Source: Desarmillaria ectypa (Eukaryota > Basidiomycota > Agaricomycetes > Agaricales > Physalacriaceae). Taken from it: a DNA stretch of 64,000 nt. Numbering within the stretch: position 1 is the stretch's first letter; the number at the start of each line of letters is the position of its first letter. The notes beneath the pieces were generated by a model that was not told the DNA's origin, did no database searches, and worked only from the letters and a program-made list of their open reading frames with translations. Both the position numbers and the translations under genes were made by a program. The stretch covers positions 806,001 to 870,000 of the forward strand of contig JAUDYN010000003.1 of the NCBI GenBank assembly GCA_030407005.1, written 5' to 3'. Below are positions 1 to 64,000 of this stretch, one piece after another.

Positions 1-3000
1 CTGTTGTTGCTTCGTTAGGGCCAGCAGATGAGTATCGCGATCCCTTGGATTTTTGTTGGACAACAACAATGAAGATGAATGAAATTAACTTCGCACCGGT
101 AGTTGTCGTGCTTGCGGCCATAGTGGTACTTTCAGTAAGCGTCGCGCTGTGCCCTTCCGCACGACACTGACTGTGCTTTCATAGCTAACGATCTGGTTTC
201 CAATCGCACTCCGTAGTGTCATCAAGCATTCTGTCCCCAAAGTTGATCGATATACTGGCTTGGGCAGGCTGAGAAATAGCGTGGATCTTGATGGAGAGTA
301 CCATCGACTCTTAGCTCGGGATCAAAACCCGTTTGCATTTCTTTATAGCGGTAAGCATGCCAATTATCAGCCATTGGTGCTCTTTTGACTTTGAAGGCGC
401 CAGGTTATCGTCGTGGTTGGGGAACTTACCAGTCCACTTACCTCTTCGCCAAATTTAACACGCTTGTCATCATCGCGGTCATTGATCCTGACAATTGCCT
501 GTTTCGATCCTTTTCTCGTTCTACCATCTCCATCGTCCGACAAGTATTGCTCCTGATTTCCACTATCGGGTTCTTCCTGGCTCAATGCATCTTTGCGCCA
601 TTTCTTGATCCGGTCAATAATGCCAGCGAATGGACATCCAGGCTGAATTATGTGGCCACGGCTACTATTGCTTTGCTGGTAGCTCTCGACGTTCCTGGGC
701 AAAATATTTACAGCGTGTATCTGCTCTATATGTACGTGTCAAACCTTTTCCACAAAGACATGGCTCAACGGGGTTTTTAGAATTTATATCATCACTTATG
801 GATTAAGCATATGTGAGTCTAATTCCGCTATGGGAACGACACCGTAAACCCGTTTTCTAGATTTTACTATAATTAATTTGGGTCCTGTACGTCGGGTGGT
901 CAAGAGTAAATATACTTAACATGTTTGATACATCTGGAACTAACACGCCCTAGGGCTCACGCGCAGGATAGATTTCAGTAAGTCACGTAGCCGTCATATA
1001 TTTGCGTACTGATGCAAGTCTACAGGCATTGATATTTTTTCTCCCCGGTAAAGAGACTTAGTATTTCTTTGGTTCAATCCAACTAAGCATGCAATCCTGC
1101 AGACTGGATCTTTCCCCTCTCTCTCCCCACACCAGGCGACGCATATGGCAAGAATCAATCACAGCGCTATTATTAACAAGTCCCGAGTGTAGGATCCCCG
1201 CGAAGCAGCGCATGGTGTATGCCCAGGCTCGAGACTCCGAATTCCCGCCATATCTTCTGAAATTCCGCGGAACGCCTGCCGAAAGACACGCAGAGAATCT
1301 CAAGGTAAAATAAAAATTCACAACAAAGTGGATGTGATCGATGACCTCTGGATTAGATTTTACGCGAAATCGGTTCGCTCAAGTATAATAAGGCATCCGC
1401 GTTGTTATCTGGGCCAGATTACGAGTGGTTTAAGAAACTAGAGTCCCAGATACAGAAACACTTCATCGGCCCCGACTGCTATTGGAAACCATCTGAAACT
1501 AAGCCAGAATTAGTAGGATGCGCTAACTTCTTCGGCAACGCCTGGTGGATACCCTTTCCTCCTACGCTGGTTTGTTTTATATGCGTCCATAATTTATCGA
1601 TTTTCTAATGTCACTCACCACCTAGGTGCTTCGCTACGACAGCGGTTCATACGCTGTTTTACAAGAAGTAGCTGATCTTGAAGCGTATATATCCCAGAAT
1701 TCTTCTCACAGCATTCGCGGACGGCGGCATATACGACTGTCACTTAGAGCACTTGACGGACAGGTGGTCAAGTGGCCGTACGAGCATATAACGGTGAAGC
1801 GCTGCCTTTATTAATTCTCGAGCTGGCTGGTCTGACATCTTAATAGCCCATCGGATCGCAATCTCCTTTATCTTGGGGTCGTAGAAGATACACTACCCAG
1901 TCTTCAACCCATTACGATTATTGCGTTCTACGAATCAAGCGCCGTGGTCATCTAGCCTGGCAGGGCCTTCAGTTAGGAAGCGGTTTTGATATACGACTGG
2001 CTTACTCAAAGAAGCTGGACCTTGATGGCAGTGTCATTGGATTAAACGACGATTTCGATCTCACACCGCCGCTTGCCCGCCTTCTCATGTTGAACAGCCA
2101 ACTTATTTCTTCAAGACTTGGATACATCGAAAGTACGTTAGCCAGTTACAGACGGCACCACAGAAGAGAATGTCGCCGGAAATCGGAGGCTCTAACATAT
2201 CGCTTTTTGTCCCATGTCTATGACCATCCGCGCGAGCCTTCGGGCCTTACGGCTAGCTCCATAGAGCTGGAGAAGGATCCACGAGTGCGGGTGTTAATGT
2301 CCGGAAGCGAAGAGGTGTTCTCAGCAGCTTACACTCGCTTTTCGGCTGTATCTGTCAATGAAACGAGTACTTGGTGGTATATATTCTGGGTATGTTTTCG
2401 AAAAGACGCTGTTTTCATGTGATTTACATGCACTCTTAGGATGATCTCTGGCGACGGAATCACGACACTATATCAGGATTAGAGCTTCATGCGACTGACT
2501 TCAATCCATATTACCCAACATCTATTGCCTACACTCCTCTTCCTCGAGCAGCGCTGGAGACATTTCTCACTCAGCGAGGTCTTCTATCAAAGTCGCCGCG
2601 CTGGGGCGATTTCTTCCACCCTGGCTTTTTGAATAAACTATACCTACGTCTGAATGAAACAGTATTCCGTGGGTCCAGTAGAGTGTGTCTCTTTTTTCGA
2701 CCTGCTATATAATTTCTCATGTTCCTGCAGGCAATTTTATTCCACATTGGACAGGACCACTCAGAGTTAGACATGGAAGATATAGATCTTGACACTTTGG
2801 TTCAACCTTCAACGTTAGGCACAGGAGGTGGGACAGATCATGACAATTCCTCCATTCAGGCTAGGCCTGCATATAGGTGGGAAGGCTTGCTTAGCGATCC
2901 TGTGCTCAGGGGGTCCAGACTAAGGAAGAATTTCCTTGCCAAGCTTGGTGCGTGGATGGGTATAACTCCACTGTGGAGATCTGGGGTACCGTCGCCGGGC

Positions 3001-3105
3001 CTTTCACTCGACGTTCGGATGGAAAATGGACGATACGTGCTGCTCGATGATGGTTCCAGCTTTAGGGGGAGCCACGTCGATAGCGTGAAGCTTGATAACT
3101 TATGA
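1..3105 (+). CDS. Agaricomycete-type multi-exon membrane protein, function unknown (5' end outside window)
   Basis: The gene enters from the left edge and ends at TGA 3103-3105. Spliced reading gives a hydrophobic helix near 70-134, then (385-780) a segment starting GYRRGWGTYQS with about three further helices around VRQVLLLISTIGFFLAQC and NYVATATIALLVALDV, then a soluble C-terminal part. Likely introns include 135-184, about 732-780 and about 1304-1355; each restores a continuous frame. Motifs RRIWQESITALLLTSPE, GTPAERHAENLK and LLSGPDYEWFKKLESQ match, from memory, a large Agaricomycete protein family with no assigned role. The C-terminal half (about 2087-3105) is soluble and mixed charged, ending in a beta-rich stretch. 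Exon edges between 780 and 1090 are not resolved. I do not know a function; membrane location is inferred from hydrophobicity. Confidence 0.6.
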
Positions 3106-3225
3106 TAATGATTGAACGACCTATAACGAGGATTGTATCATAGCGATTTGATCACATCAATATCAAAATACTGTGACACCATCAGCTAAGCAGCCGTAGG
3201 CCAAGTGGAGCAGACAATGAAGAAG

Positions 3226-5138
3226 TCAGGCAATGATGCAATAATCTAGGATAAAATGTTTCTCTGCCAGCGTTGGAGAAACATCCTGAGGCTCTCTTTC
3301 GACGATCCACTTGGCCTTGAACTCCTCCTCCAGGGGAAGGAAGTCCTCCACCGGCGTATGACCTGCCGCTATAGCGTCAACTAGCACAGAAGGTAATTCG
3401 GCTTGCTCAAGCACAGACAGATGAATCGTTTCGTTGGTAATGCTGTTAACGCTCAGAGGCAATTTGCGCTCCGTGGCGAAAAACAAAGACGACACGCCTG
3501 TTCTAGGGCTAATCGCGATCAGTCAATGAAAACAGGGAAAACATAATCGCTTACTTGTGCGGCTTCTGAGCACCCCAAGGTGCAACAGGCGAAGGAACAG
3601 AGCGTAGATATTCCATGTCTAGGGACAACATATCCTGAATGTTAGCCTACCAGTGTTAGGTCAGCTTTATTTTAAGACGCTGATGCTCTGATTCTTACCG
3701 CCATCCAAATCAATGCTATATCTGCCAGGTCGTGATCTCGATATCCTCCTCCTATCTACAGAAAAAAGTTGGATAAGAACTTGAAAAGGGATCAGTGCGA
3801 TGGCTTACATCCGAATGGCACCCTAAGGACCATTTACTTCTTCACATTTTCGCGTACAATATATATTCAGGGGACTTACCACCAAACCAGCACTGATAGA
3901 CAGTCAAGTCAGATAAAAAAGACGTAGCTTTTTAGCGATAGTTGCCCCACCTGTTTAAGGATCTGCCCTTTACTGAGACCTTCAGGCGCTCGCTCATACT
4001 TTGCACAATCCTTTGATACCAACAAAAAAAAAAAGTCAGAAGAATAACGACACCCGGAGACAGGCTTGTTCTTACGAAATCTCGGCGCGTTTCATTCAGC
4101 GCTAAAGCGTGGTATGCCCGTTTGATATGTTCTCCCAAGACTCTGTCAGGAAAGCCAAATATCTCTCTCGCTTTCTTGAGATTGAGAGTAAGCTCGTCAG
4201 GAAGCCCGAGGGAACCGACAGTTTCGAATACGCCGACGCATCTAAGTCGAATATAAGTAGACAGTACCGAAACCGGTATAAGTCAATATTCACTTGATGG
4301 AAAATGGAGTATTAACACGCTGCATCCCAAGTGCATCTGGTTTCGTAAAAGCATGCAGTTCATCTCTCAGTAACCGTCGCTCTTTTAAACAAATAATGAG
4401 TTTCAACACTTTTGAGATAATTGGATAAACATGCCCGTTTCGTCGTCACTTTTAGCAAGACGTTGGTAAGCAATAAAGATTCGAGCAAAGTTATCCATGT
4501 CTCTGCGGTCGAGGAGACCGATGGCTCCCTGAAAAATGGGATACAGGTACATTAAGGCCGAAGAGAATAGCAAGGTCGCCTACAATGAACATGGCTACCA
4601 TACGCGCCGTATAGGCACCCTACAGAGAGTTTTCAACAGGAATCAAGGGACTATCTGCTTGGCTAGTTTTCCTCACCCTCGAAAATCCGAATAGAAATAT
4701 CTAAAGGCAATAAGCAGATGCGTCAGGTGTATGAAATGCTTCCATACCTCGTCACCTGGAAAATAGTTCCTGAGAGCGGCTCAGCGGCTCCGCGTCCAGT
4801 AAAGGAGAGGAGAGAACGAACAGAGCAATAAAGGCATAGACTTCCTCTACTTTATCAGCTGGAGACGGTGCGATATCAGAGCGTGGCTGGAGCATTGAGA
4901 ACAGAACAGGTACCTAAAGATCCTCCAGTGGTCGCTTCGAGGGAAACACATGAGAATGAGTGTTCGGGATAGAAATGACCTTGCTTATTACCATCGATAT
5001 ATTCATCATAGAGGTTTCCCTCGGAACCTATTCCGGATTGATAGAACACAATTTGCTGTATTGGCGGATCGGATCTAGTATCTTCGTTCGTGATTGTTCT
5101 TGCGAGTCTCTATAGCGTCAATTGCAACAGTGTTACAT

Positions 5139-5174
<36 letters not shown>

Positions 5175-5408
5175 TGTTACCAGTGTATTTGTATATAACA
5201 AACGATCCTGCGTTAACACGCCTAGATGGGGTGAGTAAGCAGGCAGCTGAGAAAGGCCTAAAGACCAACCATCCTGCCATGTCCTAATTATAGTTTGTTC
5301 TGTCAGAGCGAACGTAGTGGGCTCCAAGAAGTTCACCTACCCATCACAGCAAACTATCAGCCTCTTTCTATTGTGCACGTTGTCAGCTGCAGCTTTAGAC
5401 CGGCTCAT
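3226..5408 (-). CDS. DUF2235 (Tle1-like) alpha/beta hydrolase domain protein
   Basis: A multi-exon gene whose spliced product shows the complete DUF2235 signature. The start at 5408 reads MSRSKAAADNVHNRKRLIVC and continues into CDGTWQDGW across an intron. Next come YTNTLRLARTI, QQIVFYQSGIGSEGN, the nucleophile elbow FLFGFSRGAYTAR, VFETVGSLGLPDEL, KRAYHALALNETRRDF and CHSDIGGGYRDHDL, which carries the likely catalytic Asp. The C-terminal part (exon 3226-3495) is less conserved. The family shares its fold with bacterial type VI phospholipase effectors (Tle1); fungal members are common but their substrates are mostly unknown. The second intron holds an (AG)n microsatellite. All key motifs are intact, so it is probably functional. 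Lipase activity is inference from the fold only. Confidence 0.82.
5142..5172. repeat. (AG)n dinucleotide microsatellite
   Basis: About 15 AG units in a row on the plus strand. They lie within the intron of the DUF2235 gene that joins YTNTL to RLARTI, so on the transcribed strand the intron carries a long CT tract. Confidence 0.95.
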
Positions 5409-6136
5409 TGGAAGGAATCATGGAAAATTCACTCACAAAGGAGGCTTTTTAAGCTACAGCTGATACTGTGTGTTCGATTATCCAGCATCCATACATGACG
5501 GCGCCGATCACACAGCCTACCGCTCCCGTCATTTGTCACTCAGTCGCCGCTTGTCTTCGCCGCTTTCATTTTATTTGGCGTGCATCTTATTTCTCGACAA
5601 TATGACATGGGTCCTGTCCTTCCTTAGCCGGCGTATCTTCAGAGAATCGTACCTGTTCCTTCTGCTCATTTCACACCCAAGACTTTGGCAAGGTCGTGCA
5701 ATATAGATGGGAAGACGTCCAGAATATATCACAAGGAAGTTATGCTTGAGATTCGTTGATAAGGTGACATGGAGAATGCGGGTTGGTCTGAGCGGCTACG
5801 TTGGACCGTTCATCGACGAGTGCGAATGACAGCAGTTCACTGGCAAATGGTCAAGAACTTACGATGTCCCATGGCCTATCGAACGAGACCTGCGATCGCT
5901 TGCGATACAAATGTATCGGCATGGGAAAATTGTGCGACTGCGGCAATAACATAGCCTCACCTTTAGGAATAGGCGAAACAAAATGGAATTGTTTAAGGTC
6001 AAGGATACATAAACCTAGCTATATGCATCAGCTGATGCAACGGAGCCACCTCCGCCAAACACTTACAGATGCGATTGATCGTTGTGCCATATGTATTCTA
6101 ACTTGCATGAATGTCCAATGTTGACTCTATACACTG
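5409..6136. other. Intergenic region, no gene seen
   Basis: This 728 bp stretch lies between the start of the DUF2235 gene and the stop of NUS1, both on the minus strand. Short open frames on the plus strand show no domain, no splice-supported extension and no family resemblance. It should hold the DUF2235 promoter and the NUS1 3' UTR. Confidence 0.6.
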
Positions 6137-7297
6137 TTACTTTCCAAAGCGCATCCCAGCACTTGCGAACTCATCAAGGGCCTCCCTGAATACCATCTCC
6201 GTTAGTGGAACGGGCCATCTGGCAGAGTAGAATCTCTGAGGGAGGACCCAAGTTACCCAAGCCGCATGTCGTTTAATGTGTCGATTATGGCTGGGGAGAC
6301 ATCAGACGCCGGGAAATCCTGTACAATCAAAGAGAACCAACTATATTTCAGTAAGTCTTGTTTGCCAAGGAGGAAATCCGTGCAGTTCTAGTGGTGTGCG
6401 GTTGTATTTAGATGGAGACATCGGGTGGACAATCATGAGATCAGGCGGAGGAAGTCCTTCCTTTCCTACAGACAACGATGATATCAACAATAGAAAAAAA
6501 GGTATAAACTGTTACATACCCTCGAGTCTCTGACCCAACTCCCCAACCGAAAGTTTAAAGTTGTTGGTAGATACTTTTGAATAAGAGAGCTCTAATTTGC
6601 AAATGGAATGCGCAGCCGCAGCAATAGTGGGTTTAGATGATGATGAGGAAACCAGGTACAATGTCATTGGTCCAGGTGGATTTCGCGCGGCTACGAAGAT
6701 GTTGGTACAAGAGGTAAACGACCATCGACATGTGTACGCACCTGTATGTCTCCGTCGCCCAGTCCTGGGCTCCGCAACACAAGGCTGAAGAAGGGATATG
6801 ACCGTGCATGGATTCACTTCTGGAATATGTTCTGGAGAGATTGGCCGGGAGGTTGGCTCCGAGAGCGGAGGTGTTGGGGGGTATTCATGGTCCATGGCGG
6901 CAGTTTTGCAAGGTTGCGACAACAGCGCTATATGGTGACGAATGGTGGTAGCTGATGCCTGGAGTAACCCTATGTGCAGTGAGAACGTTGTCCCGTCCGT
7001 ACATCAAAGAGCATACATACCTTCACTGTCATATAGAGTAACCTTTTCAATGCCCAATTCACGACACCAGTCTATCGTTCTGCAGACGCTTTCTAATAGA
7101 CATGCATGGGTAATGTCTGAATGTATGTCGAGGTCTGGAACGAAAATCACGGCCAAGTGTTTGGGTATACGGCGACGCGTTGCTGTGAGAGGAAGGGGCG
7201 AAACAAAATTGAAATGTTGCCAGCACGAAGATAAGAAGACGGTAATGGAATATAATGAATGAATCAAACAAAGGAAGAGAAAAGCCACGACGGCCAT
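6137..7297 (-). CDS. NUS1: Dehydrodolichyl diphosphate synthase complex subunit NUS1 (NgBR homologue)
   Basis: Non-catalytic cis-prenyltransferase subunit that pairs with Rer2/DHDDS in the ER to make dolichol precursors for N-glycosylation. The N-terminus has a hydrophobic anchor (about residues 1-30) followed by RRRIPKHLAVIFV and the hallmark CRTIDWCRELGIEKVTLYDSEG. Later exons give a proline-rich linker (PPTPPLSEPTSRPISPEH), a central block with LYLVSSSSSKPTIAAAAHSI and LSVGELGQRLEG, then LPPPDLMIVHP. The product ends MRFGK, matching the conserved C-terminal RxG motif that completes the active site of the partner subunit. ATG 7297 is the first in-frame start after an upstream stop. Introns are at least four. 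The next upstream gene on this strand is PCM1, also in sugar-nucleotide/glycosylation metabolism. Confidence 0.87.
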
Positions 7298-7517
7298 CGT
7301 GGCATTGAAGAAGAGAAATTTGTCAAGGTGCGCGGTGCAATCTGGTACCGGCTATTTCCTGACGTAAATTTGGTGACGTGTGACCACGTACGGGCCTAAA
7401 TTGGGGCAGCTAAATTGACCATTGAAAACTTCAAAGTTAAAACTGCTACCCAGTACAACTATTATGTCCATTCCATTGCTATTCAAACTTGAAAATTTAT
7501 CGACAGCATCCCCCATC

Positions 7518-9427
7518 TTATAAAAATTCTTTGGGTCGCTGAGCAGTATCCCCACCAGCTTCATCGTAGACGAGTCCTCCCACTCTAAATGCAAGTTCTA
7601 TTCATAGGGATTGGAAAGTGTAAACTTTCAAAATAAAAAGAGCACTCACCATCAGCTTGGGCGCGTATAGCAGCTTCTGCGTATACTCTAACAACGTCCT
7701 CCGTGCCGCTAGGCCGAACAAAAGACCGGCCACCTTGATACAAGTTGACCAGCTCCTCAATCTTTTGCTGGAGCCCTGGAGGGCTAACGAGACGCCGTTC
7801 AGCATCTTCCGTACGGAATGCATTCCGGTCACCAACGACTACTTTGACAAGGCGGTTGGGCAGATCCACATAGAGCGAGTCCCACTCGACACCTGTGTAA
7901 GATTTGTGGGCAAGGACAACTTCAACGAGAAGCATATCGGACAGTGCATCCCCAACCGTCTGATTGATCAATTCGGTCAAGCTGATCAAATGTTCTAGAG
8001 CTCCGGACTGGGCAGGTGACAGAGGTTGATGTGATTTTAACGTTGCCAGCGTTGTGCTCGAAAAGAGAACGGTACCATGTCCATTGGCTTCGAAGTACAC
8101 ACCAATGTCATAGTGCTCCGCGGCATGGTGCAGGTGTTTCACGCCGGTAGGCACGCATTTGACAGGAAGGCGCTTCGTTCTTCGATAAGTATGTGAAATC
8201 TGTGGGTCGGAGAACAACGTACTTCAAGGAGGTACTTTGTCGAAGCCCCATTGGCATAAGCCGTTTGTACGATGCCGACCTTGATCTCGTTTTCAAGACC
8301 CGCGAGTTTCACGAGGTCGACAATAAAAGCAGCAACCAGCGCCGCAATTTTATCCCCGTCGAGCATGTGGAAATGACCGCGTTCATCGAGGTAATAGTAT
8401 ATTAGGCGATCAGCATCACCGTCAAGACTGCAAGCGCGTTCGCCAGGCTGCAATTTGTCGGCTAACGATGGTGGGAGTTTTTGTGTCGTCTTCACAAAAT
8501 CTGCACCGCAGTTCTTGTTCAAGACTCCAAGAGTGGTTGTCGCGGTATTCGCCAAAGAAAATGATAGGGTATCGCCTAGGCATTGGGATAATTGTGAGGC
8601 AGCAATGGCACCGACACCATTGGCGCAATCAATGAGCAGCGGTGGCGGTGTCGGTCTCCCGGCCTGAAGAGAGATGACATTGATGCAGATATAATACTGA
8701 AAGGGATACGCACGATGAGTTTCTTGAAAGCACCGCTGAGCTTCCCAAAGTAGCCTTCTTCCGAGTCAACCCCGTACGAGTCCTCTGTGCCCTTGGTGTT
8801 GATAGCTCGGACCAAGTAATGCAAAATCGGGGTGGTAGTGACACCGGCGTTTCTCCCATCGGCACCAATAGCCTTGAAACCGTCCTCCAAAGCGGCTACG
8901 AGTGCCGGCCCGGACGGCCGCGTATCTCTCGCGTAAACGACGCGAGCTGGCTTCGATAGGTCGATTTTAGCTGTTTGCACAAAGGTCTCTAGAGCAGAGA
9001 CAAAGTCAGCCGATGTCGCGGCGTTGGACAGGACGGTGGCGTGTCCTTCCCACGATGCTTCGAGCATCTCGCCGCGCGGATCAACTATCTTGACGCCGTT
9101 GTCCTGAGGGAGCAACGACTAAGGTCGGACAGTGGTAAGTACGAGGACGGAACGTACATCCTCAGGATTGTGGGACGCTGTAATCATTACCCCAACCGTC
9201 CTGCCATCGAGTTTCTTGCTTCGCAGCGCAGCGATGATGCCTACTCTGAATAGGACAGAGTCCAATACAGATGCCCTGCGATACTGGTGAGTAGATTATC
9301 GTGTATCGACTCGAATCGGAACGTGCAGTGTCCTGAACCCGGCTGTACCATATTGGTAAGTAATATTCTCTAACTTTGGGTGGATATCAGATAGAGATTG
9401 GATTTCTGTGCGAGGAAGAGAGGACAT
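7518..9427 (-). CDS. PCM1: Phosphoacetylglucosamine mutase
   Basis: Converts GlcNAc-6-phosphate to GlcNAc-1-phosphate on the route to UDP-GlcNAc, used for chitin, GPI anchors and N-glycans. The first exon reads MSSLPRTEIQSLSDIHPKLE then YGTAGFRT. The active-site phosphoserine motif ITASHNPEDDNGVKIVDP spans an intron near 9116-9160. The metal-binding region is CSLDGDADRLIYYY; the sugar-binding segment is KCVPTGVKHLHHAAEHYDIG followed by YFEANGHG; the phosphate-binding loop is FVRPSGTEDVVRVYAEA. The last exon is short and ends at TAA 7518-7520. All catalytic motifs are present. It is divergent from SEC17, sharing a 150 bp promoter region that includes CACGTG at 9495-9500. Confidence 0.93.
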
Positions 9428-9494
9428 GCTGCAGCCAACGACGATGAAGCTAAAGTGAAGGAACTGTAGTGTGGGGTTGCACAGGAAATCGCTG

Positions 9495-9500
9495 CACGTG
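9495..9500. promoter_or_regulatory. CACGTG E-box in PCM1/SEC17 divergent promoter
   Basis: Palindromic CACGTG in the 150 bp between two divergent start codons. It is a candidate bHLH (Cbf1-like) site; function is inferred from the motif and its position only. Confidence 0.4.
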
Positions 9501-9577
9501 GCTATGACGCACTAATTGAGACTCAAACCATCATCACCTCTAATCTAAAGGGCATCGACTCCAGTGCTACTCTTTAA

Positions 9578-10604
9578 ATGCCGTCCAAGTCTCCTGCACA
9601 GGTCTTGTTAGAGAAGGCAGATAAAAAGGCCAACTCATCGACTGGTTGGTTCTCGTCCTCTTCCGCCAAATGGGAAGAAGCCGGAGACCTGTATCAGCAG
9701 GCCGCCAACTCTTTCAAGCTCGAGAAACTTTTCAAGGAGGCTGGAGACTGTTTTTCTAGGGAAGCGGAATGTCGGGAGCAGTGCAAGGAAGACAGCGAGG
9801 CTGCTAATGCATGGTGGAATGCTGCCAAGGCGTACAAGCGCGGATATCCTCAGCGTATGCATCTTTTTCTTGTGTTCTTTCATTCTGCTCATCTGTTTGA
9901 ACATCAGAGGCCATCGATGCACTGACTCAAACAATAACCTTCCTCACCAAGGGTGGACGGTTCCGACAGGCTGCTGATAGGGAGAAGGAAATCGGCCAGA
10001 TATATCTGCAGGAGAACAACGATTTACGGAAGGCATGTGACAGCTACGAACGAGCTGGGGAGTGGTACGCTCAAGAGGATGCCATGGCGTGAGTACCGTG
10101 TCCCGTGCCCCAGGATTGCAGCACCTCATCATTTCGTTGCAGCACCGCAAATGCCTGTTTCAAAGACGCCGCTGATCTGCACGCTGACCTCGAAGAGTAT
10201 CCGCAAGCCATTGCTCGCTACCAAGAAGTCGCCAATCATTCTTTAGGATCAAACCTGACGAAATACAGCGTGAAAGAATACTGGCTACGGGCGGGCTTGT
10301 GTGCTCTGGCTATGAATGTGCGTCCGATGTCGTGTTTTCGACGCCATCTATGCTAATGATACCCCAGGATCCTGTCACTGCCCGGCGAAGTGTGCAGACC
10401 TATACGAACCAGGACATGACATTTGCCTCTACTCGGGAGTGCAAGTTTTTGAATGCCCTGATTGAAGCTATAGAAGCTGGAGATATCGAGGCATATACCG
10501 GAGCTGTGGTGGAATACGACCAGGTCACCAAGCTCGATAACTGGAAAACTAGCATGTTGTTGAAGATTAAGCGAGGCGTCCAGGAGGAACCAGGCCTTAC
10601 CTAG
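9578..10604 (+). CDS. SEC17: Alpha-SNAP, vesicular fusion protein Sec17
   Basis: Adaptor that recruits the ATPase NSF/Sec18 to SNARE complexes so they can be taken apart after membrane fusion. Four coding exons: 9578-9854, 9908-10088, 10143-10317 and 10368-10604, with introns of 50-54 nt. The product is a TPR-like helical array: KWEEAGDLYQQAANSFKLEK, CFSREAECREQCKEDSEAAN, AIDALTQTITFLTKGGRFRQ, KACDSYERAGEWYAQEDAMA, YQEVANHSLGSNLTKYSVKE. The C-terminus reads DNWKTSMLLKIKRGVQEEPG; its acidic and leucine-containing end is the Sec18-stimulating part in this family. Length (about 290 aa) is normal and nothing is missing. Confidence 0.95.
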
Positions 10605-10794
10605 GTATCATGAAAGAGTAGAAATTGTCGTGTAAATTTATGTATGCTAGGACGGCCGTCATTAAATATGTAAGCCGATTTGTGCGGAAAGTTCGTCTTC
10701 CTTTCATCACATTGTGTGACTCGACTACCATGCTTCGAACCACTGCCCTTCATTTTCTTTCTTCACCTGCCACCACCTGCCACTAGAATCCGAA

Positions 10795-12349
10795 ATGTGT
10801 CGTTTTGTTATCTACAAGGGCACGTCTCCCGTCCAGCTCTCACATGTCTGTCTGGATCCCTTGGTCGTTCCCCTGCCGTCTTTGAATTGACTTTCATTAG
10901 CTTCTAACGCGACCATGCCATTCGATAATAAACCAAGCTTTTGACTCTCGTTTACGACTAGATCGCCGGAGACCAATGAATGGAGACGGTTTTGGTGTTG
11001 GTACGTGTCGCGTGTCGCGTGTCGTGTCACTTGCCGTCTTCCCTGATAATTGGACAGGATGGTACGATTCTGTATACGACAAGGAACTTGGTGCCCAACC
11101 TTGCATATTCACGTCTGTCACACCGGTGAGCGTGTGCAGTTCTGTGTAGTCGGTATCTGAAGCTATCCAGGCATGGAACAATATCAATCTCACACGACTC
11201 GCTGAAAAGATCAAGTCGCCACTAGTGTTGTGAGTCGGACACTTTGGCTGCTACCTCGCCTTAACATTCATCACCCTCAAGTGGGCACGTACGGGCTACG
11301 ACAGCGGGATCGTTATCTCTAGACAACTGTCATCCGTTTGTGCACGGAAAGCTTATGGTACATTAATTTCCCCTTTGCATAACAGAATCGTAGCTCACGG
11401 ACGGTCTCTAGTTCATGCACAATGGTGGAATTGCCGATTTTCAACTGATCAAGCGAAAGTTGCAGAGTCAACTACCTGACGTTGCCTTTGATATGGTACA
11501 AGGCAATACAGGTCAGTCAAACCCAAAATTCCCTCCGTACCCTAGTTCACACAGTCCATTAGACTCCGAATGGGCCTTTGCACTCTTCCTGTCAAAGGTA
11601 ATCCGGGTTCTATGGTCGTTCCTTCTCGGTTCCTCACACTCGGCCAGCTTCCAGACCCGAACGCCACCACCTTCAGCTCCCAAACATTGCGAAAGGCGAT
11701 GCTTGACACGATAGCTTCCTTGAATAACTTTGCGGAAGAGGCCGGGATCACTGAGGTTTGCTCGACACTGTATTTCTCGGGGTTCATGGATCTGATTGTG
11801 TTGCTAGCCGAGTCTTATGAACTTTTGTGTAACGGATGGTGACACCGTCATTGCTACTCGATACATTTCATCACGGAAAGATGAAGCAGCTTCTCTGGTA
11901 CATTATGCCTTGTCAAGTTTCTCCCAAAGCAAGGACTGACACGATCGCAGTGGTTTTCGTCCGGCACAACATTCAGTGAATACGCAGACGGCGGTCACTA
12001 TAAAATGTCAAAAGCTGATAAACGAGAAAACATAATTATGGTGTGTGTCTTTCTAACTTGTTCTGCGTAATTTAATATCCTTCCAGATTGCGAGCGAACC
12101 ACTTACGTTTGAGAGAGGCGAGGACCATCTTTGTTGTTCGTGTATCGTGCTTACCCTCCTTCCTTAGCTGATTGGATGGAAATAAAAACCAATACCATGG
12201 TCGTCATTACGCCCAAGATGAATCTCTTACAGATACCGATAATCGACCAATTTTACGTCGCGTCTTCAGATCCTAATTCTGCTCGAACTATCGAGTTTGC
12301 ACGAGAGAAGGGGTTGCTTATGCCTCGCAAGGAGCTATCTTCGCCATAG
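10795..12349 (+). CDS. DUG3: Type II glutamine amidotransferase, DUG3-like
   Basis: The product begins MCRFVIYKGTSPVQLSH; Cys2, exposed after Met removal, is the expected N-terminal nucleophile of class II glutamine amidotransferases. The first intron ends at 10900 and the next exon continues LLTRPCHSIINQAF, RPMNGDGFGVGWY, then HVRATT, NCHPFVHGKLMFMHNGGIAD and GNTDSEWAFALFLS, all hallmark positions of the GATase-II fold. Later blocks include FCVTDGDTVIATRY and IASEPLTFE, ending RKELSSP. In yeast Dug3 works with Dug1/Dug2 in a gamma-glutamyl-transferase-independent pathway of glutathione breakdown. At least six introns. No second domain is fused, which excludes GFAT and PurF. Confidence 0.87.
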
Positions 12350-12553
12350 ATACACTACTGCTATAATATAGGATACTATAATCTTTTTTTGTTGTACATA
12401 CTAACTGGAACATAATTTATCACGGCTCCCATATTGTAAGTAATTGCATCAAGTCACGTTGTTCGACATTCTTTTGTCCCGCGTCAGTTTCTCCGGTGGC
12501 ATGCGTGTACGTTCAAGGCTTTCATCTGTTCAAAACGCGAACTCGTCGACATC

Positions 12554-13899
12554 ATGTCCGTGAGCCCTTGGATCCTCTGGAGTGCACTCTCCCATACTGC
12601 CAGGTAACGTCTCTTCTGCCGAACTGAACATTTCTAAACCATTTTCGTGTTAGGCTTTCCACCGCCCTTCAGATTCTCATATTTCTTCCTCTCACGTTGG
12701 CGACACTTTCCAAGCCAGCATTTCTATTGCTATCTCTTCTTCTCACCGTGCACGCCGCCATACATGGCACCATGATTCTCTTCTGGGGCTCCCCCGCACT
12801 GTCCCTCTTGCAAGTCCCGATGCACCCGTTCCTGCTCCTGGTGTGCTTCAATGCATTCTCAACGTCCGTTCCCTCGTGGCTCAGCGTTGCCACGTCCGTA
12901 TGGGGCACGATACTAACGTACATGGGCCCGCTTTTCATCGCTTTGGAGGGCCTATCGAGTTTGGTCGTGGTTCAGAAGCTCGGGCAGGAAGGCAAGAAGT
13001 TGGTGGAAGAGGGGGAGATCTATCAGTTTGGATTATTGATAGCTTCTGCTGGCACGTATGTGGCTAGTGCTTGGTGGATTGTAAATGTGCGTTGTTCCTT
13101 TGTGTTGGTGGGAGGGCCTCGTGGTCTGATACACACTCTCTAGGCGTATCCTGCAGCCGCTTCCTCCCCGCTGTCCTCGACTTTCCTTGGAGTTGCTATT
13201 ACCGCATTGCTCTTTCTTACATTCATTGGATTCTTTTTACGGCGGACGAATATCATTGAATCTTCAGGCCTGGCTTTGTTTATGGCGTACAATGTCTGGC
13301 TTTGTGGATTTGACCAAAAGTTGTCTTCGGACCCGTCTTATTCCTAGTATGTCCCATTATATCCTTCGGGGAGTCGACAGTACTGAGTTTCGTGACAGCG
13401 TCCCACTCCTCCCAAACTTGATTCCTCATCTCCAGACCTTGTTAAATTTTGTCACAAACACGCTGCCTAAACCGGTACTGGTTGCCTTGATGTACCGACT
13501 TACTGTATTACAGCTGGCTTCAAAGATCTTGCCAGGTATTGGCGCCGATAGTTGGGACAACGAAGATGGTGTTGATAATGGTTGGGAAGACCGACCAGTG
13601 AGAAAACGGCTCAGAGTGTATATGTCCTTGTGCTAAATCTTTCCTCTAGACGTTGACGTTGACTCGAATACTCTTGACATATCGACAGTTGATTTTTGTG
13701 ACTGTGTACTCTCACCTTCTCTGTGAGTCTTTTCGTGTTTCACTTAGGTACATCACTGATTCGCTGTCCAGTGCTGGATCATTCGTCCCAAGTGTGGTGG
13801 CGCTGGATTAATATCTTTTTCACGCTGGTGATGTGGTCCATCGAACTACTTGTTAGTACTGAAGATGATACGGTTCAGAAAGAATGGAAGGTAGATTAA
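12554..13899 (+). CDS. ICE2: ICE2-family ER membrane protein
   Basis: Polytopic membrane protein, mostly hydrophobic helices from the N-terminus (MSVSPWILWSALSHTARLST, then ILIFLPLTLATL, AFLLLSLLLTVHAAIHG). Diagnostic ICE2 blocks in order are FIALEGLSSLVVVQKLGQ, the loop and helix FGLLIASAGTYVASAWW, IESSGLALFMAYNVWLCGF, and the C-terminal WRWINIFFTLVMWSIELLV. Yeast Ice2 is an ER protein needed for cortical ER inheritance and for channelling neutral lipids into membrane. Several introns, one ending just before 13144. The start MSVSPW has an upstream stop in frame. The gene converges on the MoaE-type gene with only 46 bp between the stop codons. Confidence 0.75.
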
Positions 13900-13945
13900 T
13901 GATCTATGCGATGCTGAATGGTTCATGGTTCCTGTACTTGTTATA

Positions 13946-14627
13946 TCAAGTGTTCGCTTTCCACTCTGCTTCGCTGTCATCCATTCCCTCGTAATATTCT
14001 CTCTTCCAAATCTGTGCCTTTTGCTTCACTTCTTCGAGGATTCTCTCGCATGCTACAAGGGCCTCTTTACGATGGGGAGAGGAAACGGCGATAACTAGAA
14101 AATGAGTAAATGTAGGAATGGACTTGAGGGGACTAGTTTGTACTATACCTATTGAAGGTTCTCCAACGGGAACAACACCGATCCGATGATGAACTGCGCA
14201 ACAAATGAGCGAGTTTTGAGATCCTGGCTGATGTTCCGAACGTGTTAGACTTTTCCGCATGTCTTTAATTATACTGGCCATGGTCTTGATAGCCAATTTT
14301 GAATAAGCTTGATATTCAAGGCGTGTAACGGTTCTCCCTAGCACAGGGATATGCATTTTCAATAGTATCGACGAACTACTACCAACCTTTGAATGAATTT
14401 CGTGTAGTACCTGGACAATACAAGGAGATCAGAGCCAAGCTACGAGTCGACCTTGGCTATACTACCAATGAAAACAGCGGTGGCTCCAGCAGCATCGTCC
14501 CCTACAGATTGGACTATTTTCTGGACGTCCAGGGGCTGTGAAGTTATTGAACAGACCCCACCTGGGACGTCTAGAGCGATGTCGATAGAGGCCTTGGGAG
14601 TTGCCATGCTTGATACCGGGCCGATAG
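13946..14627 (-). CDS. MOCS2B: Molybdopterin synthase catalytic subunit (MoaE/MOCS2B/cnxH)
   Basis: Large subunit of molybdopterin synthase, which moves sulfur from MoaD onto precursor Z to make molybdopterin. The start at 14627 reads MATPKASIDIALDVPGGVCS. Two introns with a 24-nt exon between them rebuild the family motif FIGTTRNSFKGRTVTRLEYQ. Then come AVHHRIGVVPVGEPSI, VIAVSSPHRKEALVACERIL and the C-terminal KQKAQIWKREYYEG, with the conserved Lys residues of the active site. The ending DDSEAEWKANT matches fungal members. The micro-exon lies around 14373-14396. No other cofactor gene is adjacent; presence implies a molybdenum enzyme (nitrate reductase or sulfite oxidase) elsewhere in the genome. 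Confidence 0.92.
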
Positions 14628-14692
14628 TCCGACGCCTTCCTTGACTTCTGACCGGGCACCGAGTCCGCCGCTCGTCCTCTCACGCTCAGGTC

Positions 14693-14700
14693 TATATAAA
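14693..14700 (+). promoter_or_regulatory. TATA-like element before the PsuG-PsuK gene
   Basis: TATATAAA lies 29 bp upstream of the ATG at 14729, in the 101 bp between this gene and the divergent MoaE-type gene. The leader would be very short, so the role is tentative. Confidence 0.35.
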
Positions 14701-14728
14701 CGCATGAACACCGCTCTCTAACAGTACC

Positions 14729-17702
14729 ATGACCATCCTTACTCGTTCCATCTCTGCTTGCCTTTCTCGAGGATCTCCCTTTTCCTCATCATGGTTCAGC
14801 ACAGCAACTTTTGCTCACCGCAATGCTCCTCTGGACATACATCCTGAAGTACAGGAAGCCTTGGCTACAAACAAACCAGTGGTCGCCCTCGAGACAACTC
14901 TAGTCACTCACGGTGTCCCTTATCCAACCAATTACAACCTCGCTTCCGACCTTGAAGACATCGTAAGATCTACAGGTTCCGTCCCTGCCACCATTGGCAT
15001 CATCGGCGGACGCGTCAAAATTGGTCTCGAGAGATCAGAGCTCGAGCGGCTAGCGAATAGGGCGAAGAATCCCTCGGTGGTCAAAGTTTCGCGTAGAGAT
15101 ATCGCTCCTGCAATTGGCGCTCAGATGGACGGAGGTACTACTAAAAGCAAACTACTAGGTTTCGCGGGGGGGCTGAATTATGTGCAGGAACGACTTGTAG
15201 TACCACGTTGATATTCGCTGCCCTGGCAGGAATTAAGGTATGGTCGCCCACTCGCCGTCAATAATAGCTAATTCTTTCTGTAGGTGTTTGCAACGGGAGG
15301 GTAGGCATTTCCCTACTCGGAGGACGAGATCTCATCGTTCTGCAGGCTTGGTGGAGTTCATCGTGGAGGACAAGATTGTACGTTTTTCTCGAGTCACGAA
15401 CAACATAACGCTAACAAACCATCTTACAGCAATGGATATCTCAGCTGACCTCTTTGAGCTTACCCGTTGTCCAGTCGGTCTTGTCTCTTCCGGAGTTAAA
15501 TCTATTCTAGACATTGGAAGGTTTGCGACACGTCCAACACTTGAAGAGAGACTTGTACTGATGAATCATTACAGGACTTTAGAATATCTCGCAAGTCCTG
15601 CTCTCGTTGTAGTTCTTGTCCCCCCACCAATACGTTTTACAGGAAACACTTGGCGTTCCAGTAGTTACGTATGGGAAATCTCGTGAATTCCCCGCATTCT
15701 TCACTCGCTCGAGCGGTTTCCATGTGAGTAAAGGCACCCTTCTGACATATTTAAGGAAGGCCTGATTGATAAAACCAGGTCCCATGGAATGTGGATAACC
15801 CTTCGGCTGCTGCGAAGCTTCTTCGTTCGTGTTCTTCTCTCAGGTCATCACGCTGAGCTCATTATATCTGCTTAGATACACAATGGCAACTCGGTATGGA
15901 CAACGGCATACTCATAGCAGCACCCATACCCGAAGAGCATGAGAAAATGGGATCCTCTATTCAGAAGGCTGTAGACCAGGCTGTTCGCGAGTCTGAAGAG
16001 AATGGTATGAGTAAGAGGGGAAGGGAAGTCACGCCATGGCTTCTTGCACGGATCGTTGAACTGACGGGAGGAGAATCTCTGAATTCGAATGTTGCTCTGC
16101 TCAAGAATACGGCTTTGATAGGTACGGTCTAGGGTGTCTCAAAGTCATCATCCTAATCTCTTGTCTTTCTAGGCGGTCAGATTGCAGTTCAGTATCAGAA
16201 ATTGCTCTCCGAACCTGTAAGAGATTAGAGCTATCTGCAATGAATTACCATAAAATGTGAATCAGACTACACCTGCCCGCTCCTCTGTCAACAAACCGCA
16301 AAAACGATCTTCAAAACACGGCGACCTTTTCGTACCTGCACAGTTGGCAGTTGTGGGGTCATCAGCAATTGACATAACCGCCCAGGCAAGCAAGGGATCA
16401 GACCCAAATCTAGCTACTCACTCTACAGTTCCTGGCAGCATAGAGATGACTCTCGGCGGAGTTGCTCGAAATATCGCTGAGGCATCACATCGTGTAATCC
16501 GCGATTGTAACAGCACGCTCCTTCTCTCGCCTATCGGAGACGACGCATTTGGCAGACTACTTGAAGATGAAACACAATCTATAGGCATGAGGTCTGATGG
16601 CTTGGTGAAAACGAATCTCAAGACGTCTGTCTGCAATATGTTTGTGGACACTGAAGGACATCTTCTGACCGGCGTCGCGGATATGGGGATCACTGAAGCG
16701 TTTGAAGGGACTACTGTGAGACCGTACTTTGGTAGCCTACAGTCCCGCTCACACCATGCCAAAATAGGTCTTGGAGCATTTGCGAAAGCACAAACCCGCT
16801 ATAGTGGCGTTTGATGGTAACTTATCGCGCACGACTATACAGTCAGTGGTGGATTTCTGCTATTCGCAAGGAATAAAGAGTCAGTACTTCAGTCAGTTCT
16901 GACTGCTAGCTATGGATTGACATGTACACATCAGCCTTCTTGTGGGTGGCTACTAAAAACCCCAACTTGCGAGAGCTGACATGGATTCAGTGAGCCAACG
17001 TCGATCACGAAATCGACGGCCATTTTGCCGTCCATACAGGGACTTCTCACAGGGATGGACCCAACAGTTGCCCCGATCACATTCGCATCACCAAATCTCT
17101 TGGAGCTCGCCCAGATATATCGTGTTGCAAGGGAAGAACCTTATGACTTGGTGGCCCATCCCATGTGGTGGAATATCGTGGATAACATGGCATTAGGACA
17201 ACAATATCGTACGGACTTGGAACGACTAGCAAGGAAAACGGTATCAACAGTTGATCCATCGAAAGGAAACCTTTCCTTCCTGGTGGAAAAAGGGATAGCG
17301 AATATGGCTGTCAATCTGCTCCCATTCATACAGCATCTCGTCATCAAGTGCGGAAATCTGGGAGTGATTGTCGCCATGAGGTTGTCTGCCAATCCATCAA
17401 AAGCATTTGCCTGGAAACAAGAAGATGCTCGCAGCGACAGATGCATTGTCGTACAAGGAAAGTCGGGGGAAATGGTTGTGTTGAAACATTTCCCACCGTT
17501 GCCGGTTGACACTATCGCAAACGTCACTGGCGCAGGGGATTCGTTTGTGGGGTCATTTCTGGCGCATTTACTCCGGAGGCCTCTGTTGATGGACGAGCCA
17601 AAACTGCTCGAAGCAAGCATTGACACTGCTCAGCGAGCAGCAGTGTTGACATTAGGAAGCCAGCGGGCTGTGTCCCCAGCGTTGTCAGATATCCAAATAT
17701 AA
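14729..17702 (+). CDS. Bifunctional pseudouridine-5'-phosphate glycosidase / PfkB sugar kinase (PsuG-PsuK fusion)
   Basis: N-terminal half is a PsuG (IndA-like) glycosidase: VVALETTLVTHGVPYPTNYN, TIGIIGGRVKIGL, KVSRRDIAPAIG, then a spliced FATGGLGGVHRGG, MDISADLFELTRCPVGLVSS and GVPVVTYGKSREFPAFFTR. From about 16257 it passes into a PfkB-family kinase: VVGSSAIDITAQ, GGVARNIAEASHRV, LLSPIGDDAFGRLL and the anion-hole/catalytic motif NVTGAGDSFVGSFLAHLL near the C-terminus. Together they phosphorylate pseudouridine and split PsiMP to uracil and ribose-5-phosphate. The first 35 residues are Arg/Ser-rich without acidic residues (MTILTRSISACLSRGSPFSS), a likely mitochondrial presequence. Such fusions are known in fungi and animals. 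More than eight introns. Confidence 0.9.
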
Positions 17703-17717
17703 TATCAAAGGTGTAAC

Positions 17718-20267
17718 TTACCTGCCAGAGAGCTGACCGACGATGACGGTCTCGCGTAAACGGCGCTGTACCTCTTTATCGTAGTTTTTCTGTGCCTTCT
17801 TGGCTTCTTTCATTCGCTTTGTGTGCAGGGCCTGGAATGGACAGTAAGCGAACTTAGTTATCGTGTTCCAAATGAGGGCATACTAATGCTCCGTGCTTGA
17901 GACGAGTGATGGTGTCAGCTGCTTCGCCTTTCGTCATTTTTGAAATCCGTAAAGCCACAAGGTTATCAGCATTGGAGTCAATCTCTTCCGCAGGAAGTTT
18001 GTATCGCTTGGCCACGATAACTTTCTGGCTGTCAGTGGCAGGAGTTTTTCTCCATTGAGCACTTCTCAACAACCTTGATTTGTATGAGGAAGATAAGTGA
18101 GATGACGGAAGCTGGTAATGCGACGTACCCTTTGGCCATCGGTCCACGTACGGCTTTGGCCTTGGCGTATGTATCGCAGGCTTTTATGGCTTCATCTAAA
18201 GACGACGACTTGCATACATTTCGTGCACGCATAAATGGACTTATTTTGAGTTGATAAGCAGTTGTCTTATCCAGGCCCGCCGGGGTAAACATGGCCTTCC
18301 AATACGGTTCTTTTCCCAAGCAAATCAGGCTAGAGAAAACGAGGATCAGCGGAGAAAATACTGACCCGCGTCATCCTCTTTCACCAGCTCTATCTTTATA
18401 TACCCTTTTCCAAGGCATTCGAGAATGAACTTTTCTTTTCCAATAGCGATCCAGGCATTGTTGCTGAGGTTCCTGACATTAGGAGAGTCGGATGGTAACT
18501 TCAGGAAAGAAAGCGGGTCGTTGTAATCAACGTAAGTCACCGTCTCAGGTTTAGGGACGTTTTCTGCAGCATAACCGTAGGAGGTATTCGCATCATTAAC
18601 GCGCCTCTCCATCGACTCTAGACTTTCGTCTGTGTGGGTCAGCATTACGAATAGTACGTATGAAAAGACTACCAACCATTGATATCAATTTCATCGGGGT
18701 CTAAGCCGAAGAGGGAGGGCGTGGAGATGACTCCTGAGATTCGAGTATTGCTATCGACAAAGTCGATAATCCTACAATCTTCCTTTCCTGTTTCAGGAGA
18801 TAATCGCATTCCTCGACCGATCTTTATAATGCCCATGAGTTGCAAAATTATGAGATGCCGCTCTGGCTCACCATCTGAGCAAAAAGATTCCTCGACCGTG
18901 TAGGCCGTACAACCATGACGCAGTCAATATTAGGGATATCAGCACCTTCAGTTAAGATGGCTTTCCGGCAGGAACCATAAGGTTTTGACAAGCTAGGATT
19001 GGGTGAATAGCTTACCACAATTGATGAGAACCGGGAAATTGCCGGCTTTGAATGCGGCAATTAGAGCCTTACGCTCAGGTGCAGGCGTTTTGGCGTATAA
19101 ATATCTCGCGTCGATTCCAAATTGACGGAAGGCTTGTGTCAGAGAGTGAACGTGTGCAACATTGACGCAGAATACAAGAGTGGATTTGCGTATCGCTGGG
19201 AAGGACGAGTGTTAGACACAACCAGTGGAAGAGTTAGTTGGTAAGCGTACCTGCTTTCTCCAGCCAGGTTTGAACAACAAGGGTATTAATCGTTTCTGTG
19301 TTGACAACGTGAGCTAGGCTCGTTGCGTTGAAGTCACCATTCCGAGAGTTGACAGTGACATCGTCGAGATTCATATCCGCCTTAGTAGTTGTGAAGCGCA
19401 CAGGGCAAAGCCTAAGAGCCCATCATCGGCGTCATTAATAAATAGTCTAACACAAATACTCACCATTGATCTTTAATCATAGTCAAAAAGTCCTTGTGGT
19501 AGACAATTTTGTCAAACACAACACCCAGCTTCAAGCCATCGTGACGACTGAATGTTGCAGAGAATCCGATAATGGGGATTTTGTGGTCTGGATCTGCCGC
19601 CGTGGGAAGTGCCTCGGGATGTGGGATACCCGCGTCGAAGTGGGACAAAATACGGCGGTAGCTGGATGAAGCGGCTGTTCATGTTTTTGATTTGATAAAG
19701 AAGTCAAAAATGCACGTACGAAGGTGCTGCTGCGTGGTGTGCTTCATCGATAATGATACCTTTCAGTACTGCTGGTTTGAATTTTTTTATACGTTCGGGT
19801 TGGATGAGTGTCTGGTATGTCGCGATAGTTCTGTGGTGCGGTAAGGTCTATAGAGAACTGGAAAGAATGGAGGAAACTTGCATATCTGCTCTTCCCGATG
19901 CGACGTGCTTGGCGCCCTGCTCGATTTCAACTGACCAGTGAGGAAACAACCGCACGACTTGTTCGGCAGACTGCCTAGCAAGCTCTATGCTGTTCACAAT
20001 GATAAGGGCCTTTTTCCCGTGCCCGTTGATCTGAGGAAGACGAGACAAGAGCGAAATGAACACGGTCGTCTTCCCGGATCCAGTGGGTAGAGATACGCCT
20101 ATCCGTAACGCGCCAGTCGCGAGCGCTCCGACACATTCGTCAATACATTGCTGTTGATACGGTCGAAGAGTGACTGCCGTTGAAAGTCGGCGATGTTGCC
20201 ATGGAATAGCCCATGCACGTTGTACGCCTACTTGGTGGCGCAGGAACTGTAAAAGCATAGCAGTCAC
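17718..20267 (-). CDS. IRC3: Mitochondrial DEAD/DEAH-box helicase, IRC3-like
   Basis: SF2 helicase of the Irc3 type, which in yeast maintains mitochondrial DNA. The N-terminus ([20 protein letters not shown] and following) looks like a presequence. Domain 1 has LRPYQQQCI, Walker [34 protein letters not shown] (DEAH box) and [13 protein letters not shown]. Domain 2 has [39 protein letters not shown] and [20 protein letters not shown] (motif VI). The C-terminal extension (about 17718-18660) contains [14 protein letters not shown] and lysine-rich helices ending VGQLSGR. About ten introns. The stop TAA at 17718-17720 is 15 bp from the stop of the convergent PsuG-PsuK gene. Confidence 0.88.
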
Positions 20268-20500
20268 GTACTATAGTTACAACATGGCGGTATGATGCTA
20301 AAATGTGATCTATCTGAACAGGAATTTCAAATCTCAGTTTCAGTCAGGGATGTAGTGGGCTTTTTATCCGCGATGCATTCTGTACTAGGTCTTTTATAGG
20401 GTAGCCACAGCGCAGTAATTGAATAAAAAGGTGTAAGTCTAACAGCAAAGAAAATCGTGAAGGATGCGAGTATAAACAATGTGCTATTCCATTAAACCAT

Positions 20501-21869
20501 TTAACCAGATCCTGATACAACTCATTAAAGACGATAACGTAGAACAGACAATGAAACTTACCTCCAGAGTAGACCTTGCCGAACATGACTTCTTGGAGCT
20601 TGTCATATAGAGACAGCACACCAGCACCAGCAACACCACGGAGAATGTTAGCACCGGCACCCTTGAATAGGGACTTGACGCCCTCCTTGGCGACAATCTA
20701 CAAAGATAAATGAGATACTGAAAGCGAATGTATGAAGACGATTTTACCTGAGAACCAGCATCGAACATTGACTTGTAGTTAACGCCAGATCCAGAAGTCA
20801 TCATCATACGACGACTACGGCCATGTGAATACTTCCGCCCGTACAAGGGAAAAGGTTAGGAACATACCGGATGGTATCGAGAGGGTAGGAAGCGAGACCA
20901 GCACCGACAGTGACACCCCAACCAAGACCGAACGACGCCAAGAAGGAACCCTCAAGAGGACCGACGAGAACAACGGGTTCTGCAAGACATTGTAAAGACA
21001 ACGAGCAGACCAAAAAAAAAAAACCATCCACTTACTGAGTGAATCGTAGACACCAAAGTAGAGACCACGGTAGACGATAATACCAACAACGGAAGGGACG
21101 AAGCCACGGTAGAGACCGGCGATACCATCCGAAGCCAAAGTTTTCTTGTACACGTCAACAAGACCGTTGAACTGACGGTCTCCTCCACCCTTGGCAGATT
21201 TGGCATCATTGGCAAGACGGGTACGGGCGTAGTCCAAAGAGTAGACGAAGAGGAGGGAAGAGGCACCAGCGGCACCACCAGAAGCGACATTGCCAGCGAA
21301 CCACTTCCAGTAACCTTCGTTTTTCTTGAAACCGAACAAAGCCTTGAAGTAATCCTCTAGGGTAATATATGAGTGTCATGACAAGCAGAGGAAAAGGATA
21401 AACGAACTGAAGGCGAAGTTCAGAGCCTGGGTAGGGAAATACCGGATGACGTTGGCGGTGTTTCCTCTCCACAAGGACAAGAGGCCTTCGTCAGCGTAGG
21501 TACGCTTGAAGGCATCGGTAACACCCTTATAAGGAGTAGCAAGACGACCTTGCTTGATCTGAAAGAAAACGGAACCTTTAGCTAATGAACGCGAGCACGG
21601 GACATAAAATTTACCATTTCATCCTGGTTCTGGACCAGCAGTTTAATCCGCTCAATTGGTGCAGCGCTGGTCTTGGCAACAGCCTAGAAAGTCTTCTTGA
21701 GTACTATGTATAAGAATACAAGGCAGAATAGCTGCTTACAGCGGAGACACCACCCATAAGGAAATCGACTGTGGATTGTGACGATGAGGGGGCATAGCCT
21801 AAAGAACAAATACGATAGCGACGGACCAGCGAATTCCTTGGGCGTCTTGCCCTTCTTCACGTCAGACAT
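20501..21869 (-). CDS. AAC: Mitochondrial ADP/ATP carrier
   Basis: Exchanges cytosolic ADP for matrix ATP across the inner membrane. The product starts [20 protein letters not shown] and has three mitochondrial-carrier repeats: [32 protein letters not shown] and [25 protein letters not shown] is the diagnostic nucleotide-carrier signature and is split by an intron. Six short introns interrupt the gene. The last intron (20512-20569) leaves an 11-nt terminal exon (20501-20511) so that the protein ends GKVYSGGSG, the usual family ending. Reading through that intron would add some 70 unrelated residues, which is rejected. Length after splicing is normal (about 310 aa). Confidence 0.96.
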
Positions 21870-22192
21870 TTTTGAAGAGAGGAGAAATGGGAGACTGAGT
21901 GGGGATGAAGGTGGTTGGAAGGAGAGAGGATCGAAAAAAGTTGCCGGTGAAAAAGCTTTTCGGAATCGTTCGGATCGTTTTGATCTCCGCTCGAATCCGA
22001 CTTCCGTGCTGGCGGCACCAGAGCCAAACGGTTGTTATTATTACTCTTCGTGCACGAGGAGAACGGAAGTATACGCGTACCAATCACTAGTTAAGCTTAA
22101 AACTATTGCATTACATGTACTACGGATGCCAATGAAATCAGAAATGGGATGCTAAGACAATGTGTAAGATATGAAATTATACGTACAAAATG
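21870..22192. other. Intergenic: AAC promoter and SIZ 3' flank
   Basis: This 323 bp stretch lies between the AAC start and the SUMO ligase stop. It should contain the AAC promoter and 5' UTR. No further gene was seen; antisense frames here show no family resemblance. Confidence 0.5.
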
Positions 22193-24710
22193 TCATGACC
22201 ACGGTCGACTGCTGCTCGAGCTCCCGGTTACCCTCGAGATATAAGACGATGGCGGGTGTCCTGACGTGGACGGGAGCCTATCTCGATCTAAGTACCCGTT
22301 ACCATAGACAGGTGCGGAGTGATGACCTGTACTCGAGTAGAATGTTCCAAAGCGACCACCGCCGCCATCACTTACGGCTTGGACAGGAGGATGATACTGG
22401 TGAGGGGATTGGTGGACCCTAATATAGTCCCGATCAATCGGTGTGAGGGGTACGGGCACGGCCCGGTCATTTTCCGTCCGCCCTTTCTTCCATATAGGCT
22501 CCGTCGGCGACACCGATGTCAGTTCGGCGTCCGCTGCCTTCCGTTTCCCAGCTGTTTTGCTCTGAGGAATCTCATCGTCAGAGTCATCTAGCGTCAAATC
22601 GATGACTGAAGCAGCTTGGGACTGAGTTGCCGAAGGGGGTGGTACTGTGGTGGCTTGGCTGCCCGACAATGAGGGGCTTGAAGAGTTTCCAAACGAAACA
22701 GAGAGCTCGCGCTTAACCCTGCCTTCGTCTTCATCGTCTGAATCCAGAATTACAATCTCGGAGGGATGACGCTTCGGCTTGTCTTCTGGACCTGCAAGAG
22801 GTTTGCCATTTGGTTGAGATAAACTTTTGATGGCAGACAGAGGTTTGCGAGGTGTCGATACAATAGAGGGCTTGTCAGGAGGATGTCTTGCCTTCCAGGA
22901 AGCAGAGCCATATTTCGAGTCAGCTGTATGCCATTCTCCGTCAGCCTCAACGAAAACATCATCTACACTGTCAGGACATTGATGCAGAATATCATCAAAG
23001 TAGCTGCAAGTAATACGGTCAGCCGCTGAAGGGTTCCAAAGAAATGCCATGTACCCATCAACAATGAGGTCTTTGTGATCAAGAGCCTTCTCGCAAACGG
23101 GGCATAACCACGTCGTCGTCTGCTCCATCATGGAGAACCAAGAGGTAGCATCGAAACACTGGGGATGTACGCATTTGGAAGACCGACAAGGTGTTTGCAC
23201 TCTCATGAAGCTCAACTACGAAAAGAAGGTATGAAGTGAATAGTAAACAAGGACTACATCACTCACCGGACACTTCAAAGACATTTTCTGAGGACCGACG
23301 ATAATGTCATCGTCATCTGACATCGATGCCTTCACTGCTCAAAGGTTTAAAAAAGTTTATAAAACACATGAATGACGAACTCTTTGCTTGGACATCTCTT
23401 GCTTCAGTGTAGCTCGTTCGTACAAGCCTATCCACCAACGATTCCACCGACGTAGTCCGTACAAGCATGACAACAAGATAGAATTTCTGTTAAACTAGAG
23501 TCAGCTCAGCCTTTGGGGGTGCAAAGTGCATATCACTTACTTTGGACTGGACAGGTTGTTGGCTGTTCACATAGACCATCTCGACTTTGTTCGACGAGAG
23601 ACCCAACCTAACGTATTTGCCCAAGTCGGGCGGTGGGGCTGTTCCCGGTTTCTTCTTTAAACCTTTAAGACTGGCCGTCACTTGGACGTTGTTGACACGA
23701 ACTTCGCACGTCGGCGGAAACTCTATAAGACAAGGAGCAGTATTGTTACGGAATGTGGGGTTAGGAGAATAAAATGTGGAGGAGGTGCAGTACAGGCGTA
23801 GTTCATATTTCGGGCTGCGCATACAGTCAGAGAACCGAGCGCAGAGTAGTGACAAATTGAGATCACCTATGGGACTTTAGCTTAGCGATCTGATCATTGG
23901 TCAAGGCAAACATGACGTTTTGCTGCCGACGATCCGTGGAACTGTTCGATTCTATTCAAGCCAATGAGACTCGAGAAACGATCCGTGGATAAGGGGGTTT
24001 ACCTGGGCATTCGACTACGGATGATACAACTTGATCAATCTCAAAAAACGGGGAATCCTTGAAGCGTAATACTGGAACAGAAGTGGTGAGGAACAAGATT
24101 GCAGTGAATATCGAAGAGCAGACCTGGTTTCGATGTAAGTGGCTTTGGAGGCGCCGATGTGGAAGGAAGCGAACTAGAGGGTTTGCGAGGAGTATACGGG
24201 TCGTAATGGCCATTTACTAGGCCATTGTGAGTAGGATATGTGGCTGCCTTCATAGTATGTACGGTATTGGCTGTGAGAGGGGACGCGCTTGAAGTTGATG
24301 GCCGGGCTGGCGAATAACTGAAACTGAATCAGCAAGAGTAACGCCACAAAGGCGTGCCAACCACGCCAAAAACACGGTGACAGAACGCGAAAAACGACTT
24401 ACACGCCGTAAGTCCGCACTTGGTGTAAAATGGACCGAGCCTTGACCCACTTGTCCAAGTAGTTTTGCGCCTGCCAGTTATCCAGCGTGGACACAATGCG
24501 ATCGATAATTTCTTGTTTTTTACCGGTCCTTGGTAGGTATACACCGCACTCGTCGTTCAGGCCAGCGAGGATCTGCTTCAGTTTGTCGACTGTGTTGTGC
24601 TTGACATTGTGCCGGAGAAGCTGTGATATTGGCGTCAAGGGATGGAGTCGTACGCGGAGAAAGGCAGAAAGACGTACATCAAAATCTGCCCATGGGTCGG
24701 CGCTAGCCAT
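22193..24710 (-). CDS. SIZ1: SIZ/PIAS-type SUMO E3 ligase
   Basis: Nuclear E3 that helps Ubc9 attach SUMO to targets. Order of domains: an N-terminal SAP-like helix pair (LLRHNVKHNTVDKLKQILAG, GVYLPRTGKKQEIIDRIVS); a PINIT domain (KDSPFFEIDQVV, YELRLYCTSST, IEFPPTCEVRVNNVQVTASL, KVEMVYVNSQ); and the SP-RING zinc finger with CRSSKCVHPQCFDATSW and TTTWLCPVCEKAL. It is followed by YMAFLWNPSAADRITC, then a long disordered tail with a SUMO-interacting motif ASVIDLTLDDSDDE and a second acidic patch EIVILDSDDEDEG. The first exon is only 11 codons. The gene is divergent from the EED-like gene with 123 bp between starts. Both are chromatin/nuclear regulators, but co-regulation is not shown. Confidence 0.9.
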
Positions 24711-24833
24711 TCAAAATGGAATTGAGAATGTCAAGGAGCAAGAGGTGGCAAGGGACTGACTCGCCGACCACTGGGACTTTGAGCGTCAGAGACCGATGAA
24801 ATGTAAACACGACCAAAGTCCGTCCTCCCTCTA

Positions 24834-26843
24834 ATGCCCTGGTACAACGATCTGGGCGCCTCACCACCCTTTGAGCTTATCAAGCAAGTATTCGTAGGTC
24901 AATACGTATCATCTTATCCGTACCTAGTACTGAGATTTTACCAGCCTCGACAGCCCAGTGAAACTCATGCTTGCGTATTTTTCCCTTGGACTTCCAGGTC
25001 TCTGGGCACTCTCTGGAATGGTTTCTTTCAAGAGTCTTCTGACGAATGGAATGGAATGATTTCTGAATTCCACGACATGGCCTTACTTGCTGCAGAAAAG
25101 GGAGCATATATTGTGCACCTACAAAGTTTAAACCCGATTATTTCAATCCCATTGCCTGTTACCCGCTCCTGTGAATAATAACTAGCGCCTTTGGGTCCAT
25201 ACAATAACTTACACCAGTATTTTGACAGTCAAGCCTCTTGCGACTGACGTGGTAAATGTCGCCTGGGCTCTCAATTCAGACAAATGGCTTGATCCACTCG
25301 TAATACTCTCATATCTTGGTTTGGTCTTTATCTACGATGTCAAGAAGCACCAAATAGTCAGCCAGCTTCGTGGACACGGTGCTGTACGTCTTTTTTTTCC
25401 TGCACCAATACGGCCTTCTCATCTTCCTTCTCATTTTTTTTGTGCAGCCAATAACATCCATAGCTGTCCACCCTAAATTGCCTCACCTTTTCTGTACCAC
25501 CTCCAGGGACTTCTCAACACGCGTGTATGATCTTACGTTAAAACCCAAACAGCGGCCGTCGAATCCTCCTTGGCCCCCGAATAAACAAGCGAGTCTTGCT
25601 GGGCCTGCCTATGGTCTAGACATGACCCAACCAGAGGGACCTGCGGATGGTATAGGACGGTGTGTTCTGGTTCTCATGGGTGGAAGATCTGGAGGTCATC
25701 AGGGTGAAGCGCTAGGAGCTGTTCGTGGCATACTGCATGGCATCGTGCTCTAGCTGATAGCAGAATCTGCAGGATTTTCATCCTCGGCAACCTCTTCTAG
25801 CAACATGTGGGGTAAGCCCTCGAGACCAAATTCTACCCAAGTAATCTAATTGTCAACAGATGGATCGATTCGTCAAGATTTGGCACCTCCCTCCACAGCT
25901 AGTCCAACACAAAGCATCCAAGAATAACGTGCCCCTGCTCCGACAGGACAAGCCTCTTTTCAGTAGTAGCAGACTGCATAAAGCACGGGTCATTTCTGTC
26001 TCATGGTAATCACACCTTTCCACATATCTGGGTTTCTTGCCTGACGAGTTCTAGGCTAGAGGATGACACATTACTATCTCACAGTGCGCCTGCCATCATG
26101 CGTGTGTATCCCTCGATTGTAGACAATAAAGCCACGTACGTAGAACCAGGGACCATTGTCCTATGGCGCTGGCTAGGTCTTAACCGGTTTTTTCCTGCAA
26201 CGAAACCTCCAGACCAAGAGGTTCTACGTGGATGCGCGTCTGTAAGTACCCTGACTTCTATTCTATGTCCACTAATAAAAATGTCGTCAGGACTATCAAC
26301 AAAGTGGTATGAACGCCTTCTTTATATTGTCGCTAACTACGTTGAACTTCATACTCAGCTTCATTCAAAATGCTATCTGTCTACTCCATCACAGGGTGCT
26401 TGGACCCTTACAATCCGCCACGGCTGTCTGTTTTCAGGAGCGAAAAACACAGTTCGATCATACTGTTTACACGCCCAAAATCCAACACCATCACCCTATA
26501 TAATGTTGCCCACTTTGACGCCCGTAGTGTGCCACCATACACCTCGGATGTGGATGACATAGCTGAACTGGCAGAAAGGATGCAGTTGACGGATGAAGAT
26601 GTGATTGCACATCTTGTTAAAGAGCAAAAACCAGGCCCGCGAGGGTGGGAAATTGTGCTCCAGGCACGAGATCGTACATTTCCCAGAGTTGCTGATGATG
26701 TGAAGGAAACCCTTGTGTCCTGTTCCATGGGGTTCGGAGGTCGGGTTATTGTAGGAACAGGGTCCTTGGGCAGCATATGGATCTGGCGCAGGAGTAAATT
26801 TCAGTCTACCTTTGGGATATTTGATATGCACGTTGATATATGA
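24834..26843 (+). CDS. EED: EED/ESC-like WD40 protein (Polycomb PRC2 subunit candidate)
   Basis: WD40 beta-propeller. Recognisable blades: VVNVAWALNSDKWLDPLVIL, FIYDVKKHQIVSQLRGHGAP, ITSIAVHPKLPHLFCTTSRD, STRVYDLTL, ATCGMDRFVKIWHLPPQL, ARVISVSWLEDDTLLSHSAP, GTIVLWRWLGLNRFF, and a last blade VKETLVSCSMGFGGRVIVGT then GSIWIWRR. The order of a His-rich GH...D...W blade, a CGMD..KIWHL blade, a long insert, LSHSAP and IVLWRWLG follows EED, the PRC2 subunit that binds trimethyl-lysine and stimulates H3K27 methylation. Identification is from pattern, not alignment. The start at 24834 and the exons before 25220 are uncertain, and several introns interrupt the gene. What else: another seven-blade WD40 protein. 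Confidence 0.68.
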
Positions 26844-27049
26844 TACTTCAAAGCTTTCAAAGTGTGAAAAGAAGTGATCTGATTCCCAAGTAAAAGTACG
26901 AATGGTAAGAACGATGCTGCGCTCGAATATATAAGAAAGAAAGTCCTGTGCTGCCAGCGCACCTCCTTTGACTTGTAACATAATTGCACATGCACCGCTG
27001 ATTTGACCATCAGAATTTGGAGGTCGCCATGAGGAGGCAGACATACCAC

Positions 27050-27641
27050 TTAATAAAGCTCGATCTTCCCGCCGACAGACTTAACTGCGAGATGCAGGGG
27101 AGGGGGAAGATCCCGTCTGTCGTATGGGACAATAGTTCCATCGGGGCTCTTGGAGGCTTGTTCAACGGGTACATCTCGCTTGTCATACGGTATGATGGTT
27201 CCATCAGGACTCTTAGCCGCCTGGTCCACTGGGACATCTCGCTTATCGTACGGAACGATGGTCCCATCAGGGCTTTTCGCGGCCGCTTGAACTGGGACGT
27301 CGTCCCGTTTGTCGTAGGGAACGATGACACCGTCCGGACTTTTCGCGGCCGCTTGAACTGGGACATCGTCCCGTTTGTCGTACGGAGTTATGACACCATC
27401 AATGCTCCTGGTTGGGATCTCAGGGGATATGATTTGCCTCTTGGACACGTCAGCAGTATATGCAGTGATGAGATCCAGAGGAGCTGGGGAGCGTGCAATG
27501 ACTTGACGCTAAACAGTGGATCAACAAAACAAATAATGGCATTGAAACAAGAAAGTGTACTTGGAGAAACACAGGATGAGCAAGAACTTGGGATGCCAAC
27601 AGAGCGGCGAAGGACGCAAAAAGAGTCGCACGGGCGAGCAT
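27050..27641 (-). CDS. Secreted KEX2-processed repeat protein (six-peptide precursor)
   Basis: Two coding exons, 27573-27641 and 27050-27508, joined by a 64-nt intron, give 175 residues. Residues 1-21 (MLARATLFASFAALLASQVLA) form a clear signal peptide. A propeptide of about 24 residues ends VSKR at 44-47. Then six peptides of 19-20 residues follow, separated by dibasic sites KR (46-47, 68-69, 90-91, 112-113, 133-134) and RR (154-155). Consensus: D(D)VPVxQAAKSPDGTIVPYD. The first begins QIISPEIPTR and the last ends GGKIELY at the stop, so outer copies have diverged. The layout matches fungal KEX2-processed repeat proteins, which include repellents and dikaritin-type RiPP precursors. No Cys, so not a disulfide-rich effector. 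The peptide's role is unknown. Confidence 0.85.
27053..27436 (-). repeat. Tandem repeat encoding six 19-20 aa peptides
   Basis: Imperfect 63-66 bp units in the second exon of the secreted repeat protein. The middle units are nearly identical in DNA (for example two copies containing CAAGCGGCCGCGAAAAG), while the first and last are diverged. Unit length is always a multiple of three. Confidence 0.93.
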
Positions 27642-27716
27642 AATGATGAACAAGTGAGCTTGATGGAAAGAAGGTGAAGCTGCAGGCGTCCAGGCCTTGC
27701 AAGGAAAAGAAAACGA

Positions 27717-27768
27717 CTGAAGGATAAACGAGAATAAGTACTGGAAATATCGAGGGAATAGCACTTAC
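27717..27768 (-). other. Probable 5' UTR intron of the repeat-protein gene
   Basis: On the minus strand GTAAGTGC starts at 27768 and an acceptor CCTTCAG ends at 27717 (52 nt), upstream of ATG 27641 and downstream of the TATA element. Removing it explains why the longer in-frame extension that begins at 27764 should not be translated. Confidence 0.55.
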
Positions 27769-27822
27769 AAGGCTGAAGTAAAAGGGAAAGGAGAGATAGG
27801 GTGGGAACGAATCTTTATGGAT

Positions 27823-27830
27823 CTTTTATA
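27823..27830 (-). promoter_or_regulatory. TATA box of the repeat-protein gene
   Basis: TATAAAAG on the minus strand, 182 bp upstream of the ATG at 27641 and 55 bp before the 5' UTR intron donor. It lies in the 315 bp promoter shared with the divergent ESF1 gene; its orientation favours the repeat protein. Strong TATA boxes in fungi often mark highly or conditionally expressed genes. Confidence 0.5.
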
Positions 27831-27956
27831 AGTAGCCCCTGATGGTCGCTGGACGACGCGATCATTACCGCGTGGTCATCTGTCATTTGTCATCAGGTTT
27901 CGCGGTCAACTCGGAGTGCCTCATCCAAGTTAAGCCTCATCCGACTACCTCTCTTC

Positions 27957-30246
27957 ATGTCCTCCGACCCGCGATTTTCTCGACTACGGTCAGATCCACG
28001 ATTTCGGAGACCTCGAAAAAATAATTCAAAGGTCGTTATCGACGACCGCTTCAAATCCGTCTTTGCCAAAGAAAAAAAGTCCAAAAATAAATCTGCTGGT
28101 GAGGCATTCCACCGTCAATTCCGTCGAGACGGATTGTTAACCGTTCAATAGCCCGCGTCGACAAGTACGGTCGCCCTCTCTCTGAAAATCATGAACGAGA
28201 CAACCTGCGGCGATTCTACCGATTGGAGAACGGAGATGAAGATGGCGCTGAGGAACCCACATCGGTAGACTATGCTCGAGGACAAGTGCTTTTGGAATCA
28301 TCAGACGAGGACGAATCCGAAAAAGAGGATGCTGAAAGTGACGCTGAGGGTGGATTTGTGACGGTCGGCCAGATCAGGAATGAAGAGGAGCCAGAAATTG
28401 ACTTGGATGAGTCCCAGTACGCCGACTTGTCTGCTCAAGCAGCAGCATATGCCAAGGATCACCCAGAAACTGAAACTCAGCAAGGTGCAAGGACCTGTCG
28501 ACTCGCGGCTGTGAACCTAGATTGGGACCACGTTCGCGCTAATCACCTATTCAAAATTTGCTCTTCACTTGTTTCGCTCACGGCTCCTATGCTGGCTTCA
28601 TCGTCCCGTGGTCCTGAAAAGTCCAAAAAACGCATTAATTCTGCCGGCGAAGTAGTTCGTGGTCGGGTGTTGAGCGTTCGCGTCTACCCAAGCGAATTCG
28701 GAAAGGAGCGTATGGCTCGGGAGGAGAAGGAGGGACCGCCTGCTGAAGTCTTCAAGAAAAAGAAGGCCGATGACGAGGAAGTGAACGACCGTAACATTTA
28801 TGAAGTTGGCGATGAAAATGATTTGAACGAAGATGCTCTACGCAAATACCAGCTGGAACGTTTACGGTCAGACGTGTTGTTCATGAACTGTTTCCATCCA
28901 TGCTGATGTCTAGGCAGGTATTACTACGCCATCATTACCTGCGACTCCGTTGATTCAGCATCACACATATATGACGAATTGGAAGGCACCGAGTTGGAAA
29001 GATCTGCAAATGTTTTCGACCTAAGCTTTGTACCGGAAGATATGGTTTTTGACGACGAATTCAGGTAATCATCATTCTTCGAAAAAGACCCATTCTTACA
29101 ATCTAGCAGAGACGAGGCTGCGGAAGATTCTATTGCTACATATAAGGGCCTTAACTTTGCCACAGATGTACGCCTTTCTATATCTGTCGCATAGCTCTTT
29201 CTCACTTATCTATCAGGCTCTACGGCATTCTAAAGTAAAACTGACTTGGGATGAGGACGACCCTGAGCGCAATCTGGTCACCCGACGGACATTATCTCGC
29301 AAGGAGATAGAAGACGGTCATTTCAACTCCTACCTTGCTTCTTCTTCCTCAGAATCAGAAGGGGAAGATGAACGGCAAGACACAGCACAGAAGAAATCGC
29401 AACAAAAAGCTCAATCACGAGACAAATTGCGTGCATTGCTATTGGGTGGAAACGATGATTTACCAGAGGGCTGGTCTCGAGGCGGCGACAACGACGAGGG
29501 CTCTGATGTCGACATGGAGATAACGTTCACACCCGGATTGTTAGAATCTAAAGGTGACCAGGATGAAACCACGATCGAAAAATACCAGCGCAAAATGAAG
29601 GAAAGACGGAAGAGCAAAGCTGAGCGGCGCGCTGAAGGTCTTGAACCACCACCAAAGAGCGATAGCAGACTCGGTGGGGATGACTTCTTCGACGCTGCCA
29701 GCGATGATGAACCCGCGCCTCCACCAATCAAGGAGCCCATTAGCCTAGAGGAGCTTCAGAAACTGGCGGATGGAGACAAAGACGAAGGGCGAAAGCACTT
29801 CGATCTTAGGGCTGTCTTGAAGGCTGAGAAGAAGTCAAAATGGAAGGGGAAGAAGGGCAAGAAAGCTCGAGAACAAGACGCTAATGATGAAACTCAACCA
29901 GACTTCGCACTCGATGTCAAAGATGATCGTTTCAATATTCTTCATGAAGATTCCAATTTTGCAATTGATCCCAGCAATCCTCAGTAAATCTATCTATTTT
30001 CGTTTGCTATCATAATCTGATAATTTTCTGTACAGGTTCAAGAGAACAAAAAGCATGTCTGCGTTGCTAGAAGAGGGCGGCAAGCGTAGGCAAGCGATTC
30101 GAGGAGAAAACGAGTCCTTGGATAAGACTACGAAGAAAGGTGGGGCGGAGGGTAATCGGAATCTGCAAAGTCTGGTGGAGAGTGTTAAACGAAAAAGCGC
30201 CCATTCTGGGCAGCGTGGTACGGGTAAACGTCAAAAAATCTCATAG
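27957..30246 (+). CDS. ESF1: Pre-rRNA processing protein ESF1 (NUC153 domain)
   Basis: Nucleolar protein of the early 40S pathway (18S rRNA maturation). It starts MSSDPRFSRLRSDPRFRRPR, then VVIDDRFKSVFAKEK; an intron joins to RVDKYGRPLSENHERDNLRR. Acidic low-complexity segments (ESSDEDESEKEDAESDAEGG) precede a conserved block: AAVNLDWDHVRANHLFKICS, VLSVRVYPSEFGKERM, YYYAIITCDSVDSASHIYDE and ELERSANVFDLSFVPEDM. The C-terminal NUC153 motif is DVKDDRFNILHEDSNFAIDP followed by SNPQFKRTKSMSALLEEG. The tail is Lys/Arg-rich (KRKSAHSGQRGTGKRQKIS), a nuclear/nucleolar signal. About five introns. The family order and ends are intact. Confidence 0.94.
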
Positions 30247-30334
30247 AATGGTGTTACATATTTGTTTAGCTACCTGTTCTGATGATACTCTTTTCTCGGG
30301 GTTACTACATATGCACCAAGTGAGGAGGACTCGA

Positions 30335-31222
30335 TCATGTAATCTTCGCCTGCGAAAAATCCAGCTCTGGGTGGGCAGCTTGGAATTTTTGAAGAGCCTA
30401 GTAGGGAGGATCAGAGAAAAGGCTGTTATCAAAGACGCTTGATTGACCTCTATCTTCTTGAGTTCATCGGACGTTGGTTTTCCCATTTGCTATAAAACTA
30501 TGAGCAAGCGCGATGCTCAAGTCTACAGGCATGTCCTACCTTCTGTTGGTTGTCAAACTGAAGAGATTGTCAGCAAAACATCAAGTTATAGTACGCGTTA
30601 CTTGCCATCATCTTCTCCACCATTCCCCTGCATGGATCATTTAGAAGAAGAATCAAAAACAGCAGAACAGAAAGTACCTGGTTTCTCCATCAAGATCACT
30701 GAGCTTGCTGTTCTCTGGTTCGATCTTGGTGGTATCGATTTTGGGATGGTGGGTAAGGACATTTTCCCACCATTGCGCCTTGTTCACTTTCTCGAGATGG
30801 ATATCAACGGCCTCGCTATCCTCTAAACGAGATATAAGCATCTTCCTCAATAGTTCCATCGCACTTACGAAGGGTCCAAGTGCTGTCATCCACCTTGATT
30901 TCTTTGCAAAGTTCGCCATCGAGAATCTTTTCTTTCCCTTTCAGACCGACGCTCAGTTTCTTCTTCTGAATAACAATCGAGAGATCTCTGGCGCGGGTTC
31001 CTTTTGGAACGGGAACGATAAGATCAAGTTCAGTTAACTCTTGGGTCCAAGTGTACGGTAATTCTAGCATAGAGATATGAATGAACAAAATAAACTATGT
31101 GAAGCAGAATAGGCCATACCAGCCTGCTCCCTTGCCTCCCTCGCACGATCCTCATTGTCCTGATTTTTCCGTTCCTCAGGCGAAAGTTTGTCGTATTCTT
31201 CAACACTCATCCGGGGCGCCAT
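30335..31222 (-). CDS. nudC: Nuclear movement protein NudC (CS/p23-like domain)
   Basis: Co-chaperone of Hsp90 linked to dynein and nuclear migration. The start at 31222 reads [20 protein letters not shown] and an acidic, coiled N-terminal arm. The CS domain starts [20 protein letters not shown] and runs through [33 protein letters not shown], then [20 protein letters not shown] (the conserved WW patch) and [20 protein letters not shown]. Final exons give [12 protein letters not shown] and then [20 protein letters not shown], the typical fungal NudC end. The last splice removes about 50 nt near 30405-30450. In-frame sequence upstream of 31222 is open but lies in the divergent promoter and is not used. 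It converges with ESF1 (88 bp). Confidence 0.92.
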
Positions 31223-31346
31223 TGTTGTAGACTGGAGAAACTGGAAAAGTCTATCGGCCTGATTGGGCCTGAAGACATTGTTTGGATAAGACGCCTTCGC
31301 CAAATACTCCCGTAACGACTTCACCCTTCTCTCACCAACACCTCCC

Positions 31347-31908
31347 ATGACAGAGTTTACACCCAAAAGCCCGCTAAGCAAAGCGACAATTGCAGGTGCA
31401 CAAGCTGCTACAGTTGGAACACTCGTTAGCGCTCTGCAAAATGCACTTGGTAATCATTCGTATGGCGCAGCGGGTGTGTTGACACGGACAGGTGGTACAA
31501 TTGGTTTCTTTGGTGCGTAGCAGTCGGTGTGGATACGGAAGCATGTTGACGGGTCGATAGCCGCTGTGGGGGCCACATTTGCGTACACGAGCGCTGCTGT
31601 TGCCAACCAACGGCAGACGAATGATTCGTTGAACACCGCTGCTGGAGCTTGTGCTGCTGCATTTCTCGCCGGCATGCGAGGTATGCAATATTTTTTTTCG
31701 CCGTACAGCTCAAATTCGTGGTCTCATTGGCATTCTAGCGCGTTCTTTCCCAGTCGCAATAGGTGGATGCGCGTTCATGGGTGCATTAATGGGAACATAC
31801 GACTATGCCGGCAAATTGGCATCTACAGAAGGAGGCCCAATAGATCCTGAGAAGCGGCGGAAATTCTTCAAGAACCCAGACTTGGTTGTAGATTTACCCT
31901 CAAAGTAA
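31347..31908 (+). CDS. NADH:ubiquinone oxidoreductase 21.3 kDa-type subunit (NDUFA11-like, Tim17 family fold)
   Basis: Accessory membrane subunit of respiratory complex I. Starts MTEFTPKSPLSKATIAGAQA, then a first membrane segment (ATVGTLVSALQNAL) and GVLTRTGGTIGFFAAVGATF across an intron. Next AYTSAAVANQRQTNDSLN, AAGACAAAFLAGMR, GLIGILARSFPVAIGGCAFM and GALMGTYDYAGKL. The tail (PEKRRKFFKNPDLVVDLPSK) is soluble. Four hydrophobic helices with small-residue patterns fit the Tim17/22/23-like fold of this subunit. Three exons, second intron near 31680-31705. Divergent from nudC with 124 bp between starts. A plain Tim17-family translocase is less likely because the C-terminal block matches the complex I subunit. 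Confidence 0.85.
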
Positions 31909-31967
31909 ATTCATCTTCGGTAATGCAATCATACAATCAACAAGACTAATTATCATCACGCGAATAC

Positions 31968-34433
31968 CTACTCCTCGTCGTTGTTACTCTCTGCAAGAAG
32001 TTCATAACGCTGCTGTATTTCGGCGTGATGCTGGCAATGGAAGTCTGCCCACGACGCCGCCGTTTGGCATGTCACCTTCCCAATTGATTACGATAAGAAG
32101 TGTGTGGACGGATTGTAAATCTTACCTTCCTAGTCAGCTTTGCCCAAATGACATCGGGCTCATCTTCATCCTCGTCTGCACCGTCTAATGCAAAAAAATT
32201 CACGACAGTATTCAGGTCCTCTTCAAAAAGATCCCGTTGCGGCGGTCCTGGTTTGATCAGCGAAGTATCAGGAGGAGGAGGGGTTGATGCTGCTGGCGGA
32301 GGTGACTCCATGACAGAAAAGCTCTGTTCGGCAGCTGGAGCTTGATTCCTCTTCAGCCGTTGAGCGATGCCGACTCTCTTTCGAATGGCTTCAACGTCAG
32401 GGCGAAATCCGTCAGCCTTCTGGATCTGTTCGCGCCAGGATTTCATGGAATGATGAGGCATCTTTGGAGTATTAGCTTAGTCGAGATTATAGAGATGCGA
32501 GCAATACCTTTGCGAAAAGTCGGTCAGCAATAGCAATGTTTGTGATGTTGATGTCGCGTTTAACGAGGACTTCAGCATAGGACCGGACGTATTCTCGCTC
32601 ATCTAGAGTGTATCGATATTTCCCTTCGGTGAACAGTACACGTGCATGTTCTGGAGGCGGTGAAGGTGATCGTAAGTTCGAATTCCAAGCAGCAGACTCC
32701 ATAGTCCGTTGACTATAGGGAGACTCGTTTTTGATCTTGCGCCGTTTTAACGGATTGCCGTTTCCTTCTGGACTTGTCCTCTTGTTCTTTTGGGACATGT
32801 TCAGGCTCTCCTCTATGTGTTCCTTCACTGCAGCTCGTGCACTACTCTGCTTGTGCCGTTTCTGATGTACTTTGCGTTTATTCTGTAATTTCGGAGGTAT
32901 ATCGAAAAGATAATCGGAATGATCAAGGAGCCGCTTCGCTTTGACGCAGTCCGTCACAAACGACGCGTTGATAGCTGGGACATCATAATAAACAGCTTCG
33001 CTGAGGTCGGTATTGAAGGTCTTGCACTTTTGACTGAGGATGCAATAATCTGCGCGTTCTTTCTGGTGTGCCAGTTTACCTCCGTGTTTCTGTGAAACTC
33101 ACACTAAGATACGGCTCAGTAGAACCAGGAGAATGCGTACCTTGATCTGGGCAGTGGTCACAGAACGCTGTGTACTAAATCCCATGTTTACTTCGACGAA
33201 AAAGTTCAAGCTTTCACCAGTCACTGGATCGGTAAATATATTCGAGGAGGCAGGGGAGGCAGTGATAGGCATTTGGGATGGTCCCGCAGATGAAATGGTA
33301 GGCGATCCTGTTCTGGCACTACCCTTCGATGAGCTAAATTGCCGGGACGAAAATCCGTTTGGTATGGAGGAATCTACAGAGTTAGAGCGGGAAAGAGAAG
33401 CAGAGGCAGAATTTTCTGGTTGCTGGCATTCATACTGAGGGGCGGGTGAATGTAATGGATGAGTTACGTTGTTGGGTGGAAGGGAAGATTGCACCTGGGA
33501 CATTTGACCAAAGTGGTTTCTAAAAGAATCGGCCAGTGCACCATACAGAGGGTGCCGGTGATCAGGAATAGGCTGCTGGATCATGTTCGACTGATACATC
33601 TGGTTCATCACACTCATTTGGTGGAAGAATTGCTGCATCATGTCTGGATGCATCATCAGTGGTGGGAAAAAAGACGCAGTCTGCGTAGCTGAGCCGGCAG
33701 AAGCTCCAGGTAGGGGCGTGGTATTCTGATGCACTTGTGGAACATTCGGAGAGGGATCTGATGGTGCTGGGGGGACAATAGAAGTAGAAGTCTGAATGTC
33801 GTTTACAATAGGTGACGGAGAAGCATGGCTCGCGGGAGGCTGAGGCTGAGACGGAATTGGTGTTTTCGATGGAGCACGTTTGGCTGAGCTGCTCTTCGAT
33901 GTGGACGGCCTGACATCGACGGGCGTTTCTCGGGGAGTAGGTAAAGGACTTCTTGCGTATGTTGATTAGACTGTTACGGTATACAGGATATTCTGGACTC
34001 ACTTGACATCCTCCTCTTCCGTTGACCCGATGGGCAGCCCGTCATCTTGGGTCGTACAGTTCCCCCAATTGTCATCAGCTCCCAGCAGCTTGCCAGCAGT
34101 AGAGCATTGTTGGACCCATTGGTGATTCAGAACAACCTTGCCAGCATCGGTCCCCCAATCACGAATAAACTGGCGTCCAGTGTCAGACTGAGGGTGAACG
34201 AGAATGTACTTGGCGCTCCCTGGGTCGTGGCAGAGAGAGGCGCCTAATTTCTGTACAAGGGTCAACACGATACAAGTAGAGTAAGCAGAAAAATGTACCC
34301 TCAGCAAACGAAGTAATTTAGGGCGTCCGATTATACCACCGGCACCTGGATCAACAAAGATGGCACCGGCATCAAGAAACACAAGAGGAACAGGATTATT
34401 AAGTGGCTGCGATGGTAATGGTTCGACACTCAT
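31968..34433 (-). CDS. RAP1: RAP1-like telomere protein (BRCT plus RAP1-type Myb domain)
   Basis: The N-terminus holds a BRCT domain: PLVFLDAGAIFVDPGAGG, RPKLLRLLRVHGA-type stretch, then KYILVHPQSDTGRQFIRDWG and KVVLNHQWVQQCSTAGKLLG. A long Ser/Pro/Gln/Met-rich linker follows (33099-34002; SFFPPLMMHPDMMQQFFHQM). A second part has HQKERADYCILSQKC, DVPAINASFVTDCVKAKRLL (BRCT-like end), basic RKVHQKRHKQ and KRRKIKNESP, then the Myb-type block GKYRYTLDEREYVRSYAEVL, ITNIAIADRLFAKMPHHSMK and SWREQIQK. PHHS..SWRE is typical of RAP1 homeodomain-like motifs. Likely role: shelterin/telomere or silencing factor. The identification rests on domain order. The C-terminal RCT domain is not obvious. Several introns. 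Confidence 0.72.
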
Positions 34434-34708
34434 GGTGGTAAAAGCATAGAATGAAGCAAGGCAAGAAAAGGTTAAAGTCCGGCCTGAAATTCAGGTGCTC
34501 AAAGTGACGTATAGCGTAGCATGACAAATCTTATTTTTGGACTTCTTTTTCTGGTGAGACTTCACCAGTTTTGATATTCCTATTCATGCAAATTGCTACA
34601 CTCATATAGTCTCGAGCGAAAGATGGTGCATAGCATAATAGTAACTAGGAGACATAATGCATGATATTGAGATAGTAACACCAAGTTCTCCAAGAATGCC
34701 ACTGCCAC

Positions 34709-35252
34709 TTAACGGTAACTGTTCACAGAGATGAGAATATGCAACAACCAGTAAAGTAGAAAACAACGAACCTCTTTTGCCTGCGAGCACGGGCACCAGC
34801 ACCACCGAACTTTTTGGGCTCCATCCGTCTGGGGTCGGCAATCAACAGCGTTCGGTCATACGCCACCAGTTTCTTCTTCAACTCCAGTGCGCTGTAGGCG
34901 TCGATATATTTTGCGTAGTACGCGACGAGGGCCTTGGCAATAGCCTGTCGGATGGCATATACCTGGGAAGTGTGTCCACCACCCTTCACCCGGACACGGA
35001 TATCAAGGGGAGTGAAGGCATCCTCGCCAGCAACGAGAACGGGCTCGTAGACTTTTAGGCGAAGGATTTCGGGTTGGACAAGGTTGATGGGGGAGCCGTT
35101 GATACGGATGAGTCCACGGCCTTCCTTAGCATGGGCGACAGCAGTTGCTGTCTGTAGCACAATTGTTACTCGAAACATCTTTAGTAGGATACCCCGGACG
35201 GACGCACCTTCTTCTTTCCGAACGTTTGGACGGCCTTGGTTGCTGAAGCCAT
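34709..35252 (-). CDS. RPS16: 40S ribosomal protein S16 (uS9)
   Basis: Component of the small ribosomal subunit head. Starts [15 protein letters not shown] at 35252; the first intron (about 56 nt) joins to [19 protein letters not shown], followed by [80 protein letters not shown] and AGARARRQK. The last intron leaves a 10-nt terminal exon (34709-34718), so the protein ends QKSYR, as in all uS9 proteins, where the terminal Arg contacts P-site tRNA. Length about 144 aa, normal. It is divergent from the mitochondrial L4 gene. Confidence 0.97.
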
Positions 35253-35542
35253 TTTGTGAGATTAGGATCAAAGGCCTAACGATGAATCTAACAGACAAGG
35301 AGAGAAGTATTAGATAAACAATATTTCATCCAAAATGACGGCCTACTCACCTTGATCTTGACGTCGAGCCTGTCTGCGTACAATCGTTGAGGGGAATATC
35401 GAGCCGTGGGAAGGATTGATAAACTGTACAGTTCCACATGCCGAGACGGAAATATCCGGCCGGAATCAGCCGGCCGCTGACCTAATACTAATCCCATCTT
35501 CCGATTTCCGCCACAAACGTAGAGTCAGTACTTTCTGCTGCA

Positions 35543-36476
35543 ATGCTCAAGACAGTCGGACGTGTACGTTGTCTGCAAATATTACCAATATCTTTGCTTA
35601 TATTCGCATTAGAGGTCGCCCAGGCAAGTACTTCGTACCAGGGTTTCGTCGGCTGTTCCTCGACCAGCTGGAATCGCGAGGCCTACTCGGTCCTCGTCGA
35701 GAATCCAATCACGCCTGCCAGTATCGTCACCTACAGGTGCGTATTTGCATCCTTAGTAAGGTATCAACGTAGTCACACAAAATGCAGCTCCCTCGCTTCT
35801 TGAACCCGTATACGTTTCGCTTAGTATACCTTTCAAGCCCAAGCGCACAGACCCCGATCCACAGGAAACCCTAGTCGCCTTGGACCCTACCGTCTTCAAC
35901 CACCCAATCCGACGCGATATCCTTCATCTTTGCGTCGTACAATACCGCGACTCCCTCCGCCAAGGCTCTGCAAACACCAAAACTCGTGGCGAAGTTCGCG
36001 GTTCGGGCAGGAAGATTCGCCCTCAAAAGGGCACCGGAAAAGCACGTCTTGGAGATGCCCAGAGTCCTATGCTCAGAGGTGGAGGTATTGCGTTCGGTCC
36101 CAAGCCGCGCGATTTCAGTACCAAACTTCCCAGGAAAGTCATTCAGATGGGCATGCGGGTTGCGCTCAGCGCAAAAGTTAAGGAACAACAGTTTGGCATC
36201 ATGTTCAGCATGGATTGGCCGGAACCCAAGACTAAGACCCTCGCCAAGAGGCTGGAGGATCTCGGTTTGGATCAGACGTTGTTCATCACTGGAGAGGAGG
36301 AGATTCCTGTAACTTTGGAAAGAGCCATTCGAAACATCCCAAAGGTGAAGCTGACGACATCAAATACGGTGACCGTTCACGAGCTGCTCAAGTGGCGGCG
36401 CATAGTGCTCGATGCCAAAGCGGTGGACTTTTTCGAACGGACATTGTCACGAATTTCCCCTACTGCTGCGCACTAA
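35543..36476 (+). CDS. YML6: Mitochondrial large-subunit ribosomal protein uL4m
   Basis: Starts MLKTVGR; an intron from 35564 joins to an Arg/Ser-rich presequence (RSPRQVLRTRVSSAVPRPAG) with no acidic residues, a typical mitochondrial targeting peptide. After a second intron (to about 35785) come APSLLEPVYVSLSIPFKPK, then the L4 core: DILHLCVVQYRDSLRQGSAN, TKTRGEVRGSGRKIRPQKGT, GKARLGDAQSPMLRGGGIAF, GPKPRDFSTKLPRKVIQMGM and RVALSAKVKE. The C-terminal domain carries VTVHELLKWRRIVLDAKAVD. The Arg/Gly-rich loop is the rRNA-binding extension. Complete and of normal length (about 280 aa). It overlaps nothing and converges with the first F-box gene (104 bp). Confidence 0.93.
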
Positions 36477-36580
36477 TACATTTTATTTTGTTTATTCCGG
36501 ATCAAAAAGTTAACCAAGCGAGCTAAAGTAAGGTGGAATACTACGTATCACTACATATATGTAGCAAGAGGGTCTCTATC

Positions 36581-38016
36581 CTAATAATCCGAATCGAAGT
36601 CAAAAGCATCGTCCTCCTCTTCCTCCCATCCACCCAATCCATCATACTCAGACTCCCACTCAGGCTCCCACTCGTCCATCTCTTCCTCATCCTGATCCCA
36701 AAAAAGATATTCATCCGCTCCCGCAGCATTTGATTTTATCAGACCGCCTGAGTAATTACTCTCCTTAATGCAAACGCGCCCATCCCGGATACACGACTCG
36801 ATGGCATTGAAAAATTCTTCGGAGCGCCCTTTTTCGACTTCAAGTGTGAAACAAGGACATCCGGCTGCGACGCAGCGCTCAGCGAGCTGTAGTAGCTGGT
36901 ACGGGCTCTCTATGTACCCTCGTTTCGCAGAAAAGAAGACAGAAGATAGATGAGGAAAAGGGGAGAGCGAGGAAGACGCAGGGTCTTCCGGTGAAGCTCC
37001 AGTGATGCGCCGTATATCCAACTCAGGCGACATGTCCACCAACTCCAGACGTCTCAACTCCTTCAGCGAGAGGAAGAACTCATCGGCCGACGTTATAGTG
37101 CAGCGCTGGATATGTAGCGTCTGTAACTTGGCCAGCTCCCTAAAATGAACATTCAAGTCGAGTTCCAAGTCGGTGGTTCCGACCATCTCTAGATACTCCA
37201 GGTTTGGAATACATAATTTATCAAGAATGCAGCCACACGAGCCCGTGCCATTGCTATGCGAGTAATATAAAGAGACTGCCAGGGACTTCAAAGAGGTTGG
37301 CGCGGTGATGATGACAGGTGCGGCATCTTCTTCATTAGTACGATCCAGTGGCTCGTCTCTATCAAACCCATATAATATAAGGGTCTCGAGACACGGTGAT
37401 GCACTAAACAAATTCTGGATGTCTACACGAGTCGGGGAATAATTAGCAAGCTCCAGTGTGGTAAGGCTGGCCCTTGAAGGAACAACATTTAAGAGATCTC
37501 CCTGAGTGTCAAAATGACAAAGGGAGTCGGTGTTCGCAAAAAGTGGGAGATGTCCCGTCAATGGCCAGAGATCATATGTGAGATGGATGGAAAGACTGGC
37601 AAGATTGTTAGCGGAAATGGAGCGATAAGCTTCCGAAATTTCGGTGTAGATGCTGAAATGTGGAAGAGTTATCGTCAAAGTCCGAGCACGGGAGATGTGC
37701 GGTGCAGTTATCATAGCGACTTCGCGGGCGGCAGTGACAGAATCAGAATCAAGGGTGACGATATCCACGTCAATGAGGCGAGCCTTTGACCGCTCCAGGA
37801 ATGCCTGAGTCACTGGAATGTGTCGTTCCAAGGAAATGTGGATAGTGGTCCATAGTTCAGAGGCCTCGATAGCAACATCTCGCCAGTGACGACAGATGCT
37901 GCATATCAAAGCCAGGCGAGGCTGATGTTCGTGGGATGACAAGTCACGGAGACCGGTAGCAAATATCAAGACGAGTAGCTCGTCTGGAAGTTGGTTTATC
38001 TTCGAAACAGATACCA
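36581..38016 (-). CDS. F-box / leucine-rich-repeat protein (copy 1)
   Basis: Starts MVSVSKINQLPDELLVLIFA, the F-box, continuing ICSICRHWRDVAIEASELWT; F-box proteins bind Skp1 in SCF ubiquitin ligases. The rest is a run of degenerate leucine-rich repeats (SLTTLELANYSPTRVDIQNL, NLEYLEMVGTTDLELDLNVH, ELRRLELVDMSPELDIRRIT) that would hold the target. The C-terminus is very acidic and aromatic (DQDEEEMDEWEPEWESEYDG, then EEEEDDAFDFDSDY). Open upstream to 38092, but ATG 38016 fits the F-box N-terminus. No intron is needed. It is a tandem relative of the next gene. The target is unknown; such families are expanded in Agaricomycetes. Confidence 0.8.
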
Positions 38017-38552
38017 TTTCTACGGAGAAGATCAGTGGCCAGAATAGAGACAGGCAAGTTTTCTTACTTTCAAAGTAATGAAAGCAGATCACAAGCGATA
38101 GGATTTGTAAGGAGAACGAATAAGCGCTCCAAGAAAGAGAATGGCGGTGAGCTGACGTTGAGATGGAATGTCACGGAGAATAGTAAGACAAAGAATGTGG
38201 CCTTGCCCTGCCTCAGCGCCGCCTGCCCATTGCACAAGAATTCGATCACACGTGACTCGATGTAGTCTCCGTCAAGTGATTCATATGTTGAACTCAAGTC
38301 AACACTGATTGCCTCAATGTTCAATAAAATTGGAGAAGTAATACGTCACAGACAGCGCTATTTACCAGTCTACCTGACCATCCGTTGATCAACAGCTAGT
38401 GCAGAACAGCTCCGCCTCCGAACTCGATTTGGGGATACTGATACATTCATCGGGAAACCACAATGTGACACTCCATACTTACATCTCTTCACTAAAAGGT
38501 GATCAATATCGTGTTTCTTTGGCGCACAAAGTTCGAAATGTAATCTTACAGT
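38017..38552. other. Intergenic between the two F-box genes
   Basis: This 536 bp spacer lies between the start of F-box copy 1 and the stop of copy 2. It contains CACGTG at 38249-38254 (within ACACGTGACT) about 233 bp upstream of copy 1. No further gene was seen. Confidence 0.5.
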
Positions 38553-40133
38553 TCAAAGTCCCCAATATTCCGCCTGGTTCTCATAGTCGGACGAATCAAA
38601 TCCATAGATAGGGTCAATAGCAAAGTCGGAATCGTAATAATCTTCGTTGTCATCCGACCAGTCAAAGTAATTTCCCGGGGGAAGCGGATAGAGCAAACCG
38701 GGAGAAGGATCTTTTGTTTCGACGTGAATACGCTCATCCTGAGGACCAAGGGCACGCGACATGCTACGATGAAGTCCTGCTGTTACTTCGATAGAAAACT
38801 TGGTACAGCCATAATTCTGGGTGGCTATCCGCGCTAGGCGTGCCCACTGAGCCATGTCGTGACTCCCGCTTGACTTGTCACTGAGTAAAATGGACGACAG
38901 GCAAGGAAATGCTAAGGACACTTTTTTGCTGTGTTTTGTAGACAACTTCACATCTTTCAAGTTGTCCACCAGTTCCAAACGATTTAACAGTTTCAAAGAA
39001 CGGAGGAGCTTGGTATCAGCAGGTGACACAGGACACCGCTGCAAACGCAGCGTTTTCAATCTCGGCAGGTCTTTGAAATGGCTGCCGAGACTAAGATTGG
39101 AGGCAGGATTATCGCCTAGAACCTCGAGATATTCGAGGTTCGGAAAACGAAGAGAGCCAAGGACGCATGAACAGTCAGGTGGGTTTCCTGCATGCGAAGA
39201 CTTGACATGGGAGTAATCAAGGTGGACTGCGAGCGATCGCAGCGAGCTGGAAGCTAACATGATGGGTGGATTCCCTCCCTGGCGTCCCATCCAGCCCTGA
39301 CAGAATTGTGGGAGGATGAGTGTTTCGAGAGATGGGAAGTATGTGAATATATTCCGCACATCTTCATGTTCAGGATGAAGAGACGTCAGTTCGAGTCGGG
39401 TAAGGCTGGAGATTGAAGTTGTGTTCGAGGGTAAGCCTTCATTCCCATTAGAACTGAATGAGCAAATGGAATCAAGTAAAGGGGCAGCGTTTTGTGTCCA
39501 CCCTTTGATATAGATGGAAAGGCTAACGAGATGCGGAGTTGACATCGGCCGGTACAATGCAGAAAAATTTTCAGCACCCTGCACATCGCTGATGTTCAAG
39601 GAGAGTGTCCTCGTACGCCAAAGATGGACTGATGTCAACTTCGCAACTCGAAGCCCAGATTGTCGACTGAAAGCCGCCGGAGGACTCCGGATCCCACCTT
39701 GACCAAAGGTGACTTGGACGTCAACATCCAGAAGTCGTGTCTTTGATCGTTCAAGGAAGAGTTCAGCAGCTGGTATATGCCTTTCATCATGTATATAAAT
39801 GGTGGTCCAAAGCTCAGATGCCTCGATAGCAACATCCCGCCAACGGCGACAGATGCTGCACACTCGAGCGAGGAAGGACCTGCGCTTTGTTGGAAGCAGG
39901 CCAATATTTGCAGTGGTGAAGATGTAGGCTAGAAGTTCATTGGGTAAACGCTCGTTGATTTTGCTGGTCGCAGTCGATCTGGTTGCTCCTCGCCTGCTTT
40001 TGCTACCGGAAGGCTAGGAAGCAGGTAAACGGATGCAGAAAGCAGGAATACAGGAATGTACCTTTGGCTTTGGTGCCTTCGACTTATTCACAACGGCCTC
40101 TCCTTTCTTTCCTTTCTTTTTCTTCTGTGCCAT
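38553..40133 (-). CDS. F-box / leucine-rich-repeat protein (copy 2)
   Basis: The first exon reads MAQKKKKGKKGEAVVNKSKA then PKPK, a strongly basic start like a nuclear signal; a 49-nt intron joins to PSGSKSRRGATRSTATSKIN and the F-box ERLPNELLAYIFTTANIG, VCSICRRWRDVAIEASELWT. LRR-like repeats follow (SLTRLELTSLHPEHEDVRNI, SSLRSLAVHLDYSH, NLEYLEVLGDNPASNLSLGS, RLKTLRLQRCPVSPADTKLL). The tail is acidic and Tyr-rich (DWSDDNEDYYDSDFAIDPIY). The shared ICR.WRDVAIEASELWTTI block and matching layout show it is a paralogue of copy 1. The basic leader is absent in copy 1. Divergent from RAD51 with 183 bp between starts. Confidence 0.82.
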
Positions 40134-40222
40134 CGCGGTCGAACTAATAGGAGGTACGATCGATAGGAAGCGTGACAATTTGCCGTTACATGCGTAACAT
40201 TGCTAACGTTGCTATTTACGTG

Positions 40223-40228
40223 CACGTG
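40223..40228. promoter_or_regulatory. CACGTG E-box in RAD51/F-box promoter
   Basis: Palindromic CACGTG, 89 bp upstream of the RAD51 ATG, in the shared divergent promoter. Candidate bHLH site by motif only. Confidence 0.35.
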
Positions 40229-40249
40229 ATGTTAGCGCCTGAGCGCGAC

Positions 40250-40255
40250 ACGCGT
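40250..40255. promoter_or_regulatory. MCB-like ACGCGT upstream of RAD51
   Basis: ACGCGT, the MluI cell-cycle box bound by MBF in yeasts, lies 62 bp upstream of the RAD51 start in the shared promoter. Yeast RAD51 is an MBF-type G1/S gene, so the site is plausible here, but binding is inferred. Confidence 0.45.
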
Positions 40256-40316
40256 TGACCCGTGAGAAACCTTTCTTTCCCTTACCTTGACTTACTGTCA
40301 TCCTTTACCCTTAGCA

Positions 40317-41599
40317 ATGTCTCAAGCATCACAAGATGGCATCGAGCAGGAAAGCGACGCTTTCCAATTTACTGGTCCTCTTCTTGTCAACAAACTGCAA
40401 GAGGCTGGGATACACGCCAACGACATCAAGAAACTCGCGGACGCAGGTCTCAACACCGTCGAAGCGGTGGCATTTACGCCCAAAAAGCACCTCATTACCA
40501 TTAAGGGTATTTCAGAACAGAAAGCTGATAAAATTATAGCCGAGGGTGAGCGATGTCACTGACTTCTCTGTAGTCGCTAACTTGGACCCTGCAGCGCAAA
40601 AGATTGTCCCTTTAGGGTTCCAAAGTGCCACAGAAGTACATGCACGACGCGCCGAACTTGTTCATATTACGACCGGCTCCAAGCAACTCGATGCTCTTCT
40701 CGGGGGTGCGTGTGATCGTTCTGTGTCCCTGTGCTGCGCTGACACCTCAGCAGGTGGTATTGAAACTGGCGCAATTACTGAACTCTTTGGCGAATTTCGA
40801 ACCGGAAAATCCCAGCTATGTCACACGCTTGCTGTTACTTGCCAGCTTCCTGTCAGCATGGGAGGCGGAGAAGGCAAGTGCCTCTATATCGACACCGAAG
40901 GCACTTTTCGTCCAGTACGGCTGTTGGCCGTAGCGGAGCGGTACGGGCTCAACGGAGAAGAAGTTTTGGATAACGTGGCGTATGCCCGGGCATACAACGC
41001 GGACCATCAAAATGCCCTGCTGACAAGTGCTAGTGCACTGATGTCAGAGTCGAGGTGGGCTTGTACCCTTGATATATGCTCATAATGCTGACATTCAAAA
41101 TGCTTCAGGTTCTGTCTGTTGATCGTTGACTCTTGTACAGCGCTGTATCGTACAGATTTTAGCGGACGCGGAGAGTTGTCATCTCGGCAGAATCATTTGG
41201 GCAAGTTCTTGAGGACGCTTCAACGATTGGCAGATGAGGTTGGTCTCCCAAAGTGATTAATCATTTTTAATGACGGTTTTCCTGTCAGTTCGGTATTGCT
41301 GTGGTCGTAACGAACCAAGTCATGTCCAGTCCAGACGCAGCTGCAGGTCCATACGCTAGCAACGAGAAAAAGCCCATCGGCGGTAATATCATGGCCCATG
41401 CGTCAACCACACGGTATCATCGTCATTTTGTGCCTCAAAGGTATATGTGCTCACCGTTACGTCTCTCAGACTCCAATTGAAGAAATCACGCGGAAACACG
41501 CGGACCTGTAAAATCTATGATTCGCCATGTCTACCTGAGATGGAGACACATTTCGCCATCCTTCCCTCAGGCATTGGCGACCCCGAGGAAGAGGCCTAG
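40317..41599 (+). CDS. RAD51: DNA recombinase RAD51
   Basis: Eukaryotic RecA homologue that forms filaments on single-stranded DNA for strand exchange. Starts [20 protein letters not shown]; the N-terminal helix-hairpin-helix domain has [20 protein letters not shown] and [18 protein letters not shown]. Then [31 protein letters not shown], Walker [33 protein letters not shown], Walker [22 protein letters not shown]2 region [14 protein letters not shown] and [20 protein letters not shown]. It ends [13 protein letters not shown] at TAG 41597-41599. About seven introns, one inside the Walker A approach (40709-40752). All catalytic residues are present and length is normal (about 340 aa). Confidence 0.97.
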
Positions 41600-41886
41600 A
41601 TATGACCTGGCTTTGGTGTTTCCTTTCTTCTGCTTTGTATGTAAAATATGTGCTTATGCCCCAGGAAACGATTCGTTATAAATGAATAACTACGGAATGT
41701 AATACAACCACGATTATGTGCTAGATATCTCATGCAAGTTCCCAAAGTCCAGTTGAATGGCGTATAGGATGTACAGTTGAGTGAACATCCGTATTATGTG
41801 TTGAATACAGATATCTAGATTGTACAACAAGTCATAGTTGTGACCGTCCATTTCGGTGTTTTATACAGTACGGCTTTAAAAGCTGT

Positions 41887-43374
41887 TTACGCTAGGAAAC
41901 GAGTGAGGATGTTGGCGCTGGTACCGCTGATCAGCTCCCGCAGCTTATTGATATCTGCGGGACTGACATCAGCGATATCTGCCATAAGATATGCGGTGTC
42001 ACCCTTCGAGTCCGAGTATTGCTTCTCCACATTATACGGGGACAAGGCATCGTTGACCTGTTTGAGCACACCAGGCTGGTTCTTGTGGACGTGGCAGACA
42101 CGGACGTGATCACCCTGTTCTGTGGTGATGGCGCGTAAGTCAACTTCAGGGAAGTTAACTGCTCCAAGCGTGGTACCATATCCTAAGTATCGGCACAGTG
42201 CCTGGGAGACTTCTTGGCCTATCATGCGCTGTGCCTCCTCGGTGGAACCGCCAATATGAGGCGAGAGGACGACATTAGGTAGCGAGCGGAGGGTCGAAGC
42301 CCAAGAGTTGAGCTGGTCGTCAAACGGTGCGTCATTTGCTCCCGGCTCAGAGGGGAACACATCGACGGCTGCACCAGCAAGATGGCCGCTCTTCAGTGCA
42401 TCGATGAGGGCGGGTATGTCCACGACTTTTCCACGAGCGTTATTAATGAAATACGCGCCCTTCTTCATGGTCGCAAACTGATGCTTGGAGATCATGTTAA
42501 TGGTGTCGGAAGATTCGGGAACATGTAAGGTGATGAAGTCTGCCTCCGCCAGTAAGGCATCGAGGGACTCGACTTGACGTGCCGAGCCGAGGGGCATGAG
42601 GTTGACGATATCGTGGAAGAGAACACGGATACCGAAAGATTCAGCAAGCACGGAGAGCTGGGAGCCAATGTGGCCATAGCCTACGATTCCAAGTGTCTTT
42701 CCGCGGACTTCCCAGCATCCCTTGGACTGCTTGTTCCAAATGCCGGTACGCAACTCGTACGCGCGCTCAAAGAGCTGGCGAGAGAGGATAACGAGCTCGG
42801 CCATGACGAGTTCGGCGACAGAGCGCGAGTTGGAGAAGGGGGAGTTAAATACGGGGATACCAGCTTGTGCGGCAGAAGTCAAATCGACTTGGTTAGTACC
42901 GATGCAGAAGCATCCGATGACGAGAAGCTAAAAAAAAAAAAACAGAAAGGCAACTTGAGTAATCCATCAGAAACAGAAGACGCAGGTAGCAAATACCTTG
43001 GAGGCCGCCTTGAGGACGCGAGCGGTGATTTTTGTTTTGCTGCGAATACCAATACCATGATAGGATCCAATCTTCCCTACCAGCTCGTCTTCTGACATAG
43101 CCTTGGTATAATGGTCGACATGATAACCCTGGGTACGAAAGAGCTCAACGGCCTCTTGGGAGATATTTTCGAGAATGAGGAGACGAAGGCCATCGTTGTC
43201 GACGGGGTGGAGGACCTTGGGCTGCCTGATGGCGCCAGAATCCTGACGACGAGTGTTGGCGAAACGGTCGTGGATGTTAAGTGCCGACGGAGAGATGGAG
43301 GCGCTGACGACGTGAGGCAACGAGCTTGGGATGGAAATTGGGGACGACATCGTTGGTGAATGGAGAAAGTCCAT
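41887..43374 (-). CDS. SER33: D-3-phosphoglycerate dehydrogenase (serine biosynthesis)
   Basis: First step of serine synthesis from 3-phosphoglycerate. After an N-terminal extension (MDFLHSPTMSSPISIPSSLP) come LRLLILENISQEAVELFRTQ, GIGIRSKTKITARVLKAASK, then (after an intron near 42930) LLVIGCFCIGTNQVDL, FNSPFSNSRSVAELV, the NAD fold GKTLGIVGYGHIGSQLSVLA, FINNARGKVVDIPALIDALK, and LSPHIGGSTEEAQRMIGQEV with the catalytic His. The C-terminal ACT domain (VRVCHVHKNQPGVLKQVNDA) is the usual serine-feedback site. ATG 43374 is the first in-frame; 43350 (MSSPISIP) is also possible because a TATATAAG element sits at 43388-43395. Divergent from HIS7. Confidence 0.94.
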
Positions 43375-43387
43375 GATTATGGAAGTT

Positions 43388-43395
43388 CTTATATA
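43388..43395 (-). promoter_or_regulatory. TATA-like element of SER33
   Basis: TATATAAG on the minus strand. It lies 14 bp before ATG 43374 and 38 bp before ATG 43350, which favours the downstream start if it is a real TATA box. Confidence 0.35.
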
Positions 43396-43402
43396 CGTCA
43401 AG

Positions 43403-43410
43403 CCGAGTCA
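43403..43410 (-). promoter_or_regulatory. Gcn4/CPC1-like site, SER33 side
   Basis: CCGAGTCA on the plus strand, TGACTCGG on the minus strand, directly upstream of the TATATAAG of SER33. Matches the TGACTC core of general amino-acid control sites; an identical octamer recurs 99 bp away. Confidence 0.5.
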
Positions 43411-43501
43411 CGCAAAAAAATGAGAATCAGAAGATCTAATCAGTAATTTTTTAGATCAGTTCGGTAATCTCCGAACATCGATCGGACGGTGTGAGATCCT
43501 T

Positions 43502-43509
43502 CCGAGTCA
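43502..43509 (+). promoter_or_regulatory. Gcn4/CPC1-like site, HIS7 side
   Basis: Second identical CCGAGTCA (TGACTCGG in reverse), 25 bp upstream of the HIS7 ATG. Its closeness to the ATG means it could fall in the 5' UTR, so activity is inferred. Confidence 0.45.
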
Positions 43510-43534
43510 GTTCGCCGCAGTCCTTGTGGTTACA

Positions 43535-45291
43535 ATGGGGCTCTACTTACTCGATTACGGTGCAGGAAACGTCCAGAGTCTCGCGAATTCCCTCACTTCC
43601 CTTGGCCATTCGTTTACTTGGATTTCTTCACCAGATGACTTCAAACGTGCTACTGTCAGTCCCATTCATGATATATTAATATTTTTTCATTCTCGTTCCA
43701 GTCTCTCGTTTTTCCCGGCGTAGGAGCCTTTGAGACTGCCATCCAGCACCTCACGTCTCGTGGGCTTCTCCAACCCTTGCGCGAGTACATCCTTTCCGGA
43801 AAACCATACTTTGGCGTTTGCATTGGCATGCAGGTTCTGTTCCAGTCTTCATCAGAATCCTCCTTAGAGGGACTTGGAATCATTCCCTGTCCCATAGAAC
43901 GTCTTGATGATACGGACAAAGCTGTTCCCCACATGGGTTGGAATACTGCTGATCTCGCTTGTCACGATGACCCGGAGCAGGTCGCTGATTCGTCGTATTA
44001 CTATTTCGTCCATTCCTATTGTGCAAAGTACGACCCCTGCAAGTATCCCGACGCTGCGCAGTGTGCTTACACGACTACCCAGTACGGCCAAGAACTGTTT
44101 ATTTCGTCGGTTCGGAAGGCAAATGTTTTTGGTACTCAATTCCATCCTGAAAAATCCGGAGCTGCTGGACTTCACCTTCTCGATGCTTGGCTTCGAAAAC
44201 CCGAATCAGCTCATACATCTTCACCAGGCGCAGTCTCTGCTCACTCGTCGTCTTCCCCACGCGTTCTGATCCCAAAGCCACAGCACCGACTCACCAAACG
44301 AATTGTCGCATGCATGGACGTTCGTGCGAACGACGATGGCGATCTTGTCGTAACGAAAGGAGATCAGTACGATGTCCGAGAGAAAGCTCCCACGTCGACC
44401 GCCTCCACCGTCGCCGCCACAACAGGTGGCGCCGTTCGTAACTTGGGCAAGCCTGTCGCTCTCGCCTCCCAATACTACCTCGCCGGTGCAGACGAGCTCT
44501 GTCTCCTCAACATCACCTCTTTCCGCCACTCCCCCCTCCGGGATCAACCAATGATCGCAGTCGTCCGTACCGCAGCAGAACGCGTCTTTGTCCCTCTCAC
44601 AATTGGCGGTGGAATAAAAGACACCGTCGACCCAGACGGCACCAAGCACCCCGCACTCGAAGTCGCGGGTGCCTATTTCCGCGCCGGCGCCGACAAGGTC
44701 AGTATTGGCAGCGAAGCAGTGTTGGCTGTGGAGAAGATGCTAGCGTCGGAAAAGAAAGTGGGTGATGGAACGAGTGCGATCGAGACCATTGCATATGCGT
44801 ATGGAAGACAGGCGGTCGTCGTGTCTGTTGACCCTAGGCGAGTGTACGTTGACCCCGAAACGTATGATGGTCCATACAAGGGAGAGGTAATTCGAGGACG
44901 CCCTGATTCCAAAGTGATAGAGGAGAGGGGAAAGGCTTGGTGGTATCAGTGCACAGTGTCAGGTGGTCGTGAATCACGACCGCTGTCTGTTGTCCAGCTT
45001 GCGAAGGGTGTGGAGCAGCTCGGTGCCGGGGAGCTGTTGGTTAATAGTATTGACCGAGATGGCACAGGACTAGGGTTCGACCTGGATCTCGTTCGACTTG
45101 TCAAATCAAGCGTGAGGATACCCGTAGTCGCGAGCAGTGGCGCAGGTACTGCAGGACACTTTTGTGAAGTTTTCAAGGAAACTGGGGTAGAAGCAGCCTT
45201 GGCTGCCGGTATATTCCATCGTGGCGAGGTAGGTATCGAAGATGTCAAAAAATATCTCAATGACAACGAAGTTCGTGTCAGACTGGGGTAG
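43535..45291 (+). CDS. HIS7: Imidazole glycerol phosphate synthase, bifunctional HisH-HisF (HIS7)
   Basis: Couples glutamine hydrolysis to ring closure in histidine biosynthesis, releasing AICAR to purine synthesis. N-terminal amidotransferase: MGLYLLDYGAGNVQSLANSL, after one intron VFPGVGAFETAIQHLTSRGL, nucleophile elbow GKPYFGVCIGMQVLFQSSSE, YYYFVHSYCAKY and GTQFHPEKSGAAGLHLLDAW with the catalytic His-Glu. A linker leads to the cyclase barrel: RIVACMDVRANDDGDLVVTK, ADELCLLNITSFRHSPLRDQ, FVPLTIGGGIKD, RAGADKVSIGSEAVLA, ELLVNSIDRDGTGLGFDLDL and VVASSGAGTAGHF. Fusion of both subunits is normal in fungi. Only one intron, near 43655-43702. Complete, about 570 aa. Confidence 0.97.
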
Positions 45292-45626
45292 AATGTCAGC
45301 ATATAAAAACAGAATATACTTATTGATCATACAAATGTTACAGGCAAGGGAAATCTACATTACATGCTTTGGTGTGTACGTAGACATCGAAACAGCGGAG
45401 ATAACGTCGAATCAAGAGACAAGATACACCAAAAAAAGGAAAGGACGGGCGACGGTCGTCATTTCGCAGCAGGAGAACACGAAATGTGTAGAATAGAGAA
45501 GTAGCTGTCCAAAGAAGCAGTGGCCTCGATGTATATATGCAGAGACATATGGAGAAAAACGTGACGTAAACGCATGGAATAACTTTTGATGGAAAAACTG
45601 AATGGTACAAAGGCTTGAGAAGATGC
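45292..45626. other. Intergenic, convergent 3' ends
   Basis: This 335 bp stretch lies between the HIS7 stop and the Pal1-family stop. It should hold both 3' UTRs; no gene was seen. Confidence 0.5.
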
Positions 45627-46993
45627 CTATCGGCCACGTACAACTCTTCCCATCTTCTTCATAAGGCTGGTCTTTCGTCCCAGACCTCCCCCAGGGGATC
45701 CAACATTGCCGCCTGATCCATGACCATCAAAGTAGCTCGATGACGGCGTAGCTGTAGGTGATTGGGGTGGTAGCGTTGGCAACTCTTTGTTGGTATGGGG
45801 TTCGACGAGAATGAACGGTTCCGAGTGCGGCTCCGGCTTTCCCGTGCCAAATCGGCCCAAGAACGAATTCTGGGGACGATGCGTCGGTCTGACACCGTGG
45901 TGATCTACAGGAGGAGGCGAAGGTGATGAGGGAGGATAGGACTCGTAGTCAGAGTCGACGGGAACGTTGGGCGACTCTCGCATTTTGCGAATACGATGCA
46001 TGAGGGACTTGGTGCGTTTAGGCAGGCCAGGAGATTGGGTGGGGGGTGAGCCTGATGGTTCAGGATATTCGTCCCGAGATTCCGGGACGAATATAGGTTT
46101 AGGAGGCGGCATGGTACGTCTAGTTCCGCGGGATCGGGCCGATTCATCGGTGTGTGCATCCCGCTGGTTCTCCTTGATTCGTTTTGGCGTCGATCGATGA
46201 CCCTCTCTGCCATTGTAGATTGAGCTAGCAGGGGTATCTCCCCGTGCTCCTCCACCCGCAAAAAATTCTTCGTATGGCTCTGGCTCATGGATACCCCATG
46301 CCTCTGCAATGGCGTCTACTTTTTTGTTCTTAGGCGCATCGTAGCCAGAGAAAGCATTGAAGGTGGTCGTTGACGGGTATGGGCCGTCGTTAGGCTGGTC
46401 GGAAGGAGACCACGCAGCCATGGGCGCCTTGCGAGGGTGTTTGTTACGGGATGGAGCACATGCGTCGAACGGGCCGTCATGGTGGAACACTGTTTTATTA
46501 GTCAGCGACGATCGAAGGGGTACTTGTGGGGTAACGTACTTGGTCCTACACCAGTAAAATCGAGCCTGTCGATGACATCTGCATGTTGCGAGCCTTTCTT
46601 AGTGCGAGACTTGGACGACTTGGGTCGCTCCTGTGAGACTGCAGGCACTGAGTCCTGTGAATGGGATCTTCTTCCCGCGCTTTGGTGACGGGGCGAGCTG
46701 GCGGGCGCTGGACTGGTTGTCGGTCAGTTAAGTATCAACTGAAAATAAAATAAAAAGAATTGAACACACAGCGCTGTCTGGCTCCTGCCAATATGGCGAG
46801 GCGAATAGTCGGTTGTAGAGTTACCACGGACATGGACAGTATCTTTCACAGCATCGGTGAGGTCGCGGCCGTAGCCATCCCTGCCAGAAGGTGCTGAGTG
46901 CGGCACTGGGGCAGGCATTCTATTCTTTGGCGGTGGTCGTGGTGGATGAGGGTCAGAAAAAGGATCAGAAGAAACTACGGCTGTCGGTGCCAT
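45627..46993 (-). CDS. Pal1-family cell morphology protein
   Basis: Disordered, Pro/Ser-rich protein. Starts MAPTAVVSSDPFSDPHPPRP; a central block HADVIDRLDFTGVGPMFHHD then GPFDACAPSRNKHPRKAPMA AW is the Pal1 signature and spans an intron. It is followed by TTTFNAFSGYDAPKNKKVDA and IAEAWGIHEPEPYEEFFAGG. Basic and proline-rich stretches follow (PPPKPIFVPESRDEYPEPSG, LPKRTKSLMHRIRKMRESPN), and it ends RKTSLMKKMGRVVRGR, a basic tip that could bind membrane. In fission yeast Pal1 sits at growing ends and in budding yeast Pal1 is an endocytic coat-associated protein. Role here is by family. Divergent from the desaturase with only 93 bp between starts. Confidence 0.85.
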
Positions 46994-47086
46994 CGTGGTT
47001 GTAGTAAATGGTATCAAATATTTGTCATCAGTCGCCAAGCCAAACTCGGTGATATTTATTCCTTTATTTATTTTCCATCTCGCGCC

Positions 47087-48865
47087 ATGTCTCTCCGGCG
47101 CGAAGAGGTTGAGTCCCTCATTCTCAAGGGCCAGCACATCGTCATCTACCACGACAACGTCCTCAGGATACCCACTAAATGGCTCGACGCGCATCCTGGC
47201 GGTGCCCTATCCATTCTTCACTTTGTAGGACGGGATGCAACTGATGAAATTGACGCGTTGCATCCCACCGGAACTCTTGATCTCATCGCAAAGTATTCCA
47301 TCGGAAAGCACCGCGAGAAGTGCTGGGTTCCTTTCCTCCCTCCTGTCGCAGCTGGATGGGTCCAGGAGAACGGCCAATGGAGGAGGGAGGCTGCCTATCT
47401 ATCAGGGGACCGACGTCTGCTCGTCGAGGAACACCTTTCTTCGCCAAGTCTCGGTCCAACGGCAGCAACCATCATGCCAGGCCCGACTGATCTTGACTTG
47501 GACGTACAAGCAAGACAGTCCGCGGCGTACAAGGCCCTACACAGACGCATTATTGACGCAGGGCTCTACAAATGCCCCATCCTTACCGGCTACGGACCAG
47601 AATTTATTCGGTACACTATTCTAGGCCTCATTAGCGCGTATGCCTACTATCACGGCTGGCTCATGACGTCGGCATTCTTCCTTGGTCTTATGTGGCATCA
47701 ACTTATGTTTTTCGCACATGATCTCGGACATATGGGTTTGACGGGCGACTGGACGTTCGACAGGCTCGTATCTACAATTATCGCCGACTGGATTGGTGGC
47801 CTCAGTATCGGCTGGTGGGTCGATGTAGGTCTTTTAAATTGTGCCCGTCGAATTCCATCACTAATTTACGTCTAGAACCATAATATTCATCATAGTAAGT
47901 TCTATTCTCCCAGCCTGCTGCGTCTCATTTACATTTCCCCCAAGTTGTTACGAACCATGTGAATCAGTACGTTGTTCCCTAGATACTACTACCACCGCAA
48001 TAATCTAACAGACCCTAGTGATCCCGATATTCAGCATCTCCCCTTCTTCGCCATCTCGCCGGCATTTTTCAATAATTTATATTCCACATACTACAAGCGT
48101 ACAATGCCTTTGGACGCGCCAGCAAAAATATTCCTTACGCTTCAACACAAGCTGTTCTATATCGTGATGATGTTTGCGCGGTTAAACTTGTACCGCCTCT
48201 CCTACGTCCATCTTTATTTCCGAGCTTTTGATACAAGGCGCGCTAGAGGCCACGGATGGGCCTGGAGTCTTGAAGTTGCTGGCATCGTGTTCTTCTGGAT
48301 ATGGTTCGGTAGTCTCCTCGTCGGCTGTGGAACGTGGCAAAAGGCACTCTTGTATGTCGTGGTAAGTCACGCCACGACGAGTCCTCTGCATGTGCAGGTA
48401 TGTCCCCCACGCACGTTTGACAGTGCTGGAACATTTGTGACATTTCTATTGCAGATTGTTCTCTCGCATTTCTCGATGTCTACAGCAGATCTAGGCCCTG
48501 TGGAGTCATTTCCCCATCGACAGTTGCGGACGACGGCAGACGTTATATGCGATGAATCTATTGAATTTATTCACGGCGGTCTTCACCTTCAAGTGACGCA
48601 TCACCTGTTCCCTCGTCTACCGCGACACAACCTCCGAAAGGCTAGCGAGATGGTCAAGAAGTTCACTGAGGAACAGGGTTTAACATATGCAGAGTTTGGT
48701 TTCGTAAGTGGAAACAAAGAGGTGGTTGGCCTCCTGAAACACGTTGGCGGACTTGTTAATCAAGTCAAGATAGTAGCGGAAGTCGCTGATGCAGAGGCGA
48801 AAGAGGCGGTTGATAAAAAGATCAAGGGCCAGGAGGAGAAAAAGGTCGGTCAGAAGGACATTTGA
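47087..48865 (+). CDS. Sphingolipid delta-8 desaturase with N-terminal cytochrome b5 domain
   Basis: Introduces the 8-9 double bond into the ceramide base of fungal glucosylceramides, at the ER. The cyt b5 domain has KWLDAHPGGALSILHFVGRD (heme-binding HPGG). Then membrane helices (YTILGLISAYAYYHG, MTSAFFLGLMWHQLMFFAHD) and three histidine boxes: HDLGH (47715 region), HNIHH across two introns near 47875-47895, and QVTHH near the C-terminus (HGGLHLQVTHHLFPRLPRHN). Q as the first residue of box 3 is the front-end desaturase hallmark. The C-terminal tail is Lys/Glu-rich. Four or so introns. Length (about 530-540 aa) is normal. Delta-6-type fatty-acid desaturases share this layout, but the fungal context favours delta-8. 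Confidence 0.88.
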
Positions 48866-49048
48866 TCCCCCTTGCTTCATCTAGAAAGGACTATTACGAT
48901 AATGATATTCATTCTTTTGGCGATAGCGCAGAATTCACTCGAGATCGCAACGGACAGCTCCTCATATTGTCTGCGTAAGGCATAGCTTGGACGATCGAAG
49001 CATGTGCGAGTAAAAAAAGGCATAGCAAAGCAACAAGATGGTAAATAA

Positions 49049-49841
49049 TTACTTCTTCTTTGCTGCTTCCTCTTCCTCTTTCTAGAAGAAAAAGTAAGCG
49101 TCTTGTGATGCAAAAACTACCATGCAGCACTGACCTTGGCAGCACGAGCCTTACGAGTGCCTTCGTGCCTGGCGTTGGCGCGAGCGATACGAAGAGTCTT
49201 GTAAGCTTCGAAAGAGCGCTCTTCTTTAGTAATTTTGCGTGGGGCCTCGGCAATGTATGATTCGGGAAGAGGGAAGGCGGCACGGGTGGTAGTAGCTTTG
49301 AGGTCATCAGCCTAAAATACGGTGGATGAACAAATCGAATAGTAAAAAAAATGATAAAGGAAGCTTACGGAGGAGTCGCCCTTCTTGGGCTTGCCAGCCT
49401 TCCTAGGGAAGACGACGAGCTTGGTCTTGTAGGCCTTCAGCCTCTCAACATTGACCTTCTTTCCCTCCTCACTCAAGTTCCTCCTTCGGTGGTCAACAAC
49501 GATTCCGACAGTCCGGGCCTCCTTCCTTCCTATACCAGCCTCCTTAAGCTCAGCGAAGGTGAATCCGCGACCTTCACGAAGTTTTCGGTTGTAGCGCACA
49601 GTTTGGCCTCGGACTGCTGGACGAAGCAGCGTCAATGGGCGAACGCCGAGGGCAGCAGCCTTTGTTTTGCGGGCATTGCGTCTGCGGAGCTTGCGCCCTG
49701 GCTGGTCGAACCAGGTGCGTACGCGACGCTGCCAATCTTTACGGAAATGGTTTCCGGGGAGGACTAAGGGATATCATCAAGTCCACTGTTAAGCATGAAA
49801 AAACGAGAATTTCGCTCACCGTTGTTGTGCGCGAAACCCAT
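49049..49841 (-). CDS. RPL13: 60S ribosomal protein L13 (eL13)
   Basis: Large-subunit ribosomal protein. Starts MGFAHNN at 49841; an intron joins to [100 protein letters not shown] and [26 protein letters not shown]. Later exons give [40 protein letters not shown] and the end KEEEAAKKK. Four or so introns and a very short last exon. Basic and complete; the N-terminus differs slightly from the usual MVRKHNN. Confidence 0.96.
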
Positions 49842-50699
49842 TAGTTGGAGCTGTCAAACGAGTAGTTGAATACGAGAGGCACAATAGCAAAAATTGGGCA
49901 CCTACGGGTTAGTCTTGAGGTACGTCGAGGCCGGTGCTCTGCAGGGACCAAAACCTTTGCGTGGAAAAAAACTTGACCAACTGTACAGGTGTGTCCCGGC
50001 AAAAACCGCATTATTCCCACAATCACGGGGACAGTACACATGTTTGATTTGTCATATCCCAATCCGTCAGAGTGCCGATTCGATCGTCACAGGCACCTCA
50101 GGGGACCCTTACAGACCCTTTGACTTCTTACTCAACTTTATGAACACGACCACCTAGTTATTCTGATGTTCTTCACTTTTGCTGACCCAAATCCATGTAT
50201 TCCTTTCTTCGTTCCATCTAAATCTCCCATAATGTCGCGCTTTTCGCGCTCGACAACTTGTATTGTCCCGTCTGCATCGTATCATTGATTAAGCATCTTG
50301 TGCATTTTTGGTCCGCGTACAAATGTAGGCCGTTGAAAATCTTCGAATGTGCTGTGTTGATTCGCTTACAAGCACTGGACAGAAGGTCGAGATACTACCA
50401 GACCTGGATATATCCGGTCAATACCCTCCCGAGAACCGAGGCCTGCTGTTCTGCCTTTAGAACCGCACTCGACAGCCCTTTCGACACGCCACGCCGTAGG
50501 TACGGCTGCGAGTCCGTAATCCTCATGATTATATGTTCCTTGACGCAATGAATTCTCCCAAGGTCATGGCCCATCAAATTTACCCTACCTCAGTAGTCGG
50601 ACTTGGTGATCAGCTACAGCTTCCGATTTCCTCAAATTCGGGGCACCCGTTTCATTTCCCTCGCTCTATCTTTCCCTCTTTTACTTGTGCTTATCATCT
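49842..50699. other. Intergenic: RPL13 and MetE-like divergent promoter region
   Basis: An 858 bp stretch between divergent starts. Short open frames (for example 50258-50551 plus) have no family resemblance and no splice-supported extension. CT-rich tracts just before 50700 suggest the promoter of the plus-strand gene. No RNA gene was recognised. Confidence 0.5.
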
Positions 50700-52533
50700 A
50701 TGTCGGCGCACAAGTTGCATATTAACCCTCCGTTTCATGCAGAGCATGTAGGGTCATTAATCAGACCCAAAGAGCTTTTCCAGAAACGCCGTCTAATGGA
50801 GCATGGTGGATGTTCCCTCGAAGAGCTCGTCATTGCCGAGGATGCTGCAGTGCGACATGTCGTGAAGCTCCAGCAAGATGTGGGTATTAAGACCCTCACT
50901 GACGGCGAAATGAGACGGTTCGTTGGTATATCTTGCCTCAGTGTTCTCTAAAGCTCTGTTGAACTAGAGGGCAATTCTTCGAGGGTGTATTTAACAAGCT
51001 GGAGGGGATGCAATACATGCCTGAGCGTATGTAACTCGTCGCTACAGAGACGCGCTTGTTACTAATTCTTTATTAGGTCCGTTAAGTGAATTCAAGGTTG
51101 GTATGGAGCCTGGAAATCTACATCACTTTGTTGATTATCGATGCAGGAATACATTCCGCACATCGGCATGATGAAGGCAGCAGGCACTATGACCGATAAG
51201 ACGATATATTGCTCGGTCAGTTGTTCCCTCCTATGTTTTCAAAGCCCATCAAGCCGACTACATCCATCAAGGGAAAAATCCAACGTACACAACCTTTTTA
51301 CGTTGATCAATTTAAATTCACAAAAAGCATCGTTCCACCAGAGGTACCCACATGTCATTTCGTACATACTCCACATTGATCTTTTCCGCCGTAGGATGTT
51401 AAAAATATCAAGATGACTGTATGCTCCCCTTCGTGGTTTCATCAACGACACGGTTCGGACTTTACATACAATCCCAACGTGTATAAGAATGACGGTATAT
51501 CGTCTCATCATAAAGTGCTAGTTCTGTTCTAACCATTTACATATATAGATGAATATTTCGACGATCTTGGTATTGCGTACCGTGCTGAATTCAAGGAACT
51601 ATACGATCTAGGATGCCGTACGTCAATATCTAGGCTTCTGGCCTTTCACATGGCTGGGCTAACGAAGATGTATAGGTCACATTCAGATTGACGACCCCAC
51701 ATTCTGTTTCTTCTGCAACGATGGCGTGATTGAAAAGATGAAGGAGATGAATGTCGATCCAGAGACATTGCTCGATACATACATCCGCGCCATTAATATC
51801 ATCACCCAAGATCGTCCGGACGATTTGGTCATTAGCGTACATATGTGTCGAGGTAACTTCATGGTATGTTCCACTAATTTCGGGGTTTATTGTGACGTTC
51901 ATGGACTTTGACAGGGTGTGCATTTCTGCGACGGAGGTTACGATCGCATTGCCAAAAAGGTTTTCAACAACCTTGACGTTGATACATTTTACGTGCGTCA
52001 GCGGCATTGTTATCACCCCGTGTTTCTCACCCACTATACGGCAGCTCGAATACGATAACGAACGATCCGGTGATTTCGAACCGCTGAAAGATTTTCCCAC
52101 CAACAAAGCATTGGTTCTCGGTTTGGTGACCACAAAGACCGGCCAGGTATCTACCGTTTGATTTCCACATTGGCTGCCTGTCTGAAGGTGCCTTGCTAGA
52201 TTATGGAATCTGTCGAAGATTTGAAATCTCGGGTCTACTCAGCTGTAGATGCCTTGTGTAAAGGAAATCCAGTGCGGTCGAAGGAAGATGCTCTGAATCA
52301 GTGAGAACTCACTTTTATCTTGATTACCGATGATTGATCCCCGCCTTCGGCAGGATTTGCATTAGTACACAATGCGGCTTCGCATCGGTATGGCAGGGCA
52401 ACCCCATTACTAAAGAGGTACGAGTGCGCTTCCTTATTATAAAAAGTGTCGTAACAAAGGACTATCACTGTAGGATCAGACGAAGAAATTGGAGTTGCTG
52501 GTCGAAACAGCCAAGCAGATATGGCCACAATAA
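50700..52533 (+). CDS. MetE C-terminal-like (cobalamin-independent methionine synthase family) protein
   Basis: Single-domain member of the UROD/MetE-like superfamily, about 385 aa after splicing, half the size of true MetE. Starts MSAHKLHINPPFHAEHVGSL, RPKELFQKRRLME, then VVKLQQDVGIKTLTDGEMRR, EYIPHIGMMKAAGTMTDKTI, KFTKSIVPPEDVKNIKMTV, SPSWFHQRHGSDFTYNPNVY, HIQIDDPTFCFFCNDGVIEK, VISVHMCRGNFM, HFCDGGYDRIAKKVFNNLDV, YDNERSGDFEPLKDF, LVLGLVTTKTGQMESVEDLK, and QCGFASVWQGNPITKEDQTK. HxC in SVHMC and C in QCGFAS correspond to the zinc ligands that activate the thiol substrate. Ten or more introns. Substrate is not known; it need not make methionine. Confidence 0.85.
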
Positions 52534-53983
52534 TTTTGGACAAATTTCTTTTAAAAAATTTAACATTATTGGATACTAGGCCAAGTTTAAATTTGGATGC
52601 GCAACTCTTGATTTTATAAATAACTTGCACTGCGGTTGCCTCATCGCAGCTCAAAGAGCCCCGAGCGGTCGAGACTGGACTTGGCTTTTGAAGAATTTCG
52701 ACGCACGGCAAGAAGGTACGTGGGAGTTCATCGGCGTTGACAAGGGTTTCTACGCGTGCATCGAGTCTTCAAAAATGGGATAGCAACCTAGTGATCACGC
52801 AGACGCCGCCCTGTAAGAGAAGAAGCTCTGAGAAGGGAATCTTCCTGATTTCGTTGGTCCGCTATGAATTCAATTCTTCTGTAGGCGCTTTACTTTCTTC
52901 ATATCTGCTCACAAGGTCCGTCACAGAAAGTCAATAAGCCTAAAAGCGAGGCCGGTAAGTAGCTCACCTTAGACACCGCCCTCCCGGTCAGTCCGACCAA
53001 GGCACAGTACATCATCGTCGCTTCCCGTCGGCGAGTTCAAGTAAACTCTCGTTTCCTGTGATTTTCAATCATTCACGACGTGTTCCTCTCATAACAGCGC
53101 TTCGTCTTCGTCAGCTGTAATAAGGATGGCGAGACTTTCAAAGTGCGATTTACCGTCCAAAGACCGCTTTCTTCTGGCTCGGAACTTGTCGTTTAAGCAC
53201 GCTTGCTTCCCTATCTGCAAAAATATGGCTGCATTCGTTTAGTAAAGGCCGAATCATAACATCCTTCCTCTGTCTCTTGGCTGGTTTAGAGAGTGAATGT
53301 ACTAGGTTAAGGCTTCCCTGTTAGCTGTCCTCACGGTCGCTGATTATTTTCCCCACAAAAGACAGAGGCACCATCTGTAATCAGATGTGACCACTTGCTT
53401 GTGTACCGCCAAGGCGCCGTTCCGGATTGTTTGACATTTACATATACGTTCCGGGACGCTCCTCATCCCGACTCACAAGGCGAGCGTCGCAAGGCCTTGG
53501 CCATAGATATTGTGGCGGTATTTTTATTTGGCAAGACAGCGGAACCAGGCTTTGAACTTCGGGGAATTCTGGTATCATCTTCAGGCAGCCGTAAGCATCA
53601 CTGACAGGCATTATGATTTTGCGGAGAGTTTATTCTGTGATGGGGCCGCTGTTGGGGCGGTGATAGGAGATGGAATAATGAGAGCGATTTTCCATTTCTT
53701 TGCCTTAAAAGCTGTACCTTTGAAAGTTGGAATGTTGCGTAACCAAGGCAAGGAAACGTTGATGGAGGAGAAAAAAAAACACATATGTCATTTGGCTGTG
53801 CATAAAGTTACAGCCCCAGAAAAGGAAATCACCTGAAATTAGCCGAAGACACGATGTCGTTGACCACTTCTTTCTTCCTTCCCCCTACTTCCTTCCTACT
53901 GCCGCCAATATCCTTCTGTCTATCCCTCCCTGGCGACCTTCTCTCCTTAATATTACATTCTTTTTCATAGTTTTCTGGCACTC
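52534..53983. other. Long gene-poor stretch with one possible short gene
   Basis: A 1450 bp stretch downstream of the MetE-like gene. Apart from the possible exons described at 52927-53196 I see no supported gene. A plus-strand frame at 53510-53836 is open but has no recognisable motif. CT-rich tracts at 53860-53950 precede the type I membrane protein and are probably its promoter. Confidence 0.45.
52927..53196 (+). CDS. Possible exons of an unidentified small gene (tentative)
   Basis: A well-formed 57-nt GT-AG intron (53041-53097) joins two open stretches: TKAQYIIVASRRRVQ before it and RFVFVSCNKDGETFKVRFTV after it, ending QRPLSSGSELVV at TAA 53194-53196. A further upstream piece around 52927-52954 (KVNKPKSEA) may belong, but the gap to the next frame allows only a very short intron, so the 5' part is not solved. 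Other coding-looking scraps upstream (LDLAFEEFRRTARR near 52670) could be earlier exons. I do not recognise the protein. It could be a real short gene, a decayed gene, or chance. Confidence 0.25.
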
Positions 53984-55678
53984 ATGCATTTCCGTCTCTC
54001 CTTGGCTGTTCTTTCAATTCTGTCCTGGTCATTTTCTTCCGCTGCATTCAGTTTTTCTGCCGGGACACCGACACAGTGCGATGATGTCAGTATAACATGG
54101 AATGGTACGCGTATCCATACATTCTATTTGCCGTGGTGCTCATTGGTGCTATTTGAAGGTGGCACTGCTCCCTACCTGCTACTTTTGACTCCTGTTCGCC
54201 TGGCCCTTCCTCATTGATGTAAACAAGACTGATATGTGGTAACTAGGTTTTTGGGACTCCAAGAAACATATCCATCCCTGATTCCGCCTACAGTGGTGGG
54301 AAGGGAACGTACAAAACACAAATTCCGTTCTCTTCAGGACAAAAGTTCGTTATGGTTATGTCGGATGCGTCTGGTTTCGGAACAGGAGGAGCCACTGATG
54401 TTCTGACCGTTGGGTCATCCCTTGGAGGCAGTTGTAATACGACGGACCCTGGTAAGCTTGTTTACAGTATTTGCTGTGTCGGTCAGTGTAACGTTACTCC
54501 AAAAGGTGTTGACTTTTCATTTGAATTGAACACCGCTCTCCAGCAATGCAGGCAAGTACATCAATTGTTGTTACACCTCACTGGCTCAACCTTTGCCTTT
54601 GCACAGAATATATACCTTCAGTGCGTATACTAGTGCCGTACAGCCTGTCACCATTATGGTGAGTTCCAATCTTACTTGACCTTTCAAAGCTTATATCTTT
54701 ACAAAGGGAATAATTCCCAATGGAGACACCTTTGTCATTAACCCGCCGAATGGGCCTACCGAATACGATTGGACCGCCGACGTCTACAACGGCACGAGCA
54801 TCATATTCGCTATGTCCGATTCCCAAGGCCGTCAAGGTGGAAGTTCTGATGTTAAGAATGTCGGAACATCTACCGATCAGTCATGCATTGATGATTCGTC
54901 ACCGTCTTCTACTGCGGCACCATCGTCCACATCCTCAGCTTCTTCCACCACCATGACCACTTCTGCTGCGGCGTCAGAGACCACCAGCAGCTCAGGTACA
55001 CCCATTGGCGCAATAGCAGGCACTGTTTTAGGTGGACTCGTATTTTTGGCTGCTGCCATCACCCTTGCCTTATTTTTCCTTCGGCGGAAACGTGACCGCG
55101 CTAACCGTTATGATGACGGGACCGACCTCGGCCGTCACTCGCGTAGATTGCAATCGGATATTGATCTGGTCGATGGTTACGATACGAGAAGCCACGCAAA
55201 CACACCGTCAGGGTCTGCTTTCCCATTCTTCGATCGCGGCACAGACTACGCCTCCTCGACGCCAGGCTCAGAGGCCCCAGACCATTATAGCCACGGAATG
55301 CCTGATTCACCACCAAATCCTTTCGTTTCTCCTCGTGACTATGACCAGGGTCCGACATCTATTGATCCATTCACTGCTCATCATCACAGTCAACCGTCCA
55401 GTTCTCAGACTATGTCATCTGCTCAGCGGAAGGCGGCCATGGCCGGTGCAGCCAGCTACACTCCTTCTCGATTCATCCTGCACACAGATGCCGAGGACGC
55501 TCCATTGCCGCCTCCCAATGAAGATGGGGTCGTAGAACTTCCTCCGCAGTATTCTGAACGGAAAGCGCCTCAGAGCATTCCTTCAGGATCATCGGCGTCT
55601 AGGACAGTTGATGATGTTCCCTTATATTCGCACTCATCGCAGCTCTCTCATTCGCAGTCTCATCATTCGCATTCATGA
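53984..55678 (+). CDS. Secreted-ectodomain type I membrane protein with Ser/Thr stalk and His-rich tail
   Basis: Signal peptide MHFRLSLAVLSILSWSFSSA, then two similar beta-rich units. Unit 1: FSFSAGTPTQCDDVSITWNG, GTAPYLLLLTP, VFGTPRNISIPDSAYSGGKG, FVMVMSDASGFGTGGATDVL. Unit 2: GIIPNGDTFVINPPNGPTEY, DWTADVYNGTSIIFAMSDSQ, GRQGGSSDVKNVGTSTDQSC. Paired motifs VMSDASGFGTGG/AMSDSQGRQGGS and a closing Cys mark the duplication. A Ser/Thr stalk (likely O-mannosylated) leads to one helix IGAIAGTVLGGLVFLAAAIT and a basic stop RRKRDR. The cytoplasmic tail (about 200 aa) is disordered, with PPNPF, PPQYSE and a final HSSQLSHSQSHHSHS. This layout is common in Agaricomycetes and resembles wall sensors; ligand unknown. 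About four introns. Confidence 0.75.
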
Positions 55679-56544
55679 CCCTTTCAATCTTTCTCTGCCT
55701 TGCACATTTTTCCATTATCACGCCGGCGATTAAACATATCTATTTGTGTATTTTTTCCGTGGCCGGGGGCCATCTGCAGCTGTTCTCGCTGACATATTCA
55801 CCAAATATTCTCACGAATTTGCCTTGACGAGCAAGTCAGTGCTTTGAGAACAACGTCCTGTTGTCGTCTGCTCCAAGCCGACATCACTCTGTAGGCTTAC
55901 AGGTGTTCTGGCTCCCTGAATCTGATTCCTATACCCATCTGTAACTTGAATATGCGCTTAATGCTGAATTCATTGCGGAGGGTGGGACGGAAGAAACCTA
56001 CCATGTCTGCTCATGTTCCGTTATGAGATAACAACCTTCAAATTTCATCAAATGAATTCAACTGATATTCAATTTTCCCCCTCGGCTCCGCTCATTGATA
56101 TATGATTTCGTTGAATAACACCCGGCCCGTTACCAGTATGACAGCAACATGTTCATATGGCAAGGCAGCTGAGCTTAGTCTCATAAAGCACTGGTAGGTC
56201 TAGCTCCAACATCTGTCCCGGCGGTCGCGTCCCTGTTCTTTCTGTGGCACCTTTGTGTGATCAACTTATTACCGTCCCCTCTACCTACACGTTGAAGCGA
56301 CTGAGGTGCACAACCCAAAACCTTTCGTACTACCTCACAAAGACTCTCGAGCGACTTGGCCGGAAAGTTAAATATAAGTCGTTATATACCAGTGAAAACG
56401 GCGGTCAAGCGGGGTGAAATGTATGTAAGTAATATACGAAATACACGCGTGCAATCAATGTAAGTAGAAGTAGCAATGTCTAATATGAGTACAACTTGAC
56501 AAGGAAGCCGTGTATATTCAAGATAAACACGAGCTTGCCTGTGA
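55679..56544. other. Intergenic, convergent 3' flanks
   Basis: An 866 bp stretch between convergent stops at 55678 and 56545. No frame shows family resemblance. It should contain two 3' UTRs; the rest is unexplained. Confidence 0.5.
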
Positions 56545-57380
56545 CTATGGTTGATCTCCATCGGCATTCATGCTCATAGGCTCGTTGCTGAGATTCTGCT
56601 TCGCAAAAGCGTCAACAAGTGCTTCTTGGTCCTTCCGCCTACGATGACGCTTGCGCCTGTCATCCTTGATAACGCGCTCTATTCTGCGGCGGGTCTTGGA
56701 ATGTAGTCTTGGATCTGTCAGAGCCTGCTTGCTCTTGTAGCAGGCAAGCTCGATGCTTGCAATCAGTCGAAGCGTGTCCGAGTTATTCAATGCCTATAGT
56801 GTCCAATGAATACGCAAATCAGGTAAATGCAAGAATGACTCACGTTCAGAGACCAAGAAACGACACGCGCACCCTCAACGCAACCAATGACCACGAAGTT
56901 ACCTCTCCTTTCTGCCTGGAGGTCCGTACCCTTGAAAGGTCAACAATTAGCTTGGAATTAGCATAAGGAAACACGAAAAATTCACCTCGCCAAATGAGGT
57001 GATGACTTTGTTGGAGGAGAGGTTTCGAACGACTGAGGCGGCCTTAATTAGGCTCCCAAGAAGCGAAGCACAAGAGCACTCACCTATCCTAGAGGAATGC
57101 CCAACTACCTCTTGCGACACAATGCCTCGTCCTAGATATACCCAAGAATCCCGCTCAGGCCTTCGGATGTGGACCTTGACTTGTATGTCACGGAAGTTTT
57201 CACGAGGTAGCCCTAACGCTAATGACGTCGACCGTTAAGCACAGGCGGTGGCACAGATACACTGAGGAACTCACTTGGCGGCGCAGGCACTACAGCAGAC
57301 ACCTGGCTGGATCCGTCTTGGGCCTGTTGTACCGGCGAGCTAGTGCCTTGCATAACAGAATCTACATCCATGTTTTCCAT
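56545..57380 (-). CDS. Conserved basidiomycete protein of unknown function
   Basis: Five exons or so. It starts MENMDVDSVMQGTSSPVQQA with a Ser/Pro-rich leader, then PRLPRENFRDIQVKVHIRRP, ERDSWVYLGRGIVSQEVVGH, SSRIVVRNLSSNKVITSFGE, LQAERRGNFVVIGCVEGARV, VSWSLNALNNSDTLRLIASI and ELACYKSKQALTDPRLHSKT. A strongly basic segment follows (RRRIERVIKDDRRKRHRRRK), likely a nuclear signal, and it ends MNADGDQP. The beta-rich centre resembles a PH-like or ligand-binding fold, but that is only an impression. I recall similar sequences in other Agaricomycetes without a named function. The ATG at 57380 fits the first exon. Confidence 0.65.
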
Positions 57381-57695
57381 CTAAGCGAAGCAGCGAGTCC
57401 GCTTCAGCGATGACAGGCGACGGGAGTAAGAAAACACGAGAATGGGACGCACCCTGCTTGAATGACCAGGAGAAAAGTCCTATAGAAGAAAGAAAGAAAT
57501 GGCAGGTGTAGAAACAGTGTGCGAGGCAGCTGGCAGTACTTAAGTAGCGCGAAGCGTCACGTGCTTCCGTCCGTTACGGTTTTAAAGTTCGGTGGCAGGC
57601 GATGTGCCCTTTGTGAACCGAGGAACAAAGGTAACGAAGACGTAGAATACTATAAGGTGCGGGTACATTCCATCAGTATGTAACTCTTTCCCACC
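57381..57695. promoter_or_regulatory. Divergent promoter with CACGTG E-box (57558-57563)
   Basis: 315 bp between two divergent start codons. Contains GTCACGTGC at 57556-57564. No gene was seen inside. Confidence 0.4.
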
Positions 57696-58157
57696 ATGCC
57701 TCTATTCTCCAGCCAGCCCACATCCTCGCAAAGCGAAGGACACTTTTGCAATGCAGCGGAGGAGGAGGAAGATAACAGAAAGATTCAGCAGGAAGAAGAA
57801 AGGGTGCGTTGGATCGTATTGCATTCGTCCATTCAGTGACTAATATTCAGCTGTGCGTAGAGAGACCGGGAGGATGAAACTTATAATCCTTCAAGCTCTC
57901 AGCAATACAGCTCCCAATCTTACACCAGTAGTACGGACTCTCATGGAAGCGACAACGACGGCATGTCGTCAGAGCCATCTGATGGACTACAAGGGAAGAA
58001 AAACGAGAATCTTCCGAGAAAAATGAATAATATCATGAGGAGTGGAGACCTTGAAGAGTTTGTCGCCATTCTTCTTGGCTTGATCGAGAACGGGAAATCT
58101 TCGCAACTGGAAGCGGCGGTGAGGTTGGCCAGTAACATTCTGGGGGGGAGGGGTTGA
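57696..58157 (+). CDS. Small acidic protein of unknown function
   Basis: Two exons joined by an intron from the GTGCGT donor near 57804 to the GCGTAG acceptor near 57859, about 110 residues. Starts MPLFSSQPTSSQSEGHFCNA, acidic run EEEEDNRKIQQEEER, then after the intron RDREDETYNPSSSQQYSSQS and YTSSTDSHGSDNDG. The C-terminal part is helical and better ordered: NENLPRKMNNIMRSGDLEEF, VAILLGLIENGKSSQLEAAV, RLASNILGGRG. I recognise no family. In-phase splicing and a compositionally distinct helical end support a real gene. It converges with TAF5 (81 bp between stops). Confidence 0.55.
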
Positions 58158-58238
58158 ATATAAAACTGTCGACAAGCAAAATAAGTTAGGCTAATTAGTA
58201 CACAGTCCCACAAGTGTTCTACAGTGACGATGCTTGGA

Positions 58239-61034
58239 TCATCGTACATCCGGAGACAGATAATTCCCTCCCACAAGGCAGAGATTCCTAGGTGTGAAGT
58301 GTACATTCGTTATTGGAGTTCTTTTAGTCGGGAAGGACGCGAGGAGATCAGTTCTGAAACTAGGTCAGGTATGAGAAAGCAGGTTGAACGAATAAACGCA
58401 CGTCTCAGAAGATTCTTCTTCATTTGAACCACCGACGACTGCGCCACTACTTGCGAGGCCCAAAGGCGTGTACTGAGTGGTCCCGTTCTCCCGCGGCTTA
58501 CTAGGTGATCCACCTGCGCTCTTCACATCCCAGCATCGAACGGTCCAATCCGCGCCTCCGCTAACCAGTAAAGATGACTCGGCACTGAAAGCCATAGAGT
58601 ATATTGACGCTGTGTGTCCGGACATTTTCTTGATCCTCTTGCCAGTGCCGATGTCCCACAGATTGATAGTCAGGTCCTCCCCTAAACAAGACGTTAGAAC
58701 TTAACATTGAAGAGATCGTAAGTATATCATATACCTCCAGTTGCTAGATATCGTCCATCTGGGCTGATAGCCATTGAAGTTACAGCGCCTTGCTGTCCAA
58801 TGAATACCCGTACGCATGAACCTCGTTGAACGTCCCATAATCGCGCTGTCCAATCACTAGACCCAGTAGCAAGGTACAGAGAATTTGGGTGAAACTCAAT
58901 GCACTAGACACGAATCAGATGAAGCCCGTGTCGTCAGTCAAATGGAAAACATACATCCACGTCGCTTAAATGTCCCGCATAGATGCGCAAACAGCTCGTA
59001 CGATCTGTCGACCACAGCCGGGCTGTCCGATCTCTGCTCGCGGTAGCAAAGTAGACTCCTATAGGACTCCACTTGACGTCCCAGATCGGATTCTCATGTC
59101 CACGGAAGGCAACGACGTTGCTCATCGTTTCCATTGACCACAAACGCACTGTAGCGTCCGCCGAAGCTGATAACAGATACCTAGGAGGATTTGCAGAGCC
59201 GTTGAGGGGATCAAACGCAAGTGAATAGACGGGCCCGCTATGACCGACTAGCTTCCGGGTCGTGCTACCTTTCTTTTCCTTGATTTTGCGAAGAGATGTG
59301 ACTAGGAAGGTTTTGAGTTCAATGGATCAGAATGATAGTGGAATGTACGGACTATCTCTGACAGAGCTTGAAGTGAAGTCACTCCTCATTCCCTTAAGTT
59401 TCTCGCCTTTGAGACTCCATAGTCTAATGTAGCTTTCAGCGAAACCAGCAGCCATTAATGAAGTATCTTGGGAAAAGGTCATGCAAGGTGCTCTATAATG
59501 ATGTAAGAGAACAGCCTCATAGTAAGAATTGAACGTACCCTTCTACAACATTGTGTAATGTATAAGCACAGATACTGGGGAGAGCACGCGCCCTCGCCGT
59601 ATTGGCTTGAGGAGAGTTATTGTCGATGTTACTAAGGGCTGAAGGTTCTAGTCGAATTCTTCGACGTGCGTCTCGCACGGCGTTGACTTCTCTTTCAACA
59701 TCGGTAGTTTTGAACGCAGGGGGGTGAGGTAAAAGGTCCGTTTCTGTTACAGGGAGAACACCAGGCAATAGAGGCGGTCGGGCATACTGGATGTCATATT
59801 GAGCACTAGGGTCCCGTTCAACCATGGCCTGCTCTCGTAGCTGGCGTTCAGATTCTGTACGGAGATCCTCGGCTATCGGTCTAGGACCGAGCTTGAGGTC
59901 GCCTTTCGACGTATTGTACGCTTGAGGATCGGTTACTTTTGTGGTGGCCCCATTTGTTTGAGGAATCAGTGATGATAGCAGACCCGTAGATTCTTCCCAA
60001 GTATTGGGGGCAACTGAAGTGGGATTGGAGGAAGTGACTGTACATTGGAGTTAATAGAAATGTCACAGAATATTTCACAGTTGCATTTACCATCGAATCG
60101 AAGATGGTTATTGACCACGCGCATGACTGCTGCACGTCCTCTTTTGCCCTTTTCACCTGAGAAGCCCTCACCCGCGCCTGAAGCTTCACCTCCAACACCT
60201 TCTGTTAACCACCCTACAAGCAAGCCAAAGCCTGACCGACTCATTCGAATAGCATACTTTTCATCACGAAAGCGTTGAGCCAGCTCGTCATTTTGAACGT
60301 GAGCGGGAAGCAAGAGAGTGGAGAGATGGTGTAGTATTGTTGTGTGAGCAGGAGCAAGAGAAGCCGAGAAAGAAGAGAAAAATCGAAGCGCTGACAGTCT
60401 CGATCAGCAGAGCAACTTGTTGTATCGCCTTGTGGATTACCTGCATCCTTGAAACCGCGCTGTATGAGGTCCAAATAGAAGTGACAAAATATTGGGAACA
60501 GTATTGGTCGAAATTCAGGCTATAACGAGGGTTACATCTAGTTCGAATGACAGATACAGCACTTACTCGGTACATATCCAGGGAACCCTCGACCCAAGCC
60601 TCCAACTCTCGAAATCCCTCTTGCTTATCTGTGGGGTCCAATGACAGGATATCTTCTGCTCCGACAGAACCAATGCTGGCTATTAGGTTCTGGATGCTGG
60701 ATGGGTTCCCCAATGACGTGAGTTCGGTAAGAACATTTGAAGGATCCTTGAGAACGTTTTCGCCAGGCCGAGAGGGTTTTTGTGCAAATACTGCGAGAGC
60801 CTTGACAAGGTCCTCCGAAGTAAGAGTTTCTGGTTGTTTGCCTTTATCGTCGGGAGAGGCAGCTTCGATGACACTTGCAAGAGCCTTCTCAGCAGTAGTA
60901 TGGCCCCGAGCACGCAGGTAGTCGAGGACCATACGATCTGCAAGCGTATTATTTTGTTGCTCTATCGACGCATTATTCCCAGGAGAAGCGGGAGCAGGAG
61001 AACCAGTGGATCTGGGAGGAGTGTTGACCGACAT
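58239..61034 (-). CDS. TAF5: Transcription initiation factor TFIID subunit 5 (TAF5)
   Basis: WD40 subunit of TFIID (and SAGA in many fungi). Starts MSVNTPPRSTGSPAPASPGN; a LisH-like stretch NTLADRMVLDYLRARGHTTA is followed by the TAF5 N-terminal domain (EGFRELEAWVEGSLDMYR, FRPILFPIFCHFYLDLIQRG, NDELAQRFRDEKYAIRMSRS). A mid-part contains PALLPGVLPVTETDL-like text and VEREVNAVRDARRRIRLEPS. The propeller includes ENPIWDVKWSPIGVYFATAS, RDRTARLWSTDRTSCLRIYA, GHLSDVDCIEFHPNSLYLAT, DWTARLWDVQRGSCVRVFIG and SIYSMAFSAESSLLVSGGAD. Last exon: FPTKRTPITNVHFTPRNLCL VGGN. Many introns. Divergent from MAD2, 96 bp between starts. Complete as far as seen. Confidence 0.92.
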
Positions 61035-61060
61035 GGCTGCAGGAGAGCAGAAGAATAGCT

Positions 61061-61066
61061 CACGTG
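61061..61066. promoter_or_regulatory. CACGTG E-box in TAF5/MAD2 promoter
   Basis: CTCACGTGACT context in the 96 bp between divergent starts. Candidate bHLH site. Confidence 0.4.
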
Positions 61067-61086
61067 ACTGAAGTCTGCTATACGCG

Positions 61087-61092
61087 ACGCGT
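61087..61092. promoter_or_regulatory. MCB-like ACGCGT upstream of MAD2
   Basis: ACGCGT within GCGACGCGTG, 39 bp before the MAD2 ATG. Same element as in the RAD51 promoter; G1/S control is inferred from yeast MBF. Confidence 0.4.
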
Positions 61093-61130
61093 GTTTTGCA
61101 TTTTCAAATCCCTTTCTTACAACTCTCACC

Positions 61131-61958
61131 ATGGCTTCAAAGCAAGCAAACCGCCAAGCCATCACCCTCAAAGGCTCTACCGCGCTTGTCACTGAATTCT
61201 TCAAGTATGCAGTCAACACGTGGGTATTCTACGAATCGATGTTCGTATTGCCACTGACAGGTTTCAAAGGATTCTTTTCCAACGGGAAGTGTACCCGTCT
61301 GACGATTTTCATATGGTGAAGAAATATGGGCAAACTGTCCTCGTTACTCAGGATCTCGCGCTGGAGAACTACCTCGAAAGGTCCGTTGCTAACCGTTTGT
61401 GCAGTTTCCCACTTTAACCCTTTGCTAGAATACTGAAACAAGTCCAGAGTAAGATGAACGCACTAACTACTTATCACGATGCTTACCGGTCCATCAGAAT
61501 GGCTGCTTACTGGTTCCGTCACGCAACTGGTTCTCGCCATCATTTCAAAGGACACCCGGACGCCTCTAGAACGCTGGGTGTTTGATATCAAACTTGTTGA
61601 GCCGCCAGCGGACTCTGTCGCTGAAGCGTACGAACCACGACTGCATCTCACTTTGGACGTTTCTAACGGAAATGTTTGATCTAGGCCACCGAAACCAGAG
61701 GCAGAAATACAGTCAGAGATTCGAGCAATTCTGAAGCAAATTATTTCGATGGTCACCTACCTACCAGTGATACACGAACCAACGGTGTTTAATATTTTGG
61801 CATACACATCTGACTCTGCGGACGTTCCTGCTGGTGAATGGGTTGATACTGATCCGTTGGCGATTGAGGCGAGCAAGAGTCAGCAAGTGAAGATGAGGAG
61901 CTTTAGTACAGACGTGCACAGGATTGAGGCCATGGTCGCATATCGATATGAAGAGTAA
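61131..61958 (+). CDS. MAD2: Spindle assembly checkpoint protein MAD2 (HORMA domain)
   Basis: HORMA-domain switch protein that binds Mad1 and Cdc20 to delay anaphase. Starts MASKQANRQAITLKGSTALV then TEFFKYAVNT; a 43-nt intron joins to FQRILFQREVYPSDDFHMVK, KYGQTVLVTQDLALENYLE, an exon with EWLLTGSVTQLVLAIISKDT, PLERWVFDIKLVEPPADSVA, PEAEIQSEIRAILKQIISMV, TYLPVIHEPTVFNILAYTSD and QVKMRSFSTDVHRIEAMVAY. The C-terminal safety-belt segment (SFSTDVHRIEAMVAYRYEE) is intact. About 205 aa, normal. The cell-cycle element ACGCGT lies just upstream. Confidence 0.95.
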
Positions 61959-62206
61959 CTGTGGCATGTGTATAATATAATTGATTTTTGGCAGATAGAT
62001 GGTTGCTCTTGACCGACATAGCCGAGTCCGAGCCAGCCGAGCCGAGCCAAACCGGAATTGCTATGACCACGAATCCCTTTACTGAGACTCCTTTCTCTCG
62101 TTCACTCTTATCCATTCTTTTCTTTTCCCCAATCTTCTTCGTCTGGCTGGCCCCGGACTTTCTTCGACTTTCTTTCATTTTATTATCACTTTCATTCGAC
62201 TTAATC

Positions 62207-64000
62207 ATGGGAGAAAGCTGTTTTCGCAGGGAGTTTCTCAACCCAAAGAGGCTGGCCTTCAATGTCGTTTTCTATGGAATTCATTTTGCGCTCTTTGGTT
62301 ACGGCTGGCATAGCCAGGTGCGTGTACTTACCCTCTATTTATTCCATAATCTTATTCCTGCAGGCCACCAGCACCAAACTCGCTGCCCTCAACGCCCTGA
62401 CTTGGTCCGTGTGGACTTCTCGCGGTGCTGGCCTCGTTCTGGCATTCGATGGTGGCATGATTCTCGTTCCCATGCTAAGAAACGTCATTCGCTTTGTTCG
62501 CCCAAAGCTTACTTGGCTCTTACCCGCCGACGAGAATATCTGGTTCCACAGACAAGTCGCTTATTCTATGGCATTTTGGGCCATGGTCCACACAACGGCG
62601 CACTATGTCAACTTTTTCAATGTCGAGCGCTCTCGTACGTTCTCTCATGCCACCTGATTGCTAGTTGCTAAATCCTGGTACAGAGGTTCGAAAGCAGACT
62701 GCTCTGGACATACACTATACCCAGGCGGGTGGTATCACCGGTCACTTCATGCTCCTCATCATGGTCTTGATGTATGGGACCGCTCACCAGAAAATCCGCA
62801 AGCAATGCTTTGAGGCATTCTGGTACACCCACCACCTTGCCTTCTTCTTCATGATCGGTCTCTACACTCACGCTACGGGATGTTTTGTCCGTGACTCAGT
62901 CAATCCCGATTATATCGGTACATTCCCGTTCTACTCCACTGAACATTGTCTGGGGTATAATAGCTGGAGGTTTACAATTTGGCCCGGAATCATCTACTTT
63001 GGTGAACGTGTGTTTCGTGAATGGCGTGCTAGACGTGCCACTCGGTTGTCCAAAGTTCTTGTACACCCAAGCGGTACGTAGGACATTCTTCTTCGATCTT
63101 GTCATGTGCTTATACTCTTCCAGGCGCCATGGAGCTGCGTATCATCAAGCCTAGTTTCAAGTATACACCTGGACAGTGGTTGTTCCTTCAGGTTCCAGAA
63201 CTTTCACGCTTTCAATGGCATCCTGTGAGTTCCGGACATCATGGTGCCATCCCACGGCTTATCTAAACGTGAACTAGTTCACCATCACATCAGCACCAGG
63301 AGATCCTTATGTGTCTGTCCACGTACGGCAAGTGGGTGATTTCACGATGGGGCTAGGGGAGCGTCTTGGTGTTGGTCCGTCTGTGGTCAGTACGATGACC
63401 CAGGCGGCCATGAAGGGCTCATATAAAGACGAAAAGTCCGACTTGGGGTCCCGAGGTGATTACCTCGAATTAGATGGATCCGACTCTCTCCCCGCTGTCC
63501 GGATTGATGGGCCATATGGTGCTCCAGCGGAGGATGTATTCAATGCCGAGGTAGCCGTACTCGTTGGTGCTGGTATCGGTATGTGACTCTCTTTTTAACA
63601 AGAAGAGCTTTTCTAACTCCCATCGACCAGGCGTAACACCGTTTGCTTCAATTTTAAAGCACATATGGTATAAACAGAGAAGCGGCAACCTCGGCGCCCT
63701 GCGTCGAGTCGAATTCTTCTGGGTTTGCCGCGATGCGCCGTCATTTGGGTGGTTCCAAAGCTTACTGCAGGAAGTTGAAGCTGCTCAAGCGGATCGTGAG
63801 TTAAGCTGCTCTTGACATTGAGCATCAATTCATATTCATTTCTAGCCAACTTCCTTCGCATCAATATCTATCTTACTCAGAAAATTGGGGAAGATATGCT
63901 TTGGAATATCGCGGTCAACGATGCCGGTGCTGCCTACGATCCCCTGACACTCCTCAGGACCCGGACCATGTTCGGTCGTCCCGATTGGATGTCTATCTAT
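62207..64000 (+). CDS. NOXA: NADPH oxidase, NoxA-type (3' end outside window)
   Basis: Flavocytochrome that makes superoxide; fungal Nox enzymes drive sexual development and hyphal signalling. Starts MGESCFRREFLNPKRLAFNV then FGYGWHSQ. Six-helix heme core: LTWSVWTSRGAGLVLAFDGG, RQVAYSMAFWAMVHTTAHYV and QCFEAFWYTHHLAFFFMIGL carry the paired heme His residues. FAD site: GQWLFLQVPELSRFQWHPFT then ITSAPGD; NADPH site: VAVLVGAGIGVTPFASILKH and EFFWVCRDAPSFGWFQSLLQ. At least five introns, one splitting HP|FTITSAP. No EF-hands upstream, which argues against a NoxC/Nox5 type. The frame is open at the right edge (TMFGRPDWMSIY), so about 40-50 residues are missing. Confidence 0.92.

What the first reader, a model, noticed from the sequence alone, without database searches (positions are those of the whole stretch)
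27050..27641. Uncharacterised KEX2-processed multi-peptide precursor with six evenly spaced peptides
Seen directly: signal peptide, propeptide ending KR, then six 19-20 residue units with consensus D(D)VPVxQAAKSPDGTIVPYD, each bounded by KR or RR. The four middle units are near identical and the outer two have drifted, as expected for copies made by unit duplication. Known: fungal secreted proteins cut by Kex2 at such sites yield hydrophobins-like repellents, pheromone-like peptides and dikaritin RiPPs. Inference: this gene makes several copies of one linear or modified peptide. The conserved Tyr just before the site (PYDKR) recalls Tyr-containing dikaritin cores, but no DUF3328 (UstY-like) gene is in this window, so an unmodified signal peptide is at least as likely. 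I do not recognise the peptide sequence from any described family.
Basis: partly seen in the sequence, partly recalled or inferred. Interest (0 to 1): 0.88.

Follow-up and report, generated by a model that had tools for sequence, protein, structure and literature searches.

The report
Mushroom multi-copy secreted peptide precursor gene
This mushroom gene encodes a secreted protein that is probably cut into about six small peptides; it belongs to a peptide family already described in ink-cap and other mushrooms, whose job is still unknown.

Summary
A minus-strand gene (27641..27050, one 52-nt intron) encodes a 179-aa precursor: signal peptide, pro-region, then six units of 19-20 aa set off by KR/RR sites. 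Changes between units fall mostly on third codon positions of this frame (pS 0.56-1.00, pN 0.04-0.15); the antisense frame shows no such pattern. So the peptide sequence is held by selection and the copies are old, not fresh duplicates.

"Uncharacterised" is wrong. The units resemble the peptides of Coprinopsis cinerea KEP 497993 (PMC9769878), detected by mass spectrometry as linear pyroglutamyl peptides; its knockout showed no phenotype in axenic culture. Three searches gave 30 homologues. The gene was found once in its genome, among ordinary genes, with the nearest UstYa (DUF3328) match 2.5 Mb away, so a cyclised dikaritin is unlikely.

Distinctive: five of six units begin with Asp, where 90 of 122 homologous units begin with Gln, so most copies here cannot take the pyroglutamate cap. 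A pro-region motif (SPxPLxxIxxY) recurs in 16 of 30 homologues. Verdict: new member of a known kind. Processing and function are inferred; no transcript or peptide data were available.

The parts
27579..27641 (-). signal peptide, residues 1-21 (MLARATLFASFAALLASQVLA), cut predicted by eye before His22
   Evidence: read from the translation; hydrophobic core and small residues at -3/-1; no signal-peptide program was run
27509..27560 (-). intron, 52 nt, GT..AG
   Evidence: one of eleven in-frame choices, picked because the product matches P0002 across the junction
27437..27508 (-). pro-region encoded by exon 2, ending in KR, with the motif SPAPLDLITAY at 27458-27490
   Evidence: motif found in 16 of 30 homologues above shuffles
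27371..27436 (-). unit 1 QIISPEIPTRSIDGVITPYD + KR (the only Gln-headed unit)
   Evidence: 10 of 18 residues identical to C. cinerea QIPAELPTKSINGNIEPY, 0 of 200,000 shuffles score as well
27305..27370 (-). unit 2 DDVPVQAAAKSPDGVIVPYD + KR
   Evidence: selection test
27239..27304 (-). unit 3 DDVPVQAAAKSPDGTIVPYD + KR
   Evidence: selection test
27176..27238 (-). unit 4 DVPVDQAAKSPDGTIIPYD + KR
   Evidence: selection test
27113..27175 (-). unit 5 DVPVEQASKSPDGTIVPYD + RR
   Evidence: selection test
27050..27112 (-). unit 6 DLPPPLHLAVKSVGGKIELY, drifted, followed by the stop codon (27052-27050)

Best explanation
A Kex2-processed repeat protein (KEP) of the family of C. cinerea KEP 497993, found once in this genome. 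The signal peptide sends it into the secretory pathway, a Golgi kexin cuts after KR/RR, and a Kex1-like carboxypeptidase trims the basic residues. About six linear peptides of 19-20 aa or slightly less are released, of the form [Q/D]-[I/V]-P-x-x-...-G-x-I-x-P-Y(D); unit 1 is probably capped as pyroglutamate, the others are not. The peptide is the selected product, most likely used outside the cell as a signal or in dealings with other organisms. Shown here: gene anatomy in the DNA, resemblance to the published family, selection on the peptide frame, no UstYa match nearby. Inferred: splicing, cleavage, trimming, capping and all statements about function. The confidence below is for identity and linear processing; for an extracellular signalling or biotic-interaction role I would say about 0.4.
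For: Even dibasic spacing beyond shuffles. Third-position changes in the peptide frame, not in the antisense frame, in 6 of 6 unit pairs. 30 homologues with the same layout or pieces of it. The long C. cinerea peptide scores against units 2-5 as well as only 2 of 200,000 of its shuffles, and against unit 1 as 0 of 200,000; six other KEP-paper peptides used as negative controls gave 730 to 4734 of 5000. Vogt et al. detected linear pyroglutamyl peptides from that KEP, lost in its knockout (PMC9769878). Kexin-like, carboxypeptidase S10 and DPPIV-type matches exist in the genome.
Against: No transcript or peptide data from this species. The full C. cinerea KEP 497993 sequence was not retrieved: C. 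cinerea appears in none of the three protein search lists, so the link rests on published peptide strings. The short C. cinerea peptide QVPVDEPA fits less well (1313 of 200,000 shuffles). The profile search contained the typed C. cinerea peptide and earlier hits, so its E-values for those are not independent. The published knockout had no phenotype, which neither supports nor denies a signal role. Only one kexin P-domain was found although C. cinerea has three kex2 genes (intron-blind search).
Confidence: 0.8

Rival explanations
1. A dikaritin-type RiPP precursor whose Tyr is crosslinked by UstYa-like (DUF3328) enzymes encoded elsewhere in the genome.
For: Tyr in every unit and a KEP layout; the genome has 18 UstYa matches, 16 over the cut-off, several per gene in places.
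Against: Nearest UstYa match is 2.5 Mb away on the same contig, whereas Umemura reports a mean distance of 3.09 genes where such genes accompany KEPs (PMC7329392). Detected peptides of the related C. cinerea precursor are linear (PMC9769878).
Confidence: 0.05
2. The protein works mainly uncut or as a surface layer, like the repellent peptides of Ustilago Rep1, and the dibasic sites are incidental or serve assembly.
For: Rep1 is a KEP-like precursor whose peptides form amyloid-like fibrils (PMC9769878 introduction). Repeats are common in structural proteins.
Against: Units here are short, acidic (pI 4.1-4.3 for five of six) and Pro/Gly bearing, unlike hydrophobic repellent units (the comparison with repellents is recalled); related peptides are found free in culture fluid.
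Confidence: 0.08
3. An alpha-pheromone-like precursor, with Ste13-type trimming of N-terminal dipeptides, used in mating or hyphal recognition.
For: Alpha-type precursors share the layout, and Ste13-signature KEPs exist in basidiomycetes (PMC6339444 passages); DPPIV-type matches exist here.
Against: No XA or XP dipeptide follows the sites (units begin QI, DD, DV or DL). Basidiomycete mating pheromones are prenylated a-type peptides (PMC9769878).
Confidence: 0.04
4. Chance repeat or antisense frame: the real gene is the 208-aa plus-strand frame at 27017-27643.
For: That frame is open across the repeats.
Against: Changes between units are largely synonymous in the minus frame and more often amino-acid-changing in the plus frame, 6 of 6 pairs; homologues match the minus frame.
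Confidence: 0.01

Closest known systems
Coprinopsis cinerea KEP 497993 (Vogt et al. 2022, PMC9769878)
   Same: KEP layout; unit resembling QIPAELPTKSINGNIEPYKV (10 of 18 identical to unit 1, 7-8 of 18 to units 2-5); conserved in agaricomycetes by that paper.
   Different: C. cinerea detected peptides begin with pyroglutamate; here five of six units begin with Asp. Full-length comparison was not possible.
Desarmillaria tabescens EV420DRAFT_557786 (P0002)
   Same: 58% identity over the whole length; same pro-region; unit 1 nearly the same (EIISPEIPARSIDGIITPYN).
   Different: Middle units differ (QIPVEDPVNSAGG..., DVPVEGPVDNPDG...) and the last unit is cut down to DGKIELY.
KEP type #7 (G-1/P-2) of Umemura 2020 (PMC7329392)
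   Same: Single copy (1.03 per strain), Tyr with Asp nearby, 0 of 64 near DUF3328, genera include Armillaria, Coprinopsis, Termitomyces; its incidental Pfam list includes SspK, which the window protein also hits below cut-off (E 0.26).
   Different: Motif figure and member table could not be read, so sameness is inferred.
Dikaritins (ustiloxin, phomopsin, asperipin-2a precursors)
   Same: Signal peptide plus Kex2-spaced repeats with Tyr.
   Different: No UstYa gene nearby; short YxIx-type core of ustiloxin/phomopsin absent; detected products of the related precursor are linear.

Membership tests
Kex2-processed repeat proteins (KEPs) | N-terminal signal peptide | tested here: inconclusive
   Judged by eye from the translation; no predictor was available.
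Kex2-processed repeat proteins (KEPs) | at least three similar units between dibasic sites | tested here: met
   Five units bounded on both sides, one on the N side; beyond shuffles.
Kex2-processed repeat proteins (KEPs) | actual cleavage by Kex2 | not testable with these tools
   Needs peptidomics or expression.
C. cinerea KEP 497993 family | unit sequence like the published peptides | tested here: met
   Long peptide: 2 and 0 of 200,000 shuffles; short peptide 1313 of 200,000; six negative controls not distinguished from shuffles.
C. cinerea KEP 497993 family | full-length alignment to KEP 497993 | not tested
   The sequence did not come up.
C. cinerea KEP 497993 family | N-terminal Gln (pyroglutamate) on the units | tested here: not met
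   1 of 6 units, against 90 of 122 in homologues. I treat it as a trait of detected peptides, not as a strict requirement, since P0002, P0003, P0012, P0023 and P0026 also have units with Asp at the first or second place.
KEP type #7 of Umemura 2020 | match to the published motif or member list | not testable with these tools
   Figure and supplement not readable; inferred from genera, copy number, Tyr/Asp and lack of DUF3328.
Dikaritins | UstYa/DUF3328 gene close to the precursor | tested here: not met
   18 matches in the genome, nearest 2.5 Mb away.
Dikaritins | crosslinked Tyr in the product | not testable with these tools
   Needs mass spectrometry.
Alpha-type pheromone precursors | XA/XP dipeptides after the Kex2 site (Ste13 signature) | tested here: not met
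   Units begin QI, DD, DD, DV, DV, DL.

The most novel reading that the evidence does not exclude
In this lineage a widespread agaricomycete secreted peptide has been switched from a pyroglutamate-capped form to a free acidic (Asp) N-terminus in most copies, while one Gln-headed copy (unit 1, like the peptide detected in C. cinerea caps) and a conserved pro-region peptide (SPAPLDLITAYTADVS) are kept. One precursor would then deliver three distinct signals with different lifetime or receptor.
Probability: 0.15. Interest if true: 0.55.

Novelty: new member of a known kind. Interest (0 to 1): 0.27.

Why it matters
The family is found across many mushroom genera, with detected products but no known function. 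The unit-level selection test says that the peptide sequence itself is what evolution preserves, which justifies a search for a receptor or target. The Gln-to-Asp difference gives a natural contrast for testing what the pyroglutamate cap does.

Tried and rejected
Dikaritin reading: UstYa (PF11807) gave 18 matches genome-wide, none in the window. Stretches around 16 of those 18 places were scanned in six frames for fragments between dibasic sites that share words: L001-L008 and eight 10-kb stretches L014-L021, with no KEP-like frame in any of them. Places C31:233953 and C1:1696987 were not covered; flanks at some places were only 1.5 kb; the scan ignores introns.

Paralogues: the genome was searched with the window protein, P0013, P0012 and P0009; every reported match was the window gene. 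The search is intron-blind, so diverged copies may be missed.

Pfam: one sub-threshold SspK match (E 0.26); five homologues gave nothing over cut-off. Glutaminyl cyclase: PF05096 gave 0 matches; M28 (PF04389) gave 7, which does not single out a cyclase. A bacterial promoter/terminator scan found nothing and is uninformative for a fungus. TATAAAAG at 27823-27830 upstream of the gene is no more than chance (2 in the window; 46 of 100 shuffles had at least 2). Paper searches for Armillaria or Physalacriaceae work on such peptides gave no paper on this peptide in the listings that I saw. The host species was not identified. Structure prediction was not run.

Full report
What is there. On the minus strand, 27641 to 27050, lies a two-exon gene for a 179-aa protein. 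The intron 27560-27509 (52 nt) is one of eleven choices that keep a long frame; it is preferred because its product aligns without a gap with the Desarmillaria tabescens protein P0002 across the junction. The protein has a signal peptide (judged by eye), a pro-region ending in KR, and six units; the six KR/RR sites are 22, 22, 22, 21, 21 residues apart, and 0 of 20,000 shuffles of the sequence after residue 22 had as many such pairs. Unit 6 ends at the stop codon after Tyr, with no further site.

Is it a real, selected gene? All six pairs among units 2-5 were compared; units 1 and 6 were left out as too drifted to align codon by codon. Differences at codon positions 1, 2 and 3 range over 1-4, 1-3 and 9-16. 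In the minus frame pS is 0.56-1.00 and pN 0.04-0.15; in the antisense frame, also open, pS is 0.12-0.29 and pN 0.18-0.38 (minus-frame values). Fisher tests, run on four of the six pairs, gave p of 4.4e-5 or less. The counts are small and synonymous divergence is beyond correction in four of six pairs, so exact dS means little, but the direction is plain: old copies whose amino-acid sequence is held.

What family is it? A single-sequence search gave 8 proteins, a search with an alignment of these plus a C. cinerea peptide gave 19 at E up to 0.01 (only the 7996 best candidates were scored), and a search with the Termitomyces member gave 18: together 30 distinct proteins, P0002-P0031, several of them fragments, near-duplicates or apparently faulty gene models. 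From 102 regular 18-residue units (76 unique) of these, Pro3 is in 76 of 76, Glu5 in 71, Gly13 in 75, Tyr in 70 and Phe in 6 at the end. The pattern used to collect them demands Pro3 and Y/F at the end and loosely a G, S or D near position 13, so only Glu5 is a free count. The window's own units have Gln, Gln, Asp and Glu at that place.

Link to published work. Vogt et al. 2022 (PMC9769878; I saw the abstract, introduction, two of three parts of the results, the discussion and the screening method) detected pyro-QVPVDEPA and pyro-QIPAELPTKSINGNIEPY(K) from C. cinerea KEP 497993, the first in culture fluid and mycelium, the second mainly in young caps. They report at least 13 homologues in other agaricomycetes, no visible knockout phenotype in axenic culture and no antibacterial activity of the synthetic peptides tested. 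The long peptide scores against window units 2-5 as well as only 2 of 200,000 of its shuffles, and against unit 1 (10 of 18 identical, aligned by the C-terminal Tyr, one offset) as well as 0 of 200,000. The short peptide is weaker (1313 of 200,000). Six other peptides from the paper, as negative controls, are not distinguished from their shuffles (730 to 4734 of 5000). C. cinerea itself was in none of my three protein lists, so no full-length comparison was made. A full-text search for four short strings found that paper only, and the window string KSPDGTI in no held paper.

Umemura 2020 (PMC7329392; passages and section 6) lists type #7 (G-1/P-2) as the most ubiquitous KEP type: 64 proteins, 62 strains, 49 genera including Armillaria, Termitomyces and Coprinopsis, 0 of 64 near a DUF3328 gene, with Tyr and often Asp in the motif. 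I think that this is the same family, but its motif figure and member table were not readable. From Le Marquer 2019 (PMC6339444) I saw passages only.

Surroundings. Twenty frames of the window were scanned with Pfam: 18 of the 72 long non-overlapping frames and two. Fourteen of 20 had a match over the curated cut-off: MIZ zinc finger, ESF1 (two frames: RRM and NUC153), CS domain, ribosomal S9, mitochondrial carrier, two F-box proteins, 2-hydroxyacid dehydrogenase, histidine biosynthesis, Pal1, cytochrome b5, fatty acid desaturase, PfkB. Two had weak matches below cut-off (SAP, BRCT) and four had none. No biosynthetic cluster is seen in these. The genome (40.6 Mb, 32 contigs) shows this gene once, with matches for a kexin P-domain (1) beside a subtilase match, S10 carboxypeptidases (36 exon-wise matches) and DPPIV (4 matches at two places). 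All these searches ignore introns. UstYa gave 18 matches, the nearest 2.5 Mb away.

Mechanism. By the published biology of KEPs, the precursor is secreted, cut by kexin, trimmed by a Kex1-like enzyme and released as linear peptides. Two things stand out here. First, after the basic site 90 of 122 homologous units carry Gln and 9 carry Asp (the pattern picks up a few spurious pieces). By the same pattern the window gives 5 units, all Asp; it misses unit 1, so by direct reading 1 of 6 carries Gln and 5 carry Asp. The pyroglutamate cap seen in C. cinerea can thus form on one unit only. Asp-headed units also occur in Desarmillaria, a Lentinula protein and an unnamed protein (P0009), so this is a tendency, not a unique event. 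Second, the pro-region motif SPAPLDLITAY recurs before the repeats in 16 of 30 homologues at 29 or fewer of 2000 shuffles. Caveats: P0024 helped to make the profile, four Lentinula proteins and three near-identical unnamed ones are not independent, P0011 scored 49 of 2000 at a place that is not the motif and is not counted, and 13 others do not show it. It may aid sorting or cleavage, or be a further peptide.

Judgement. Interest is modest: the family question is open and the Asp change is a usable contrast, but nothing here is of a new kind.

Noticed in passing
G000:C23:3354147-3369129; C27:3687233-3691194; C12:519325-540434; C28:2810686-2814809: UstYa (DUF3328) matches lie in groups of two to four; a six-frame, intron-blind scan of 10-kb stretches there found no KEP-like repeat precursor, so their substrates are unknown.
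   Followed up: partly
G000:C12:3265381-3266757: Only one kexin P-domain match was found, beside a subtilase match, whereas C. cinerea is said to have three kex2 genes; the intron-blind search may have missed others.
   Followed up: no
window 27017-27643, plus strand: A 208-aa antisense frame is open across the whole gene; the codon test argues that it is not the coding frame.
   Followed up: yes
P0018 (last unit) and P0021 (last unit): Last units RYISPEIPTRSLNGVIELYN and AGIPSEIATRSLNGEIELY resemble unit 1 of the window and its terminal ...KIELY, hinting at two unit sub-types across the family.
   Followed up: no
window 27823-27830, minus strand: TATAAAAG about 180 bases upstream of the ATG; not above chance in the window.
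   Followed up: yes
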